NCBI GenBank assembly: GCA_004565275.1
Contig: SDOX01000183.1
Location: 432,192-496,191 of the forward strand
Source of the DNA: Nannochloropsis salina CCMP1776
Lineage: Eukaryota > Sar > Eustigmatophyceae > Eustigmatales > Monodopsidaceae
Direction of reading: 5' to 3'
Length of the DNA: 64,000 nt
Part shown: positions 1-64,000 of the stretch, in pieces
Layout: each line of letters begins with the position of its first letter
Numbering within the stretch: the stretch's first letter is position 1
The notes under the pieces: model-generated
The model's input: only the letters and a program-made list of their open reading frames with translations
Database searches by the model: none
Told to the model about the DNA's origin: nothing
Program-made: the position numbers and the translations under genes

Positions 1-340
1 CAGACAAGTGCTTGATGTACCTTCCAGAGTCAGCGGTCTGCACGGGAACAGTATTGCCTACAATTTCCACGTCAATATCTACAAGACCGTGCCCACCTTC
101 GCCCAATACACAATATTGCGTTTGGTTCAAATGGATTGCCAGCGACTTCATCCATAAACGTGGGTAGGCCCAATCGCGCAACCATCCATTATAGAGAATG
201 ATCCGCACTGACCGCCTTTCTTTCTTGTGATGAACTGCAATGTGCATATCGGAAGCAACCGGGATGGTAGAGCAGGTTTTATGGTCAAATATTCCTACCC
301 TCTGCCATGCTTTGCTTGGATCGAATCGATGTCGTCGACC
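1..340 (-). CDS. Partial unknown protein, internal exon cut by the window edge
   Basis: On the minus strand the reading frame that starts after an AG at 341-342 stays open for all 113 codons to position 1, so the exon continues outside the window. The translation has normal protein character, with a tryptophan/tyrosine-rich middle (YNGWLRDWAYPRLWMKS) and a glycine/valine-rich end (GEGGHGLVDIDVEIVG). The upstream side has an in-frame stop just before the AG, so either an intron ends at 341 or translation starts at the internal Met (about base 228). I do not recognise the family. That it is coding rests only on the long open frame and residue composition; the exon start is a guess. Confidence 0.4.
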
Positions 341-952
341 CTGTCATGGGTATATAAACCTCTTTGAGATTGCCGACTATGAAGACTGAAGTCGTAGCTG
401 TCAAGAATTTTAAAAATCTGTTACAGCGTATGTTCCGAGAGGCGAGTCGAGGCAGGCACCCCAAAAAACATGTGGTCATGGCCAAGTCAATCCGTAATTT
501 TCAGAAAGTTGCTCATGAGTATTTTGCTGTCATCCTATTTGAAGTATGCTTTTGAATTATCTTGATTTTGTTGCAAATTTCACAAGTCCAGGAAAGAGTT
601 GCACTCTCCGAGAGAGAGCCACGAGGTGTCGGGTGATGGAAAAAAAAACACATGTACGCGTGATTCATACGATATACCCAGTATTTCAGGCGACCCAAAC
701 AGATTTTCCCTATTAAGATAAAGCCTGTTTAAAATCCTACTTACACAGAGGAATGTGTCAATATCTAGCCAAAGCATGTGTTAATACTGGAACGGCAACT
801 AAAAAAAAACATTTCGGTTCCTACCAACACGTGTTTCGACGTCAACAGAATTTAAGCCTTTAAGCCCAAGTTTGTCAACACATTTCTATCCTTACGATAA
901 CAGCAATTAGAACTCAGCATATTAGGCACCTTTATACTGCAACTTAGCTGAA
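341..952. other. Gene-poor stretch between the partial gene and the next plus-strand gene
   Basis: Only short open frames occur here on either strand. It probably contains an upstream exon or 5' end of the partial minus-strand gene and the promoter of the plus-strand gene at 953. The stretch is AT-rich compared with the flanking coding sequence, and I see no RNA gene or repeat. Confidence 0.4.
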
Positions 953-2186
953 ATGGGAGGTGGCCAATCCATTGCAGCTCCAGCTCCAGAGCCACTTGAG
1001 TTTACAAAGTCTTCAAGTGCTTCGTTACCTAAAGCATATCGTCACTTGTGTCATTTTCCTGTTCTGGCAAAGCAAGCTCGTGGCCCAATCCGTCACCATC
1101 CAAACGAACGAATCACACAGTGAGTGCGAGCTTGGGATAGCATTGCCTTCTCTGCAAACACGTGGACAGAACGTCATCTTTCGAAGGCCACATTTGCTCA
1201 AACATATTTCAGAATATGCATCGCATAATTGTCCATTAAAAGAACACTACACATTACATGACAGCTTCCTCAAAGAACAGGATGCGACCGCTCTTCTGAT
1301 TGCGGACTACTTATCTGTGCGAGAACGTCTCGTCTTCCTGCAGACTCACAAGTAAGCTCAAGAGATGATGCGAAGGATTTTTTGGTGTGAGAAATTCGAC
1401 TCTGAATGTAGCGTTGGATAATGCACTTTAATGGGTGTATTTAATTTCGCTTTTCTCTCTCCAATACAACCTAAACCAAGACCAAACAATTTATTATCGT
1501 CCACTACTGTTATGCACTTTCAATGCACATTGTATATTAAGTAAAGTAACCGAACGAGTCAAACGCCGTATCGAAATTACAGGGTGGGCCTTCCGCCGAA
1601 GCATCTGAAACATTTATTATTCAGCGGACCTTCGCGGGAAGTGAAATTTCTGTATAGTCCCGCGACTACCGCTATGGTAGAGGGGAAGCACCCAGTTTCG
1701 AGTTCTTTCAATAACAACTTAAAGGAGGCCAAGACTGAAATATATGCCACAAATAATTTTGGTAACACATTCCAGTTCGAGATTCGGTATCGAGGGAGTT
1801 TTTTGTCCAGAGCGGTGCCCTTGTCATTGGTGTCTACAGCGCTTCATCGCGTGATTCGTAGTTGGATGGACGACACATTACGCAAGCGTGGATTTTCAAT
1901 TCTTCTGACTATGGTCAACAAGCTCTTATCTGTATTCCGACCAACAGAAGAAGTCTGGTATACCATCATCAACAGCTTTGGGAAAGACGGGACTACCTTG
2001 CTCACATACGCCTGCAGTAGCCGGGATACACCGTTGTCTGTTATAGAAAAACTATTACAAATACCTTGTTTCGACCTGGCACTCCCTGATCACAAGTTTG
2101 GCCTCAATGCCATCCAGCTTGCACACATGTACGATCGTCAGGACGTACTCGCACATTTCGCCTCGCTGGTAGGGCTTCAAAGATGA
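953..2186 (+). CDS. Hypothetical protein, 311 aa, possible N-myristoylation
   Basis: Three exons close in phase: 953-1119, 1187-1351 and 1583-2186. The donors are GTGAGT and GTAAGC; the first acceptor (CGAAG at 1186) is the weakest call. The protein begins MGGGQS, a good N-myristoyltransferase motif (Gly2, Ser6), which suggests membrane attachment. The middle (residues about 110-200) is unfamiliar. The C-terminus (about 220-311) has helix pairs such as TLLTYACSSRD and LNAIQLAHMYDRQD that look like degenerate ankyrin repeats. I do not recognise the family. The gene converges on the thioesterase gene with about 190 bases between stop codons. Alternative: the protein could start downstream if exon 1 is wrong. 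Confidence 0.55.
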
Positions 2187-2374
2187 ATTAAATGCAAGAG
2201 ATTTCCTTTTACAATCGCAAGAATGAACCATTCGAATGATTTTTGTTTCTTATATATAGAAGAGAAACGAGAGCGAATGTATTTTGTCGCGTTTCTGTTT
2301 CCCTCCCTTTTTTTCTTTCTTTCAAACATTTGCTTTGTATGTCTGGTTTCGCATAGCTTAGCACTCACAATTCC

Positions 2375-3515
2375 TCAAAAGCCTTCGGCTACCAACAAAT
2401 CTGTAATGCTTTCGAACCAGCTGTCACGAGCATCCGCATTGTATACAAAGAGATGGTTTCCTTGGATAAGTTCCATGTCAAAATCAGACCTTGTAAAGTT
2501 TCGCCACCCCTCAACCATTTTCTAAAGAGTGTGACGTGAAAGCAATGCGCGACATGAGTCGCAATTATAAGCTTCATGTCGTCTTTTGTCAAAAAGGATC
2601 GCTAAAACTTAGTGATCTTAAAGGATAACTCCACTCTTCCCATTTCATCACGCACCTTCGAGATTTTGCGGTCTTTCGAGGCGCAGTAGCCATGAATGGG
2701 GAAGTCAAATTTGTGGAAAGCTGTTTTCGGTTGAGGGTTTCTTATGAAATTTAGTCATACGCTCGGCATGTTGGATAAGCACATTACCTCATCACTATAT
2801 CCCGACCTTCAATGTTGTGCGTATATTGATCAAACAGTGTGAAATCTGCCCGGAGGAGCGGCTCGAAATTTGGCCAAACATCCGGCCGAAAGACGATCTC
2901 GTTTACATCCCACAGGCGGCACTCGGCTTGAAGTTGAGAGACATTCATCTCCCTATTAGGTTTCCATGGCTATGCATAATGTTGTAGTGGTATAGAGGAA
3001 TACTGAGGGAAATATTTTACTGCTTTACAAAAAATGAGCGCTGAAATGGAAAACTCATATACCTTGGCACTTGCAGCAATATCTGGTGAAGCCATGCAGG
3101 AGACAAAAAACATGCTTGGCATAGGCATAGCCATTGTTTTCATCAAACAGAGCATTTCATAGGCGATCCAGTTTCCGCAGCTGTGGGCGATCAAAACATA
3201 AGGCACGTCTTCCTCTTTCAGGTTCTCCTGGACCACCGGAAGAATTGCTGCCGCCATGGCTTGACATGTCTTAATAAAGGGCTCTTTCCGTCGCTGCTCA
3301 CGACCTGGATATTGAATTGCTAGAATCTCTGCTCGGGCATCCTTTGCCCAAGAAACCAACTTGTTTGGTTCCCGCCGCGTCCCACGCACCGCCGGACCGG
3401 TGTAAATATTTTCGGCGCTACCAGCGCTTGGAAAGCACAAAATTCGAAGCCGGACCTTATCTAAGGGTTTATACATGGGAAGCCAAGCCTTGATTTCATC
3501 ACTTGATACAGTCAT
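2375..3515 (-). CDS. Type II thioesterase (alpha/beta hydrolase), 288 aa
   Basis: Four exons close in phase: 3515-3063, 2969-2788, 2740-2656 and 2521-2375. The protein follows the GrsT/OLAH thioesterase II family along its whole length: an N-terminal CFPSAG strand, IQYPGRE near residue 69, the nucleophile elbow AHSCG with Ser112, the acid Asp235 in CASKDRKIS, and the catalytic His263 in QGNHLFV. The elbow is A-H-S-C-G rather than the usual G-H-S-x-G. Known members hydrolyse stalled or finished acyl chains from the carrier proteins of polyketide synthases, peptide synthetases or type I fatty acid synthase. There is no signal peptide, so it is probably cytosolic. No megasynthase is visible nearby, so its partner must lie elsewhere. 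Length is normal for the family. Confidence 0.85.
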
Positions 3516-4099
3516 TGCCAGTGCTGTGCTCGCGGCCGCCTTAAATATACGGGAATTTTCTCGTGAGGTGAAAAGAAAAAACGTCTGAAGATTGTTCTCT
3601 TACCTTGCCCGTGGGCTCCGAAGTCCTGGCAGTAGAAAAGCACAGACCAATGTTTACTGATGTCTATACTCTTTCAGGAAATTCGCGGGATATTTATATG
3701 ATTAAGAATCAATATTCGTAGCGCACGGCTGTCTCCGACACCCGATACTAAGCTTGTGTGGAAGCGACCCGCATTCATTTTTTTGAAAAAACGTTGAAGG
3801 GAAAACCATGGTTCCTAGCACTCGGCAGTGATTTGATTTTCATAAGTGCATGACAAGCTCCCGTAAGCTTCGAAAGTTACTTTCTTCCAGCGAAACAAAG
3901 TGCATAATCAGTCGTTGCTTATTTTTCATGCGATTTCAACGCCATCAATTTGCATTTCACCCGACTTCTAAGTCTTCGCAGTTTCACATTCGTTGGAGTG
4001 GAAGTGGGAGGTTTACTGAAACCATTAATATAAAAAAATATATTTGAGAGCCCATTTTTGAATCCTTTTTACAATTGTCCCCCTTGCGGGTTAATACTT
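3516..4099. other. Intergenic, thioesterase promoter and MiaB 3' flank
   Basis: This stretch lies between two minus-strand genes. A small open frame at 3850-4047 has no family resemblance and I do not regard it as a gene. I see no terminator-like repeat or RNA gene. Confidence 0.4.
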
Positions 4100-6870
4100 T
4101 CACGTTGCTAGCCCCGCACGTATCCCCGACAGCATGTACGACCTGACTTCTTTGATTAGAACAGGCACAAGTTTTCCCCGGAGCTCCTCTATGTTTCCTT
4201 CAAAGAGCACAGGTCGCCCTTGTCGGTTGCGGCCTTTGACGAGGCGTGGATCCTTCACATGACGACTCTCCACCAATACCTCAACCTCTCGACCCAGGTA
4301 GCGATGGTTGCGTTCCATCGCATGCTCAGCCGCTAGCTTGTTGATCCTTTGTAAGCGATCGGACTTGACTTCGTTAGATATTTGTTCTTCATATATAGCC
4401 GCGGGTGTATTAGGCCGAGGACTGTATGCGGCCGTATTGACCTGGTCGAATTTGACAATCTCCATCAGGCGAAGCGTGTTTTGAAATTGAGCCTCAGTCT
4501 CACCGGGAAAGCCAACGATGATGTCAGAGGTCACGGCAGCATCCGGTAGAAGGGAACGAATACGCTCCACGATCTTCAAGAATTTAGAAACAGTGTATCC
4601 TCGACTCATTTTCTTCAAAATATCGTCGTCTCCTGATTGAACAGGTACGTGGAACATCTCGCACATGTTGGGAATGGAGGCCACAGCATCCACTACGTTC
4701 ATAGACATGTACCGAGGATGACTTGTCACGAAGCGCACACGCTTTATTCCTTCTACTCGACCTACTGCATGCAAGAGATCGGAAAATTTTTGCTTGGGGG
4801 TCAGGTCTCGGCCCCAGGCATCAATGTTCTGGCCCAGGAGCGTAATTTCGCGGTAGCCCGAACGCGCCAGCTCCTCTATTTCTCGAATGACGGACTCGCG
4901 TGGCCGACTCTGTTCTGTATAAAATATGTCGCATGGACAGAAAATCAGAGAAGTCGTGGTTTGGAGCTTTCTCGCATTTCTGCGACACATTGGTACCCTA
5001 TTAAGAGCTAATTGAATAAACAGCAAGCCATGGGTAACCACCGACTGTCCATACCTGTTCCGCGAGTAGTAGGGACCACGCAATATGTGCAGCGTTCATT
5101 GCAGCCGTAGATAATGTTGACCCAGGCACGAATATCACTGTCCCTTCGGGGCTTACTGACATCCTCCATTATGTGAGTCGCCTCCGTGGCCACCACCTGG
5201 TTGCCGTCCATCACCTCCTCCAACAGATCCCCCAGTCGATTAGCATATTGTGGCCCGATCACTAAATCGACCTCTGGAAAGCGCGAAACGATGGCTTGCC
5301 CCTCCTGCTGGGCCACGCAACCCGCCACCACTATTGCCAGGTTGTCCCCGCGCTTCTTGCGGTTGACGTAGGGGCCCAAGTAACTGTAGACTTTTTGCTC
5401 TGCATGGTCACGGATGGAGCAGGTGTTGACGACCACAACGTCCGCCTTAGCCACCTCTTCCGATGAGGCAGCTTCCCGAAAGCCTAGTGCGCTTAACTGA
5501 CCCGCCATGCGCTCTGAGTCCGCTGTGTTCATGGCACAACCCATGGTCTCGACTGCGTACACGAGAGCTGCATCATCCTTATCTTTGGCCATCAGCTCCT
5601 TGAGGGGCGTGGGCAGTAGCCCACGCCCCTGCACCCGTCCTTGCGGTTTGCTCGTGTAACTGAGATCGAACATGACATCTTCGATTTTCACCAGATGAAA
5701 CCCGCGCAGGCTGGTAATCTTAAAGACATCGCCAGGTTTATGCTGTAGCGCTAATTCCCGCACATCCCGCGGAAGGACGTCCTCCATGAACTCGTCCGCC
5801 ATGCCGATCCATCCAACATCTCCGCCTGCGTCGCGCGTGACCTACATAAGAGAGCAAAGATGACTCAGTCGGGTTCTGAAGTAGAAGCGTTTTGACAAGA
5901 AGCAGCAACATTGAGCATACAAGACATTTCCTGGATCCTGAAGACACCCTTGCTGCCACATCATATCTTATCATTGGGATCTTACCGAGCAAGCTGAAAT
6001 TGCGGCCGCTAGGGCATGAAACTCAGCCCCCTTCTTCACGTCTTCGAAGAGGCTGTCGCACAAAGGTTCTGTCTGTTTATACGAGTGAACAATAAGCTAT
6101 AAAGTACATTAGTTTTTACGTCCCAAGAATTTGTTTCTCTAAAATGCAAGCCGATCAGTTCAAAAATGCTCGTCAAGCGCAGATGAAAGGTTCGAACCCC
6201 CCCAAAACTCACCTCCACAAGCAAATGTCGAGCCCGCACGGCAATCACACTCTTTCGTCGCTGGGCCTCTATACGTTCTTTGAAATCTTTAAGGGAAAGA
6301 TTCATGCTTTCTGCTCGAACAAAATGCCAAGTCAATCAAATGTAAGAGTTTAACATACTCGATGATATGTTTGCTGAAATAAAAGCTGCGTCGGGGCTTA
6401 AGTGTGCCTTACATTCGCGTGCATTCAAAAATCTACAAGAATCGAAAGCTCTTTTGTCTTCCAATTTCACTTCCCCCGCAAACATCTAAACAAGTCCGTC
6501 TTGGTGTCAAGTGCGATCACCAAAAGCCCATCAGACCTACCCTCCATTGTCTTGGCTCCACTTGTCTGCCATAACTTTTGCGCGGTGGCACTGCATGAAA
6601 TGTAGCTATGCTTACGTTGTCTACGAATTTCGTAACTTTGACAGGCACCCGGAAGATGTGCGTAAAATGAAAAGGGGGGGGGCGTCAATTTGAGGATACA
6701 AATATCATTTTACCTCCGTATCATTGTGATGCGCACCTATCAGAAGCGACGGCCGCAGGTGTCCTTCTTGAATCAAACCTCTGCAAGGCTGTAAAGCATT
6801 GCACGAGCGGAATGCCATGTGCAAGGAGTTCAGCCAAGAGGATTAGCACAAGCACTGGCCCCCTCACCAT
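4100..6870 (-). CDS. miaB: Plastid-targeted parvulin-MiaB fusion: tRNA methylthiotransferase
   Basis: Six exons close in phase: 6870-6737, 6590-6541, 6310-6213, 6072-5986, 5841-5055 and 4914-4100, giving 656 aa. Residues 1-24 form a signal peptide ending VQC before Phe, as in stramenopile plastid preproteins. Residues about 88-178 are a complete parvulin-type prolyl isomerase domain ([25 protein letters not shown]). From about 216 the protein is MiaB: Cys225, Cys264 (NTCSIR) and Cys297 (AGCVAQQEG) of the UPF0004 domain, the radical-SAM CNERCTYC (Cys370, 374, 377), and a C-terminal TRAM domain. MiaB adds a methylthio group to i6A37 of tRNAs; MiaB-type motifs favour it over MtaB or RimO. The parvulin domain is in frame across two clean splice junctions, so the fusion is not a gene-merging artefact of one junction. 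Confidence 0.88.
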
Positions 6871-7357
6871 CCAGAGCGCCCTGCGACGGCCAGAGTGACC
6901 TTGGTGTTGCATCAGTAGAATGGTGATCCGCGTGCCAGCAAAGCGTGAATAAGCAAGAGCCCTGTTGTATAGATGGGTTCCAAGAAGATGATGGTTAGTG
7001 CCTGGAAAGCCACTTAGGTGTGCTGCAGTCTCGCAAGAGAGGGAACAGGGAGACCTCTCGGGGGGCGAGGGAGTTGAAGTGCAGGGCATATATATGTATG
7101 GTACGTCGCTTTTGGTCCTCTCATTGCCACCGGACACGCCTTTTTGCCTTCCATCCTCTCCAAAGGAAGAGACTTGCTGCGCGCGTCCAAAAAGCTGTAG
7201 CTTGCTGATGTGGCTATCGCTTCTGAGGTATCTTTATTTGGAAGTTGGTCACCGTCACCGCTCAAGCGGTTGTCGAAGAGAAACCGCACAATTGGCATGC
7301 AACGAGTGAAAAATAATACCAAAGTCGTGTGTGCTCTTTTCATTCACATTTGGTAAT
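6871..7357. other. Intergenic, MiaB promoter and helicase 3' flank
   Basis: The stretch separates two minus-strand genes and has only incidental open frames. A TATATATG-like tract near 7090 may belong to the MiaB promoter, which is inference only. Confidence 0.35.
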
Positions 7358-10300
7358 TTATACACTCATTTTTAAGCGCCCAGTACAAGCTTCTTTTCGG
7401 GCAAGGAATCGGGCGCGAGCCGCTGCCACGGAACCCTGATCTGTCTTCTCTTTACGGGGGGTAGCAATGCCTGCCTTCGACCCCTCAGTCGCGTCAGCCG
7501 TCGAGGTTCTTGAATGACTCTCCTTCGTTTCTTGCAGACCTCCTAACGACAATTGGCTTACCGATGCCTTGCCACTACGCGCACGGCACTCCATTAGCCA
7601 AGACCTTTCAACCGCAAGGACGTGTCGCATGAAAGGCCGGGAGGTGTAAACTAGCTCATGGTAGATGACACAAAGGGGCGGTTTTCCTGCATTATTCATG
7701 GCTAGTGCGGAAGATGGATGGACGTAAATGAGCTTTAGATCCTCATTGGACATATATCCTTCCATATGCTTGTAGACAGTGGTAGCCTCAGCGCCACAAC
7801 GCGTGCCAGCATTGTTGAAGAAGCCGGCGGTCAGAGCGCGACAGATGGCTTCCATGTCCTTCGCCGAGGAAAATTCTGTCAGACCCATCGCTCGCCGGAC
7901 CTCCTGCTCGAGCTGCTGCCTGATGTTGCGGGCATTCTTGAGAGCACGCAGGCTGAGGAAGGCATCCTTTGCCCACTGGTCGTCAAAAGCCCGGGCCTCC
8001 CAGGCCGCGAAGACCATCAGGTAGGTGACGTGGTCGCCGCGCGGGTGCATGAAGCGTGCGTGCGCTCGCTCTGCCTCCTGGTCCCGCTCCGGGGGCCGAT
8101 CCAACTTATCCCGCGCTGGCTTGGGCTTACGGCTGAACCAGATGTTCTCGACGGAGAGCATGGCAGCGATGGTGAGGACTTCCCTCAGGCATCCCTCTTC
8201 CACGGCTTGGAGAATGGCGCGGCTGAGAGCCGGGTCCAGGGGCAACCTGGCCATGGTCTGGCCTAGTGGAGTGACCTGGCCGCTATCGTCAAGCGCTCCT
8301 AAGGAGTGCAGCATCAGGAGGGCCTCGGCAAGCTGGTCCTTCGACGGCGCCTCAAAGTAGTCGAAGTCGACCACGTCCGGCACGCCCAGCACCTTCAGGT
8401 ACAAGAGGACGTTGGCTAGGTTGCAGCGACAGATCTCAGGTACGGTCTCCGGCATCATCCCCTCCAGACACTCCCGGGAGTAGAGCCGATAGCATTGGCC
8501 CGGCCCCGTCCGGCCCGCTCGGCCCGCTCGCTGCTCGGCAGCCACCCGGGAGATGGGCACCACCACCAGGCTCTCCATGCGCCGCGCCGGGTTGTAGGTC
8601 TTCTGCTTCACAAAGCCCGAGTCAACGACGTAGCGGACCCCGGGCACCGTCACCGAGGTCTCTGCGATGTTGGTGGCGACGATACACTTCCGTGTCCCGG
8701 GCCCCACCGGATGGAAGGCGCGAAGCTGCTGCTCGCCGCTCAAGGAGCCGTATAAGGGCAAAACCAGTAGATCCATGCCCGCTTCGCCTTGTGAGCCACC
8801 CAGGTCGGCGGCTTGCGCAGTCAGGAGGGAGCATGCCTTGTCGATCTCATCTTGTCCTGTGAGGAACGCGAGGATGTGCCCCTCGTCCTGGGTGCGGTGG
8901 ATCTTGATGACCACGTCCACCAAAGACTGGACGTAGGCGGAGCTCGAGGGGCCTGTCCGAGTCATGATCACCTTGCAGAGATGGAAGAAAGGCTTAGACC
9001 CCGACGCTTTTCCCCACTCGCATGCACTCGAGGGTCCAGGGGGCATGACGAGGAGGACAGCCACTCCCAAGGGGAAGTGGGAGGTGGGAGAGGGGCAGGC
9101 AGGTCGAGGGAGTCACACGCAGGGACTCACCTTTGTCTTGGAGTGGTACACGCTCACGGGATGAGTGCGAACGGGAATCTCCTTGACGGGGCACTTGTCG
9201 AAGTACTCAGCAAACGCCTTCACGTCCAGGGTCGCTGAGGTTACGACGAGCTAGGAAGGACCGAGAACACGTCAGCGAGAAGAGAGAAGACGGCCTTACC
9301 ACCCACCACGATGCATCTTGCGGCTTACCTTCAGGTCAGGTCTCATACTCAAAGCACGCTTCATCAACCCAAAGAGGAGGTCCGTGTTGACGCTTCGCTC
9401 GTGTGCCTCGTCCAGCATGATGAAACTGCTTCCATTCGAATGCGGGGCCATGAAGTTGCGTGAGTGAAAGCGAGACACCAGCATCGAGCGGCGGGAAGGC
9501 CAAAATCACAACTCATACGTCGCGAAAAAAAAGCAATGTGAGGGTGAACACGCGGATGCAGATCCCAAGAATTGCGTGGCTCCCTTTGTTTTATGGGGTG
9601 CAGAACTTGCCTGTATTTACTCAAAAGCGGATCAGCGAGGCATTCCCGCACTAAACAGCCGTCTGTTACAAATTTAATGCGTGTTTGGGGACCGGTGCAA
9701 TCTTCAAACCGAATCTGATAGCCGACTTCTTCACCTAATTTGACGCGGCGTTCCTCTGCCACGCGAGTTGCCACCGAGACCGCCGCGACCCTCCGCGGTT
9801 GAGTCACGCCGACGAGACCGGGCGGGTCGAACTCTGTTTTTTCGCGTTCACAATCGTTTGAGAATGGTGAACTTTTTATGGCATTAAAATTGCTCTTTCT
9901 ATTTATGACTGCCTTCCCTTACCATCTCGAAGGTATTGAGGAAATTGAGTCGTCTTTCCGCTGCCAGTTTCGCCCTTGCACACCACGACTCGATTCTCAC
10001 ATACCGCCTGCATCAGTTCTGCCTTGTAATGATACACTGGTAAGATGTCCTCATGCTGATGCTCTGGATCAATATGACAACATTTTTCGCGTGTGCCTCT
10101 AGTGTTACTTCTCCTCCTGCGACGGCTCCTGTCTTTGCTTCGCTCTCTTGAACTGCACCGCCGCCTTTCTCTGCTCCGGCTCCTGCTTTCAGACGCAAAG
10201 TACCGTTTCAAAGCATCGTGTCGCCGTTTCCTGTTTGGGTTACCGATACTGCTGCTCCTGCTAACCTCTTTTGTATGCCCAACCCAATCGTCAACATAAC

Positions 10301-10391
10301 TCGTATCTTCCCGTCCTCCGCTTTCCCTGGCAACCGTCTTCTTATTATCTTGGAATTTCTGTCCAGCTTCCGTGCTTGTTGTGCTTTCCAT
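7358..10391 (-). CDS. DEAH-box RNA helicase with RS-rich N-terminus, 840 aa
   Basis: Five exons close in phase: 10391-9923, 9833-9611, 9425-9329, 9250-9131 and 8971-7358. The second intron has a GC-AG donor (CAG/GCAAGT). An Arg/Ser-rich segment (about residues 67-100) precedes the helicase core: Walker A GETGSGKT (140-147), TQPRRVAA, the Walker B DEAH box in [20 protein letters not shown] and [12 protein letters not shown], followed by ratchet/HA2 and OB-fold regions ([18 protein letters not shown]). This is the spliceosomal/ribosomal DEAH family (Prp2/16/22/43 and DHX35/DHX40). The RS segment and sequence flavour suggest a pre-mRNA splicing helicase, with DHX35 or DHX40 as the closest remembered matches; the exact orthologue is not settled. 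It is likely nuclear and shares a divergent promoter with NUP88. Confidence 0.88.
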
Positions 10392-10654
10392 GCGCCCGTT
10401 CGTTCACGCTGTTTCAGTATGTATATATATTGGAGATGTTTACATCCAGATGCGTATTTATCATGAGAGCACTTCCAGCGAAGGCTATCGCCGGCAAGAC
10501 AGCACGCTTGGTAACGCTGATGCTTGCTTCGCACGAGAAAGCCACTAGGACCAAGGCCTAGGGCGGGCGCGCCTCTACATGACTATCGTCCTTCCTTCGA
10601 ACACATCCAGGTCTCGTACGCTAGCATTATAGCATCTCCTGGATCTCTAGTACG
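10392..10654. promoter_or_regulatory. Divergent promoter region, helicase / NUP88
   Basis: Only 263 bases separate the two start codons, so both genes must be driven from this stretch. A TATATATAT tract lies at about 10422-10430 close to the helicase start. No further motif can be named with confidence. Confidence 0.45.
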
Positions 10655-13175
10655 ATGCAGGGGACGCGTGTGGCTATCTCGAAGCTAGCCAAGGCGTCAT
10701 CCCTTGGCGGGCTCTCGGCAGAGGCTGGAGAGTCTCTGAACACCTGCGCCTACAGCGACGCGAAACAGCGTCTGTACTTCTTCGGTCATGGTGTGCAAGA
10801 AGCGACAGAAATGCTGCATTTCTTAACCCTTTCGGATCTAGAGCAGGGTGTGAGGCCTTTGAGGATAGGAAGCTCTGCAGGAGAGGATGCACAGGACCAA
10901 TTTTACGGTGGAACGCGTGTTACTAACATGGTGTTTAACAGTTCTGGCGACTTGCTTTTGCTGAGTGGACCTTCAAGTGAGCCGATACCTTATCTTGGTT
11001 TGGTGGATTTGAGGGATGACGCGGAGATAGACCCGCTGTCAGCACGAAGGAAACCTCCTAGCGCACCGCACAGAAACATCTTACCGGCAGATTTGAGGGC
11101 AAGGTTGCTCAAGGCTGCATGGCATCCGCTCAGTAAGACGCATATCGTAGCATTGTTTGGGCCCGAAGGTGGATCTGATTGTGGGGAGCCGGCTGAGCTC
11201 CGCATTTATAACGTAGATGACGTGAGACGGATGAAGACGCCCGAAATTATTATTCCAGTGGATGGCGACGTGGCATCATTTTGCTTTGGACCAGAGTCGC
11301 TTTGGCAACGCTTTACAATTTATCTGGTGAGTACAGGACTAGAGGATACGGGAGGAGCTCCGCGACTATTCGCGCTTTGCCCTGTGGTGCCCTTCAGAGC
11401 TCGGGTACCGGCGTTGGCGGTGAAGGAGTTGCAAGAGGCAATTTTGGAAGAGTTAGCACTGGACAAGGTGGCACGGCGACGAGAGGAGCTAGAAACACAA
11501 TGGTCGTTTCTAGATCGCTCCTTTGGCGATGTTGTTGGACTGGCGAAACAGCGAGGGGACGACTATCTGGCCTTCAGATGGGTGACAAATCGCGTCCCCA
11601 TGGGCCCCGACCGCACGCCGGTGATCCAGGACGTGGAATGTACGTGGGGGAATGGATAGGGATCGTTGGCATAAGGAGATATCGTTATTCTCGCGGGACA
11701 ACCTGCTTGCTGATCTTTCCTTCATCAACCCGTGCCGCTTGACCCCTACAGATCCGGACCCCCCCGTGACGACGGCCGAGGGCCTGAGCATGGGCGTGCG
11801 GGCGCTGGACCTGCTCAACCCATGTGGCACTCTTCCGGCGCTGGCCGTGACGTTTGACAAGGAGCTGGTGGACGTTTTGCTCGCTGTGTCGCTGGTGGAG
11901 CCCTCTCTACTCCGTGGTCGCGAGGGCGGCTCCTGGCGGGCGCTTGAGGCGCGGCGACTCGCACGTTTGATGACTGGGCACCGTGCGAGGGAGGTTCTGC
12001 CCCGATTACTGCCGGACCCGGAACGTCATTCGCAAGGCATTCTCTACCTGGTGCGCGAGCAGGCGGTGCTCCGACTCGTCTTGCCGTGGATCCGGCGCGT
12101 TGAGGAGCTGGGGGACGAAGGGGGAGAGCTCGGCTTCTCCGGTAGCGGTGCTCTAGCTGAAGGACGACCGCCCGAAAGGGCGCGTTTGCAGGAAGTGCAC
12201 AGGATTGGGAGCGGCGCCAATGCAGGTGGCCGAAGAAGCGTGGGGGCGTGCATAGTGTACGGCGCGTCCGTGGGGAGTCTGCTGCTTGTCCGGCGGCGGG
12301 ACGCGGAGGTAGAGATGCTAAATCTTGCCATTCTGCCTTTTATGGTGGACGAAGAGGGTGGCAGGCCGGAGGAAAAAGATGGGGACGAGCAAGGGCGGTC
12401 CGTCGCGTCGGCAAGACAGGAGCTCCTCTCTGCGCGGGGACGGGAGACAAGAGAGCGCTTCTTCAACTTCGTTCCTTTCGAGGCGGCTTGCCTACCGGAC
12501 CTCGAGCGGCTGCGGCGGGGATACGAGCATTTTCTTCACGATGTACCTGGTGCACGCACGAACGAACTGATGAGGCTGAAGCAGGACCTCATTCAGGAGG
12601 TGGTGATCCCCCTTAGGGCCCTCCAGACGCGCATGGTGGTGCGGGCGGACGAGGTTGCAGTCCTGTACGAGCGAGCGCATGCGGTGGCCAAGGTGCTTGA
12701 TGAGCGATTGGAGGAGCAGCGGGCAGCATGTGAGCGGCTGCTGGAGAGAGTGGCGGGGGCCGAGCATCAACTGGAGCAGGACGAGAAGGTGGCTAGATTG
12801 GCAGTTGAGAAGCTCCATTGGGTGCGGTCCGTGATAACACCGCAAGAGGATCGAAGATTCCAAGAAGTCCAGCTCGCTGAGTCCAGGTTGCGGAACTTGC
12901 ACGAGCGCCTAGAGAGTGTGGAGGGCTGGTTGGGGGGGCAGAAAGCTGACGGAGGTGACCGTACGAGTATACGTGCAAGGAGAAGGCGTGCAGCAGAGCA
13001 AGAGATGCAACGACGTCATTTGATCAGTCAGGTTCAGGATTTGGGGAAGGATGTGGCTCTTCTTGAAAGTGTCCTTGACATGGACGAGGAAGACGCCTCT
13101 GAGGAGGCGCGCGTGGGTGGATCCGCCTTGCTACATGATTTCAACAGTCTACGGATCGACTATTTAGACACGTAA
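10655..13175 (+). CDS. NUP88: Nucleoporin NUP88/NUP82 homologue, 802 aa
   Basis: Two exons close in phase: 10655-11639 and 11752-13175 (donor GTACGT, acceptor CTACAG). The N-terminal half is a beta-propeller with family landmarks: LLKAAWHPLSKTHIV near residue 150, ELRIYNVDD, and LWQRFTIYL followed by LFALCPVVPF near 225-250, the block I recall from NUP88/MOS7. The C-terminal third (about 620-780) is a long charged coiled coil, as expected for the part that binds NUP62 and NUP214 partners. NUP88 sits on the cytoplasmic face of the nuclear pore and takes part in nuclear export. Length fits plant MOS7 and human NUP88. The Gly/Glu-rich linker between the propeller and the coil is probably disordered. 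Confidence 0.8.
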
Positions 13176-13392
13176 CACAAACAACACGGAAGCCAAAAAG
13201 TGCGAGAGCGCACTCAATTCGTCACGACGTCGCAATGCTTCTTCTCTTGCATTTATTGTGTTAACATATACAACATGCTTTTTTGTGCTTGGGCGTGCAG
13301 TTGGCGGCTGTCGAGAGAATCGGACAGTGATGGCTGTGAGATGTTTACTTTGTGTAAAAATACAAGTGACGATAGGACGTGCAAACCAAAAA

Positions 13393-13900
13393 TTATTTCC
13401 CTCCCAACTGTATCCTCACACCATCCTTGCCTTGCGTATCGACGAAGATCTCCGGGCCTGGCGGACTCTCTAACCCGTCCTCGTCAACTGCCACCAGCCG
13501 GACACAGTACGTCGCGCATGGCTGCAAGTCAGGAAGCGCCGCGACCATTCTATTTTGCCCGCTTGGAACGTCTACCTGCGCCGCCTCCTCCCAACTTTGA
13601 AGGTATTCTTTATACTGAATGCGGTATCGTAATGTGTCTATAGCGTCCCTGCGCGAAAAGTGGTGGAAGGGGATGAATATGTGATGATAGCGACAAACAG
13701 GTCTGCTGCCACACGCTTTCAAATTGTGAAGAATTGTTTCAGCAAAAAGAGTCGACATAATAGGCGTAAGACTTCACAACAATGACACCCGGCGCGTACC
13801 AGCACACAAAGAAGAGCACTTACCACTCCACTCTTATCGACGTATCCCCCGCGGCTACAAAGCGGGGCTCCCCGGGTGGCAATAAGACTTCAGGAGTCAT
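13393..13900 (-). CDS. Single fibronectin type III domain protein, 110 aa
   Basis: Two exons, 13900-13824 and 13648-13393, join in phase through a GTAAGT donor and a GCGCAG acceptor. The joined protein is almost exactly one fibronectin type III fold: a proline-rich A strand (LPPGEPRF), the conserved Trp at the junction (IRVEW), YRIQYKE, a Leu-Pro-x-Leu turn (ALPDLQP), and the typical Tyr-x-Val-Arg-Leu-x-Ala strand (YCVRLVAVDEDG). There is no signal peptide or transmembrane segment, so it may be cytosolic. Such stand-alone domains usually mediate protein binding, but no function can be assigned. The only caveat is that further 5' exons could exist upstream of the Met at 13900. Confidence 0.65.
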
Positions 13901-14623
13901 GTGTACTTTTAAAAATGGAGAGATTAAATTAAGATGTGATTGAAAAGTACATTTTTTGAGAAAAAAGAGTTCGTGCGATTCAGTAGGATACTTTCCTGTG
14001 TGATGATGGCGCCATATTTATATCATTTTCAAGGAAGAGTGCTATAGGAGACTTCCAGGGATTCGCGAATGTTACATGAGAAATCGTCCAATTGCGTGCC
14101 TGAGCATCCAAAAACGTCACCACTAAGGCATAGTTTAATTACTGTTCCTGCACCCTTTTATCTCGTGAGCTCGCACGGATTGGCGATAGGGGCGCGACGT
14201 GCTGGTACTGCTAGTAGCAGCGACCGAGGATGATCATACAGCGGCCTGGTATGAACCCGAAGTCCCTATATTTGCGGACGAGATGATAGCTTAATGCGGC
14301 AAAGTAACGTACTTGAAGGAATTGGAACTTTCTTCGCTTGACAGCTTCACATCCACCTGCACAGGGCGGTGTGACGGTGTGGGAGGTTGGAAGGGGTATT
14401 GCGTGAGCTTGCGTCTTCACACGCCCTGCCGAGCCTAAACCTTGCGCTCCTGTACGAAACTCGGGACGGCTCAGCAAAGAAGTCGGATGGAACTTGTGCT
14501 GGCTTTGGTCCTTGAAGAGACTATCTGGTACCGCGTCGCGAGCGTTTAAGGCCGGAGAGGTTGCTTGCGCTTCTTGCTCTCTTACAATGATACACTTCAA
14601 ACCTTACCCGATAGGTGAAGAAT
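13901..14623. other. Divergent intergenic region, FN3 / F-box genes
   Basis: A long minus-strand open frame (14211-14600) has no ATG and does not splice in phase to the FN3 gene, so I do not call it. The stretch presumably holds promoters and 5' leaders for both flanking genes. Confidence 0.4.
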
Positions 14624-16013
14624 ATGGAAAGAGCTTTGCATAGTCAAGACGTCGTAAAAGCCGTGCTTTCCTACTTGGACCATTATACTCTCCTGCGAAG
14701 AGGTGCCAGAGTTAGCCGTGGATGGCAACGTGTTATTGAGGCAGGTGGTTTAGGCGAAGAGGCGTGTCGATTAGCCTTCTGGTCACACTATCGCAGCCAA
14801 GACGAGTGCTACCCGAACGATTTTGCCACAATCTCTACGTCGTCATTTTCTTGGCGGAAAGAATGCAAAAGCAGAAGGCTGAACGGCTGGAGTCCTCGTG
14901 AAGATATAGTTGGGCCGAGCACAGGTCCGTCCTTGATCACTGGACCTCCTATCCATCCCACATCACAGCATTGTTTGCATCCTCATGGAGACTCATGTTA
15001 TAACCTTAGTGTGTGATATCACTGGAGACGTGATCTTTGCAGTCGCCGCGACTCCAGTGGACAGCTTGTTCATTTGTGGTGGGGAAAACGGCATCCTTTA
15101 TTTTATCGATATCACCGAGGAGGTCGGCAAAGCCATTCGCTACCACTTTGAAGCGCATACAGGTACACTTTTGGCCCTTTCCGCACGAAAGTCCTGTCCA
15201 GGCCGTGATGGCGTGTCCATGTACCACGTCATAAGTGGGGACACCCTGGGCTGTATCCAGATTAACGCTGTTGACGTTGTACATCGGACCAGACAAACTC
15301 TTTACACCCTGCGTCTGAAAACTTCGGTCCTTCACTTCGTGCGACTCCCAAGGGATATGCAGGCTAGCGCTTTGCGGGACGGCACCGTAGTCTGTTGGAG
15401 GGACTACTCCGGGTCACAAGAGAAGTCAGGCGAAGGTCATGGCAGAGGTGAAGCTAACGTAACTCACGCTCATAATGGAGAAGTGACGCATTTTACTGGA
15501 ATCGGTGAGGAAAATAGGGTCAGATTGCTTGTAACGGCCTCGAATTCCGACCAAAATCTGCGGACCTGGCGTACGGCGTTCGGGAAAGATCCGGGGAACT
15601 CGGTGAGAGTTGAGCTGGAGCCCATGCAGGTACTGTCGTTGGCAAGCTTAAGCGTGGGATCTCTTTGCACTAGCTCGGGGATGAGCGTCGCGCCTGACGG
15701 GGTTGTAACCCTGGGTTTTGGGAACGGCCGAGTCTGCTCTCTGGATGCTTATACGTGCTCGCTGATCAGCGTCCTGCACGTACACGACGACGAAGTATGG
15801 GACGTGCGAAGCTGTGGGAGCGGCATGGTTGTTACATCATCCCGAGACCGAAGCGTAGCTGTATGTGACATCCGCTCTGCAGACCCGTCGGATCATTTCC
15901 GGTTGGCTGTAGGCAACTGGATCGTACGTGTGAAGGCGACACCCGCATGTCTACTCTTGTTGGGCTTTGACGCACAGCTTCGTGTCGTCAGAAAAAGGTC
16001 CTTGAAAATGTGA
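14624..16013 (+). CDS. F-box and WD40-repeat protein, about 425 aa
   Basis: The first exon (14624 to about 14897) encodes an F-box (residues about 6-50: DVVKAVLSYLD, VSRGWQRVIEAG). The second (15010-16013) encodes a beta-propeller with WD-type strands such as LFICGGENGILYFID, LRDGTVVCWRD, LLVTASNSDQNLRTW and VVTSSRDRSVAVCD. The two frames overlap and differ, so an intron is needed. An acceptor at 15009 with a donor at 14898 (GTGAAG) or about 14925 (GTCCGT) keeps phase; the donor choice is uncertain. F-box/WD40 proteins are substrate receptors of SCF ubiquitin ligases: the F-box binds SKP1 and the propeller binds the target. The substrate is unknown. An ATG at 14624 is the only Met preceding the F-box. 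Confidence 0.75.
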
Positions 16014-17302
16014 AAGCATGTGTGAAGAGTTTTGCGGTACCTACTCGAACTCCCCCTTCACTGATAAGTCCCGGAGCCAACATGAATAGGGCCCCCCCCT
16101 GACACAGGAAGTTATCGAATTTGTGTTCTCATCCGAACCAGAGTCATTATGATGATCATGGTAAGGGAACGTGATGAGCGCGATTCACAATGATATTTTG
16201 TCAAATAATGGTGTGGGCCGACTGATAGGGGAATTGGCAACTTAAGGACTCATTATCAGGGTTAGGTACCCCCTTTCACAATCAATAGGTGCTCGCCTGA
16301 CGTGAATCTCGCTATCGCCAGAATTCCGAGGTACTTTTACTGACTACGTGATATGTAAGCAAGCGAAAAGAAAATTCACACAAGCCCCAAGACGGCAGTC
16401 GAGGAATATATATCAAAATGTGCCAATATGCTTCCACGCTTAATGCACGGAATGACTGGCCACGTGCGCATGGACGCACATGCCGCGTCAGTCATTGAAA
16501 ACAGTGCAGGGGGAAAGTTCCTTTTTTTCCGACACGGATTCACCAATGTTTGGGCTATAAATATTCCCCTGTTGTCGTACAAAAAGAAGGCCTATCTTAT
16601 CACCTGTGCATTCCGCCTCTGATGACTTTCTCCAGCCCTCTTGCCGGTGGTCGTCGCTTTGTTTTTCCACATTTGCTGACAATTTGAGCACTCTTTGACT
16701 TTCATATTTTTCTATTCCGTGGTACAGTAATTTCGTTCATGTCAATAATCTGGCATTCAAAAGAGCTCTTTCATTTTCTTTGGTTATTATGCTATTCAGT
16801 AAATTGACATGAAACGGTGTTCAACTGCCTATGGACACGAAAGACATTTTCATCTTAAGCCGACTACCGCGCCTCTGTGACCGAGCGTTTATTTACGGTC
16901 TCGAGGTTCCTTTCAATGTCTGCACCGCCTCCCCTTGACGGTGCCGTTGTGCATGGTCTTGCTTTAGTAAAGGCGCTTTTAACATAAAATTGGTGCTTCT
17001 TCCTAGGCAGGATGCTCAAGGCACAGAGGTAGGAAATAATCATGAAAAACTTTACGAGAGCCCGGCATGGGATGGAATAACCTAGAAGCTCACAGGATGG
17101 TAGGCCATGGTTAGGTCATGGGCCGCCTGACAGTGTTCGCGGCTGGCGGAGGGTCGCAATTTTCTTACGGGCTGCGAGGCTGGGCAGTCGCTGGCGTGGC
17201 AGTCGCCAGCGAGCCAGGGGAATTGAGTGCCCGGTCCCCAGAAGTTGACGGAAGTCCTCACTTCTCAATTCTTCCTTCGCAGTGTAACGTAGCACAGACA
17301 TT
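16014..17302. other. 1.3-kb gene-free stretch
   Basis: Only short, overlapping open frames occur on both strands, none with family resemblance. The one at 17116-17394 on the minus strand is antisense to the first exon of the next gene and is a shadow. The stretch is longer than most gaps here and may hold a non-coding transcript, but nothing in it shows one. Confidence 0.35.
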
Positions 17303-19040
<1,738 letters not shown>

Positions 19041-19318
19041 TTTCTACCGATGGGAAAAGGACCAAAGGAAAGCTCAATCCAGTTCTAGCACTTCTTGATC
19101 GAGATCCCTGTAAAAAATAATTTAACCATCTTCCCGAACGGCAAAGCGGGCTACAATGTCATTTTACATTACTTTAAGCTTATATGTGCAGGAAAGCGTC
19201 TCCCTTAAGCCCAGAGACTGTCATATGGCGTACATCAACCGGTTCTACTTGCCCTTCGTCGTGCCCCACAATAAATGTTCTGCGCGTCCTGTCGGTGCCG
19301 GCTTTTCAACACCCAGAC

Positions 19319-20457
19319 TTAGGGAGGGGCTACGGGCAACGAAGGTGGTTTTTGGGGTGAGGCGGTCGGCATGTCACCGTCACTCCCATTTTCGCGCTTC
19401 TCCTTGGCTAGTGCACCGGCGATCTCTAGATCCATGCAACGCACCATGGGCCGGTAAGCAGCGTAATGGTTTCCCCTGTAAACGTCAACAGCCCGCTTTA
19501 TCAAGCCTGAAAAGATGTACATAAGTGCAGATACAGCCCAAGGAGAGGTGGTAGAAACGAAACAGTAAGTCTGACATTACATTCCTCCTATCAATGCACC
19601 AAGACCGTCGAATCCGCTTTCATTCAATTGTACACTTACAATATGTAAGAGCATCGTCCTTCAGCCCGAACACCTCTCGCCAATTTTCTCGTTCTTCCAA
19701 AGGCTTCACGTCCGTCTTTCCACCAACTCTGGCCTCTCTGCTCGGCTCAGGCAAGGAAAATTTGCGCACGGCAAGATATAAGGCAATCTGTGCAATGACA
19801 GAGGCATCGCAGCGTAAACACAAGGTGGTCTTGCTGTATAGATCATTCAAAACATTGGCTGCCCAAGGCACTACTTTTTCATAAGCATCGGGGGCAAAAG
19901 CTGTGAAATGTAAAAAATGAAGGCATTGACAATGATGTTACTGACTTGGTAAACAAATTGAGACAGGCTTCCCCTTGCCCTTAAAACGTACCTTTGACCT
20001 TGCCACCTAACTCTCCAAACTTGGCTCGAGGGATTTCAAAGTAGAGGTTGAAACCGATTACATGAAGCATCAATCGCTCGTGTGCCAGTAACTCGTCTTT
20101 CAGATCTTGCACCAGCTTACTCTTCTCAGGCGGAAGGTTCGGCGCCTTGTACCGAAGCGCGTAATAGTATCCCACGACATCTAGCAGGCGACGGGCGTTC
20201 TCGGCCATCTTGCCCCCCAGAAACACGGCCGTCGCCCCCACCAAGAGACGATCTCGGCGTTTGAACGATTCAAAGGTGAAAAAACGATGCGTTAAAGTGC
20301 ATGCATTCCACATACTCATTGGGTTCATGTCCAACTTCCGGCATAGCTGCACTACAAACTCATTCGTTTTGCGCCGATAATTCTCTTCCTCCTCCTCCAA
20401 AATTCCATCCATCCGGCTGGCTGTGCCCTTTGCCAACTGCTCATCTGTGAAGTACAT
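19319..20457 (-). CDS. Transcriptional-type cyclin (K/T/L-like), 304 aa
   Basis: Three exons close in phase: 20457-19992, 19900-19640 and 19506-19319. The start YFTDEQLAKG and the first cyclin fold (MWNACTLTHRFF, ATAVFLGGKMAEN, HERLMLHVIGFNL) match cyclins K, T and L, partners of CDK9/CDK12-type kinases that act on RNA polymerase II. The second fold follows (WAANVLNDLY, VIAQIALYLAVRKF). The C-terminal tail is short and Pro/Ser-rich, unlike the long tails of animal cyclin T. In homologues the start is usually R-W-Y-F-T; here it is R-M-Y-F-T, so the Met may be internal and an extra 5' exon is possible. Likely nuclear. Confidence 0.8.
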
Positions 20458-21204
20458 ACGATTTGGCCTCGAGAAGAAATAAAACTTTCAGAAGATAAAA
20501 TAGACGAGGACTAGTAGAAGACCCTAGCTGCTGGGCTCCACGAGGGGCGAGTTGCAGGACGCCTAGCGATGGTCAAAACTTCTTTCGCCTTCAGTAACGA
20601 GCCATATGACGACATTCCATAAAGTTGAAAACACCTAAAGGTGGCATTGGTAGTGTTCGAGAGGGTGGAGTACAGGGGTCGTTGACAGTGGAAGTAGGAT
20701 CATTCATTCCCTTTCGAACCCGTCTCCTGCCTGTCAGGCGTATCCGGGTATCGTTGCTTTCTTCTGTGACACAACAGTATAAAGTGAAACATCAGGAATA
20801 AATATTCACAAGTACTAGCAATCTTTTCAGAATCACGTTATCAACAAAGGTGATGATGAGGGGAAGAGAGTAAGTGGTGAAATTTTTGTTCGACAGGGAA
20901 CTAATTTATTTGTCAGGCGTTTATTACTCTTTTACCGAAAACAAAAAGAAAACGAGAATCATCAAAAACCTGTTTCCACAATTGCGTCCCTCCCTCTGTT
21001 CTCATAAATGGACTACTAAAGGTCCTCTCTCTGAAAGCGGGAAATTGAAGCCTATCAAGTCTGATACGTGCGATTCTGTATTTCTTCTTCACATCGGTCG
21101 CACTTAACAAAGCGGCTGAACACGCTCTCGTGTATTTATATGCCACGCAGACATGTGCGCCCACCACTTACAAATTAAGTCAATTACGACTTTTCCAACC
21201 ACAA
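20458..21204. other. Intergenic, cyclin promoter and V-ATPase 3' flank
   Basis: No supported gene. A small frame at 20874-21107 is Lys/Arg-poor in pattern and has no resemblance to anything I know. The stretch lies between two minus-strand genes. Confidence 0.35.
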
Positions 21205-22436
21205 TCAAAAGACGATATCACTGTCCCCGGCAGTGTCGTACTGGGCCGTGACATCCTTGACAAAACCACCCTCGCTTTTGCTTGATCTCGCGCCAGCAGC
21301 AGCGGCAGCCTTGTGCAAAGCTTCCTCAGCTGCTTCTGCTGCAGCCTGTGCAGTCCGCTTACTCCCCTGCACTTTCTTGAGACGAGTGAAATCCTCGCGC
21401 TCTAGCTCATCCAGCTCACGATTGATGTAAGCCAGAATAGCCTCGATGCGTGGAATCGTAACATTTTCAAGAGCATTCACCCTGCGATTTGTCACCTGAA
21501 TTATAAGTCGGAAATGTTAATTATGCGTGAGCACGGCAAGAGGCATCATAAGTAACATTTACAAATACTTGCTCAAATGTCTGCAGAAGAGTTACCTTGA
21601 GGGCTTCGTCGAGGGTTATGAAGGAAGTCTGGAGAGAAGCAAGTCGAACAAGGTTGGTGAGAAATACAGTGAACTTTTCCTTACAGGCCTTGATTTGACG
21701 TCCGCCTTGCGCCAATCCTAAATTGTCTCTGTCAGATTTACTCTTTACTTCGCTCTGTAACTCGTATTGCCGAAACACCGGCAGCTTCACGCCTGCCACG
21801 TTGTCCGTGTGTGTGTGTACCCGCACTGAGGCCGTGAGGCTGCCTTGCAAAACTTGTTGCCGGAAATCACCTGCCGCATACTGCGCCTGCGTAAGCGAGA
21901 AAAAAGCACTTGACCCCTGGAAAACGGCGTTGGTTCAGGTGAATGTCTTTCGTCTTGTCATCAAAAGTTCGCGACAAGATCATCCGTGAAAAAACCCGTT
22001 CCAAAGGGCACCACTGTCTACCCTTCCGCAATCGATGCTCTGGCATGTCTGCAAACAATTATTATCTTCAAATATTATGGCCCAGCCTCTCTCGTCATGC
22101 CAACGCAAGTGCCCGTGGAAGTGCCGCAAGTTTGCACAGCCTGGTAAACGTTTTCGCGCTCATTCTTCGGACAAACCTACCTGGTCAGCCATATTTCCTT
22201 TGGTTCGCGCTATGTCCTTCATTATATCACGAAAGCGAACTTTCAATGCATCCGACTTCTTCTTCAGCAATTCGTAACCTTTTTTGGCACCAACGCGCTT
22301 CGTCTACATTTTAAGGATAAGCGCATAGATGGTTAGAGAGGTCAAACGGCAGCTTCTGCTGCGCCATTCCCATTTCTGTCCCTACCTTGTACATGGTTAG
22401 AGCCATACGCGTGGGTGCCACAATAGCACCTGACAT
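21205..22436 (-). CDS. VMA8: V-type H+-ATPase subunit D, 261 aa
   Basis: Four exons close in phase: 22436-22386, 22303-22181, 21916-21596 and 21495-21205. The protein matches subunit D throughout: an N-terminal start like family members ([13 protein letters not shown]), [57 protein letters not shown] and the strongly conserved [17 protein letters not shown]. Subunit D forms the central rotor stalk of the V1 sector with subunit F and transmits ATP hydrolysis to proton pumping at vacuolar and other endomembranes. The C-terminal tail is Ala-rich and slightly longer than a minimal subunit. Length is normal. Confidence 0.93.
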
Positions 22437-23000
22437 TTCTCAAAAAGGTAAATCGCAACGGCTTACTGCGCCCTTCCGAGATTTCCAATTTAGATGCTAA
22501 TGGAATTATGGAAGGAGAAACAGTCCAGATGGTAAGTTTCGCGCCAGAGGTCTTACGCCCCCTATAAGGCGTGTATGAGCAAGGTATGATGCTAAGAGAC
22601 TGAAGGTGACTCCTCTGTAGTCGTCCAAGTAGGCTGCGACGCTAGCTATCCAGAATCTAGGAGAAGGGTTACGGGTGAAGAGGGACTGCCTCGATCCGAG
22701 CCGCTCCCTCACCCGTCTCCTACTCCCTGCCCTGTTTTGGCGTCGTGGGGGAGCAGGAGGCCACACCTGTGGCCACAGGGCCCGTGCGCTGTCGTTCCTT
22801 CTTCCATCTTGGTATGTGGAGTGAAAATACCAGAGGCATTGGCGGAGGGACTGGGTAGCGCGTGTAGATGGTGTGGCCTGTGCATGACCAAGTATTCAAC
22901 CTTTGACCTCCAAACCTATCTCAACGGACACAACGCGCAGACTCATCGGAAATTCATGCGACGACACTGCCGAGAGCGTATTTTTCTGTCTGTTTAAACA
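22437..23000. promoter_or_regulatory. Divergent promoter region, V-ATPase D / MED21-like
   Basis: The stretch separates two divergent start codons by 564 bases. A plus-strand open frame (22737-22997) ends just before the ATG at 23001 and has no family resemblance, so it is treated as chance. Confidence 0.35.
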
Positions 23001-23722
23001 ATGTCTGATGAGGCAAGCTTGATTCAGGAGCGATTAGACGATTTGTCTTTGACCATGTTTAATGGCGTTTTAGAGGTCTCTCGCGTAAGCGGAGATGAAG
23101 GGCGGAAAGATGATAAGTGCCACGTTGCGGTAAGGATGGTATCGAAACTTGGATGCCATAGATAGGCATTGAGGCATGCAAGAATGCAGTTGGTATTGGA
23201 GTGCTTCATGAGACGATCATGACGGGTCAAGTTCCATGTTCTGTTTTCTTTCTCAGTGTGTCACCACTTGTGGCCTCCCACAAGGTATACAAACTGATCT
23301 CATTCATCTTGTTTTTAAACACAATGAAGGCATCAGAATTGGGTATAAAATTGGGTACCGTACTCCACGAAATTGAGGAGGCGATAGGAAATCTTCTGGT
23401 TATTCAACTACCAACCGCGGATCGATGGTAAGCTAAGAAATGTGAATGATGGAGCAGCAAAATGCGTTTTTCCATTTATCACATGCTGTGTTACATAGTG
23501 AGTATCTCGTGAACATGGGCTTGAAACGCCGTTCTTATCATGCTCCACTTCTCGTTTTCCAGTCAGCAAATTGACACTGTGAAAGTAACGCAAAGCAGAG
23601 TCAGGGAATTACAGTCGGAGTATGAGCGAGTGAAAATAGAGCTAGACACACTTGTGAGTGAGGCAGAAAACATGTCAATCAAGCTGCAGAGCGCATTCAC
23701 ATATCACGTGAAGAAGATCTGA
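23001..23722 (+). CDS. MED21: Probable Mediator subunit 21, about 128 aa
   Basis: Supported exons are 23001-23129, a middle exon ending at 23427 (start probably 23330, possibly 23285) and 23563-23722; phases close with either middle start. The protein opens with LIQERLDDLSLTMFNGVLEV, which resembles the MED21 N-terminal helix. It continues with a helix ending in LLVIQLPTADR, like the conserved Leu-Pro turn of MED21, then a long coiled coil (RVRELQSEYERVK) as expected for the MED21/MED7 hinge. MED21 is a middle-module Mediator subunit linking transcription factors to RNA polymerase II. The match is by pattern and length only. Another small coiled-coil protein is possible, and the middle acceptor is weak. 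Confidence 0.45.
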
Positions 23723-23939
23723 GCGCTAAGTGACGGTTAGGAGAGGGCCAGAAGACGGGTGTGAGAAGGAAAGCCGAGCAAATTCGAAAATCTCAGTGTT
23801 GTGGAAAGTGGTTGCATATGCATGCCTGGGCAAAATTTGAAGAATATGTGTATTTCCAAAAAAAGCTCGGTCATTTTGATAATAAAAATAATAATATTTG
23901 CTTTCTTGCGCCGTTGCACACTTTCGTCCTTATAAGATC

Positions 23940-24228
23940 CTACGTGGATTGCATTTCCCTTGATACCCTTTTCATGTTCAAGGAGGAAATATTTGACTTA
24001 GACGTCCACAAAATTGACAGCTCAAGTAAATCAACCGCATTGGTGTACCTTTCGCACGCATCTATAGAAGATGGAGGAAACTTCCGAAGGTACTTCTCTT
24101 GAAGAAGCGGGAACTCCTGGCGAGTATCTTTGCTTCCCTCGTCGAAGTCCGACGTTTTTCCCGCTAGGTCTTCTAGGCACGCCAGTCTCATACTTACACG
24201 CAGACTTGACGCCGGGGCTCTTCTGTAC
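23940..24228 (-). CDS. Hypothetical small protein, 95 aa
   Basis: An ATG at 24228 opens a 95-codon frame ending at 23940. The residues look like ordinary helical protein (LRVSMRLACLEDLAG, ACERYTNAVDLLELS) with balanced composition, unlike most shadow frames in this window. It sits head-to-head with the NOP4 gene (65 bases between start codons), which is plausible for this compact genome. The frame stays open upstream to about 24317, so it could instead be the last exon of a longer gene. I do not recognise it. Confidence 0.3.
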
Positions 24229-24292
24229 ATCTTAACAATTACAGCACCTTCTGTGGTCGATATTGATGCAAATCTGAAGTTCAAGGAAGACC

Positions 24293-27200
24293 ATGATTGT
24301 CGACGATGCTCAGTAAGTTCTCAAATTGGCATTAGCCACTCGTTTCTTTCCCACCTTTCCTCTCCTTGATACCATTTTATTCGCAACGAGTCATCGTGAA
24401 CCAAATAAATCGAACACATCACTTTGTACATTTTGGGCTCGTCAAGATTGCCAATGGTCCCTCGGTGCGTCGATACTCATTTTCCTTACGTCGTGTCGCC
24501 AACCTCCTGCCAATACAGGTCTATCTTCGTGCGCAATTTGCCTTTCAGTGCCTCAACAACGGACTTGGAAGTATTGTGTGGGAGCATTGGCCCTGTAAAA
24601 CGTGCATCCATCATTCAATCCGGAGATGGTGTCTCTCGAGGCTTTGGATTTGTTAAATTTGCTATGCCAGAAGATGCCATGCGCGCCGTCGCCATATTAA
24701 GTGGCGCTGAATTAAATGGACGCACCCTTTCCATTGAGCTAGCTTTAAAACGTGGTCAGAAACCCTCACATCTATCTCAAGCATTAAAGGCTGAAGGCAT
24801 TGAGGGGAAGAAAAGCCATGAATGTCATTCTTCGACTTCTTTGTCGACTTGCGTGAAGACAAAAAAGGGAGACGGGACAGGTCCCGAACTCAAAAGATCA
24901 TGTGATACGGCAAATATTAAGGATAGCATGAATAGGAATAACAACAAACGCGGTAAACATTTGGATGCTTCCGGTGCGTCTAAGAAAAGAAAGTCAGGGC
25001 ACGCCTTACTATCGTCTCAGCCATCCAAGACTCTCATCCTCTTTAACATGGCTTCCCGGACAACTGAGAAGCAAATCTTCAAGCGCGTTAGAAAAGTTGA
25101 GCCCCCTACATCTGTCAAGATAGAGGTACGCACAAATCAGGCTGGCACAGCGCTCGATAATGTGCTTGCCCCTCGGAGTTTTACACGTTTGCCTTACTGT
25201 TTCTATTGAAACAAGATAAAAAGAAATATATTCATAATTTCTTTCTATTGGGATCGCGCTCATCCGTAATTCTCAGTCTTTTTCACCTTTTTGAATTCTA
25301 TCCAAACCCCAACCGCAGGACATAGATGGCTCCGCCCGAGTTGCCATTATACACTTCGACACTTCTCTGGCAGCCAAGAAGGTGCAGAAAAAGCTGAATA
25401 ACCACGTCATTCACGGGCAGATAATCAAAGTTCGCCCATTCCACCCCAAAGTGAATATTGACGCTGCCTTGGAAGCGAAATTCTCGATTAATGACACACT
25501 GAAAAGATCACTGACAAATTCAGACTTAGATGAAATGAAAGGACAAGCGAAGCGCAACAATCGCCTGATAATTCGTAATTTGAGCTTCAAGGCAACAGAA
25601 GATGATCTGAAGGTATGTTTACTAAATATCAAAGTCTCAGGAGTGCAAATGCGTGAGAAATTTATCATCCCACCACAATAAACTTCTTATAATTACAGGT
25701 CGTGTTGTCCAAATTTGGTCCTATATTGGAGGCAAAAATCCCCCATGTAGCAGTGCATGGAATTGAAGGGCGACGCGGTTTTGGATTTGTGACGTTTGCT
25801 TGTGCAGAAGATGCAGAAAAGGCAGTGAAGAATGAAATACCGCTAAGAATTCGAGGTCGTGAGGTAGCTGTTGACATTTGTATGGGTCGAAAGGAATATC
25901 AAGAGGAGAGGAAAAAACATAGTGAAGACGATCTAAATAAAGGGAAAGCAGAAAACTCTGGTGAAATTGAACACAAGACAACGTCATTCGGGGAGGAGTC
26001 CGCATCGGTCCCTGGGAAAGTGCCTTCCTCAGACATAACAGTAAAAGGTAAGGACTCTTGTGTATCTAAAAATATCAGTTGCCGATACAATGACCCACAA
26101 TTTTTTCATCAAAAACAATCTTTTTTATCAAAAACAATCTATAGATACTGATACCTTTTCCGAAGCGGATAAATGTCAAGAAACTCTGACGGATGTAGCA
26201 ACAGAGGAGACGCGCCCGAAAAATCCTCCCTCGTCCGATGTGAATGAAGGCAAAACTATTTTCGTGAGGAATATCCCTTTTGATGCTACTTCCGAATCTT
26301 TGAAGCTGGCTTTCCATGATTATGCTCCGGTCGCATTCGCTATAGTTGTGAAGGACTGCACAACAGGAATGTCTAAAGGCACAGCTTTCATAAAATTTAA
26401 GGTAGGTTAGGGTTTAAAAACGAAGTTTCATGTTTTTTTCTTCGCTGACACATATTCACAAACTATCATTAGAGTAAGATCGGTATGGAGACAACTTTGA
26501 GCGCAGCTGCTTGTGGAGGTGGAACCCTTGCACTGTTGGGGAGAGACGTGAAGATAGACAGGGCACTGGAGACAAAAGATGCTCCGAAGGCTGTTGTTTC
26601 TGAGCCTGTAGCTGCTGATCTCAGCAGCGGATATAAGAGCAAAGTGGATCGTCGAAATTTGTATCTGGCAAACGAAGGCCTGCTAATTGGTTCAGATGCA
26701 CAAAATGAGGTATGCGAGGCAACCTCATTCAGGAGAGTTTTTGGTCATTTTCTTGCGATTCTTGAAATTGGGTGAGGGAGTCTGTTTTCTCTGCAAAGAA
26801 AATGAATTTTCGCGATTGATCATTTCCACTCACGACTTTTGGTAACAGATTCCTAACTGCGATATTGAAAAACGGCAGCGAGAGCAGGCGGAAAAGAAAG
26901 CCAAGCTCCGAAATCCCTATTTTTTCGTGTCACCAACGCGACTATCGATCAGAAATCTCCGTCGCTCAGTGGGTGATGAAGAAGTGCGGAATTTACTCGT
27001 GCAAGCTGTTCAAAATGGCATCATTGCGAAGCTAGTCACTCCTGATGACCTAAAATTGCATCTTAAAGCGCAAGGTTTGTATGAACAGGCACTCCGACAC
27101 GAGGATTTGAGCGTTTTCAAACCTCGATCCCGAGATATCCATATCAAAGTGAAGATTATGAGGGATTTAAGCAAGACTCCTATGAATGGTGTTTTCCCCT

Positions 27201-28015
27201 CAAGAGGCTATGCTTTCGCGGATTTCACATCCCATATTCACGCTCTAGCTGCTCTTCGCCACCTGAACAACAATCCCACATTCTCGGGTTTTTCAATCAC
27301 GTCTGGTGCGGCAAAGTGTTCACGGTTGATCGTTTCATTTGCTGTCGAAAACCATAAGGCTCTTCAAAAAAAAGCTCTTCGCGGCGAAAAGATACGTACG
27401 GCCCTAGCACCCGAGGCTACCTCGATAGTACGTATTGTTGGAGGGAAGCACGACGCCCATTCGAACAAACGTGCTTTGGGAAAATCAGATGATTCACACA
27501 ATAGAGGAGCTCAACAAGCACCTCTCGAGGAACCTTGCTCGGAGACCGCGGACAGGAAAAGGCGAGGGAGTCGACAAAGAGAGCAAAAAAGGCGGCGGAA
27601 AGATGATGGAGAGGAGAAAAAAATTTTGTCCGTGAAAAGACGTGTGGAAAGTCCGTCCATTTCTCAAGGGAACTATTTGGAAGCTTTGTCCGCGGGAAAG
27701 AGAAACCTAGCAAGTGATGAATCGGGAGGAGAACTTTCGATCCAAAGACTACGACAACGAAAGTCGAAAGCTTTCGTTTGCCGACCGGTGGTAAAGGAGC
27801 AGACGAGTGATTTTCCATACGGAGAACCCACCTTCCAAGCAGCAAATCCCAAAATCAAGCGACGAACTGTATCGAGAACAGATATGAGAGAAGATAAGCA
27901 ATTTTTCGAAACGGTCAATGATTATAAAAAGAAGCTCTTGGGAGGAACAACGCAAGTAGAGCAGTCGTCTCAAAATGAGACGACGGGCAAGTCTGAAAGA
28001 TGGTTTGAAATGTAG
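24293..28015 (+). CDS. NOP4: NOP4/RBM28-type multi-RRM ribosome assembly factor, 976 aa
   Basis: Seven exons close in phase: 24293-24312, 24519-25125, 25319-25612, 25699-26047, 26145-26401, 26473-26709 and 26849-28015. The first coding exon is only 20 bases. Several RRM domains are visible by their RNP1/RNP2 pairs: SIFVRNLPF with RGFGFVKF; TLILFNM with ARVAIIHF; LIIRNLSF with RGFGFVTF; TIFVRNIPF with KGTAFIKF; and a late LSIRNLR with RGYAFADF. The block NLYLANEGLLIG, followed by FFVSPTRLSIRNL, is characteristic of RBM28/Nop4. The C-terminal 250 residues are Lys/Arg-rich, fitting a nucleolar protein. Nop4 is needed for 27S pre-rRNA processing and 60S subunit assembly. Confidence 0.88.
26101..26140 (+). 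repeat. Imperfect 20-bp tandem duplication inside a NOP4 intron
   Basis: Two adjacent 20-base units, each a T-run followed by ATCAAAAACAATC, differ at about one base. They lie in the intron between 26047 and 26145, just before the acceptor, so they may serve as its T-rich tract. Confidence 0.7.
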
Positions 28016-28518
28016 AATACGAAGGATGAAAAATAAATGGATAAATGGTTTGCTCAACACTCTTGGTTATGTTCAGCCTCAAAGGGCGTGACAATTTGAC
28101 GTACTACTAGTGCTCTATCCCCTTTTTTCAGAAATTGAAGAAGATGGCGGGGGGGGGGGGGAGGGAAGGAATAAAAAATACAAGATTGTTGTTCGCTCTT
28201 AAATTGACCGCGTGAGAGCCTACTACGCCTCGACCATCGATGATCCTTTGGCGAGAGAGCTTGACCGAGTATCGAGGAACACGGGGAAGGTCCGTAGAGC
28301 CCCTTAGTCGTTACTTGTGAACAAGTAATTGTGCTGCTTTGTAACAAACTAATTCAATAAGTGATATACGCTTGAAAAGTTTGTTTTGGAGCTAGAATGT
28401 ATGGTTGGCGAACACATGCAGCGGGACAGAACTTAGTGGGAAAAGATACTCCCCCAGCTTGCCGCAAGCTAATACACGTACTCATATCCCAACACTTTTC
28501 TTCCGGGACGGTTGTACT
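28016..28518. other. Intergenic with a 13-base G run
   Basis: The stretch lies between two plus-strand genes and holds the NOP4 3' end and the fibrillin promoter. A run of about 13 G at 28149-28161 is the only notable element. No gene is supported. Confidence 0.45.
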
Positions 28519-29499
28519 ATGGCGACATGGCAGACGATGAGGTATCGGTACACCTATGGTAGAGGTCCCCACATTAATTTAGGAGCTTGGTGGACTGCAC
28601 TCGCTTGGGTGACTTGTGGCCTGTCCTGGGCGTTCATGCTTCCCCCCCTTGGAAAACCGCTGCGAGTACGTTGTACCTTGTGTACGACATTTGCTCGGGT
28701 AGCTTCCACTAGGAATAATCCAGACTCGCTAGTGACTTCACAGTCAACTTTGACGCTTGCTGCTGAGCTTCGCGAGGAGCTTTTGTCATTGGTTGATATC
28801 CCACCAGAAATAAAAGAGGACAGATATGAAGCTATAGCACAGCGGATCGATTTCGTCGTGGGTCAGCTGAAGGAGACATATGTGCCTCCACAGACCCTTC
28901 CGTTCATGAATCTACTATTGCAAGGATGTTGGTTAAATATTTATAATTCCTGGACTGTGCGGAGGAGCGTCTGGGAGAAGCGTGACAGTTCGATGGATGT
29001 GGAGGAAGAGGAGGACGAGGACGACTTCTTGGACCTGCTCGGTCCTGTTGAAGAAGATGATGTAGCAGCTGGCGCGAATAAGAGACCTTTGGATCTTCCG
29101 ACATCCACGCAAGTGATAGTCCGCGACATCCATCAAACCCTTTCACCCAACCTGACTAAAGGGGCGGTTGTCAATTCGGTAGACTGGGAGTGCACGGCTG
29201 GCGAAGACGGGGACAAGGGCTTGACGGGGACCTTGACAGTGCGTGGAGGCTACGAGGTGAACAGCAGAGGTACTTTGGAAGTGGGCGGTGTGGAGCATGA
29301 CTTGAGGATGTTGCGGGCCCCGCGGCATGCTGACGCGCTCATCAAGGCACTGCAGCGGGCTGTCCCCTTCGACGTCTTCGACATGAACGGGACGTTCGTG
29401 GAGACGGCATTCTTGGATCACGAGCTCCGCGTCACACAGACTCACAGCACGCGCTTTGGCACAATAACGAGCCTGTACAGGCGCAATCATACAACTTAG
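28519..29499 (+). CDS. Fibrillin / plastid lipid-associated protein, plastid-targeted, 326 aa
   Basis: This is a single exon. The ATG at 28519 (or 28537) precedes a hydrophobic signal peptide (WWTALAWVTCGLSWA) that ends directly before Phe-Met, the stramenopile plastid-import signature. The mature part follows the PAP/fibrillin plan: an N-terminal helix pair (AELREELLSLV, DRYEAIAQRIDFVV), a Leu-Leu-x-Gly-x-Trp strand (LLLQGCWLNIYNSW), an acidic insertion (about residues 158-170) and a lipocalin-like C-terminus ending in a strand like the family's (HELRVTQTHSTRFGTI). Fibrillins bind lipids in thylakoids and plastoglobules and protect the photosynthetic membrane. The similarity is moderate, so a distant lipocalin-type relative is possible. 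Confidence 0.65.
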   Translation: MATWQTMRYRYTYGRGPHINLGAWWTALAWVTCGLSWAFMLPPLGKPLRVRCTLCTTFARVASTRNNPDSLVTSQSTLTLAAELREELLSLVDIPPEIKEDRYEAIAQRIDFVVGQLKETYVPPQTLPFMNLLLQGCWLNIYNSWTVRRSVWEKRDSSMDVEEEEDEDDFLDLLGPVEEDDVAAGANKRPLDLPTSTQVIVRDIHQTLSPNLTKGAVVNSVDWECTAGEDGDKGLTGTLTVRGGYEVNSRGTLEVGGVEHDLRMLRAPRHADALIKALQRAVPFDVFDMNGTFVETAFLDHELRVTQTHSTRFGTITSLYRRNHTT

Positions 29500-29799
29500 C
29501 GAGCGAACACAGAGGCGTAAGTGTGACAAGTTGAGAACGGCACAAAGAAAGTAGAGTATGTGTATAACGGACTGGATTCCTTTCTCATTTTTGCCCTCAT
29601 TTTCACCCAAATTAACAAGCAACAATCCGTGACAAAGAGGGCGCATCTCATTTCATATTGATAACGTGGTACGCGTAACAGTGTGTCTGAGGGGCCAAAG
29701 ACCGCACCTCCCCTCTCCACCGGCCTGACCGCCGCGAGCTCGATCCCCCTCCCACCTCAGCTGCTCCCACGAATTTCGTCCTTCGAAAGTCTCCAGAGC

Positions 29800-31512
29800 C
29801 TACGTGGCCGCCTCTTCGTAGTCGAGATTGGCGAGGGTGTTGACGAGCAGGGACTTTTCCTCTCGGAACTGCTCGTCGTCCTTGTCTGTGTGGAAGTGGG
29901 TTAGGTAGGTAACCAGCTTGTCGCGGTTCGTGACCAGAATCTTGACGATCGCTGGGGGCTTCTTCGGGTTCGCCACGAAGACCTTGAAGACGTGGAAGGC
30001 CTCGAACTGGATCGAAGCGCTCTTGTCCCGCAGCAGGTTCATAATCATCTTCAGATTTTCCTTGGACGAGATGTAACGCATCCTGCGGCGGGGGAAAGAG
30101 TGGGAGAGGAAAGACCGTAAGCTCGGAATGGGCAGGCTCGGCCCTGCGCCTATCCACGCATACAGACTCTCGCTGGGAACACGCTCACACTCGCCTTATC
30201 ACCCGCACTGAGGCCTAGCTACTTACATGACGTTGAAGTTGGACCGGTCCAGGAGGATCTCCCCCAGCATCTTGAGCGACATGCGGCGCGTCACATAGTT
30301 GTCCGAGGCGAGAAGGCTCTTGTACTTGTCAAAAACCTGTTCGTATTCCTCCTCAAGGAACTCCGCAGCCACAGTCTTGTGCTTGGTCAGAAGGTCCCTC
30401 AGGGTGGCGAACGAGTCCGAGGCCACGTCGAAGTTGGGCAGGTGCACGAAGGTGTCGAAGAAGGGCCAGACGTGGGGCGAGAAAAGGATGCGCCGAGCCA
30501 CCTTCTCATGCCGCGCTGCCTCCCGCAGCATGGACCCGCAGTTCAAAGCGACTTCAGGGTGTCCATAGCCCTATAATAAGCGAGGAGATGTTGAGCAGTG
30601 AGAGGGAAACACCGACGGTGGGGACCCGGCACTTACATTGATGAGCTGTTCCAGGATGGAGAAGTGGTGGTCGGCGATGTAGGGATCCGCAAACCCCGCA
30701 TGGTTGTGCCGTGCGATATTGTTAAAGATTTGAGCGGCATCTTTGCGGGCTTCGAAGGGGAGATTGGTGAATCGGTCCAGAAGCAGCGGCATGAGTCCCT
30801 CCTTGATTATATTCTCCGCCAAATCCACGCACTTGTCCTTGTCAACCTCTTTCTCCCCGTCTCCATACAGCACCAGCTTCATCTGAGACAGCCGCTTGGC
30901 TAGCCGCTCCATCACAGAATCACCCTCTATCCCGGAGTGACCCACGCTTCCCTGTGACCAATTCGATTCCTGCGGGCTTAGGATTGGTGGTTTCCTACTC
31001 GAGTCCGAGAAAAACTTGCTGACAGAAAGGCCTGTGGGGCGTATGCTAATCCCTCGTACCTTTCCGGAGGTTGACGCGTCAGCTGCGCTGCCGTCTCTGC
31101 TTGATCCCGCGCTCGAGTGTGGGGGTGGCGCGGAGCCAGAATCATGTGAGTGGGCTTCTTTCTTGCCAAAAGCACTCAAAAAGAAGCTTGACCGCCGCGA
31201 GGCTCCGGCATCACTACCCGCTGAAGAAGTGCGAGATGCGTCTGGATTGGATGCTGCCGAAGATGAGATGGAGTGCCTCGACGAGGTCAGCTCATCTTGC
31301 TTCTGCTGCTTGCTGGGGCCTGGCTCACCCAGGTTTAGCCCGTCCATCGCGGGCACAGTCGCTTTCGTGCCATCTACGGCTGGACATGTCCAGCTTGCAT
31401 CCTCTACTGCAGGTAATTCGTGGAGACATGCCACCGCGAGCTTTACCAACTGCTCGGGGGATTTTTTCCGCTTCGTCAAGCTAGAAAGGAAAGATGAACC
31501 ACCTGTCGGCAT
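29800..31512 (-). CDS. MO25: MO25/CAB39 scaffold protein with serine-rich insertion, 500 aa
   Basis: Three exons close in phase: 31512-30637, 30570-30227 and 30082-29800. The helical-repeat body matches MO25 closely: DAAQIFNNIARHN, PEVALNCGSMLREA, FDVASDSFATLRDLLTKHK, DNYVTRRMSLKMLGEILLD and IQFEAFHVFKVFVANP. MO25 stabilises the active form of STE20-family kinases and the LKB1-STRAD complex, acting in growth, polarity and energy signalling. Family members are about 340 aa. Here about 160 residues, rich in Ser, Pro and Ala, separate the first helix (SPEQLVKLAVACLHEL, 18-33) from the next (MERLAKRLSQMKLVLYG, from 201). The insertion is in frame with no obvious splice sites of its own, but an unrecognised intron cannot be excluded. 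Confidence 0.9.
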
Positions 31513-31967
31513 CCCTGTTCTCGCGGGCGCCTTGCCGTTCGTTACGCCCTATTTTCAGAATCACTCCTAGAATATGTGAGAAAGGACAATACATTTATCA
31601 TGGAGTTACCTGAAAATCAATCAATCTGCGAGCATCATGCGCATTGTGACGAGCACGCGTGTTCCCTTGCTGGCTCGCCTCTGGAGGGGCCCGCGCTTCT
31701 GCTGATCGCTCAAATAAGACCCCGCCCGTCCCCCCGGACGGCCTCTTCGAAAAGCCTGAGGGATGATTTCCCAATCCTCCGTCTCACGCGACGAGCTTTT
31801 GTTCCGGGCTATTCCATTAGTATTGTTGTAAATGCGGGCACTCTTCATTTCTTGGGAGACTGCAAGACCTCTTTAGGGGGCTGCAAAGCTCACACTCCAA
31901 CCTCCTCACTCCGGTACGAACTCACATACGTATCATAAAAGCACCTGTGCTGTCGCAGGTGCAGCCG
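31513..31967. other. Divergent intergenic region, MO25 / hypothetical gene
   Basis: A 120-codon plus-strand frame (31576-31938) overlaps a 75-codon minus-strand frame, and neither resembles a known family. The acceptor-like CTGTCGCAG at about 31958 suggests that an upstream exon of the plus-strand gene may lie here. Confidence 0.35.
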
Positions 31968-32922
31968 ATGGAAAATACTGATAGGAATAACCATTGGTAT
32001 GTAGGAAAAAGTGCTTCCTCAAGCGAAAGCCCGGAGCCGAACCGCAAAGTGATCGGGCCAATGACATGGATTGAGATATCAGAAATCGCGATGGAGACTG
32101 AGCGTAGTTCTGACAAACCGCGGTCAAATTCATTATTGCTATGGCATCCACAAGTCACTTCTGACAGATGGGAAACGTGGGACGAGGTAAGAGTCGGCCT
32201 CATTCATGGAGAAGGACAAGTAACCCAGTGTGGTGTCCTCCTCCGCTTTTCCCTGACAGGTCTTGTCGAAACTAGGTCCGTCCGGGGCCAGAGCAACAGA
32301 AACGAGTTCTTCAATCCGTACATACAGTAATCAAATAGTAAATATGGACAGGGGCCATCATGTATGCATGACAGGTGCTCAGTGCGCAGTAGTTGGGCGA
32401 GAAATAGACAATGCAAAGGGCTGTGGAAATAAGGTGCAGGAGGAGCCAGACGGAGGATTGCTGACGCGAAATGAGGTAAAAACAAAGGCACAGGACAAGA
32501 TTGAAATACCCTGCAGCGTGAAGAGCAAAGAAAGGGATTACGAAGTAGAGGACGGATGGAGGGTGAACAAAAAAGAGGGAAAGGCTTGGCTATCTACTCC
32601 AGTTGAGGATACGACAATGGCAGAAGCGTGGGGCTGTGTTCGATTATGCGATGAGACAAATGCTACCCTCGCTTTTCCTAAAGATTCATCTGATATGTCT
32701 GGAGAGATGTTATCTGACTGCGCAGACAAGGTTGCCATATCTGTGGCGTGCATCTTGTGGCAATCGCAGGATGTCCAATTCCAGGCCCACTGCCTCGATG
32801 GCCTGGAAGTCACCTCCCTGGGCCGCGTTTCATCGAACATCTATTCTCGTCTTATGGCGAAGATAGGTTACGGCACGGGCAGAGAAGCATGTACAGGCGT
32901 TATAAAAAAGCAGAAAACCTAG
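31968..32922 (+). CDS. Hypothetical protein, about 293 aa
   Basis: Exons 31968-32186 and 32260-32922 join in phase 0 (donor GTAAGA, acceptor CTGACAG). The frame also stays open upstream of the ATG to a good acceptor, so a further 5' exon is possible. The protein is acidic and polar with scattered Cys; no signal peptide or membrane segment is seen. Near the C-terminus, SRLMAKIGYGTGRE resembles the first half of a G-patch (Leu-Leu-x-Lys-Met-Gly-Tyr-x-x-Gly), as in ZGPAT-type RNA-binding proteins, but the glycine-rich remainder is missing. I do not assign a function. Confidence 0.4.
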
Positions 32923-32966
32923 TGTCGCTCATACCTGGTAGCTAGGAAGTCATTGTCCGAAAATAA

Positions 32967-33383
32967 TCAACAACTAGATATTGAAGCACGCCCGCCACCA
33001 GGTCCAGCTTTTGCATTTATTTTCATAGAGGAGAAGTTACTGGCAGTTTCTTGTTGGGAACAAGACATCTCGTGAAATATGGACTCGAAGGACATGCGGG
33101 GTGCCTGGGGGGTGCTTGAGGCCAGAGAGGCGGGGAGCGAGCGAGCGAGAGACTGAGATTTTGCCGACACATGCCTGCCCCTACGCCCGTGGTACGCAGT
33201 GCCGTCGAATAGACCGCGATCCAGGGCCATGTGTGGGTAGCTCGACGCAGTTATTGTTCGTATGAATCTCTCTGACTTGTCTTCTGTGCTGAAGGAGGCC
33301 GGCCGCGGCACAAAAGGTAGAACCCGGCTATCCCCCCTCTGCTGCCAGCAGGAGGGGGACCCGAAAAGAACGCGCCGCGACAA
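32967..33383 (-). CDS. Possible last exon of an unrecognised minus-strand gene
   Basis: The frame is open from about 33383 to a stop at 32967. The first in-frame ATG is at 33230, which would give 87 aa. Upstream residues (FSTEDKSERFIRTITASSY) also look protein-like, so this may be a terminal exon of a longer gene. The rest is Ser/Ala-rich without a recognisable domain. The gene would be divergent from ATG1. Support is weak. Confidence 0.22.
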   Translation of the reverse strand: MSRRVLFGSPSCWQQRGDSRVLPFVPRPASFSTEDKSERFIRTITASSYPHMALDRGLFDGTAYHGRRGRHVSAKSQSLARSLPASLASSTPQAPRMSFESIFHEMSCSQQETASNFSSMKINAKAGPGGGRASISSC

Positions 33384-33807
33384 ACTGCCCGCAGCAGCAT
33401 CACATGTAACTTACCTGGAATGTTTTAATTTCACCCGACAGGGGCTAGGGCAGCAACTTTGCTCCTCTCTCGCAAGAGGTGAGGAGGTGGATATTGTGGG
33501 TGCGAAGACAAGGACGTTTTCATTGTCGGCTTGTCATACTCGATCCTCTCCTTCCTCGTACAAATAAAGCGCCCTACTTTCGCAATTCCTATACCCACTT
33601 CTTCAGCAATCCAAACCAACACACTAGGCATTTATATGCTGTGCACGGTCGCCGGGTATGATCGAACGCTTAACTGCTGCTTGATGCCTTCGGCGTACAA
33701 GAGCCCCTTCTGGCCAAACGCTGTCTTAGCCGGAGACCAAGTGCGCTTGTACTGGCTTGGGGCAAAATCTCTCACATCTATGCAGCTAAACATTTTCTTG
33801 TATAGAG
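33384..33807. promoter_or_regulatory. ATG1 upstream region
   Basis: No supported gene lies here. The stretch must contain the promoter and 5' leader of ATG1. The open frames on both strands are short and unfamiliar. Confidence 0.35.
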
Positions 33808-36690
33808 ATGAGCAACGCAGTCAATAAAGGAGGCGTCGCTTCAGCATCGGCTCGAGCCTCCTCCGCCTCCCTCGCCGCTCCTGTTTCAAGGAACTCGACG
33901 GGCCGGACGAGCGTCAGCTCTTACACTGGCGGTCCTCCAAATTACCGCAGGCTGGAAAGGTTGGGCAAAGGCTCCTTCGCCACGGTTTATCGCGCAGTGC
34001 ATCTTGTTTCAAACCAAGAGGCAGCAATCAAAGATATTTTGCAAGAGCGGCTGACACTAAAATTGCAGGAGAATTTGGAGTCAGAGATCTCTATTCTAAA
34101 GAATCATGCCCATCGCAACATCGTGCGGCTTTACGATATCGAACGAAGTGATAAACATATTTATATTATCCTGGAATACTGCCGGGGGGGTGATCTCCAA
34201 CGGTTCATCAAGAACCAGCCAGGCGCCCGGCTCGGGGAGGCTACAGCTCAACATTTCCTGCGACACCTGGCGGCAGGGTTGAAATTTTTGAACGATCGCA
34301 ATCTCGTGCACCGCGATATAAAGCCTCAGAACCTCCTTCTGACTGAGAATTCTCCGCACGCTGTGCTGAAGATCGCAGACTTCGGCTTCGCGCGCCACCT
34401 TGAAGGGAGCAGTATGGCCGAGACCCTCTGTGGATCGCCCCTCTACATGGCTCCGGAGATCCTGGGCCACAACCAGTACAACGCCAAGGCCGATCTCTGG
34501 TCCGTGGGTGCTGTCCTCTTCGAGATGGTGGCAGGAAGACCCCCCTTCGCGGCCCAGAATCAGGCCGAGCTCTTGAGGGTGATAAAGCGGCCGCTGCAGA
34601 TCCCCGCGGGTGTGGACCTCTCCGCGCCCTGTCTGGCCCTCCTTCAACGCCTTCTCAAGCGGGAGCCCCTGGAGCGCATTTCGTTCGAGGACTTTTTCAC
34701 CAACGATTTTATTGACATGAAGGGGAGCGGCATACTGTTGGAAGAGAACCATTACCACGTATCGGCGGGACTGGAGGGGGTGACCTCTCAGCAAGTACCC
34801 CTGTCCCTACCTGGTCAGGAGGGCTCTTCTTCGCCTCAGGGCACCACATCTCCAGTTTACACGCCCGAGCCTTCCCCTGCGGCTGCAGCGGAAACTTTGG
34901 CATTGCGGCAGACGCGGATATCCGAGTCCCCCTCCCCGTGGCCGGCAAGTGTCTCTCGCAGAGCCCCTGCCGCCAGGCCTGAGAACGGTCCGGCCGAAGA
35001 GTTTGAGTGCGAGGGCCAGGAGGCGCTGGAGGCCATCTGGTCTAGGGCCGGCCGAGTCGCGGCCCCGCTCGCGGCGGTCGCACGTCGCGCGATGCTGCCC
35101 GCGCCCGGTGCCCTGCCCTTCCAGACCGAAGGCGCCACGACGAGCCAGGTGCCCCACCCCACCCCCCGGGGGAATCCATTCAAACCGCTGGCTGCCAGTC
35201 CTCCAGGGGCAGTGGCACTTTCACATCAGGGACGCTCGACGTCGGCTCCGTGGCACTCCTCTCGACGCACCTCCTCTCCGCCCTCCTCGCTCCCTTCCTC
35301 TTCGTTCTCCTCGGGGCCGGGCGGCACAGGCGGCGGAGACGGGGCCGAGAGCGTGGAGTCGGACGGCTTCGTGATCGTTCACGCCGGTGTTCCACAGGAC
35401 ACGTTTCTGAAGCTGGTACGTCAGCCACCCCCCCGCCCAAGCTCCTACCGCCCTCCCGCCTCGCTTTTCCATCATCCCTTTCGGGACCAGGAGCACCCGA
35501 CTAAACAGCATCGACAACAGCACCAACAAGAATTCGCGAGTTGCGCCTCTAAAATGCCTCCTTCTGGCGGTTTGCCACTGCAGCTCGCGCAAACGCATAC
35601 AGTGAAACGCGCAGAGGATGGACAGCCGGAGCCGCGGTCATGTGCAGCGATAAGGTCCACTGACTCTGTTGAGGGGGCCCTACGCGTGCTTGCCTACGTC
35701 GAGCATTCTACGCGTCGCGCCGTACTCATCGCTTCCCTAGGAGACGCTGCCGCTATTGCCGCACTCTCAGTGCGCCGGGGGGTGCTTAAGGCGGGCAGCG
35801 GCTGTCTCGCATCGGCCGTACAGACGATCCTACTGCACCGCGACTGGGGCTCGAGCCCGGACAGGGCGGGGAAGGAGAGCGTCTTCTCTAGCACGGAGAC
35901 CTCGTCTTCATCGCTCCACTCTTCGTCGGGATCCCTTTCGACGGCAGCTAGGGAGGGTGCGAAGGCCAGCGCCCTCCTAGTAGATGCCTTAGTCCTATAT
36001 CTGAAATCGCTTTCGGTGGTGGGCACGGCCATCAAGGCCCTGCGCCAGGTCGTTGACGTCATTCAGATCCACAGCGACGGCCAGCTGGATGAATTGTGCG
36101 CCAGATATGGCCAGCGGTGTGCCGCCCTGAAGGAAGCCGGCGGGCATGAAACTGGGCGGGAGTGCGCATTGAGCACATGCGGCGATCCTTTTGGGGCGAG
36201 TGCGGGGATGCTTTCCACCTCGTCCCTTCAAGAGCGCATCTCCTCGCTTCAAGGATGGCTGGAGTTGCATTTCAGCGTGATTCTGGACCGGGCGCAGGAG
36301 TGCCGTGCACAAATGGACAAGCAAGGGCAAGAGCCCGCGGAGAGGCCAGACCTTGAGAGGGTTGGCGTTGTGGCTGGTGAGGAGAGCGAGTGGGCAGCCA
36401 GCAGGGCCCTCGTGACTCGATCTGCGGAAGAGCTCCTCTACAAGCATGCGCTTAGTCTGGCGAAAGAAGGGGCTGTTAAGGAATTATTGGGGCAGTGGGG
36501 GCGGGGCCGTGAGCTCTACGCTCAGGCTCGATTGATGATGGAGGCGTTGCTTGCTGAGCCCCTTTTGTCCCTGGAGGACCAGACCACGCTCCAGCACTAT
36601 CAGGCTGAATTCTGTTCCCGTGAAGAGGAACTTGCCCGTGCGGACTCAGCGGCAAGGATCGGAGGGAATATTCACATAAAGGAGAGATAA
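33808..36690 (+). CDS. ATG1: ATG1/ULK autophagy-initiating kinase, 960 aa
   Basis: This is a single exon. After a Ser-rich leader, the kinase domain (about 46-304) has GKGSFATVY (53-61), the ATP-binding Lys75 in EAAIKDI, HRDIKPQN from 168, DFGFAR from 191 and the activation segment ETLCGSPLYMAPE, all close to ULK/Atg1. A long, disordered Ser/Pro-rich linker contains SDGFVIVHA (Phe521), which resembles the ULK1 LC3-interacting motif. The C-terminal third (about 640-955) is helical and matches the position of the tandem MIT (EAT) domain that binds ATG13. ATG1 starts autophagosome formation downstream of TOR and AMPK. The absence of introns is notable in a gene of this length. Confidence 0.92.
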   Translation: MSNAVNKGGVASASARASSASLAAPVSRNSTGRTSVSSYTGGPPNYRRLERLGKGSFATVYRAVHLVSNQEAAIKDILQERLTLKLQENLESEISILKNHAHRNIVRLYDIERSDKHIYIILEYCRGGDLQRFIKNQPGARLGEATAQHFLRHLAAGLKFLNDRNLVHRDIKPQNLLLTENSPHAVLKIADFGFARHLEGSSMAETLCGSPLYMAPEILGHNQYNAKADLWSVGAVLFEMVAGRPPFAAQNQAELLRVIKRPLQIPAGVDLSAPCLALLQRLLKREPLERISFEDFFTNDFIDMKGSGILLEENHYHVSAGLEGVTSQQVPLSLPGQEGSSSPQGTTSPVYTPEPSPAAAAETLALRQTRISESPSPWPASVSRRAPAARPENGPAEEFECEGQEALEAIWSRAGRVAAPLAAVARRAMLPAPGALPFQTEGATTSQVPHPTPRGNPFKPLAASPPGAVALSHQGRSTSAPWHSSRRTSSPPSSLPSSSFSSGPGGTGGGDGAESVESDGFVIVHAGVPQDTFLKLVRQPPPRPSSYRPPASLFHHPFRDQEHPTKQHRQQHQQEFASCASKMPPSGGLPLQLAQTHTVKRAEDGQPEPRSCAAIRSTDSVEGALRVLAYVEHSTRRAVLIASLGDAAAIAALSVRRGVLKAGSGCLASAVQTILLHRDWGSSPDRAGKESVFSSTETSSSSLHSSSGSLSTAAREGAKASALLVDALVLYLKSLSVVGTAIKALRQVVDVIQIHSDGQLDELCARYGQRCAALKEAGGHETGRECALSTCGDPFGASAGMLSTSSLQERISSLQGWLELHFSVILDRAQECRAQMDKQGQEPAERPDLERVGVVAGEESEWAASRALVTRSAEELLYKHALSLAKEGAVKELLGQWGRGRELYAQARLMMEALLAEPLLSLEDQTTLQHYQAEFCSREEELARADSAARIGGNIHIKER

Positions 36691-37579
36691 GGCGCGCCAC
36701 CAATATTGTGTTTAACTTGTCGTTGTACTCTATACGCATACTTGTACATAGCCTGAATATAAAAATAGTTAAGAAAGAGCGCAACTTCATTCTTGTGATT
36801 GAAAAATACAAATTTAAATAGACATAAACAGTTTCATATGTTAAGAGAAGGGGAGAGTGTGATATGGAGAAATGAGGTGTCGGCGTTGTCAAATTAGGCT
36901 CCGGTTTCAGCTGGAGTATCCGATAGCGCGACTTGAGGCAAATGACTCGCCCGGAGATGCATGCGTCCTTCAAGCAGTGCTCTCGCCCCTGATGAGAACT
37001 TGGGTGCAGTGCATTGATGCGAAAGGATGTCATGGATGTGAATAACACTCATAGACCCATGATGAAAATTAACTGAGGCGGCTCTTTGTAAGGTGCGATA
37101 AAGCAGAGTGATAGTTAGAAGCTCACGATAACTTGTTTGCTGGCATCTCAGTCGCTCAACAAATGTCTTCGCCCACTTCTTATTGCTCGTTGATTCAGAG
37201 CTTGGAGCGATGATCCTCCTGATCCTTCATACGTGTCGCTTTCTTTCTACTCATATGCCGGTATTGTGTTTATCGCAAAATGTTGAAAGTCGTTGACTGT
37301 CTGTTCTTTAATGGTCTCACACGCATGACGACGTCAGTCCTCCTCTTTTAGGCCTGTGCGAAATTTTAGATACAAAACGCAAAGCCCCCGCAGTTTTCCC
37401 CCCCGGTCCATCTCCTCCTGGTCCGCCTTCCAATACTCACATACCAAGGCGCGTGTCTTTCAAGAGTATAAGCTGCGCATGTCGGTCCATCTTTACCGTC
37501 CATGCGGCTCCTAATTTGTCCTAACATATTCAATCAGATGTCTTTCCCAGTCACTTATGTTCCACCCGACCGCCCTCGC
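36691..37579. other. Convergent intergenic region, ATG1 / FBPase 3' ends
   Basis: This holds 889 bases between two stop codons, AT-rich, with a minus-strand shadow frame of ATG1 at 36476-37048. I see no gene or RNA; presumably it is 3' untranslated sequence. Confidence 0.4.
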
Positions 37580-39214
37580 TCACGCCAAGGCCAACTCTTT
37601 CGGCTTGGGGTCAGTGGCGGCTTTAGAGATGACCTGGGCGTAGACGTCGAGCACCCTCTGCACGTCCGAGGGGGTCCCGAGGATGATCGGGCAGCGGTCA
37701 TGCACGTTGGAGGGGTGCAGGTCCAGCACGCGCTGTATCTTGCCCTGAAACAGACCCGTGGTGGCGATACCGCCTGCATCTTCCACTATTTTGGCCATGG
37801 GAAAACCCTCGTAAAGGACGCGCAACTTTCCAATCTTACTCTTGCGGTCCGCAGGGTAAAGGAAGATGCCCCCGTAGAGCAAGGTACGGTGCACATCCGA
37901 CACCATGGACCCGACGTAACGCGCCGCGTAAGGCGGGTCCTGGTGCTTAAAAGCGTCGACTGCGGCACGCATGGCATCATCCCACAAGGAATAATTTCCC
38001 TCGTTACAGGAGTAGATATGCTTCGGCTTAGCAGGCAGCTTTACAGGCCCCTGAGTGTGAATGAACTCGCCCAATGTCGGGTCTAGCGTGAAACGGTGCA
38101 CCCCATGGCCGAAGGTCAGCACCAGGTCTGTGGCCGAGCCGTACATGCAGTATCCCGCCGCGACGATAGCCGTGCCTGCCCGGAGAATGTCCGTTACGCT
38201 GCCAAGCCGAGGGAGAGAATTCAATGTAGAACGCATTGGAAAGAACCATTGTGTGTTTTTCAGGATCAATGAACACCATGAGGCGCGCGTTCCATTCTCT
38301 GTGGAGTCGTCATTATTGCTTACCTTGGTGACTGGTCGGAGGCGGAAATCCGCTCGTAGATGGCGAAGATGGTCCCTGTGGAGACGTTGCAGTCGATATT
38401 GGAGGATCCGTCCAAGGGATCGAATGCCACACAGTATTTTCCTGTGAGAGAGGGAGACAGGGAAGCAAAGTTATTTGTAGGATGTTTCATCGCTTTTTGC
38501 TTCCAGAAGAGCGTCACAAGAAGGGGGGCAGGTCTCCAACGATCCTCGCGGCCTCAGCCCCCGAAGGCACAGACCTGCTTTCGCAGCTTCTACAATGATG
38601 GGATCGTCCCGTTCCTCAGACACAAGCACCGCGCAGCAGTGTGACTCCTGTGAGAGACATGGAAATCGCAGAGGTAGGGCGTAACGCCCGTTAACATCCC
38701 TGAGTGAAGTCTTCGAGGGGAAATACGGACCGGGACACCTTCCGGTCACAGGCCCACTGAAACCGTTTTCTAAGCCTGTTGCTACCCACCTTGAGGCAGT
38801 TGACGAATATCTCGTCCGAGAGCACGTCCAGTTTCTTGACCTGGTCCCCTGACACGTTCTCCGACCCGTGCAAGCCGTAGAGGCCAGCGATGCCGGCCTT
38901 GCGGACAGCCCGGGCGATGGACTTGCAGCCCATCTATATATGAGAGGATACGACTTTAGTGAGTCGTTGGGCCATGTCTCTTGGCCTCATATGTGACAGA
39001 GATAAAAGCAGAAGGGATCGTTGAAGAGCATCTCAACTTCACTCCGTGACTCGTCTCTCCTGACCCGGTGCGAGCTTTTTGACGTGAAATCCCCTACCTG
39101 GATCGAAGTCATCAGCAAGGTCAATTGAATGTCCTTGGTGGCGGAAATAATGAAGCGCTGGAGTGTCTTGGTGTCCGTATCGCCACCCACATTGTCGATG
39201 TCTTTAGTCGCCAT
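37580..39214 (-). CDS. FBP1: Fructose-1,6-bisphosphatase, cytosolic type, 356 aa
   Basis: Five exons close in phase: 39214-39098, 38933-38790, 38647-38575, 38441-38324 and 38198-37580. Family blocks are clear: [29 protein letters not shown], metal/phosphate-site [53 protein letters not shown] and AKIVEDAGG. The enzyme hydrolyses fructose-1,6-bisphosphate to fructose-6-phosphate in gluconeogenesis. The cysteine-bearing redox loop found before GTIF-like strands in plastid enzymes is absent, and the start ([11 protein letters not shown]) has no presequence, so I infer the cytosolic isoform. The frame is open upstream of the chosen ATG, but that stretch is not conserved in type. C-terminus ELALA is not a peroxisome signal. 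Confidence 0.93.
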
Positions 39215-39969
39215 CCTGGTGAATGAATGCAAGTGAGGAGCACAAAAGTTGAAAAAACGCAGTGTGAAGGTCACGATTGTGCTATAAAGTGCACAACAAA
39301 GCTCACGACAAAAAATGCCGCAAATTGTGAATGCTGTCATCGTAAAAGGCGACCAAAGGCGTTCACCACCAGGCGCCTTGCCCCGAGGTTGGATTTCGAG
39401 GCCTCTCCTGCCACTTGAGAGATCCTGCAGATTAAAATCGCTCCAATCTGCTTTTCCATAGCACGTCCGCATATGGCTTGCGTGCAATAGTTTCTCTTCC
39501 ATTTATCTGAAGTTGCTGTCCAGCGTGGGATTGTTCTCACGACAAGAGGCATGAGACCTCTCCGTCTCCACTCTGGGAGAGTGGATAGGGCGAGGTCTTG
39601 CTTTTCAAAGCACGGACTCTGAGCTGATAATGCTCTAGCGACTTGATAACGCGAAGAGAAGCCTTCGCAAGATTCAGTAGTGAAGGTCAAGACGCCTTTG
39701 AATCGATTCTTTGACGTGATTGTGGAGGTATTGTCAAGCGGCTCGTAGGTAGCAAGGATCGGGGCACGATCCTCAAGAGACGCCGGCCTGGGGCACTTGA
39801 ATGCGGTGATGATCCCTCTTATTCCTAAAAGCTGTCATCTCCTCACGCGAATCACTTCAGGGATTCACATCAAATATCACGTGCGGCAGTGAGCTCGTTT
39901 ATGTTAACTATAGAGGATATCTTCAAGATCTTGCTGTCTGATTTTTAAAAAAGAGCCTAAAGTGTGTCC
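39215..39969. promoter_or_regulatory. Divergent promoter region, FBPase / PLC-like gene
   Basis: This stretch of 755 bases separates the two start codons. Minus-strand open frames extend through it (to 39690) but lack family resemblance. Nothing else is recognised. Confidence 0.35.
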
Positions 39970-42826
39970 ATGTTATTTCAACATGACAATCGTAAATTCC
40001 TTCCCCTCGTCCTGCTCATCTTTGGAAGCGGCACTGTAAAAAGTACCTTGCAGACTTTAGCACAGAGTAATGATTACAGTACTATCCAGCCGGCTGGAAC
40101 ACCATGGAAGATTGGGTAAGTATTGGAGACGAGAAGGCACAAAAGATGAGACAATGACCGTCTCGTAGTATCAGAGCTGGGATTATTATCTTTTATCACG
40201 GATAATGATTCGATAAACTACGGATGGTACCATAGTATTCATGTAATCTTTGTGCGCCTTGGCAATTTTGTTTTTGTATTTTCTGTGCGGTATCTCATGA
40301 GGACGGCCATATACTGCCTTCCCGCCGATTAATCCCCTTTGTTGCCATCATCAAAGATTTCAGGTGCATTCTTGCAACGACTTGGCGCAATGGCCCAGTT
40401 TGGTTCGTAAAGGGGCCCGCTCATTCAAAGTAGACCCGCGGTGGGTCGAATGGAACGCGAAGACAGCCTGTAGGGACCCGACCGGGTGCTTGGTCCTCTC
40501 CCACGATCCCCCCTTGCCGCGCCTCCTGGGGGCTCAGCCCGCCTATTACAACTTCTTGGAGGACGTGCTCGATCTGCTCGCCCACGTTGAGCCAATACGA
40601 AGCGTAGCGCGCCAAGAGGGGCTGCGCATCGCCCTTTGCTTCAAAGGGACCCCTGGGAACCTGTGCAACCAGGAGGAGGGGGGTCATTCACAGCAGAATG
40701 AGTCGTCCGTCGCGGCCCGCGCCGCTACGCGATGGCTTCATAAAGTGGACACCTTTGTGTCAGTGGCAAAAGACTTGCTACAAGCACAGGGGCTGGAGGA
40801 AAGCGTGACATTCGTGCTGGACGGAGGGGGTATGCCCGTGGGCTGCCTAGCGCAGAGGTGGCGTCCGTGGCCGAGCGTGTGGATGAGCGGGTCGGGCCCA
40901 GCGGAGGCCTTCCTTTCCGACGCGGTCTGGGACGGCTCTGACCGCTTCAAAGTCTTGAATGAGCCAGCAGATCCCGGGGTGTGGCAAGCCCTGGCGGATC
41001 CCATCCTGAACTACGGCAAGTTCTCGGGAGGGCCATACCCTTACCAGGTCTGGGAGCCCGGCGGGCAGGCGAGGATCCGATCTTTCGTCGAGATCTTCCA
41101 CGGCGGCCGTCCCCACCCACCTGGCCTTGACTTCGCCTCCAACTCGGACGTTGCCATGTTCCAGATCTACGCGGGCCTGGGCCTGAACCAGGGGCTCGGC
41201 GACGGGGCGCCTCCGGAGAGAGGCGAGGAGAGGACGGAGGGGCGGGGGAGTGCGGGGCGGGGAGAGGGTGTCGGGGGTCTCGTGACGGTCGTCAGGCCGG
41301 GGCTGGCCTTGGTGTTGCCGGACCGCGGACGGGGCGAGTACCGTATGTACACCTTCGATCCCGATCAGCCGCTGGCGGGCCGGCGGGGCCTGAGGGAGGG
41401 GAGGCCGGCGCCGGCTTGGGGGAGTCTGTGGCTCCCTGGTTTTGATCCGGGGGGGGGGGGTCACGGCAAGGATGGTGGCGGGGAGGGCGAGGGAGCGCGG
41501 ATCCAGACCTTCTCCGCATGGGGGGACACCCTGCTCGTAGGCCGGACGGGGGGCGACTATCTCCTCTACGACACCGCCGGGCTGCAGGTGAATGGGAACG
41601 CGACCCTGGGGGAGTTGGTGCTGCGGTATAAGGGTGCATTCCAGGCCTCAGAGGCTGGTGCCCCCTGGCCGGGCTCGGGTGCGGCCCCTGGGAGGGGGCC
41701 AGTGAGGTTGCGGCGTACGCTGTTGTCTGCGGGCGGCCAGCGATCCTCCTTCTCCTCCACCCTGATGGGCCCGGCACGACTAGAGGGGGACGGCGGGCAC
41801 ACCTTGTTGGAGGTTTATATAGACCAGGCCTGGCGCCAAGCGGGCTGTCGCCTCGCCTACCAAGTGCTGGACTGCGGGGGGGGCAGCCTCGGGGACCGGG
41901 CCTCGCGGCAGCGGGGGTGCCTGTGGTGGGCCGGCGAGAGTGCGGAGGGACGAATAACACCCGAGCATGTCCCCGACGTGGAGTCCGCTGTGGCTGTGGC
42001 GGTGCAGCACGCAGGAGGGGTGGTGGCCCTCGTTTTTGCCGCAGCTGGGGGGGAGGTGTTCCTGACCCGCGTGCCTGACGCCGCATTGTCGCCCTGGGCC
42101 CCCGCCGAGGAGGTCGGGTCCGGCGTGGTGCAGATCGGCGTCGGGTACTCAGTGGCTGCCAGTGCGGCGATGGTCGCGGGTCCTGGAGGCGCGGAATCGA
42201 CGAGCCTGGTAATGCTGGTGGTGGGAGGCGGCTTCTGTTACAACTCGCATTTGCACAACACGGGCCCCCGGAAGGTCTGCGAGCTCACTCCTCGCGCCAC
42301 CCCGGGCGTCCTCGACTACACCTATGGGTTGGTCCTCGAATGGCTCCAGCTCCTGCGCGGACCGGCCCTCGACCCGACCCGACCCGACTTGAGGGCTTCG
42401 GCCCATCCGCGGCGTCACCTCGTGAACCCCTGCCATCCCACCCTCCTCCATGGCTCCTACGACCTCGGGTATAGCCCCGCCGTGGCGCTCTTTCCTTCGC
42501 GGGCGGGAGGCATGGAGGGGGTGGGGATGCTGGAAATACACCGGGCCTTCGAGCAGGTCTGCCCCTTAGGGACCTTGATGCGACCAGGGCGACAGTCGGG
42601 CGCAAGCTTCAAGGAGAAAGAGGAGGATACCAGGGCCACAGCCATCGACGCCGAGCGCGGGCAAAGCGGCCAAGAAGCGTCCGTACGGGAGCTGGCAGCA
42701 TGTGCGTGCGGAGCCGCTATTGCCCGGCCCGCGGAGAGCCTCGTGGCCGACAGCTTCAGCGTTCAAGTCGACTTGGCGGGGCGGATGCGGGGCGCGGATC
42801 TGGCGACCCCAGTTCTCGCACGATAG
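39970..42826 (+). CDS. Secreted PLC/GDPD-like protein of unknown function, 871 aa
   Basis: A short first exon (39970-40115) encodes a signal peptide (FLPLVLLIFGSGTVKS); the second (40357-42826) carries the rest and closes in phase from the AAG acceptor at 40356. Residues about 53-110 look like the start of a PLC-like/GDPD TIM barrel: VHSCNDLAQW with an early His, GARSFKVDPRWVE and LVLSHDPPLP. The strand LRIALCFKG and later VTFVLDGG fit further barrel strands. The remaining about 600 residues are Gly-rich with repeated FSAWGDTLLVG-type strands that may form a propeller. I infer a secreted or lumenal phosphodiesterase-like enzyme. Catalytic competence cannot be judged. The local sequence is unusually GC-rich with many G runs, so small sequencing errors are possible. 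Confidence 0.5.
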
Positions 42827-42976
42827 TAGCACTTTCAGCAGCCTTCGATGAGGTCTGCTTCATGTAAAATCGAAGAAGAAAGGATGCGAATCGCGCTAAG
42901 GTTGGAAAAGCGAGCGGCTCGAGAGGCTTATTTTCTTTTATATTATCCAAAGATCCACACGTCAGACACCTGGCTC

Positions 42977-44298
42977 TCAGAGCAGCCCTGAAAGCTCACT
43001 CATGAACTCGTCGTAGCTGTCTTGCGCGGCCTTCGGCTTGGCCGGAGTCTTCGACCGCCCTGTTCCCCCCTGTCCCTCCGTCCTGGGGCCAACGGGGCCC
43101 GAAAGACACCGCGGGCGCATTGAGGCGGTTACCGAAGGTGGGGCGGGGCGCTTGACGCGAAGGGAGGCCGGCATGAAGCTGACCAGGTCCTTGTCCACGC
43201 GCGCGGGCTTGGAGGGACCCATCACAGGCCCCAACGCCGGGCCCGCTGGCTGCGCGGAGGGCGCCGAGGCGGGGGGCGGGGAGGGGGCGAGGGCGGGCCC
43301 TGGAGGGGGCATACTCGGCCCCATGACCGTCGGCATTGCTGCTGGCAGCGAGCCCGGGCCTCGAGGAAGGCCCCGGTGGTGCTCTACGTAGGAGGCTCTC
43401 CGGTACTCGCCGTAGTTGGCGCCGGAGGGATCAAGGGGGTCGGCGATGGCCTGCACTCGCGAGGGGCGGGTAGACGGTAGGGAAGACGAGGGCGGAGCGT
43501 GGTGAGGGGGTGGATGCGGCATCGTGCCAAAGGGGCGTGGAGGGGGCAAGGACGAGGGCGGGGGCAATGGTCGAGGCAGGATGGGCAGGTCGGGGGCGCC
43601 AGGAGGGGGGCCAGGGGGGGGGGCGAGGCGGGGACGTGTGCGCGCGCAGCCGCCAGGTGAGGGGGCAACCCGTGGGGGAGGACCGGGGGGGGGGCGGGAG
43701 GGGGGGGGGCGGGACGGGCGAAGGGTGGGCGGGGGAGGCGAGTGGGAGGCGGGGGCGGTGGACGCCCGTACGAGGTCGGCCCGGCGAAGGGGACAGCAGC
43801 TCCTCCCCCGTAGATATGCTGGAGGTGGGGAGGGGGCCCAGGGAGGGGGGGGGGGGGGAGGCCTCGGGGAGGCATCTCTAGGCTCGTAAGGGCAGGTCGG
43901 TAAGCGTCGGTGGATGCAGCTGCGTTGGACGGGTGGGACTGACGTTGGGAGGCACTCTCGGCCTCGTCCAGCATGGCCTCCAGCTCCTCATCATCCACTG
44001 CGCCGCCCCGCGCCAGCATGCTCTTTTTCTTCGCATGCAGCTTGACAATGGCCGGGTACAAATGCTTCATTTGCTCCAGCTTTCCCACAAGCTTGTGGTC
44101 CAACGTGCCCGCCGCCGACAATTTATCCATTTTATCGATTTCCTCTTTCAGGACTTCTGGATCTTTCACGTAGGAACCCAGCTCCCGCACACGCTTCCTG
44201 TCCTTCTTATTCTTTTTTATTTCTTTCTTTCGTTGCTCTTTCCTGTACGCGTCTGCAGGGTTCATCTCCCGCTTTCCACTTTTAGTGTTTCGCCCCAT
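42977..44298 (-). CDS. WBP11: WBP11-type splicing factor, interrupted at a C homopolymer
   Basis: The N-terminus (MGRNTKSGKREMNPADAYRK, then ELKKNKK-like basic repeats and ARGGAVDDEELEAMLDE) matches WBP11/NpwBP. The C-terminus matches too: KDLVSFMPASLRVKRP and the terminal YDEFMSELSGLL. Between them is a Pro-rich region that binds WW domains in homologues. The two ends lie in different frames. The change falls at or near a run of 10 C on the minus strand (43614-43623), where shifting one frame gives natural PPPGPPPG sequence. This looks like a homopolymer length error or slippage, not a dead gene, because both halves are conserved. WBP11 acts in the spliceosome with PQBP1. Start at 44298 from the conserved MGR. 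Confidence 0.8.
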
Positions 44299-44889
44299 GG
44301 CGATGATGACTGTCGGGGGAGGTTTACGAGATGTAAGAGACCGCATGCCACGGCTGGAGTAGGAGTAAGTAGACATAACAAGGCACACACCCATCAACTA
44401 TGAAGAAAACGAACATAGAACCCGATTTCAAGCTAGGTCTGCGTGCGAACATGGCCCCTTAGATCAACTCGTTGGCCCCCCGTGGTCCCCCCTCGTGGGG
44501 GACGCACGCATGCAAGCCCACACAGTATGCGTTTTCTATCTCGAGATCCAGATCCTTACAGTCGTGACAATGCTATTCTGTATCGCTTTATCCGCTGTAT
44601 TCATCCTCTCCTCTGGCCTATAGAGGGCTAGAAGGGCGAGTCAGGGAGGAGCAGGAGCGGGCGGGGTTTCAGAAGCAGGGGCATCACCTGAAGGCGAGGC
44701 GGAGACAGTGCAAGGATAGTGTTCTTGCTCTTTTTTGGGGGCACCACAAAGTACACGTGATTCACAACAGACGTTTGGGCGTATAATGAATCTTCTTTTC
44801 ATCCTTTTGCTTTGTCTAGCAGGTGATCCAGGCGTGTAGGCCGGGCTCCCCTCGTAATCAAGTCAGTAGTAAGCTTGTCCTCTACAGGA
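44299..44889. promoter_or_regulatory. Divergent promoter region, WBP11 / RTF2
   Basis: The stretch separates the two start codons by 591 bases. A CTCTACAG acceptor-like site sits just before the RTF2 start at 44890, so a non-coding 5' leader intron is possible. No gene is supported here. Confidence 0.4.
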
Positions 44890-45864
44890 ATGGGGAACGA
44901 TGGGGGCGTCCTGGCCATGCAGCGCAAATTCATGCGCGGGCTTGGTAATAAGATGGGAGAGAAACCGAGCGAGGAAGTGAGCAAGCGGTTTCGAGCGCTG
45001 ATTCGGAGTCGGGTGTGCGCCGTGTCTAGTGAGCGCCTCCGGGACCCTGTCGTGGCCTGCGAGCTCGGCCACCTCTACAACAAGGAAGCAGTCTTGCTGG
45101 CGCTGCTTGAGCACACGCTCAATCCGGCCTTTGCGCACATCCGCGGGATGAAGGACTTAATTGCCTGCCGGTTCACAATAAATCCGAACTGGACGGACGA
45201 GACCGCCGCACAGACTTCGGCGCAGGAGGCCTGGGCCGCGAATGAGGCGAAGGGGGAGGGCGTCAACGCCGGCACCATGGTGGGATCTTTTGCGGAAGAA
45301 GACGCGGTATCTAACTATATCTGCCCGGTGGCACGGGTGGAGATGAACGCGAAGCAGCCTTTTGTCGTGATCAGGAGCACGGGGTGGGTGCTGAGCGAGC
45401 GGGCGCTGAAGGAGGTGGGAGCGGCGAGCCTGCAGGACGAGTACGGGCCCTTTGACAGCGACGATCTCATCCGACTGGTGCCTGACGAGGAGGAAGAGAC
45501 GGAGCTGCGGCGGCGCATGAATGAGCGTCGGAGCAAGTCGAAGAAGGAGAAGAAGCGGAAGCAGCGCGCGGAGGGCAGCAGTGAAGGGGGCAGACTGGGC
45601 GAGGGTCCTAAGTCGCACGAAGAGACGCAGAAGGCAGTAGTCAAGGCGGCCAAATTAAAGGTGGAAAATGGCGGGAAGCGAGAGGGTGGGATGGCGTCAT
45701 CCCAGGTGCTGGGGGCGCCCATGGGCTTGCAAGTTTCTTCCCTAGCGGGCGAAGCGCAGAGAGCAGCTGAGAAGGAGATGGCCTCGTCATCGGCCTTCGC
45801 CTCTTTGTTTAGCAACGGCGTCGAGAAGGCAGATAAAAACCGCCTCTTTAGCGTGAGGCGCTGA
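44890..45864 (+). CDS. RTF2: Replication termination factor 2 homologue, 324 aa
   Basis: This is a single exon. The start MGNDGG is the family start (MGCDGG in animals), which is why I chose the ATG at 44890 over the upstream in-frame one. The first degenerate RING-like block (DPVVACELGHLYNKEAVL), then FAHIRGMKDLI, and the second block (NYICPVARVEMN with STGWVLSERALKEV) match RTF2. The tail (from about 210) is Lys/Glu-rich and probably disordered. RTF2 travels with the replisome and regulates RNase H2 and fork progression; in plants and yeasts it also affects splicing. Its RING fold seems to lack most zinc-binding cysteines. Confidence 0.9.
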   Translation: MGNDGGVLAMQRKFMRGLGNKMGEKPSEEVSKRFRALIRSRVCAVSSERLRDPVVACELGHLYNKEAVLLALLEHTLNPAFAHIRGMKDLIACRFTINPNWTDETAAQTSAQEAWAANEAKGEGVNAGTMVGSFAEEDAVSNYICPVARVEMNAKQPFVVIRSTGWVLSERALKEVGAASLQDEYGPFDSDDLIRLVPDEEEETELRRRMNERRSKSKKEKKRKQRAEGSSEGGRLGEGPKSHEETQKAVVKAAKLKVENGGKREGGMASSQVLGAPMGLQVSSLAGEAQRAAEKEMASSSAFASLFSNGVEKADKNRLFSVRR

Positions 45865-46095
45865 GGGAGACTTGTAATGACATGTCTGAAAGGAATATAG
45901 AATATTATATTATTATATTACTTCTATTCGTGGATGGGTGCCTCGGGCAACAAGAGCGCGCAGATCGACTGGTGCATTTTATTTTCTTTTGCGCTCTCTA
46001 TAAGCCTCGCTGAGTGCCCACGAAATTTCAATCTCTCTCCCGCCTTGCCCCCTGCTCCTCGCCACGCGGCTCCCCCTCCTTGCCCTCCTCCCTCC

Positions 46096-47390
46096 TCAGC
46101 TCGCCCTTATTGGCCTTGCCTTTCCGCCCTTGACCCGGAGCTGCGCCTCCACGTACTCCTGCGCCTGAGTGCTGGCGTGGAAGCCGACCAGACGCGTCTG
46201 CTCGGGCTCATTGAGCATCCACTCCACGACACGGAGGAAGTCCAGAGTCTTCACCTCCCCCGGGGCCGCCCCGTGCTTGCCGGCCGTGCTCCTATCCCAG
46301 GCGTAGTACAGGTCCTCCATGGAGAAAAAGACTGGTTTGACCATCTCGCGGCCCTTCGCGATCCGCAGGTCAGGGCAGTAAAAGACGGGGAGCCCCGCGT
46401 TCCGCACCCCCTGCCGATTAAAGCCGAAGCGCCACTTGTCCGGGCGCTTGTCCAGCACGGCCTTCCAGCCCACCTTGCGGAAGCCGTTGGCATTTTTCAG
46501 CTGCTGCACGCTCGGACAGAACTGGAAGACGAGCATGTGGTTCCCGTTCCTGCGAGGCTCGCTCTGGACTAGCTCCAAGCCCTTGTCCAGGCCCATCACC
46601 AGCACGCGCGCGTCCGCCGTCTGCGGGTTCTGCACCATGCTTTGCAGCATTTCCTCCGCGTCCGCCGGGTCCAAGAAGACCACCCCTACGTCGAAGCCCG
46701 TCTCCAGGGGCACCAGGTAGGGCGAACCCTGCTGGTTGCACACCAGGAAGCAAGGCACCGAGGCCAGCTTCTCCTTCAGAGTCCGCCGAGAGAAGGGCTT
46801 CAGGCTGAAAGCCTCGGCGGAGGGGGGGCGGACTATTCTTTGCAACGCTGTACCTACGTCATTCCGACCCTCTTTTACGCCTGATCGTGTCAGCATGGAT
46901 GGAGGAGGAGCGTGAGGACGACTTGCACGAGCGCAGCCCACCATCCCGAGAACCACCGCACAGCAAACACTGTCTGAACCTCACGCCTGGGGCTTGAATT
47001 AGAAAGATACTAACCTTTTATGACGTCCACTGTTTCCGGAGCTCCAAACCCTGCCACAATGGCAGCTCCGGTCCCAAACGTCAATTTGCCCATATTTTCA
47101 ACCCCGAAGCTCAACTTTGTCTTGAGAGTACCCCATGCCGAGACTGTGCGCGATGTTTGCCCTTCTTCCCTACCACATGCACTTCTTGTCTCTCCGTTAT
47201 CGCCTTCACTAGCGCATCGGGTTGATCGACGGGGATGAACTCCGTTCGCGTGTGCGAACGGACCGCTGCTGCCAGGCTGAAAAGCTAGGACGCAGACTCC
47301 ATGCAGGACCTCCACTAACAGGAGAACCAATAGCATAAAGCTGGCACCAGACCCCCTGCATCGTGCCATCCTACCAAGTGCATGTATCAT
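46096..47390 (-). CDS. TIC22: Tic22-like plastid protein, 386 aa
   Basis: Two exons close in phase: 47390-47015 and 46880-46096. The N-terminus carries a signal peptide (FMLLVLLLVEVLHGVCVLA) ending directly before Phe-Gln-Pro, the plastid-import signature. From about residue 155 the sequence matches the Tic22 family: VPCFLVCNQQGSPYLVP, GVVFLDPADAEEML, ARVLVMGLDKGLELVQ, and later VFYCPDLRI and KPVFFSMEDL. Tic22 proteins act as chaperones in the space between plastid envelope membranes during protein import. The segment around 118-150 is variable. The Met at 47390 was chosen because it leads directly into the signal peptide; the Met at 47369 is also possible. Confidence 0.8.
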
Positions 47391-47879
47391 GTGGTGTTCC
47401 AGATAAAAAAAAATCAGGAGGTCAAGGTTTGTATCACCAGCAGGAAGACATGGTAGGGCAACAAGAAATGAGCGGCCAAGGAGGCTAAATGGTATCCTTG
47501 GGTGCCCCACTTGGGCTCGGCAACGTCCCCATTCCTTTGAGCATGAGAAAGTCGTCGAAAGAAGAGACATTACAAGGACGAGTGAGCAAACAGTCTGGAA
47601 TGCGCGTAAAGTCCAGCCTCCACTCCTTGCTTCACGACCGAGAGCCTGTCCTCTGGCTGCTCCCTCCTCGCGGCGTTCCACCCCCCTCCTAGCCAGCTCT
47701 TCCTCGAGATCATACCCTCCAACAAGTGGTACCAGGAAGATGAAAAGCTAATCCTCCCATTATTTCTTTTTTAAAGCCACATAACCCTTGAAGGTGACCG
47801 GTGTGGCATAGCGGGCGTACGCGTGTGCAAGATTTATACGGAGCTTTCTCGTGAAGTTGAAGACTGTTCGTCAGCGTGA
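47391..47879. promoter_or_regulatory. Divergent promoter region, Tic22 / plastid S1 protein
   Basis: This 489-base stretch separates two divergent genes whose products are both predicted to be plastid-targeted, so co-regulation from this region is plausible but is inference only. I see no other feature. Confidence 0.4.
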
Positions 47880-49393
47880 ATGGCCCACATCCACATCGCA
47901 AGAAAAATGTTAGGATCAAGGCGCCGCTCGGCTGCAAGAACGTTTGCCTGCTGTATTGTGGCTTTAGGATGCGTTGCGTGGTCGTCACATGCTGCATTTA
48001 TATCTCCTCTGCACCACTTTGGTGGGCGCGCTCGAGGCCGGGTACATACTGCGGTCGTAGCGGAACGCCCGTCAATGCAGCCCACTCCGTCCATATACTC
48101 CGCCGCCACGGGCCACGGGGAAGAAGAGCCCGAAGCACCGCGATTAAATTCAGACGTAGAAGAGAGAAGGGGAAGTCCGCGAGAGCTAGAGCGGAAAAAG
48201 AAGCATTTCGACTTTCTGAAGGTACGTGTCGCAAGACAGAGGATGGTACACCGAATCAAAAATTGTGACTGTCTGGTCCAATCGGCGTGAAGCGACAGTA
48301 AATCTTTAATGTACGCTTTGTGTGTATGACTTTAACCTATTTTACAAGTGAACATTGCTTTCAACTTTCTACGCGCTCTATGCCCGCCTTCCCTCAGGAG
48401 GTCGGCAAAAACAAGAAGCAAGCCCGGGCCAACAAGGCTAGATTCCGAGACCAGCGAGACGAATACCTGGAGGAGATGCGCAAGGCATTCAAGCTCATGC
48501 AGATAAAAGAGCGACAGGAGAGCGGCTTCAAATGGGTGAAGAGGCCGAAGCGCGAGAGGCAGATCCCGCTGGGAGAGCTTGAGTTAGGCTCCCGGCACGA
48601 GGGGGTGGTGATAACGGTGAAGGAGCACGGGGCCTACGTGGACTTCGGGGCGACGAAGGATGGCTTCGTACGCCTGCGCGACTTGAGCGATCGGGATTTC
48701 GTGCTGGACGCGCGCGACTACGTGAGGCCCGGGGACTCGGTCAGCTTCTTCGTCAAGTACCTGAGTCCCGCCGAGGGCATCGTCACGGGGAGTCTGGTGC
48801 CGGCCGAGGTGGAGACGGCGGAGGAGCAGGAGGCCCGCACGGGCCTGGAGGAGGTGGAGGAGGACGACGAGCTGTGGGGCGAGGTGACCAAGGTCTCCAA
48901 CTACGGGGCATTCGTGGACGTGGGCGCGGAGGTGCAGGGCTTCTTGCACGTGATCTACTATCCGAGGCGCAGCCAGGGGGCCCTCACGCAGGACGTATTC
49001 TTCCCTGGCATGCGCCTGCGGGTCTGGGCCATGGAGGTGGACAGGGGCAGGCGCCGGCTCAAGCTGACGGGCGAGAGGCCCCGCTCTTTGCCGCGCGTGG
49101 ACTACTCCTGGTTCTTGGGGGGCTACGAGGTGGCGGGCTCAGAGGCAGCCCCGGGGAGGGGCTTCGTGGAGGAAGAGTGGCGACGGCCGCTGTATGAGGA
49201 GGGGCAGGGCCTGCAACCGCGGGGCCGCGGGAAGCGGGCGATGGAGAGGATCCGGGAATGGGGGTTTGAAACGGACGGGGGGCGGGAGAAGGAGGTGCTC
49301 CATGACTTGGACGCTGCCAGACGGCGGAAAGGGGAGGAGGAGGAGGCAACGGCATCGGCGTCAGTGGAGGAGAGAGTAGGCAAGCAGCCGTAG
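47880..49393 (+). CDS. Plastid S1-domain RNA-binding protein, 445 aa
   Basis: Two exons close in phase: 47880-48221 and 48398-49393. The signal peptide (FACCIVALGCVAWSSHAA) ends before Phe-Ile-Ser, the plastid-import signature. Two S1 folds follow: about 177-247 (RHEGVVITVKEHGAYVDFG) and about 272-342 (LWGEVTKVSNYGAFVDVG). The linker between them is acidic and the tail is Arg/Glu-rich. S1 proteins of this kind bind mRNA at the plastid ribosome (bS1-like) or belong to the S1-EF-Ts polyproteins; no EF-Ts part is visible here, so I favour an S1-type ribosome-associated factor. Exact role is not settled. Confidence 0.8.
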
Positions 49394-49507
49394 ATTAGAG
49401 GTATCGCTGGTGTGTGAAAGAAAGAAGAGTGTCGCCCGTCATCGAAGTCGGCCTCGGCGCCCTCCGCCTTCGCTAGCCATTGCTTTGAACCCTTCTCCCT
49501 CAACGAC

Positions 49508-50869
49508 CTAGGAAGCCCCGTTGTTTCCCTCGCCCGCCTGCGCCACCCACGCGGGGAATCGGTTGGGCCAGAAGAGGGTGCCTTGGACGCTCTGGTCTCG
49601 ACAGAGCAGGCCCTGGGCTTCCGCCGTCCCCAAGAACTCCTGCGCGAGTGCAATGGACACGCGAAGGTGGGTAGCCACGTCTAGGGCCGTCAGGGAGCCA
49701 TCTGCTTCCGCCTCCGCTAGCGCCCGGAGCCGCGCGCCCACCCTCTCCTCGCTGAAGTCCATCGCCTCTACTACGCTCACGCCGCTTGGGAATCGCCGCA
49801 GCCGCATGCCCAGCTGCAGCAGCTCCAAAGTCTCGCAAGCGTCCAAGAGGTCCTCTGGAGAGATCAGGGCGGTGCCGCGGGCTCGGTTGAAGAGACAGAA
49901 GACATCGTGGAGGGTCATCATGCCCCCGCGCTCAGACAGCAGGCTCCTCCTTCCAAGCGCGCCGGCGGCGGTGCTCCCCCCGGCCAAGAACCTGGCTAGC
50001 TGTCGGGCCAGTTCCTGATGGTAGAGAGAGCCGGCGGAGACCCGCGTAACCGGGTTGGAAATGCCCATGTTCAGGAGCAGCCCCTGCAGCTCCGCGTCGT
50101 CCCTCGCTGTCCCGCCTTCCGCCTCCGAGCCGCCCTTCTCGCCCTCCCCCTTGTCTTTGGATGCCAACACCGTAGCATACCGCTCAATCACTCCTACCAC
50201 CTCGCGCGCTTTGCCCATGAGCGCCTCCAGGTCTGCGAAGGCTTCGGTGGCGAGTCGATCTTGTGCAGCACGCGCGGTCTCCTGCTGGCGCAGAATTCCT
50301 CCCACCCCGGCCAGCCGCGTGGTGAAGACGGGCTCGACCGTCTGGACAGGGGAGGCGGGGGAGAAAGATGGCATGCTGGCTGGAGTGCTGCCGTCAGCTT
50401 CGATGGCACACGGACTCAGCCTAAGCTTCACGGGGGGGGGCTTCTCCCAATCCCGCATCATTAACAGCGAACGCACTTGTTTTAGAAACTCGTCCCGGCC
50501 GCCGTGTGCAAATTCAATCTTGGTCGCTGGCCGATTATCTAGGTCCTGGACTTTTCCTTGCAGATATAGATGCACCCTCGTGGAGGGTTTGAATATGTTG
50601 CGAGAGGTACGCGCCTCGGCGACCCGGGAGAGGTGACCGTGCAAGGCGCGAGACTGACTTTGGCAATGCCAAATGATGCGATGCGAGGTCAGGAGTACAA
50701 TCCCATCGCGATGCACGATTCGATTGCTACGTCCGTCAACCAGGGACACTCTGTCTCGCATCAGGCACTCGACTTCAAATTCTGAGAGCGGCGGCCGCGT
50801 GCTTCCGGGAGGTAAAGGCAAGTCTTGCCAGAAGAGCTCAAACGGGTTCGTCGTGTGAAGTGCAGCCAT
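49508..50869 (-). CDS. VPS36: ESCRT-II subunit VPS36, 453 aa
   Basis: This is a single exon. The N-terminal GLUE domain (about 1-135) is recognisable from DRVSLVDGRSNRIVHRDG, LLTSHRIIWH and KIEFAHGGRDEFLKQV. The C-terminal EAP30 winged-helix region (about 270-450) shows LLLNMGISNPVTRV, LARFLAGG, MMTLHDVFCLFNRARGTALISPEDLLDAC and VVEAMDFSEERVG, all typical of VPS36. The protein joins VPS22 and VPS25 in ESCRT-II, which sorts ubiquitinated membrane proteins into multivesicular bodies. The zinc fingers inserted in yeast GLUE are absent, as in animals and plants. Length is normal. Confidence 0.93.
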   Translation of the reverse strand: MAALHTTNPFELFWQDLPLPPGSTRPPLSEFEVECLMRDRVSLVDGRSNRIVHRDGIVLLTSHRIIWHCQSQSRALHGHLSRVAEARTSRNIFKPSTRVHLYLQGKVQDLDNRPATKIEFAHGGRDEFLKQVRSLLMMRDWEKPPPVKLRLSPCAIEADGSTPASMPSFSPASPVQTVEPVFTTRLAGVGGILRQQETARAAQDRLATEAFADLEALMGKAREVVGVIERYATVLASKDKGEGEKGGSEAEGGTARDDAELQGLLLNMGISNPVTRVSAGSLYHQELARQLARFLAGGSTAAGALGRRSLLSERGGMMTLHDVFCLFNRARGTALISPEDLLDACETLELLQLGMRLRRFPSGVSVVEAMDFSEERVGARLRALAEAEADGSLTALDVATHLRVSIALAQEFLGTAEAQGLLCRDQSVQGTLFWPNRFPAWVAQAGEGNNGAS

Positions 50870-51226
50870 GGGCCGCTAATATACACTGAGGTCAATGCGG
50901 ATGCCCGCTTTTACCGGAAGCGCTGTTGATTTTGTTCGAGTGCGGTAAGTACAAGCATATAGGGAGGCATATCGCCAGTGCCCTGGGTAGGGGTCGGGAG
51001 GTAGAAGGGTCTCCGATTGCTCATAGTATCTACTTCCGTGTTGTCACATTGGGGAATCCGGCACGTGCGTTGGCATTTCCCCCGGTCTGTCTTCCAAGGT
51101 GTGCGCTCAATGCCCTCATCATTTCTACGTTTGCTCGTATGTCTGCGTCCAACCCGCCAAATCATTCCGCGGTCTCATCCTGATCGCTCAACTCAGTTTT
51201 CCAGGGAGTCGGGCATTACGGCAAAC
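50870..51226. promoter_or_regulatory. Divergent promoter region, VPS36 / phosphoglycerate mutase
   Basis: This 357-base stretch separates two divergent start codons. Open frames on both strands here are leftovers of the neighbouring frames. No motif is claimed. Confidence 0.4.
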
Positions 51227-52196
51227 ATGCTTATCAGCTCCTTTATGGCTGCTTCCAAAACATTGCTCCGTCCCTCGACAATCCTAAGACGTCACGCTAG
51301 CGGGAATAGCTCAAAGGCAGCATATCGCATGGTCCTAGTCAGGTTCGTTTAATGTAGCACAGTGCACTGCTGATCACTGGGCTAGCGTTGTCAAGACTCG
51401 TAGAACTGCGACGAGACTGGACAATAATAAATGAGGCATGCACCGCAACAGGCACGGGGAGAGTGAGTGGAACAAAGAAAATCGCTTCACTGGTTGGTAC
51501 GATGTGCAACTATCAGAAAAAGGCATTGCTGAGGCCAAGGAGGGTGGACGGCTGCTGAAAGAAGCTGGTTTTACTTTCGACAAGGCATATACGTCCGTGC
51601 TGCGCCGGGCTATCAAGACTTGTTGGCTCGTCCTGGAGGAAATGGATCTCATGTGGATCCCCGTCGAAAAAGCTTGGCAGCTGAACGAGCGGCACTACGG
51701 GGCCCTGCAGGGGCTGGACAAGAACGAGACTGTCGCCAAGCACGGCAAGGATCAGGTGCACATTTGGCGTCGGTCCTACGACATCCCCCCTCCGCCGCTT
51801 GAAAAAAACAATCCCCATTACCCTGGTAACGACGTCCGATATGGCCAACTGCTGCAGAGGGAGACGCCTGTCACCGAGAGCCTGAAGACCACGTTGGATC
51901 GCGTCGTGCCGTTCTGGGAGAAGGTCATCAAGCCGGATGTAACCGCTGGAAAGGGCCTCCTTATTGCCGCGCACGGCAATTCCTTGCGAGCATTGGTCAA
52001 GAAGCTGGACAATATTCCTGACTCGGACATTACGGAGCTGAACATTCCCACCGGCACCCCCCTTGTGTACGAGCTCGACTCTGAGTTTAAGCCCATCAAG
52101 CACAAGGAGAGCATTGGGCCTCTGTCAGGGCGCTACCTTGGCAACCAGGAGGCTATCAAGGCCCGCATCTTGGGCGTCAAGAACCAGACCAAGTAA
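51227..52196 (+). CDS. PGAM: 2,3-bisphosphoglycerate-dependent phosphoglycerate mutase, mitochondrial-type presequence, 286 aa
   Basis: Exons 51227-51342 and 51452-52196 close in phase and restore the catalytic motif [10 protein letters not shown] across the junction (His40 is the phospho-acceptor). Other signatures: [52 protein letters not shown] and the terminal-half [14 protein letters not shown]. The enzyme interconverts 3- and 2-phosphoglycerate in glycolysis. Residues 1-33 are rich in Ser, Ala, Leu and Arg with no acids ([14 protein letters not shown]), a mitochondrial-like presequence. In several stramenopiles the lower half of glycolysis also occurs in mitochondria, which fits. Mitochondrial location is inferred; a plastid location is less likely because no signal peptide is visible. 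Confidence 0.92.
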
Positions 52197-52698
52197 AAGC
52201 GCCGGAGTGTTGCAGATACTGGACAGGGCTGGATGCGGGGCCCTGTAGTGGACCGGCCGGGAGCATCTGGCACGTGTCTCTGCATGGCGCGCATTTGGGC
52301 TTCCTCGGTGGATGTTATGGCTGAGGATTTATAAAGTCCTATCTGTCTGCTATCTGTGTGCTCCTAAAATATCCGAAGAAGTTCCTGTCGCGCGTTGGGT
52401 TCCGTTTCCGTCAGGGGACACCTCGGAAGGACAATGGAGAAAAACTTGGATCGAGGCTAAGGCATTAATGGCTTAGAAACTGTGCGCTACTTTTGCTTTA
52501 AACCCTTCTTGGGGCCAATCTGTTGTGAAATACCGCAGTCCACTCTTTAAGGAAGATGTGCCGTGCTGAACGGCCTCGCCTGTGATTCTATACTCGATGT
52601 GCCATCCGCACATAACTGAATGGCTTGCAATTCAAGACTTTAACTTCCCTTTTTTCCTTTGACATGGCTCGCTTTGACCTGTACATCAACTGGTGCTT
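52197..52698. other. Convergent intergenic region, PGAM / aspartic protease 3' ends
   Basis: About 500 bases between two stop codons, presumably 3' untranslated sequence of both genes. No open frame or repeat of interest. Confidence 0.4.
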
Positions 52699-53874
52699 TC
52701 ATCTCCCCGTCTTGGCCAAGGCCAATCCGGCGCGTCTGTTCTGGTAGTCGTACGCCGAGTAGAACTTCCGCAAGAACATGTCGCCGAGAATCCACTGAGC
52801 CTGGGCATGATCGTCTCCCTGCAGCCCCACGAGGCAGATGTCCCGGTCCTGCACCAGGTAGTCGTCGGCGCTCAGGGCGTACGGCTGACCGTCCAGGATG
52901 AACTCCAGGTCCGGCATCGCCGCCTTTTGACTGCAATTCACCGTGAAAAGATTCTCCACAAGCGTGGCCCCCAGCCCCTCGAATATAGCGTCCACGTCAG
53001 TTTTCGGCCCCACCATAATGGACGTCCCCGAGTCCAGGACCACGGCGCCGGCCTGGCTCTGCAGCTTTCGAGGGCCCAGGTAGACACTGTCCAATCCCAC
53101 TGCCCAGTACCCCGGAGGATCGTGGAGCGGCATCCAGTGCAGGTCTCCCTCGTAATGGCTGGGATCTGTGCCGCCCACCGTCAGCTCACTTGGCCCCGTA
53201 TCTCCGTTGGCCAGAAAGAAAGCGAAAATCGGTTGCGGGAGTACTTCGCCTTGCTGCTCGATCAAATTGTGGAAAGGGGTCGTGGATTTCGTCACCGACA
53301 ACTCATCGAAGCCAAGTCCAAACACTCCATCGTACCCTCCACCTGAATAGCTGGCCCCCAAACCCAGAGGGTTTGTAATCTGGGCGAATGACTGGTTTTT
53401 CACAGCATACCCGGCAAATAGCACCGTGTCTTCGGCAAGGTATCCCGTCACGGGGCCTCCGATATACGTGATTTGGAAGCTACGCCCGTCTTGCTCGAAG
53501 GAAGATGAAGCATCCGAATTGTATTTGTTGCGGTGGCCACACACTCTGCAAAGTGCCGAGGGAATCCACAGATCACTGCTGCCCGTGTCGAAAATCACAG
53601 TGAATTCGCGGGGAGGGGTTCCGATGCCGATGCTTCCGATGTAGGCTGCGTCTTGATGAATATCATGCAACACAATTTCTCCCTTGCTGTCTATTTCTTC
53701 TGCTAATGACCGTCGCCGGTGGGAGTCTGCCCGTGGAGGCACATTCGCTTTGACGAGGGGAATGCGTATCAGAGTTGTACCCCCTGCATCAACAGATGAG
53801 AAATCGGCAGTCGCTTCGAATACCAGGTACAGCAAAAGAATCAGTCCAAAATGATATGATTGCCTCATAGCCAC
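52699..53874 (-). CDS. Pepsin-type (A1) aspartic protease, 391 aa
   Basis: This is a single exon. A signal peptide (GLILLLYLVFEATA, residues 10-23) and a short propeptide precede the mature enzyme. Both catalytic motifs are intact: DTGSSDLWIP in the N-lobe and VVLDSGTSIMVGP in the C-lobe, each preceded by the usual hydrophobic strand. The flap Tyr is in FQITYIGGPVTGYLAED. Additional family blocks are GVFGLGFDEL and WILGDMFLRKFYSAYD. The fold and length fit cathepsin D-like vacuolar or secreted proteases; no plant-specific insert is present. The motif RVCG instead of a longer loop suggests an extra disulphide. Likely located in the vacuole or outside the cell. Confidence 0.93.
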   Translation of the reverse strand: MAMRQSYHFGLILLLYLVFEATADFSSVDAGGTTLIRIPLVKANVPPRADSHRRRSLAEEIDSKGEIVLHDIHQDAAYIGSIGIGTPPREFTVIFDTGSSDLWIPSALCRVCGHRNKYNSDASSSFEQDGRSFQITYIGGPVTGYLAEDTVLFAGYAVKNQSFAQITNPLGLGASYSGGGYDGVFGLGFDELSVTKSTTPFHNLIEQQGEVLPQPIFAFFLANGDTGPSELTVGGTDPSHYEGDLHWMPLHDPPGYWAVGLDSVYLGPRKLQSQAGAVVLDSGTSIMVGPKTDVDAIFEGLGATLVENLFTVNCSQKAAMPDLEFILDGQPYALSADDYLVQDRDICLVGLQGDDHAQAQWILGDMFLRKFYSAYDYQNRRAGLALAKTGR

Positions 53875-54467
53875 AAGTGGGCTTTGTTGGTTCTGAAAAC
53901 TGCTTTACGAGCGTGAGAGGAGGTTGCTTGTGAGAAGAAGGGTTTTGCTTTGTATCACGTCCAGAAGGAGATCCTACCCACGACTGCCATTTTAAAGAAG
54001 CATTTTGAATGCATATATCAAATGTTTTATCATAGACAAAGGGTCTTGACTTTGCACCGACCAATCTCTCGCACGTGCTGACACCCTATTCCAGGTGGCA
54101 CGCGGCCGGCAGGGGTGGATGACGCCCGTCGGGGCCGAGGGGCCGGGGACCGAGGACTCGGCCTTTTGAAACGGCTGTAGCCGTTTCATCCTTTTCTGCC
54201 CTTCTATTCCCGTTCTTGCCTTGTGTACGTTACCTGAGCTGAACTTTTGGGGAATGGACTCTTGTGAGGTTCATACTATCATGGGGATCATAACAAAAAT
54301 CATCTTTCACATTATGTAAAGACAGACTGTGACCAGCCATCCAGAAAGTGCGAGCCACCGACTCCTATCATTTGCCGCCGAACTTCCGCGACAGGCCATA
54401 TCCTGAGCGTTTTCCCAGTCGATTCGATCGTATATACTAAACTTGTCACAAGGGCATCAAACTAGCC
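53875..54467. promoter_or_regulatory. Divergent promoter region, aspartic protease / GH47
   Basis: This 593-base region lies between divergent genes whose products both enter the secretory route. It contains a GC-rich block at about 54100-54165 with a GGCCGAG/CTCGGCC inverted pair (54133-54139 and 54157-54163), and next to it a stronger dyad at 54167-54188, listed separately. Confidence 0.5.
54167..54188. repeat. Perfect 10-bp inverted repeat with 2-base centre
   Basis: TGAAACGGCT, two bases GT, then AGCCGTTTCA form a perfect dyad. In a divergent promoter this could be a binding site for a dimeric regulator. It could equally be a chance hairpin or a transcript terminator-like stem. Confidence 0.7.
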
Positions 54468-56894
54468 ATGCTAAGGTCATCAAGAGGTTATAGAAATTTT
54501 GAAAAATGTAAGTACCCAGTTAGATCCTGGTTCCTTACCGTCAGTCCGATGAGTGAGCTTTACTTCCGATCATTTTCACGGGATGGCTTGGTAGATTTCA
54601 TTTGATATTCCGTCCTATCACGCACAGCATCATCGATTGATCGCACCTCAAAACGGCTAGGTGTGGTCATATACCTCTCTTTCGCGTTGCTCTTAGGAGC
54701 TTTACCGTGGCTTCTGTGGCCTGGCACTGCTCCTCATGGGGATCGCACCGGACCAGGAAACATGCTGCTATTCGCAGTAGCTGAAAATAGTCCTGACTCA
54801 AATGCAGCGACTTTTCATGGCGCAGAGCCTGCAGCAGCGGAGCATAAACCCGCGACTTTAAGCACCCAAGCCGAGGACTTGAGGGATCCATTGATTGACG
54901 CTGAAAGAATTAGGGAGAAAGACGAAGGAAAGGATGAAATGGGAGAAATTGAGGAAACTCAGAACCAAAATGACGAAAAAGCTGGAAAGGAAGGAGGCGT
55001 CAAAGTAGCCGCTGAGAAGGTTGCCGCACCCGCAACCGAGGAGGAATTAGAAAAAATCGTCCAAGATGTTGAGGAAAATGAAATGAATTCAAGCAAAAAC
55101 AAGAAAGGTGAAGAAAAACTACCCGCTGCTGAACTCAACGGTGACGTGATGGATGTTCCTGACGCCAAGAAATTGGAAAAAGGGACAAAGGGATATAAGA
55201 AAGCGATAGCAGCGACCCTCAAATCAGAAGCTAAAAAAAAGAGAATGCCCCAAGAGAAGCGTCCAGACCAAACTGAAGCCGATGCCGAGAAGGATACCAG
55301 GGATCAATTGATTGTCAAAATAGCCAATAAAGAAACGGGTAAGGTGTTGGCAACTTCTGTCCGAAAGGCCGACAAGGACCCCTTTGTGCGCCTTGCACCT
55401 CAAGACCCGCACATCGACAAAACCCTGGCCAAGGAACGCCGTATGCGCGTGAAGGCGGCGATGAAACGAGCTTGGAATGCGTACCACGCCCACGCCTGGG
55501 GAAAGGATACGATTCTACCCATCTCCCTCACATCGGCGAACAGGTGGGGCGGTATGGCCATGACGATGCTTGACTCGCTTTCTACCCTGTGGGTGATGGG
55601 CCTGAAAGAGGAATTCGAGCAAGCGCGGGACTGGATCGCGGAAAACCTCAGCTTCAAAAGCGTGGGCCACATCTCGGTCTTCGAGACGAACATTCGGGCT
55701 TTGGGCGGCCTCCTGTCCGCCTTCGACCTGTCCAAGGACAAGGTCTTCCTGGAGAAGGCCGCGGAGCTCGGGGACATGCTCCTCCCAGCTTTTGACTCTC
55801 CCACCGGATTCCCGATCAACGGGCTCATCCTCTCCGCAGGCTTGCCCAGCGGCAGCCACCAGGCCTGCTTGGCCGAGTTCGGTACCGTGCAGCTCGAATT
55901 CAGGTACCTGAGCCACGCGACGGGAAATCCCATCTACGCGAAGAAGGCCATGCACGTCTATGAAAGGATGCACGAGGAGAGCGCTGACGTGGCTGAAAAA
56001 GGGCTTTTCAGGCTGGACTTCAACTCGGACACCGGCGCCTGGGGTGGGAAACACTACTCGGTGGGCGCGCGTGGTGACTCCTTCTATGAGTACCTCCTCA
56101 AGACGTGGCTGCAGGGCAACAAGAAGGAGACATGGCTTCGAGAGATGTTTGACGAGTCGGTGGACGGCGCGGAGGAGCTCTTGATCGCCAGAGGCCCAGG
56201 GGACAGACTTTACATCGCCAACAATGATAACGGGATGCAAGCCAAGCGCATGGAGCATCTCGCCTGCTTCTACCCTGGCACTCTCGCACTGGGGGCCGCG
56301 ACCCTGGAGACGAAAGGCGACGTGGTCCTCGAAAAGCGGGCCGCTCACTACATGGACCTGGCGCGGGAGCTCGGAGAAACCTGCTACCAGTTTGCAGGCG
56401 CACAAATGACGGGCCTGGCGCCCGATTCGGTGGTTTTCGACCAGGACGGCGTGCCGCAAGCCTCGGACCCGCGATACATCTTGCGGCCGGAGGTCGCCGA
56501 GTCCATGTACTACCTGCATCTGCTGGACGGGGACCCGAAGTGGCGCGAGTATGGCGCCAAGCTGTTCGAGGCCATCGACTTCTACTGCCGCACGAACGAG
56601 GCGTATGCTCAGGTCCGGCTCTCAAGCGGGCCATCAGGCAGGCGGAGCGTGGCTTTGCGGGGGGCGGAAAGGAAGCCTTCCGATGGAGGCGGGGAAGGAG
56701 CGTCGCAGGCCGAGCAGTCGGGGAAGGTAAAGGACATGGGGCTGGTGACTCAGGAGGACGACATGGAGTCATTCTTTCTGGCGGAGACCCTCAAGTACCT
56801 GTACCTCATCCAAGAGACAGAGCCGGGGGAGGTGGACCTGTCGCGTCAGGTCTTCAACACTGAGGCTCACCCTCTCCACATATTCGACGAATAG
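54468..56894 (+). CDS. GH47 class I alpha-1,2-mannosidase, type II membrane protein, 757 aa
   Basis: A 40-base first exon (54468-54507) joins in phase to 54661-56894. The N-terminus is short and cytosolic, then a signal-anchor (VVIYLSFALLLGALPWLLW, about 15-33), then an acidic, Lys/Glu-rich stem (to about 265) and the catalytic domain. GH47 blocks are clear: KRAWNAYHAHAWGKD, LTSANRWGGMAMTMLDSLSTLWVMGL, SVFETNIRALGGLLSAF, MQAKRMEHLACFYPGTLALG, ILRPEVAESMYYLHLL and DMESFFLAETLKYLYL with the final VFNTEAHPL. The enzyme trims alpha-1,2-mannose from N-glycans in the ER or Golgi. The stem and layout resemble Golgi MAN1 enzymes; ER MAN1B1-type function is not excluded. Confidence 0.93.
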
Positions 56895-57183
56895 CGGCAT
56901 AGGGATAGAAGTTGATAGCGGGATGACGGGTCATCCAGAGATATAGGACTTTAAAGGATGAGTATGTTTTTTTCCAAAGTCTACTCGCGGTCTCGTGACA
57001 AAGTGTGTGGGCTGTGACATGACTAAATTAACCGATTTCGTAAATTAAACCTGTCCCCTGCTTGTCATTTTATTCCTTCGCAAGCGAAATTTCACGCCAT
57101 AGGCCTTGCAAGTACAGAACGCGTGTAATCCTCGATTCTGGTCAATCGTGCTCCTTGTCTCCAACCCTTTCCGTTTGACTTAT

Positions 57184-58565
57184 TTACTTCCAGAGTTTCC
57201 TAATAGACATGTTCGAGTCGCTATCCTTCTTCATCACCTTTGCCACAGCCATTTCAAAGTCCTCCTGAGTCACGTGGATCCGCCTCTCTCGGAGGGCGAA
57301 CATTCCCGCCTCTGTGCAGACAGCCTTGCACTCCGCTCCCGAAGCGTTCGGCAGCTTCTCCGCAATGCTCTTCAAATTGATACCACGCATGAGATTCATC
57401 TTTCGGCTATGAATGGTCAAAATGTCTAGACGAGACGCCATGGTTGGGTGGGGAAACTCGATCTTACGATCGATACGCCCGGGGCGAAGGAGGGCGGCGT
57501 CCAGGATGTCGATGCGGTTCGTAGCCATCACTACCTTGATATTTTGCGCTGGCTCGAAGCCGTCCAGTTGATTCAAGAGCTCAAGCATGGTCCGCTGTAC
57601 CTCCGAGTCCCCACCCTCGCTTCCATCCACGCGCGAGGAACCGATGGAGTCGATCTCGTCCATGAAGATGATGGAGGGCGCCGCCTCCCGGGCCATCACG
57701 AAGAGTTCCCGCACCATGCGCGAGCCTTCTCCGATGTACTTCTGCACCAACTCCGCCCCCGATACCCGGATAAATGTGCAGTCCGTGTGGTGCGCCACGG
57801 CTCGAGCCAGCAGAGTCTTCCCTGTCCCGGGTGGGCTGTGCACAGAGAAGGGGGGAAGGGCAGAAGAGCGAGAGAATCATAAAAAGACATGTCAAAGGCC
57901 ATAGCAGCTGTACCTGGCTTCGTAGCTCTACTTTTCTGGCTCTACTTTTCTGTTCACGCTCCGCCCGCTCTCCTCCTTGTCACGCACCCGTACAGAAGCA
58001 CACCCTTAGGCTGAGCTACGCCCAAAGCCTCAAACAGCTCCGGATGCTTGATGGGCAGCTCAATAACCTCCTTGATTTCGCGGACCTGCTTGTCCAGCCC
58101 ACCAATCATGTCGTAGGTAGAGTCTGGCACCGCCTCCACCTTCATAAGGGAGACCAGCGGGTCGACTTTGGTGGGGAGGATCTTGTGGAGGGTGTACGAA
58201 TCGTTGCGCAGCGCGACGCGGGTGTTGGGTGTGCACTTGTTAATGTCCACATCCTTGTCCAGATCCACCACGTATTTTCCTTCAGGATTGACCTTGACCA
58301 GGACCTTGGTCTTCCCCATGGCTTTCACGACCTCCCCTACGTAGGAGCCCGGCTCTTGCAAGTGATGCAGCTCTTCCCGCAACAACCTCACCTTCGCATT
58401 CCACTCATTCCGTTGCGCCTTTAATCGTTGCAAATTCTGCGTCCTCTCTCTGACTACCACCTCCAGCTCATCGATCTTACTCAGATAGTACGACCGGACG
58501 CCCTTGTCCTCCCCTAAAGTAGTTGGGCCTGTGGGCCGGCTGCTCATGACCTTGGCAGTGGCCAT
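57184..58565 (-). CDS. RPT6: 26S proteasome regulatory ATPase RPT6 (PSMC5), 409 aa
   Basis: Two exons, 58565-57988 and 57835-57184, close in phase. The N-terminal coiled coil ([19 protein letters not shown]), the OB fold ([20 protein letters not shown]) and the AAA+ domain match RPT6: [14 protein letters not shown], Walker A GPPGTGKT (from residue 193), Walker B IIFMDEID, and [12 protein letters not shown]. The C-terminus ends KLWK as in animal RPT6. RPT6 is one of six ATPases that unfold substrates at the base of the 19S particle. The ATG at 58565 (MATAKVMS) was chosen over an upstream in-frame Met at 58643 because it gives the usual family length. Confidence 0.95.
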
Positions 58566-59121
58566 ATCTGTCCCTCCCCGCAAATATGCACAGTTTGACA
58601 GCTCCCTGCGGAAAGGGATATGTAGAGGACGGGAAACACTCATGAACGCGAATCGGATCGATGTTCTTCAGACATCAATTTGAAAAAGCGAAACGAAACG
58701 CTGTTATAGATGGGCTTCGAAGACTTCCTAAGCGCGAAGAAGCGATGCAAGCGAGAAAGCAAAGAGCAAAGACAATTAAGGGGGAGCACGAATTTCATCA
58801 CACGTCGTACATTCCAACAGCCATGAAAGCTGCCCTTTTCCCCCCATTCATGATGTGGGGCAGGCTTGGCACTCTCAATTTCTTATCCTCCGCTGCGGCT
58901 CGAGGAGGGGCCCTGGCGGTTGAGGTCTTTTCCATCACAGCCCCGCGTCATCACTCCTCGCCCGCACTTCAGCTTCCTCCTCCTGTTGCAGCGGAAAGCG
59001 TTCTCAGACTCATTGCTCATCTCATTCTGTTGTGCAGGCCGCTGCGGAGACATATCAAGGGAGAGGTAGTCTTAGAGCTGTATTTTGCAGCTTATTTCTG
59101 TCTTTAGCGCTCCAAAAGGGA
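58566..59121. promoter_or_regulatory. Divergent promoter region, RPT6 / MnmE
   Basis: A plus-strand frame from an ATG at 58661 to 59107 (148 codons) begins with a basic segment (RNAVIDGLRRLPKREE) and then becomes hydrophobic and nondescript. I do not recognise it, and it overlaps the MnmE leader, so I keep it as a possible upstream exon or chance frame, not as a gene. Confidence 0.35.
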
Positions 59122-61005
59122 ATGCGCGACAGCAAACGGCTTCCTCTCTCCTTTCTCCTCCTCGCCACCTTTCTACTACTTAAACTTGACATCACGATCA
59201 CAAAAAGCGCGGTGTCGACCGCTCAAATGGTTCCTTCGTTGATGAAAAGGCATAGTTGTGTCATGCCTTCCTTGACAGCGACAAGGCGCTCGTGTGGCTT
59301 TCTTCCTTCGAAATATTTCCCTACATCGACAGTACGAATAAGAAGCGAACGGTTGCGCTCGTATTACCCTGCACCAGCTCATCCTCTGACCTGCCAAAAA
59401 TTAAAAATACCATCTTTACAATCATTGTCGTCATTCCCATGTCCTGTTGACGTGCGGAAAAGGACCAGACTCGCTGCGACGCAAGTGCAAGAGAGGACAC
59501 CGCCAGTTGAAGATACCATTTTCGCGCTCTCTTCGGGCCAGGGCCGGGCCGGCGTGGCAGTTATACGTATATCTGGGCCCCAGGCAAAGGAGTGTTTAGC
59601 CATCCTCATGGATTCGCATAGCGGACATTCCTCCGCACCTTTCCCGGCGCCCCGCATGGCGTCCCTCCGGAAGCTCTACTCCCCTGTCGGACAGGAGGCA
59701 CTGGACCAAGCCATCGTCCTCTGGCTCCCAGGCCCCCGCTCCTTCACCGGCGAAGACACGGTGGAGCTTCACTGCCACGGCAGCCGAGCTGTCGTCCAGG
59801 GCGTGACAGAGGCCCTACTTGCCCTGGACAAGGGGGGCAAGGCTCGAGTCCGCCTGGCGGAGCCCGGTGAGTTCACCGAGCGAGCTTTCGCGAATGGGAG
59901 GATGGATTTGACGGAGGTAGAGGGCCTGGCCGACCTGATCGCGGCTGACACGGCCGCGCAGCGGAAACAGGCGTTGAAGCAGATGGGCGGGGCCTTGCGT
60001 CAGACGTACGAGGGGTGGCGGGAGGAGCTCAAGGTGTGCCTGGCCCATACGGAGGCGGTCATCGACTTCGGCGACGACGAGTTAGACGTGGACGAGGCCG
60101 CCTACGACGCCATCCGGCCCCGCGTGAGGAGGCTGAGCGAGGAGATGCGGCGCCATCTGGCGGACGGGGGGCGGGGGGAGGTGATCCGCGCGGGCATACG
60201 CGTCGCCATCGTGGGCCCGCCCAACGCAGGCAAGAGCACCATGCTCAACACCCTGGCGCGCAGGCCGGCCGCGATCGTCTCGCCCGCGGCGGGCACTACG
60301 CGGGATGTGGTGGAGGTCCAGTTGGACGTGGGGGGCCTGCCCGTACTGGTCAGCGACACGGCGGGCATCCGCGAGGCGGCGCGAGACCCGGTGGAGCAGG
60401 AGGGGATTCGGCGCGCGCGGGAGGCAGCGGGGCGGGCTCAGCTGACGGTGCTGGTCCTGGACGCCGCGGAGGTGCTGGGGCGAGAGGCCTTCGCGTCCCT
60501 GGCGGGCGTAGGGCCGTTCTTAAAGGACGCGCCGCCCGAGGACCTGGAGACGGTCCTTAGAGCGGTGGGGGGGGACGCGGGCGCTCTCCTTGTGCTGAAC
60601 AAGCGGGACACGGTGGAGGGCGAACACTTGCTGGAGCAGCTCCGATGTGCGGGGGCCGGGAAGGGAGGGACATCCACGGCCGCCTACTTGGTCTCCCTGT
60701 CCACTGGGGAAGGGGTGGAGGAGATGCTAGCAGGACTGCAGGCGCGGTTGGAGGAGGTGTTTGACAAGGATGGGACGGACGACGAGCGCGCGGAAGCCCC
60801 TGTCATCACCCGTGCGCGGCACCGCGTGCACGTGGAGCGATGCCTGGAGGCGCTGACGGCGTCCATGGGGGAACAGGGCCTGGGCTTGGATGTGGCCGCT
60901 GAGGAGCTGCGGATCGCCTCGACGGAGCTGGGGCGAATCACGGGGGCAGTGGACGTGGAGGAGGTGCTGGATGTGATATTCCGAGACTTTTGTATTGGGA
61001 AATGA
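59122..61005 (+). CDS. mnmE: tRNA-modification GTPase MnmE, organelle-targeted, 627 aa
   Basis: This is a single exon from the ATG at 59122. After an N-terminal extension of about 130 residues with an early hydrophobic stretch (LPLSFLLLATFLLLKLD), the MnmE tetrahydrofolate-binding domain starts at DTIFALSSGQGRAGVAVIR and continues through FTGEDTVELHCHG and EFTERAFANGRMDLTEVEGLADLI. The G domain shows GPPNAGKST (from 365), GTTRD, DTAGI and NKRD, and the protein ends with the conserved CIGK, with Cys624. MnmE works with MnmG (GidA) to modify U34 of tRNAs in bacteria and organelles. The hydrophobic start suggests plastid or mitochondrial import; which one is uncertain. It ends convergently, 131 bases from the UDG gene. 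Confidence 0.93.
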   Translation: MRDSKRLPLSFLLLATFLLLKLDITITKSAVSTAQMVPSLMKRHSCVMPSLTATRRSCGFLPSKYFPTSTVRIRSERLRSYYPAPAHPLTCQKLKIPSLQSLSSFPCPVDVRKRTRLAATQVQERTPPVEDTIFALSSGQGRAGVAVIRISGPQAKECLAILMDSHSGHSSAPFPAPRMASLRKLYSPVGQEALDQAIVLWLPGPRSFTGEDTVELHCHGSRAVVQGVTEALLALDKGGKARVRLAEPGEFTERAFANGRMDLTEVEGLADLIAADTAAQRKQALKQMGGALRQTYEGWREELKVCLAHTEAVIDFGDDELDVDEAAYDAIRPRVRRLSEEMRRHLADGGRGEVIRAGIRVAIVGPPNAGKSTMLNTLARRPAAIVSPAAGTTRDVVEVQLDVGGLPVLVSDTAGIREAARDPVEQEGIRRAREAAGRAQLTVLVLDAAEVLGREAFASLAGVGPFLKDAPPEDLETVLRAVGGDAGALLVLNKRDTVEGEHLLEQLRCAGAGKGGTSTAAYLVSLSTGEGVEEMLAGLQARLEEVFDKDGTDDERAEAPVITRARHRVHVERCLEALTASMGEQGLGLDVAAEELRIASTELGRITGAVDVEEVLDVIFRDFCIGK

Positions 61006-61136
61006 GCGTTTTTCGGGGCAGCTGTGGTGAGACGCTACGCAGAGAAAGCAAATAAAAGTATGTACTAATCTCCTGTCTCTCCTGAGCCGCTCTTGCCCCT
61101 AACCCCGTGCTTGCTTTTCACTGAGAACAACGCGCT

Positions 61137-61988
61137 TTATCCCTCCTTTCCTTGCTTTCCTGGAGCCCAAACCCCTTCCCCACCTCCGGCCCCCGCAAGC
61201 TCGTCGTACCGGCGCCTGACTGCCTGAATATCCTGCCACGTCAACCACTTAGGCCCCTCCACCTTCCGACTGGGGTTGCGGAGAAGATACGAAGGGTGGA
61301 ATATGGGCATGACCAGACGGGAGCCTTGACCATCCAGGCCCCCCTCGGTGCCGAAACGCCGCTCAAACCACTGCCCGCGGATCCGGGTGATCCCTTGCTT
61401 CTCCAGGGGGAGCAAGGCCTTGCAGGCACAGGCTCCTGCCAAGAGGATGATGAGAGGGTCGACAAGCCGGACGTTTTCCATGAGGTAGGGGAGGTACCAT
61501 GCCACTTCGGAGGCCGAAGGGGTCCGGTTGTTGGGCGGGCGCCGTAAGACGACGTTGGTGATGTAGACAGAGCTCTCGTCGAGCCCCACCGAAGCCAAGA
61601 TGGCGTCTAGCAGCTTCCCTGCCCGGCCCACAAAAGGTTTTCCTTCCATGTCCTCTGTCTCGCCGGGGGCTTCTCCAATCACCATGATCTTAGCCTTGGC
61701 GTTGCCTCGATGTATCACCACACGGGTCCCCTCAGCCTGGAGGGGGTCTCCTCTCAGCCCCCGCAAGGCTTGTACGAAATCTGCGTGGCCGGCATAGCGA
61801 GCGTCCGGCAGGGGGCTTACTGTTAACGAGGTTGGTGGGGTTGGAAGTTGTTCCGCAGCACTAGAAGGCGAGCGCTCGGCCGCACGCAAGAAAGTCACAG
61901 GCCGCACTGTGGGTCGTATAGCCGGCAGGAGAATGCCTCGTTGCAACGACCACGCTGTTCGCAGCTGTGTCAGCACTACCACAAGCAT
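61137..61988 (-). CDS. Family-4-like uracil-DNA glycosylase without iron-sulfur cysteines, 283 aa
   Basis: This is a single exon. Residues 1-40 are basic and acid-free and look like an organelle presequence. The catalytic domain shows GEAPGETEDMEGKPFVGRAG (from 105), ITNVVLRRPPNNRTPS and FHPSYLLRNP, the motifs of family 4 (UDGa) uracil-DNA glycosylases, which remove uracil from DNA. In the classical family four cysteines bind a 4Fe-4S cluster, two near the N-terminal start, one in a CRPP-type motif and one just after. Here the motif reads RRPP, the following position is Trp-Tyr-Leu, and no Cys pair precedes the first motif. The only Cys residues visible are Cys187 and Cys189. I infer a cluster-free variant, possibly acting in an organelle. 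Confidence 0.8.
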   Translation of the reverse strand: MLVVVLTQLRTAWSLQRGILLPAIRPTVRPVTFLRAAERSPSSAAEQLPTPPTSLTVSPLPDARYAGHADFVQALRGLRGDPLQAEGTRVVIHRGNAKAKIMVIGEAPGETEDMEGKPFVGRAGKLLDAILASVGLDESSVYITNVVLRRPPNNRTPSASEVAWYLPYLMENVRLVDPLIILLAGACACKALLPLEKQGITRIRGQWFERRFGTEGGLDGQGSRLVMPIFHPSYLLRNPSRKVEGPKWLTWQDIQAVRRRYDELAGAGGGEGVWAPGKQGKEG

Positions 61989-64000
61989 GCGAAGGATAGA
62001 CGCCCCGTGAAAATAATGCTGAAAAAGAAGGGGGGGATAATGTCAATAGAGCAATAGGAGTCACACAGTGGAAGGAACCCAGGGCGGGTGGTTAATGGCA
62101 TCAGCATACAAGGTGAGGTTTTCCAGCAACTTACGCGCGTTTTCATGCAGGCTCCTTCCCCTGGGTATTGTGAGGAACGACCCTGCGTGCAAAATATCCC
62201 TTAGTGCTGACTGCAAACGATCCTGTGGTGTGTAATGTGGAGATCATGTTTCTTGACGTTGATATTGGCCGGCTTGGCGAGCAGGGGCGATGCTCCATGC
62301 CGGGAAGGTCCTGTATCGTGTTGCGTCGAATACCATAAAGTTGTCTTTGATTAAGGCCTCCACTGTTGTATATGGATCATACATCCGTGAATTTTGGGAT
62401 TCAAAAATTTTGAGGCATAGCTTGACATTTTGTTATTTTTATGAGCCTTTGCAATGCGCCTACTCACGCTAGCTGAGGTCCCTCTGCGCGCGAGAGAACA
62501 GTGACGTTCAACAAGTTGGTCTCGCCAGTCAACCGGACTCGTGAGACCCGGGAAGGAGAATGCATGATAGAATTTCAGCTTTAAATCGTCACAAAGCGAT
62601 TGTAATTTATCAATGAATTGATGGAGAGCGACATAATGTCATTTGTGCCTACATTGGCAATGTTTACTTCATAGCATATATATTAAATACCTTTCTATTA
62701 TTTAATGGCGATTAATTGAATGCCATATTGAACATCTTCCCTCGAGAATAAATTGCATGAGATTAATATGTTTCAATGTTTGGGCAGTCGGTCTTTACTG
62801 TAAGTAGAAAGTCTAAATGACTAGAAGTACGCACACTGCTCCTATCGACGGAGGAATTTTGCCACCTGGCAGTAAATACTTCGGACGAAAATTTCATCAT
62901 TGTGAGTTGTAGAGAAGGAAGTCCTCCCGTGGACACACAAATTCAAACAATTCCCATACTTCTACATTCCAACAAGACTAATAACTATGGCCTGCGTCGT
63001 GCACCTCTATGTTCCGATTCAAGTCGTTAACAAGATTCAAGGAATCGTCAAAATTTACAAGGCTCAACCTCATACGTCTGGACGGATGTCTTGATCATCA
63101 TTAATGGTGACGTGTAGCTCTGCAATAGTATCTGCTCGTACAATCATCGTACCCAAATTAATGCAGCACACACTTTCCGGGTTTTTATTCGCTCGCTGGT
63201 TAATAAAACTTTTCAAGAGACCCGCGTACCTTTCTCGGTGATACATTATTACCTTCATCTTGTGCATGTTCATGTGTCTTCATTTATCCAACCATTTAAT
63301 TAAAGACATGTCTTTGCTATATATCTTTCATTTGATGCAAGTAGAGAACCTCGGAGGAGCTCAGAGGAGACCATATACTTATGCTTGGATTTCACGCTGT
63401 TTCTCAGGAAATGCTGTGCTGGGTGAAGATTGTGTGTAATTCTTCAATTGCCCCTTTTGTATTCCCTATCTGAAACCAAGCTTAAATTTCATAAATTCAT
63501 TGATTTGAGGATGTTGTGAGCAGAGTTCCTTGGTGATAAAGAGAAATGTAGAGGTGAACGGATTCGGATAGGGAACCTATATGGGCCAAAGGAAGAAAGC
63601 TTAGCGCAAATTGTTTGCCCTAACTATCCTACAGCTCGCAATCAATGATTTTGGGCCATTATAGAAATGATTAGTGTGTATAAGAAGCAATTAATGATGA
63701 GGATAGCCTTTTAAAGACCAAATAAGGACAATCAAAGCGGGGAAAAGGGCTCGGACTCGGATACTTTCCATCGCCCGAGCAACGTCTCAGCATTCCTTGC
63801 GCCTGAAAGCCTCCTGTGCTATTTTTGCTTCCTATAGGCATTGTTTCATCGGCCACAGAGAGAAATTTACCGATAGATCTCCATCAAGAGCATGCTATAA
63901 GGTCTTTAATATAAAATATATGTGTTAAATTGGTGAATAGAGTTTCGTTGGTCTCCCATTCATCACGAAAGCGGGCGGTACCGCGTTCTAGGACCATTAC
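61989..64000. other. 2-kb AT-rich stretch with no supported gene
   Basis: The base composition shifts to AT-rich beyond about 62200. Only short open frames occur, such as a minus-strand one at 63070-63273 (67 codons, with an ATG) whose residues (FINQRANKNPESVCC) look protein-like but match nothing I know. It could be an exon of a gene extending past the window. There is no tRNA-like fold, long repeat or mobile-element signature. Confidence 0.4.

Follow-up and report, generated by a model that had tools for sequence, protein, structure and literature searches.

The gene and its surroundings

The window, a 64,000-nucleotide stretch of contig SDOX01000183.1 of Nannochloropsis salina CCMP1776, contains on its minus strand a gene that joins a parvulin (PPIC-type) domain to a tRNA methylthiotransferase of the MiaB type, behind a targeting-type presequence (Table 1). 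Splicing its six exons from the DNA, from 6870 down to 4100, rebuilds a single frame of 656 residues (1971 bases) that ends in TGA and has no internal stops; all splice phases close. Each of the five introns is bounded by GT...AG and is 140-230 bases long, with a GC content of 39-44% as against 54% in the exons. An earlier note on this DNA had described one six-exon gene with closing phases, encoding a complete parvulin domain and a full MiaB (UPF0004, radical SAM and TRAM) downstream of a plastid-type presequence, and that description stands.

Table 1. Exons, domains and linker of the parvulin-MiaB gene (positions are those of the window)
Feature	Position	Strand	Basis
Exon 1: signal peptide (residues 1-25, 6870-6796) and beginning of the transit-peptide-like stretch	6737..6870	minus	splice phase; hydrophobic core and small-X^Phe motif
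Exon 2: rest of the transit-like stretch	6541..6590	minus	GT-AG borders and phase only
Exon 3: first part of the parvulin domain (ARHLLVE, His90)	6213..6310	minus	splicing; Pfam; parvulin alignment
Exon 4: middle part of the parvulin domain (Cys122)	5986..6072	minus	splicing; Pfam; parvulin alignment; frame-wise profile scores
Exon 5: end of parvulin (Ser167, His172), linker 179-217, UPF0004, radical-SAM CxxxCxxC, fusion junction	5055..5841	minus	open frame; splicing; Pfam
Exon 6: remainder of radical SAM, TRAM domain, TGA stop	4100..4914	minus	splicing; Pfam
Parvulin (PPIC-type) domain, residues 85-178, across exons 3-5	5677..6242	minus	Rotamase_3 E 1.8e-9; solved relatives PrsA, PpiD, SurA
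Parvulin-MiaB linker, residues 179-217	5560..5676	minus	splicing; Pfam borders
UPF0004 domain, residues 218-319 (C225, C264, C298)	5254..5559	minus	Pfam
Radical SAM domain, residues 364-535, split by intron 5 (C370, C374, C377)	4466..5121	minus	Pfam
TRAM domain, residues 590-649	4124..4303	minus	Pfam

The junction between the two halves lies within exon 5, which is part of one open stretch (5008-5841, 277 codons) that holds the second half of the parvulin domain, the linker and the start of MiaB together. For that junction a model of two neighboring genes is thereby ruled out, and it is rejected whichever splice sites are called. For the domain's first half, splicing of exons 3 and 4 is required. 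(What this means in terms of scores is that a parvulin profile made from 8 rows gives 17.1 and 7.5 bits with the unspliced frames at the domain's place, and 38.2 bits with the spliced protein). Exons 1 and 2 are assigned from their splice phase and from the targeting signal, and codon preference gave no discrimination for the gene model. The parvulin-MiaB fusion looks real as one gene. That the model instead merges separate parvulin and MiaB transcripts, with MiaB starting, for example, inside exon 5, is very improbable: in-frame ATGs do exist in that exon (Met207, just before MiaB, is one of them), but half of the parvulin domain shares the open exon with the linker and the MiaB start, and parvulin has no stop of its own ahead of MiaB in a frame whose phases all close. 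An internal start, e.g. at Met207, is possible as the source of a second product. The linker of about 39 residues between the domains and the position of Met207 just before the MiaB core would also suit a single import cargo from which cleavage inside the plastid releases the parvulin foldase and MiaB as separate proteins; we know of no processing site in the linker, however, and such a division of the protein is rather unlikely.

Exon 1 encodes a hydrophobic signal peptide whose predicted cleavage, VQC^FTALQ, places Phe at +1. By a crude rule of our own making (not SignalP or ASAFind), 15 of the 680 ATGs in the window that are followed by 40 open codons have a hydrophobic core and 4 of these also have the small-residue/Phe motif; the 4 correspond to only two distinct places, one of them the parvulin-MiaB gene. 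A Phe in the +1 position is characteristic of proteins of red-type complex plastids. PMC5462543 mentions the ASAFAP motif of ochrophytes. The signal peptide and Phe motif suggest that the parvulin-MiaB protein is imported into the plastid. The second place, 47336-47390 on the minus strand, has a signal peptide with the plastid-type Phe motif VCVLA^FQPGS and probably belongs to another plastid-targeted protein; the 126 codons from 47390 to 47013 have no Pfam match.

Other genes of the window are ordinary eukaryotic ones (a protein kinase with an ATG1-like MIT match, Vps36, a proteasomal-ATPase-like AAA protein and GH47). This nuclear setting and the presequence would fit the stramenopile origin implied in the earlier note. 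A partial thioesterase-domain (alpha/beta hydrolase) frame at 2973-3599 on the minus strand adjoins the parvulin-MiaB gene and is likely an exon of a larger gene. On the plus strand of the same contig lie MnmE, an organelle-type tRNA-modifying GTPase (58924-61002; TrmE_N, MMR_HSR1 and MnmE_helical), and a protein with two S1 RNA-binding stretches (48302-49390), possibly organellar ribosomal S1-like.

The MiaB half and its descent

In the spliced protein the UPF0004 (E 6.3e-28), Radical_SAM (2.9e-28) and TRAM (1.8e-7) matches are all above the curated Pfam cut-offs. The assignment to MiaB, as distinct from related methylthiotransferases, comes from the equivalog model TIGR01574 of NCBIfam (445.9 bits, cut-off 355.3), with MtaB (321.5 bits, cut-off 357.05) and RimO (293.4 bits, cut-off 356.95) both falling below; a narrower MiaB model, NF010916, is also below its cut-off (342.1 against 606). 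The top solved relative is the MiaB of PDB 7mjz (E 1.1e-79), presumably the Bacteroides protein. Six cysteines, C225, C264 and C298 together with C370, C374 and C377, occupy columns that do not vary when the protein is aligned with 7 cyanobacterial MiaB rows; we take them to be the ligands, three each, of two 4Fe-4S clusters. The protein would be expected to act in methylthiolation of i6A37, and i6A or ms2i6A is confirmed on several chloroplast tRNAs (PMC8877259).

The affinity of this half is cyanobacterial (endosymbiont), as expected for a plastid enzyme. In a tree of 34 rows it groups with 23 rows from cyanobacterial genomes, at a branch supported 99/96, its own branch being long, so that the usual long-branch caution applies. 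(19 of the 23 rows come from named cyanobacteria and 4 from further searches, one of these being identical to a named row; the rest of the tree consists of nine less similar rows, of 41-44% identity, from the search of the cyanobacterial phylum, and of the 7mjz MiaB). Identity to the cyanobacterial MiaB proteins compared is 52-61%. A genome scan returned 433 relatives, and all 80 that were kept, at 52-60% identity, are cyanobacterial by title, a result that taken alone is biased, since the DNA patterns of the scan favor close relatives; none of them matched before residue 200 of the fusion. Cyanobacterium-like miaB genes acquired by plants through transfer from plastids are already published (PMC2530860). 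With the cyanobacterial grouping, the plant precedent and i6A or ms2i6A on chloroplast tRNAs, the MiaB half is ordinary, and it is the parvulin that is not.

The parvulin half: intact tetrad, altered pocket

The parvulin domain is matched by two Pfam models in the spliced protein, Rotamase_3 (38.6 bits, cut-off 22.5) and Rotamase (29.8 bits, E 1.3e-6, cut-off 21.7), and its best solved relatives are matched at E of about 1e-5. The parvulin catalytic tetrad, C/D-H-H-T/S, has been defined for NmPin (PMC4922055), and in a comparison of 9 aligned parvulin rows (PrsA1 absent) it is intact in the present domain, as C122, H90, H172 and S167. PDB 2m08, annotated as a PpiC-type isomerase, is probably NmPin, since its H10, D42, S82 and H87 fit the numbering in PMC4922055. 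Cys is acceptable at the tetrad position of C122, in that NmPin D42C has wild-type efficiency according to its authors (data not shown there; PMC4922055).

The proline pocket is a different matter. Residues M57, F61 and F81 of PpiC correspond to L146, V150 and R169, so that the pocket is not PpiC-like, the placement of L146 and V150 being uncertain, maybe by one residue, because an insertion of about 6 residues relative to the aligned parvulins (10 rows) adjoins them, just before the pocket. In PpiC itself, PPIase activity is lost in F81A, while M57A keeps a substantial part of it (PMC7353009). With the pocket altered, and Arg at the position where PpiC F81A is inactive, catalysis cannot be assumed; the domain is therefore classed as parvulin-family and not as a proven isomerase. 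It may be best regarded as a peptide-binding domain for which isomerase activity, perhaps weak, is possible.

The three changed pocket positions, one of them to Arg, could also be read as the mark of a non-catalytic binding module that has lost its isomerase function and that docks a cluster donor, ferredoxin or tRNA, or offers a chaperone face. Chaperones with an inactive parvulin have been described: the parvulin domain of PpiD is reported to be without detectable PPIase activity, contradicting an older report (PMC2956729). Yet PpiD lacks both tetrad His residues in the same alignment in which the present domain keeps all four tetrad residues. We place a non-catalytic module second to the folding helper discussed below, as a less likely account of the domain.

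Two further roles that do not involve MiaB folding would give the parvulin domain a function in trans on nascent plastid proteins, or make Cys122 a redox sensor that tunes tRNA modification. In Arabidopsis PIN1, H2O2 oxidises the equivalent residue, Cys69, and activity falls two-fold, an effect that DTT reverses (PMC8716364), and the plant Pin3-type proteins also combine a parvulin with another domain, rhodanese (PMC9797600); but the case for either role is purely inferential, and we consider the pair of them improbable. The suggestion in the earlier note that the fusion couples tRNA modification to nascent chains on plastid ribosomes gains no support from anything seen here.

Where the fusion occurs and where its halves come from

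The fusion query (593 residues) finds matches in all 194 genomes of the cyanobacterial phylum, and the fusion is absent among the matches listed, which cover 150 of these genomes. In none of those listed matches does the alignment begin before query residue 110 (in the query's numbering the parvulin extends to 115), and the open frames, at most 571 residues long, are too short for the query. Neither does a parvulin lie beside cyanobacterial miaB: in 2463 frames around 80 loci (up to 5 kb on either side, less at contig ends) the parvulin profile finds no match at E values up to 1, and the same profile recovers 12 of 12 cyanobacterial parvulin loci (the 12 loci returned for 17 matches) as a control. 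An origin of the fusion from a cyanobacterial operon is thus not supported. Viral contigs gave 11 pattern matches to the fusion query and no relative; a query with the MiaB alignment yielded 19 viral loci at 36-46% identity, whose 915 frames contain no convincing match to the parvulin profile (best E 0.099).

The earlier note had taken relatives in which the two domains are always separate genes as speaking against it. In the prokaryotes surveyed, mainly cyanobacteria, no fusion was indeed seen, which is also as expected if the fusion is eukaryotic. Its absence from the cyanobacteria listed suggests that the fusion probably arose in a eukaryote. The cyanobacterial MiaB genes seen are without a fused parvulin; a need for one is therefore not general in this enzyme, which speaks against the helper role proposed below.

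The parvulin half, for its part, may be of non-cyanobacterial origin, being unlike the 12 cyanobacterial parvulin loci. In tblastn it gives weak alignments with two of these only, at E above 1, and phmmer with the window's parvulin domain alone finds none of the 12.

A folding helper in cis?

The reading that we tentatively favor, with somewhat less than even confidence, is that of a tRNA A37 methylthiotransferase of cyanobacterial descent that is imported into the plastid and whose own N-terminal parvulin serves as an in-cis helper in folding and cluster loading. The protein would enter the plastid unfolded and the parvulin domain would fold first; tethered by the linker, it would bind proline-containing stretches of the MiaB part and speed or protect the folding of these stretches as the two 4Fe-4S clusters are inserted. 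The parvulin would thus act on MiaB in cis, as NifM does on NifH in trans, and the mature enzyme would make ms2i6A on plastid tRNAs.

Two sets of observations lead to this preference. In E. coli, the prolyl isomerase PpiB and MiaB co-purify, less so when PpiB carries the active-site mutation R43A (PMC7353009). PpiB is a cyclophilin and not a parvulin, and MiaB is not among the substrates named for the parvulin PpiC in what PMC7353009 reports. The second precedent is NifM, whose main part is a C-terminal PpiC domain and without which, in some bacteria, the 4Fe-4S protein NifH does not mature (PMC12691677); in plant mitochondria, soluble NifH fusions accompanied co-expression of NifM (PMC13385145). 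The analogy has to be tempered, since the authors were unable to demonstrate isomerase activity for NifM, and bacteria that have no nifM still mature their NifH (PMC12691677). The idea that the parvulin helps MiaB fold and acquire its clusters, already put forward in the earlier note, therefore keeps its fit to the PpiB-MiaB and NifM-NifH facts, but with catalysis unsettled and the proline pocket altered. Of the picture as a whole, the gene structure, the domains, the cluster cysteines, the tetrad, the cyanobacterial affinity of MiaB and the targeting-type presequence are observed, whereas plastid import, MiaB activity, any PPIase activity and the helper role in cis are inferred.

A more elaborate form of the proposal is speculative and rather unlikely: a self-chaperoned radical-SAM enzyme, in which a plastid lineage has attached a NifM-like parvulin to MiaB and the one polypeptide guides the folding and 4Fe-4S loading of its own catalytic half after import, with the redox state of Cys122 perhaps acting as a gate. 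If true, nature would have supplied a version in cis of the NifM-NifH pair. The reason that certain Fe-S proteins depend on dedicated prolyl isomerases is open even for NifM (PMC12691677). A natural parvulin-radical SAM fusion would have the helper and its client encoded together, and deleting one domain could put the question to the test.

Comparison with known systems

Searches of the main texts of open-licence papers turned up no parvulin-MiaB fusion protein, nor any paper that pairs rotamase with methylthiotransferase or Nannochloropsis with MiaB. The single paper found to mention both parvulin and MiaB (PMC7353009) describes no fusion in its passages on these proteins. Two papers on chimeric genes, PMC5462543 and PMC5851275, mention neither MiaB nor parvulin in their main texts. 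Chimeric plastid-targeted proteins as such have already been reported for ochrophytes (PMC5462543), and the present gene, possibly a chimera of a cyanobacterial-type MiaB half and a parvulin half, would add to them.

The MiaB half shares with cyanobacterial and plastid MiaB (TIGR01574) the UPF0004, radical SAM and TRAM domains and the six cluster cysteines; those proteins are without the N-terminal parvulin domain that is extra here. With the PPIC-type parvulins (PpiC, PrsA, PpiD, SurA, NmPin) the N-terminal half has in common the domain match and the C/D-H-H-T/S tetrad, and it differs from them in its insertion of about 6 residues, in having L146, V150 and R169 in the pocket, and in being fused to an enzyme.

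Domains of the rhodanese type belong to sulfur chemistry. In the plant Pin3-type proteins (AtPin3, TaPar32) a parvulin is joined to a rhodanese domain (PMC9797600), whereas here the partner is a radical SAM methylthiotransferase. Parvulin-rhodanese fusions and chimeric plastid proteins are thus known, and what appears to be new is a parvulin joined to MiaB. In NifM a parvulin domain is tied to the maturation of a 4Fe-4S protein (PMC12691677), as is proposed here. NifM, however, is a separate protein with an N-terminal domain of its own, while the present domain is fused to its presumed client, and NifH and MiaB are different kinds of Fe-S protein.
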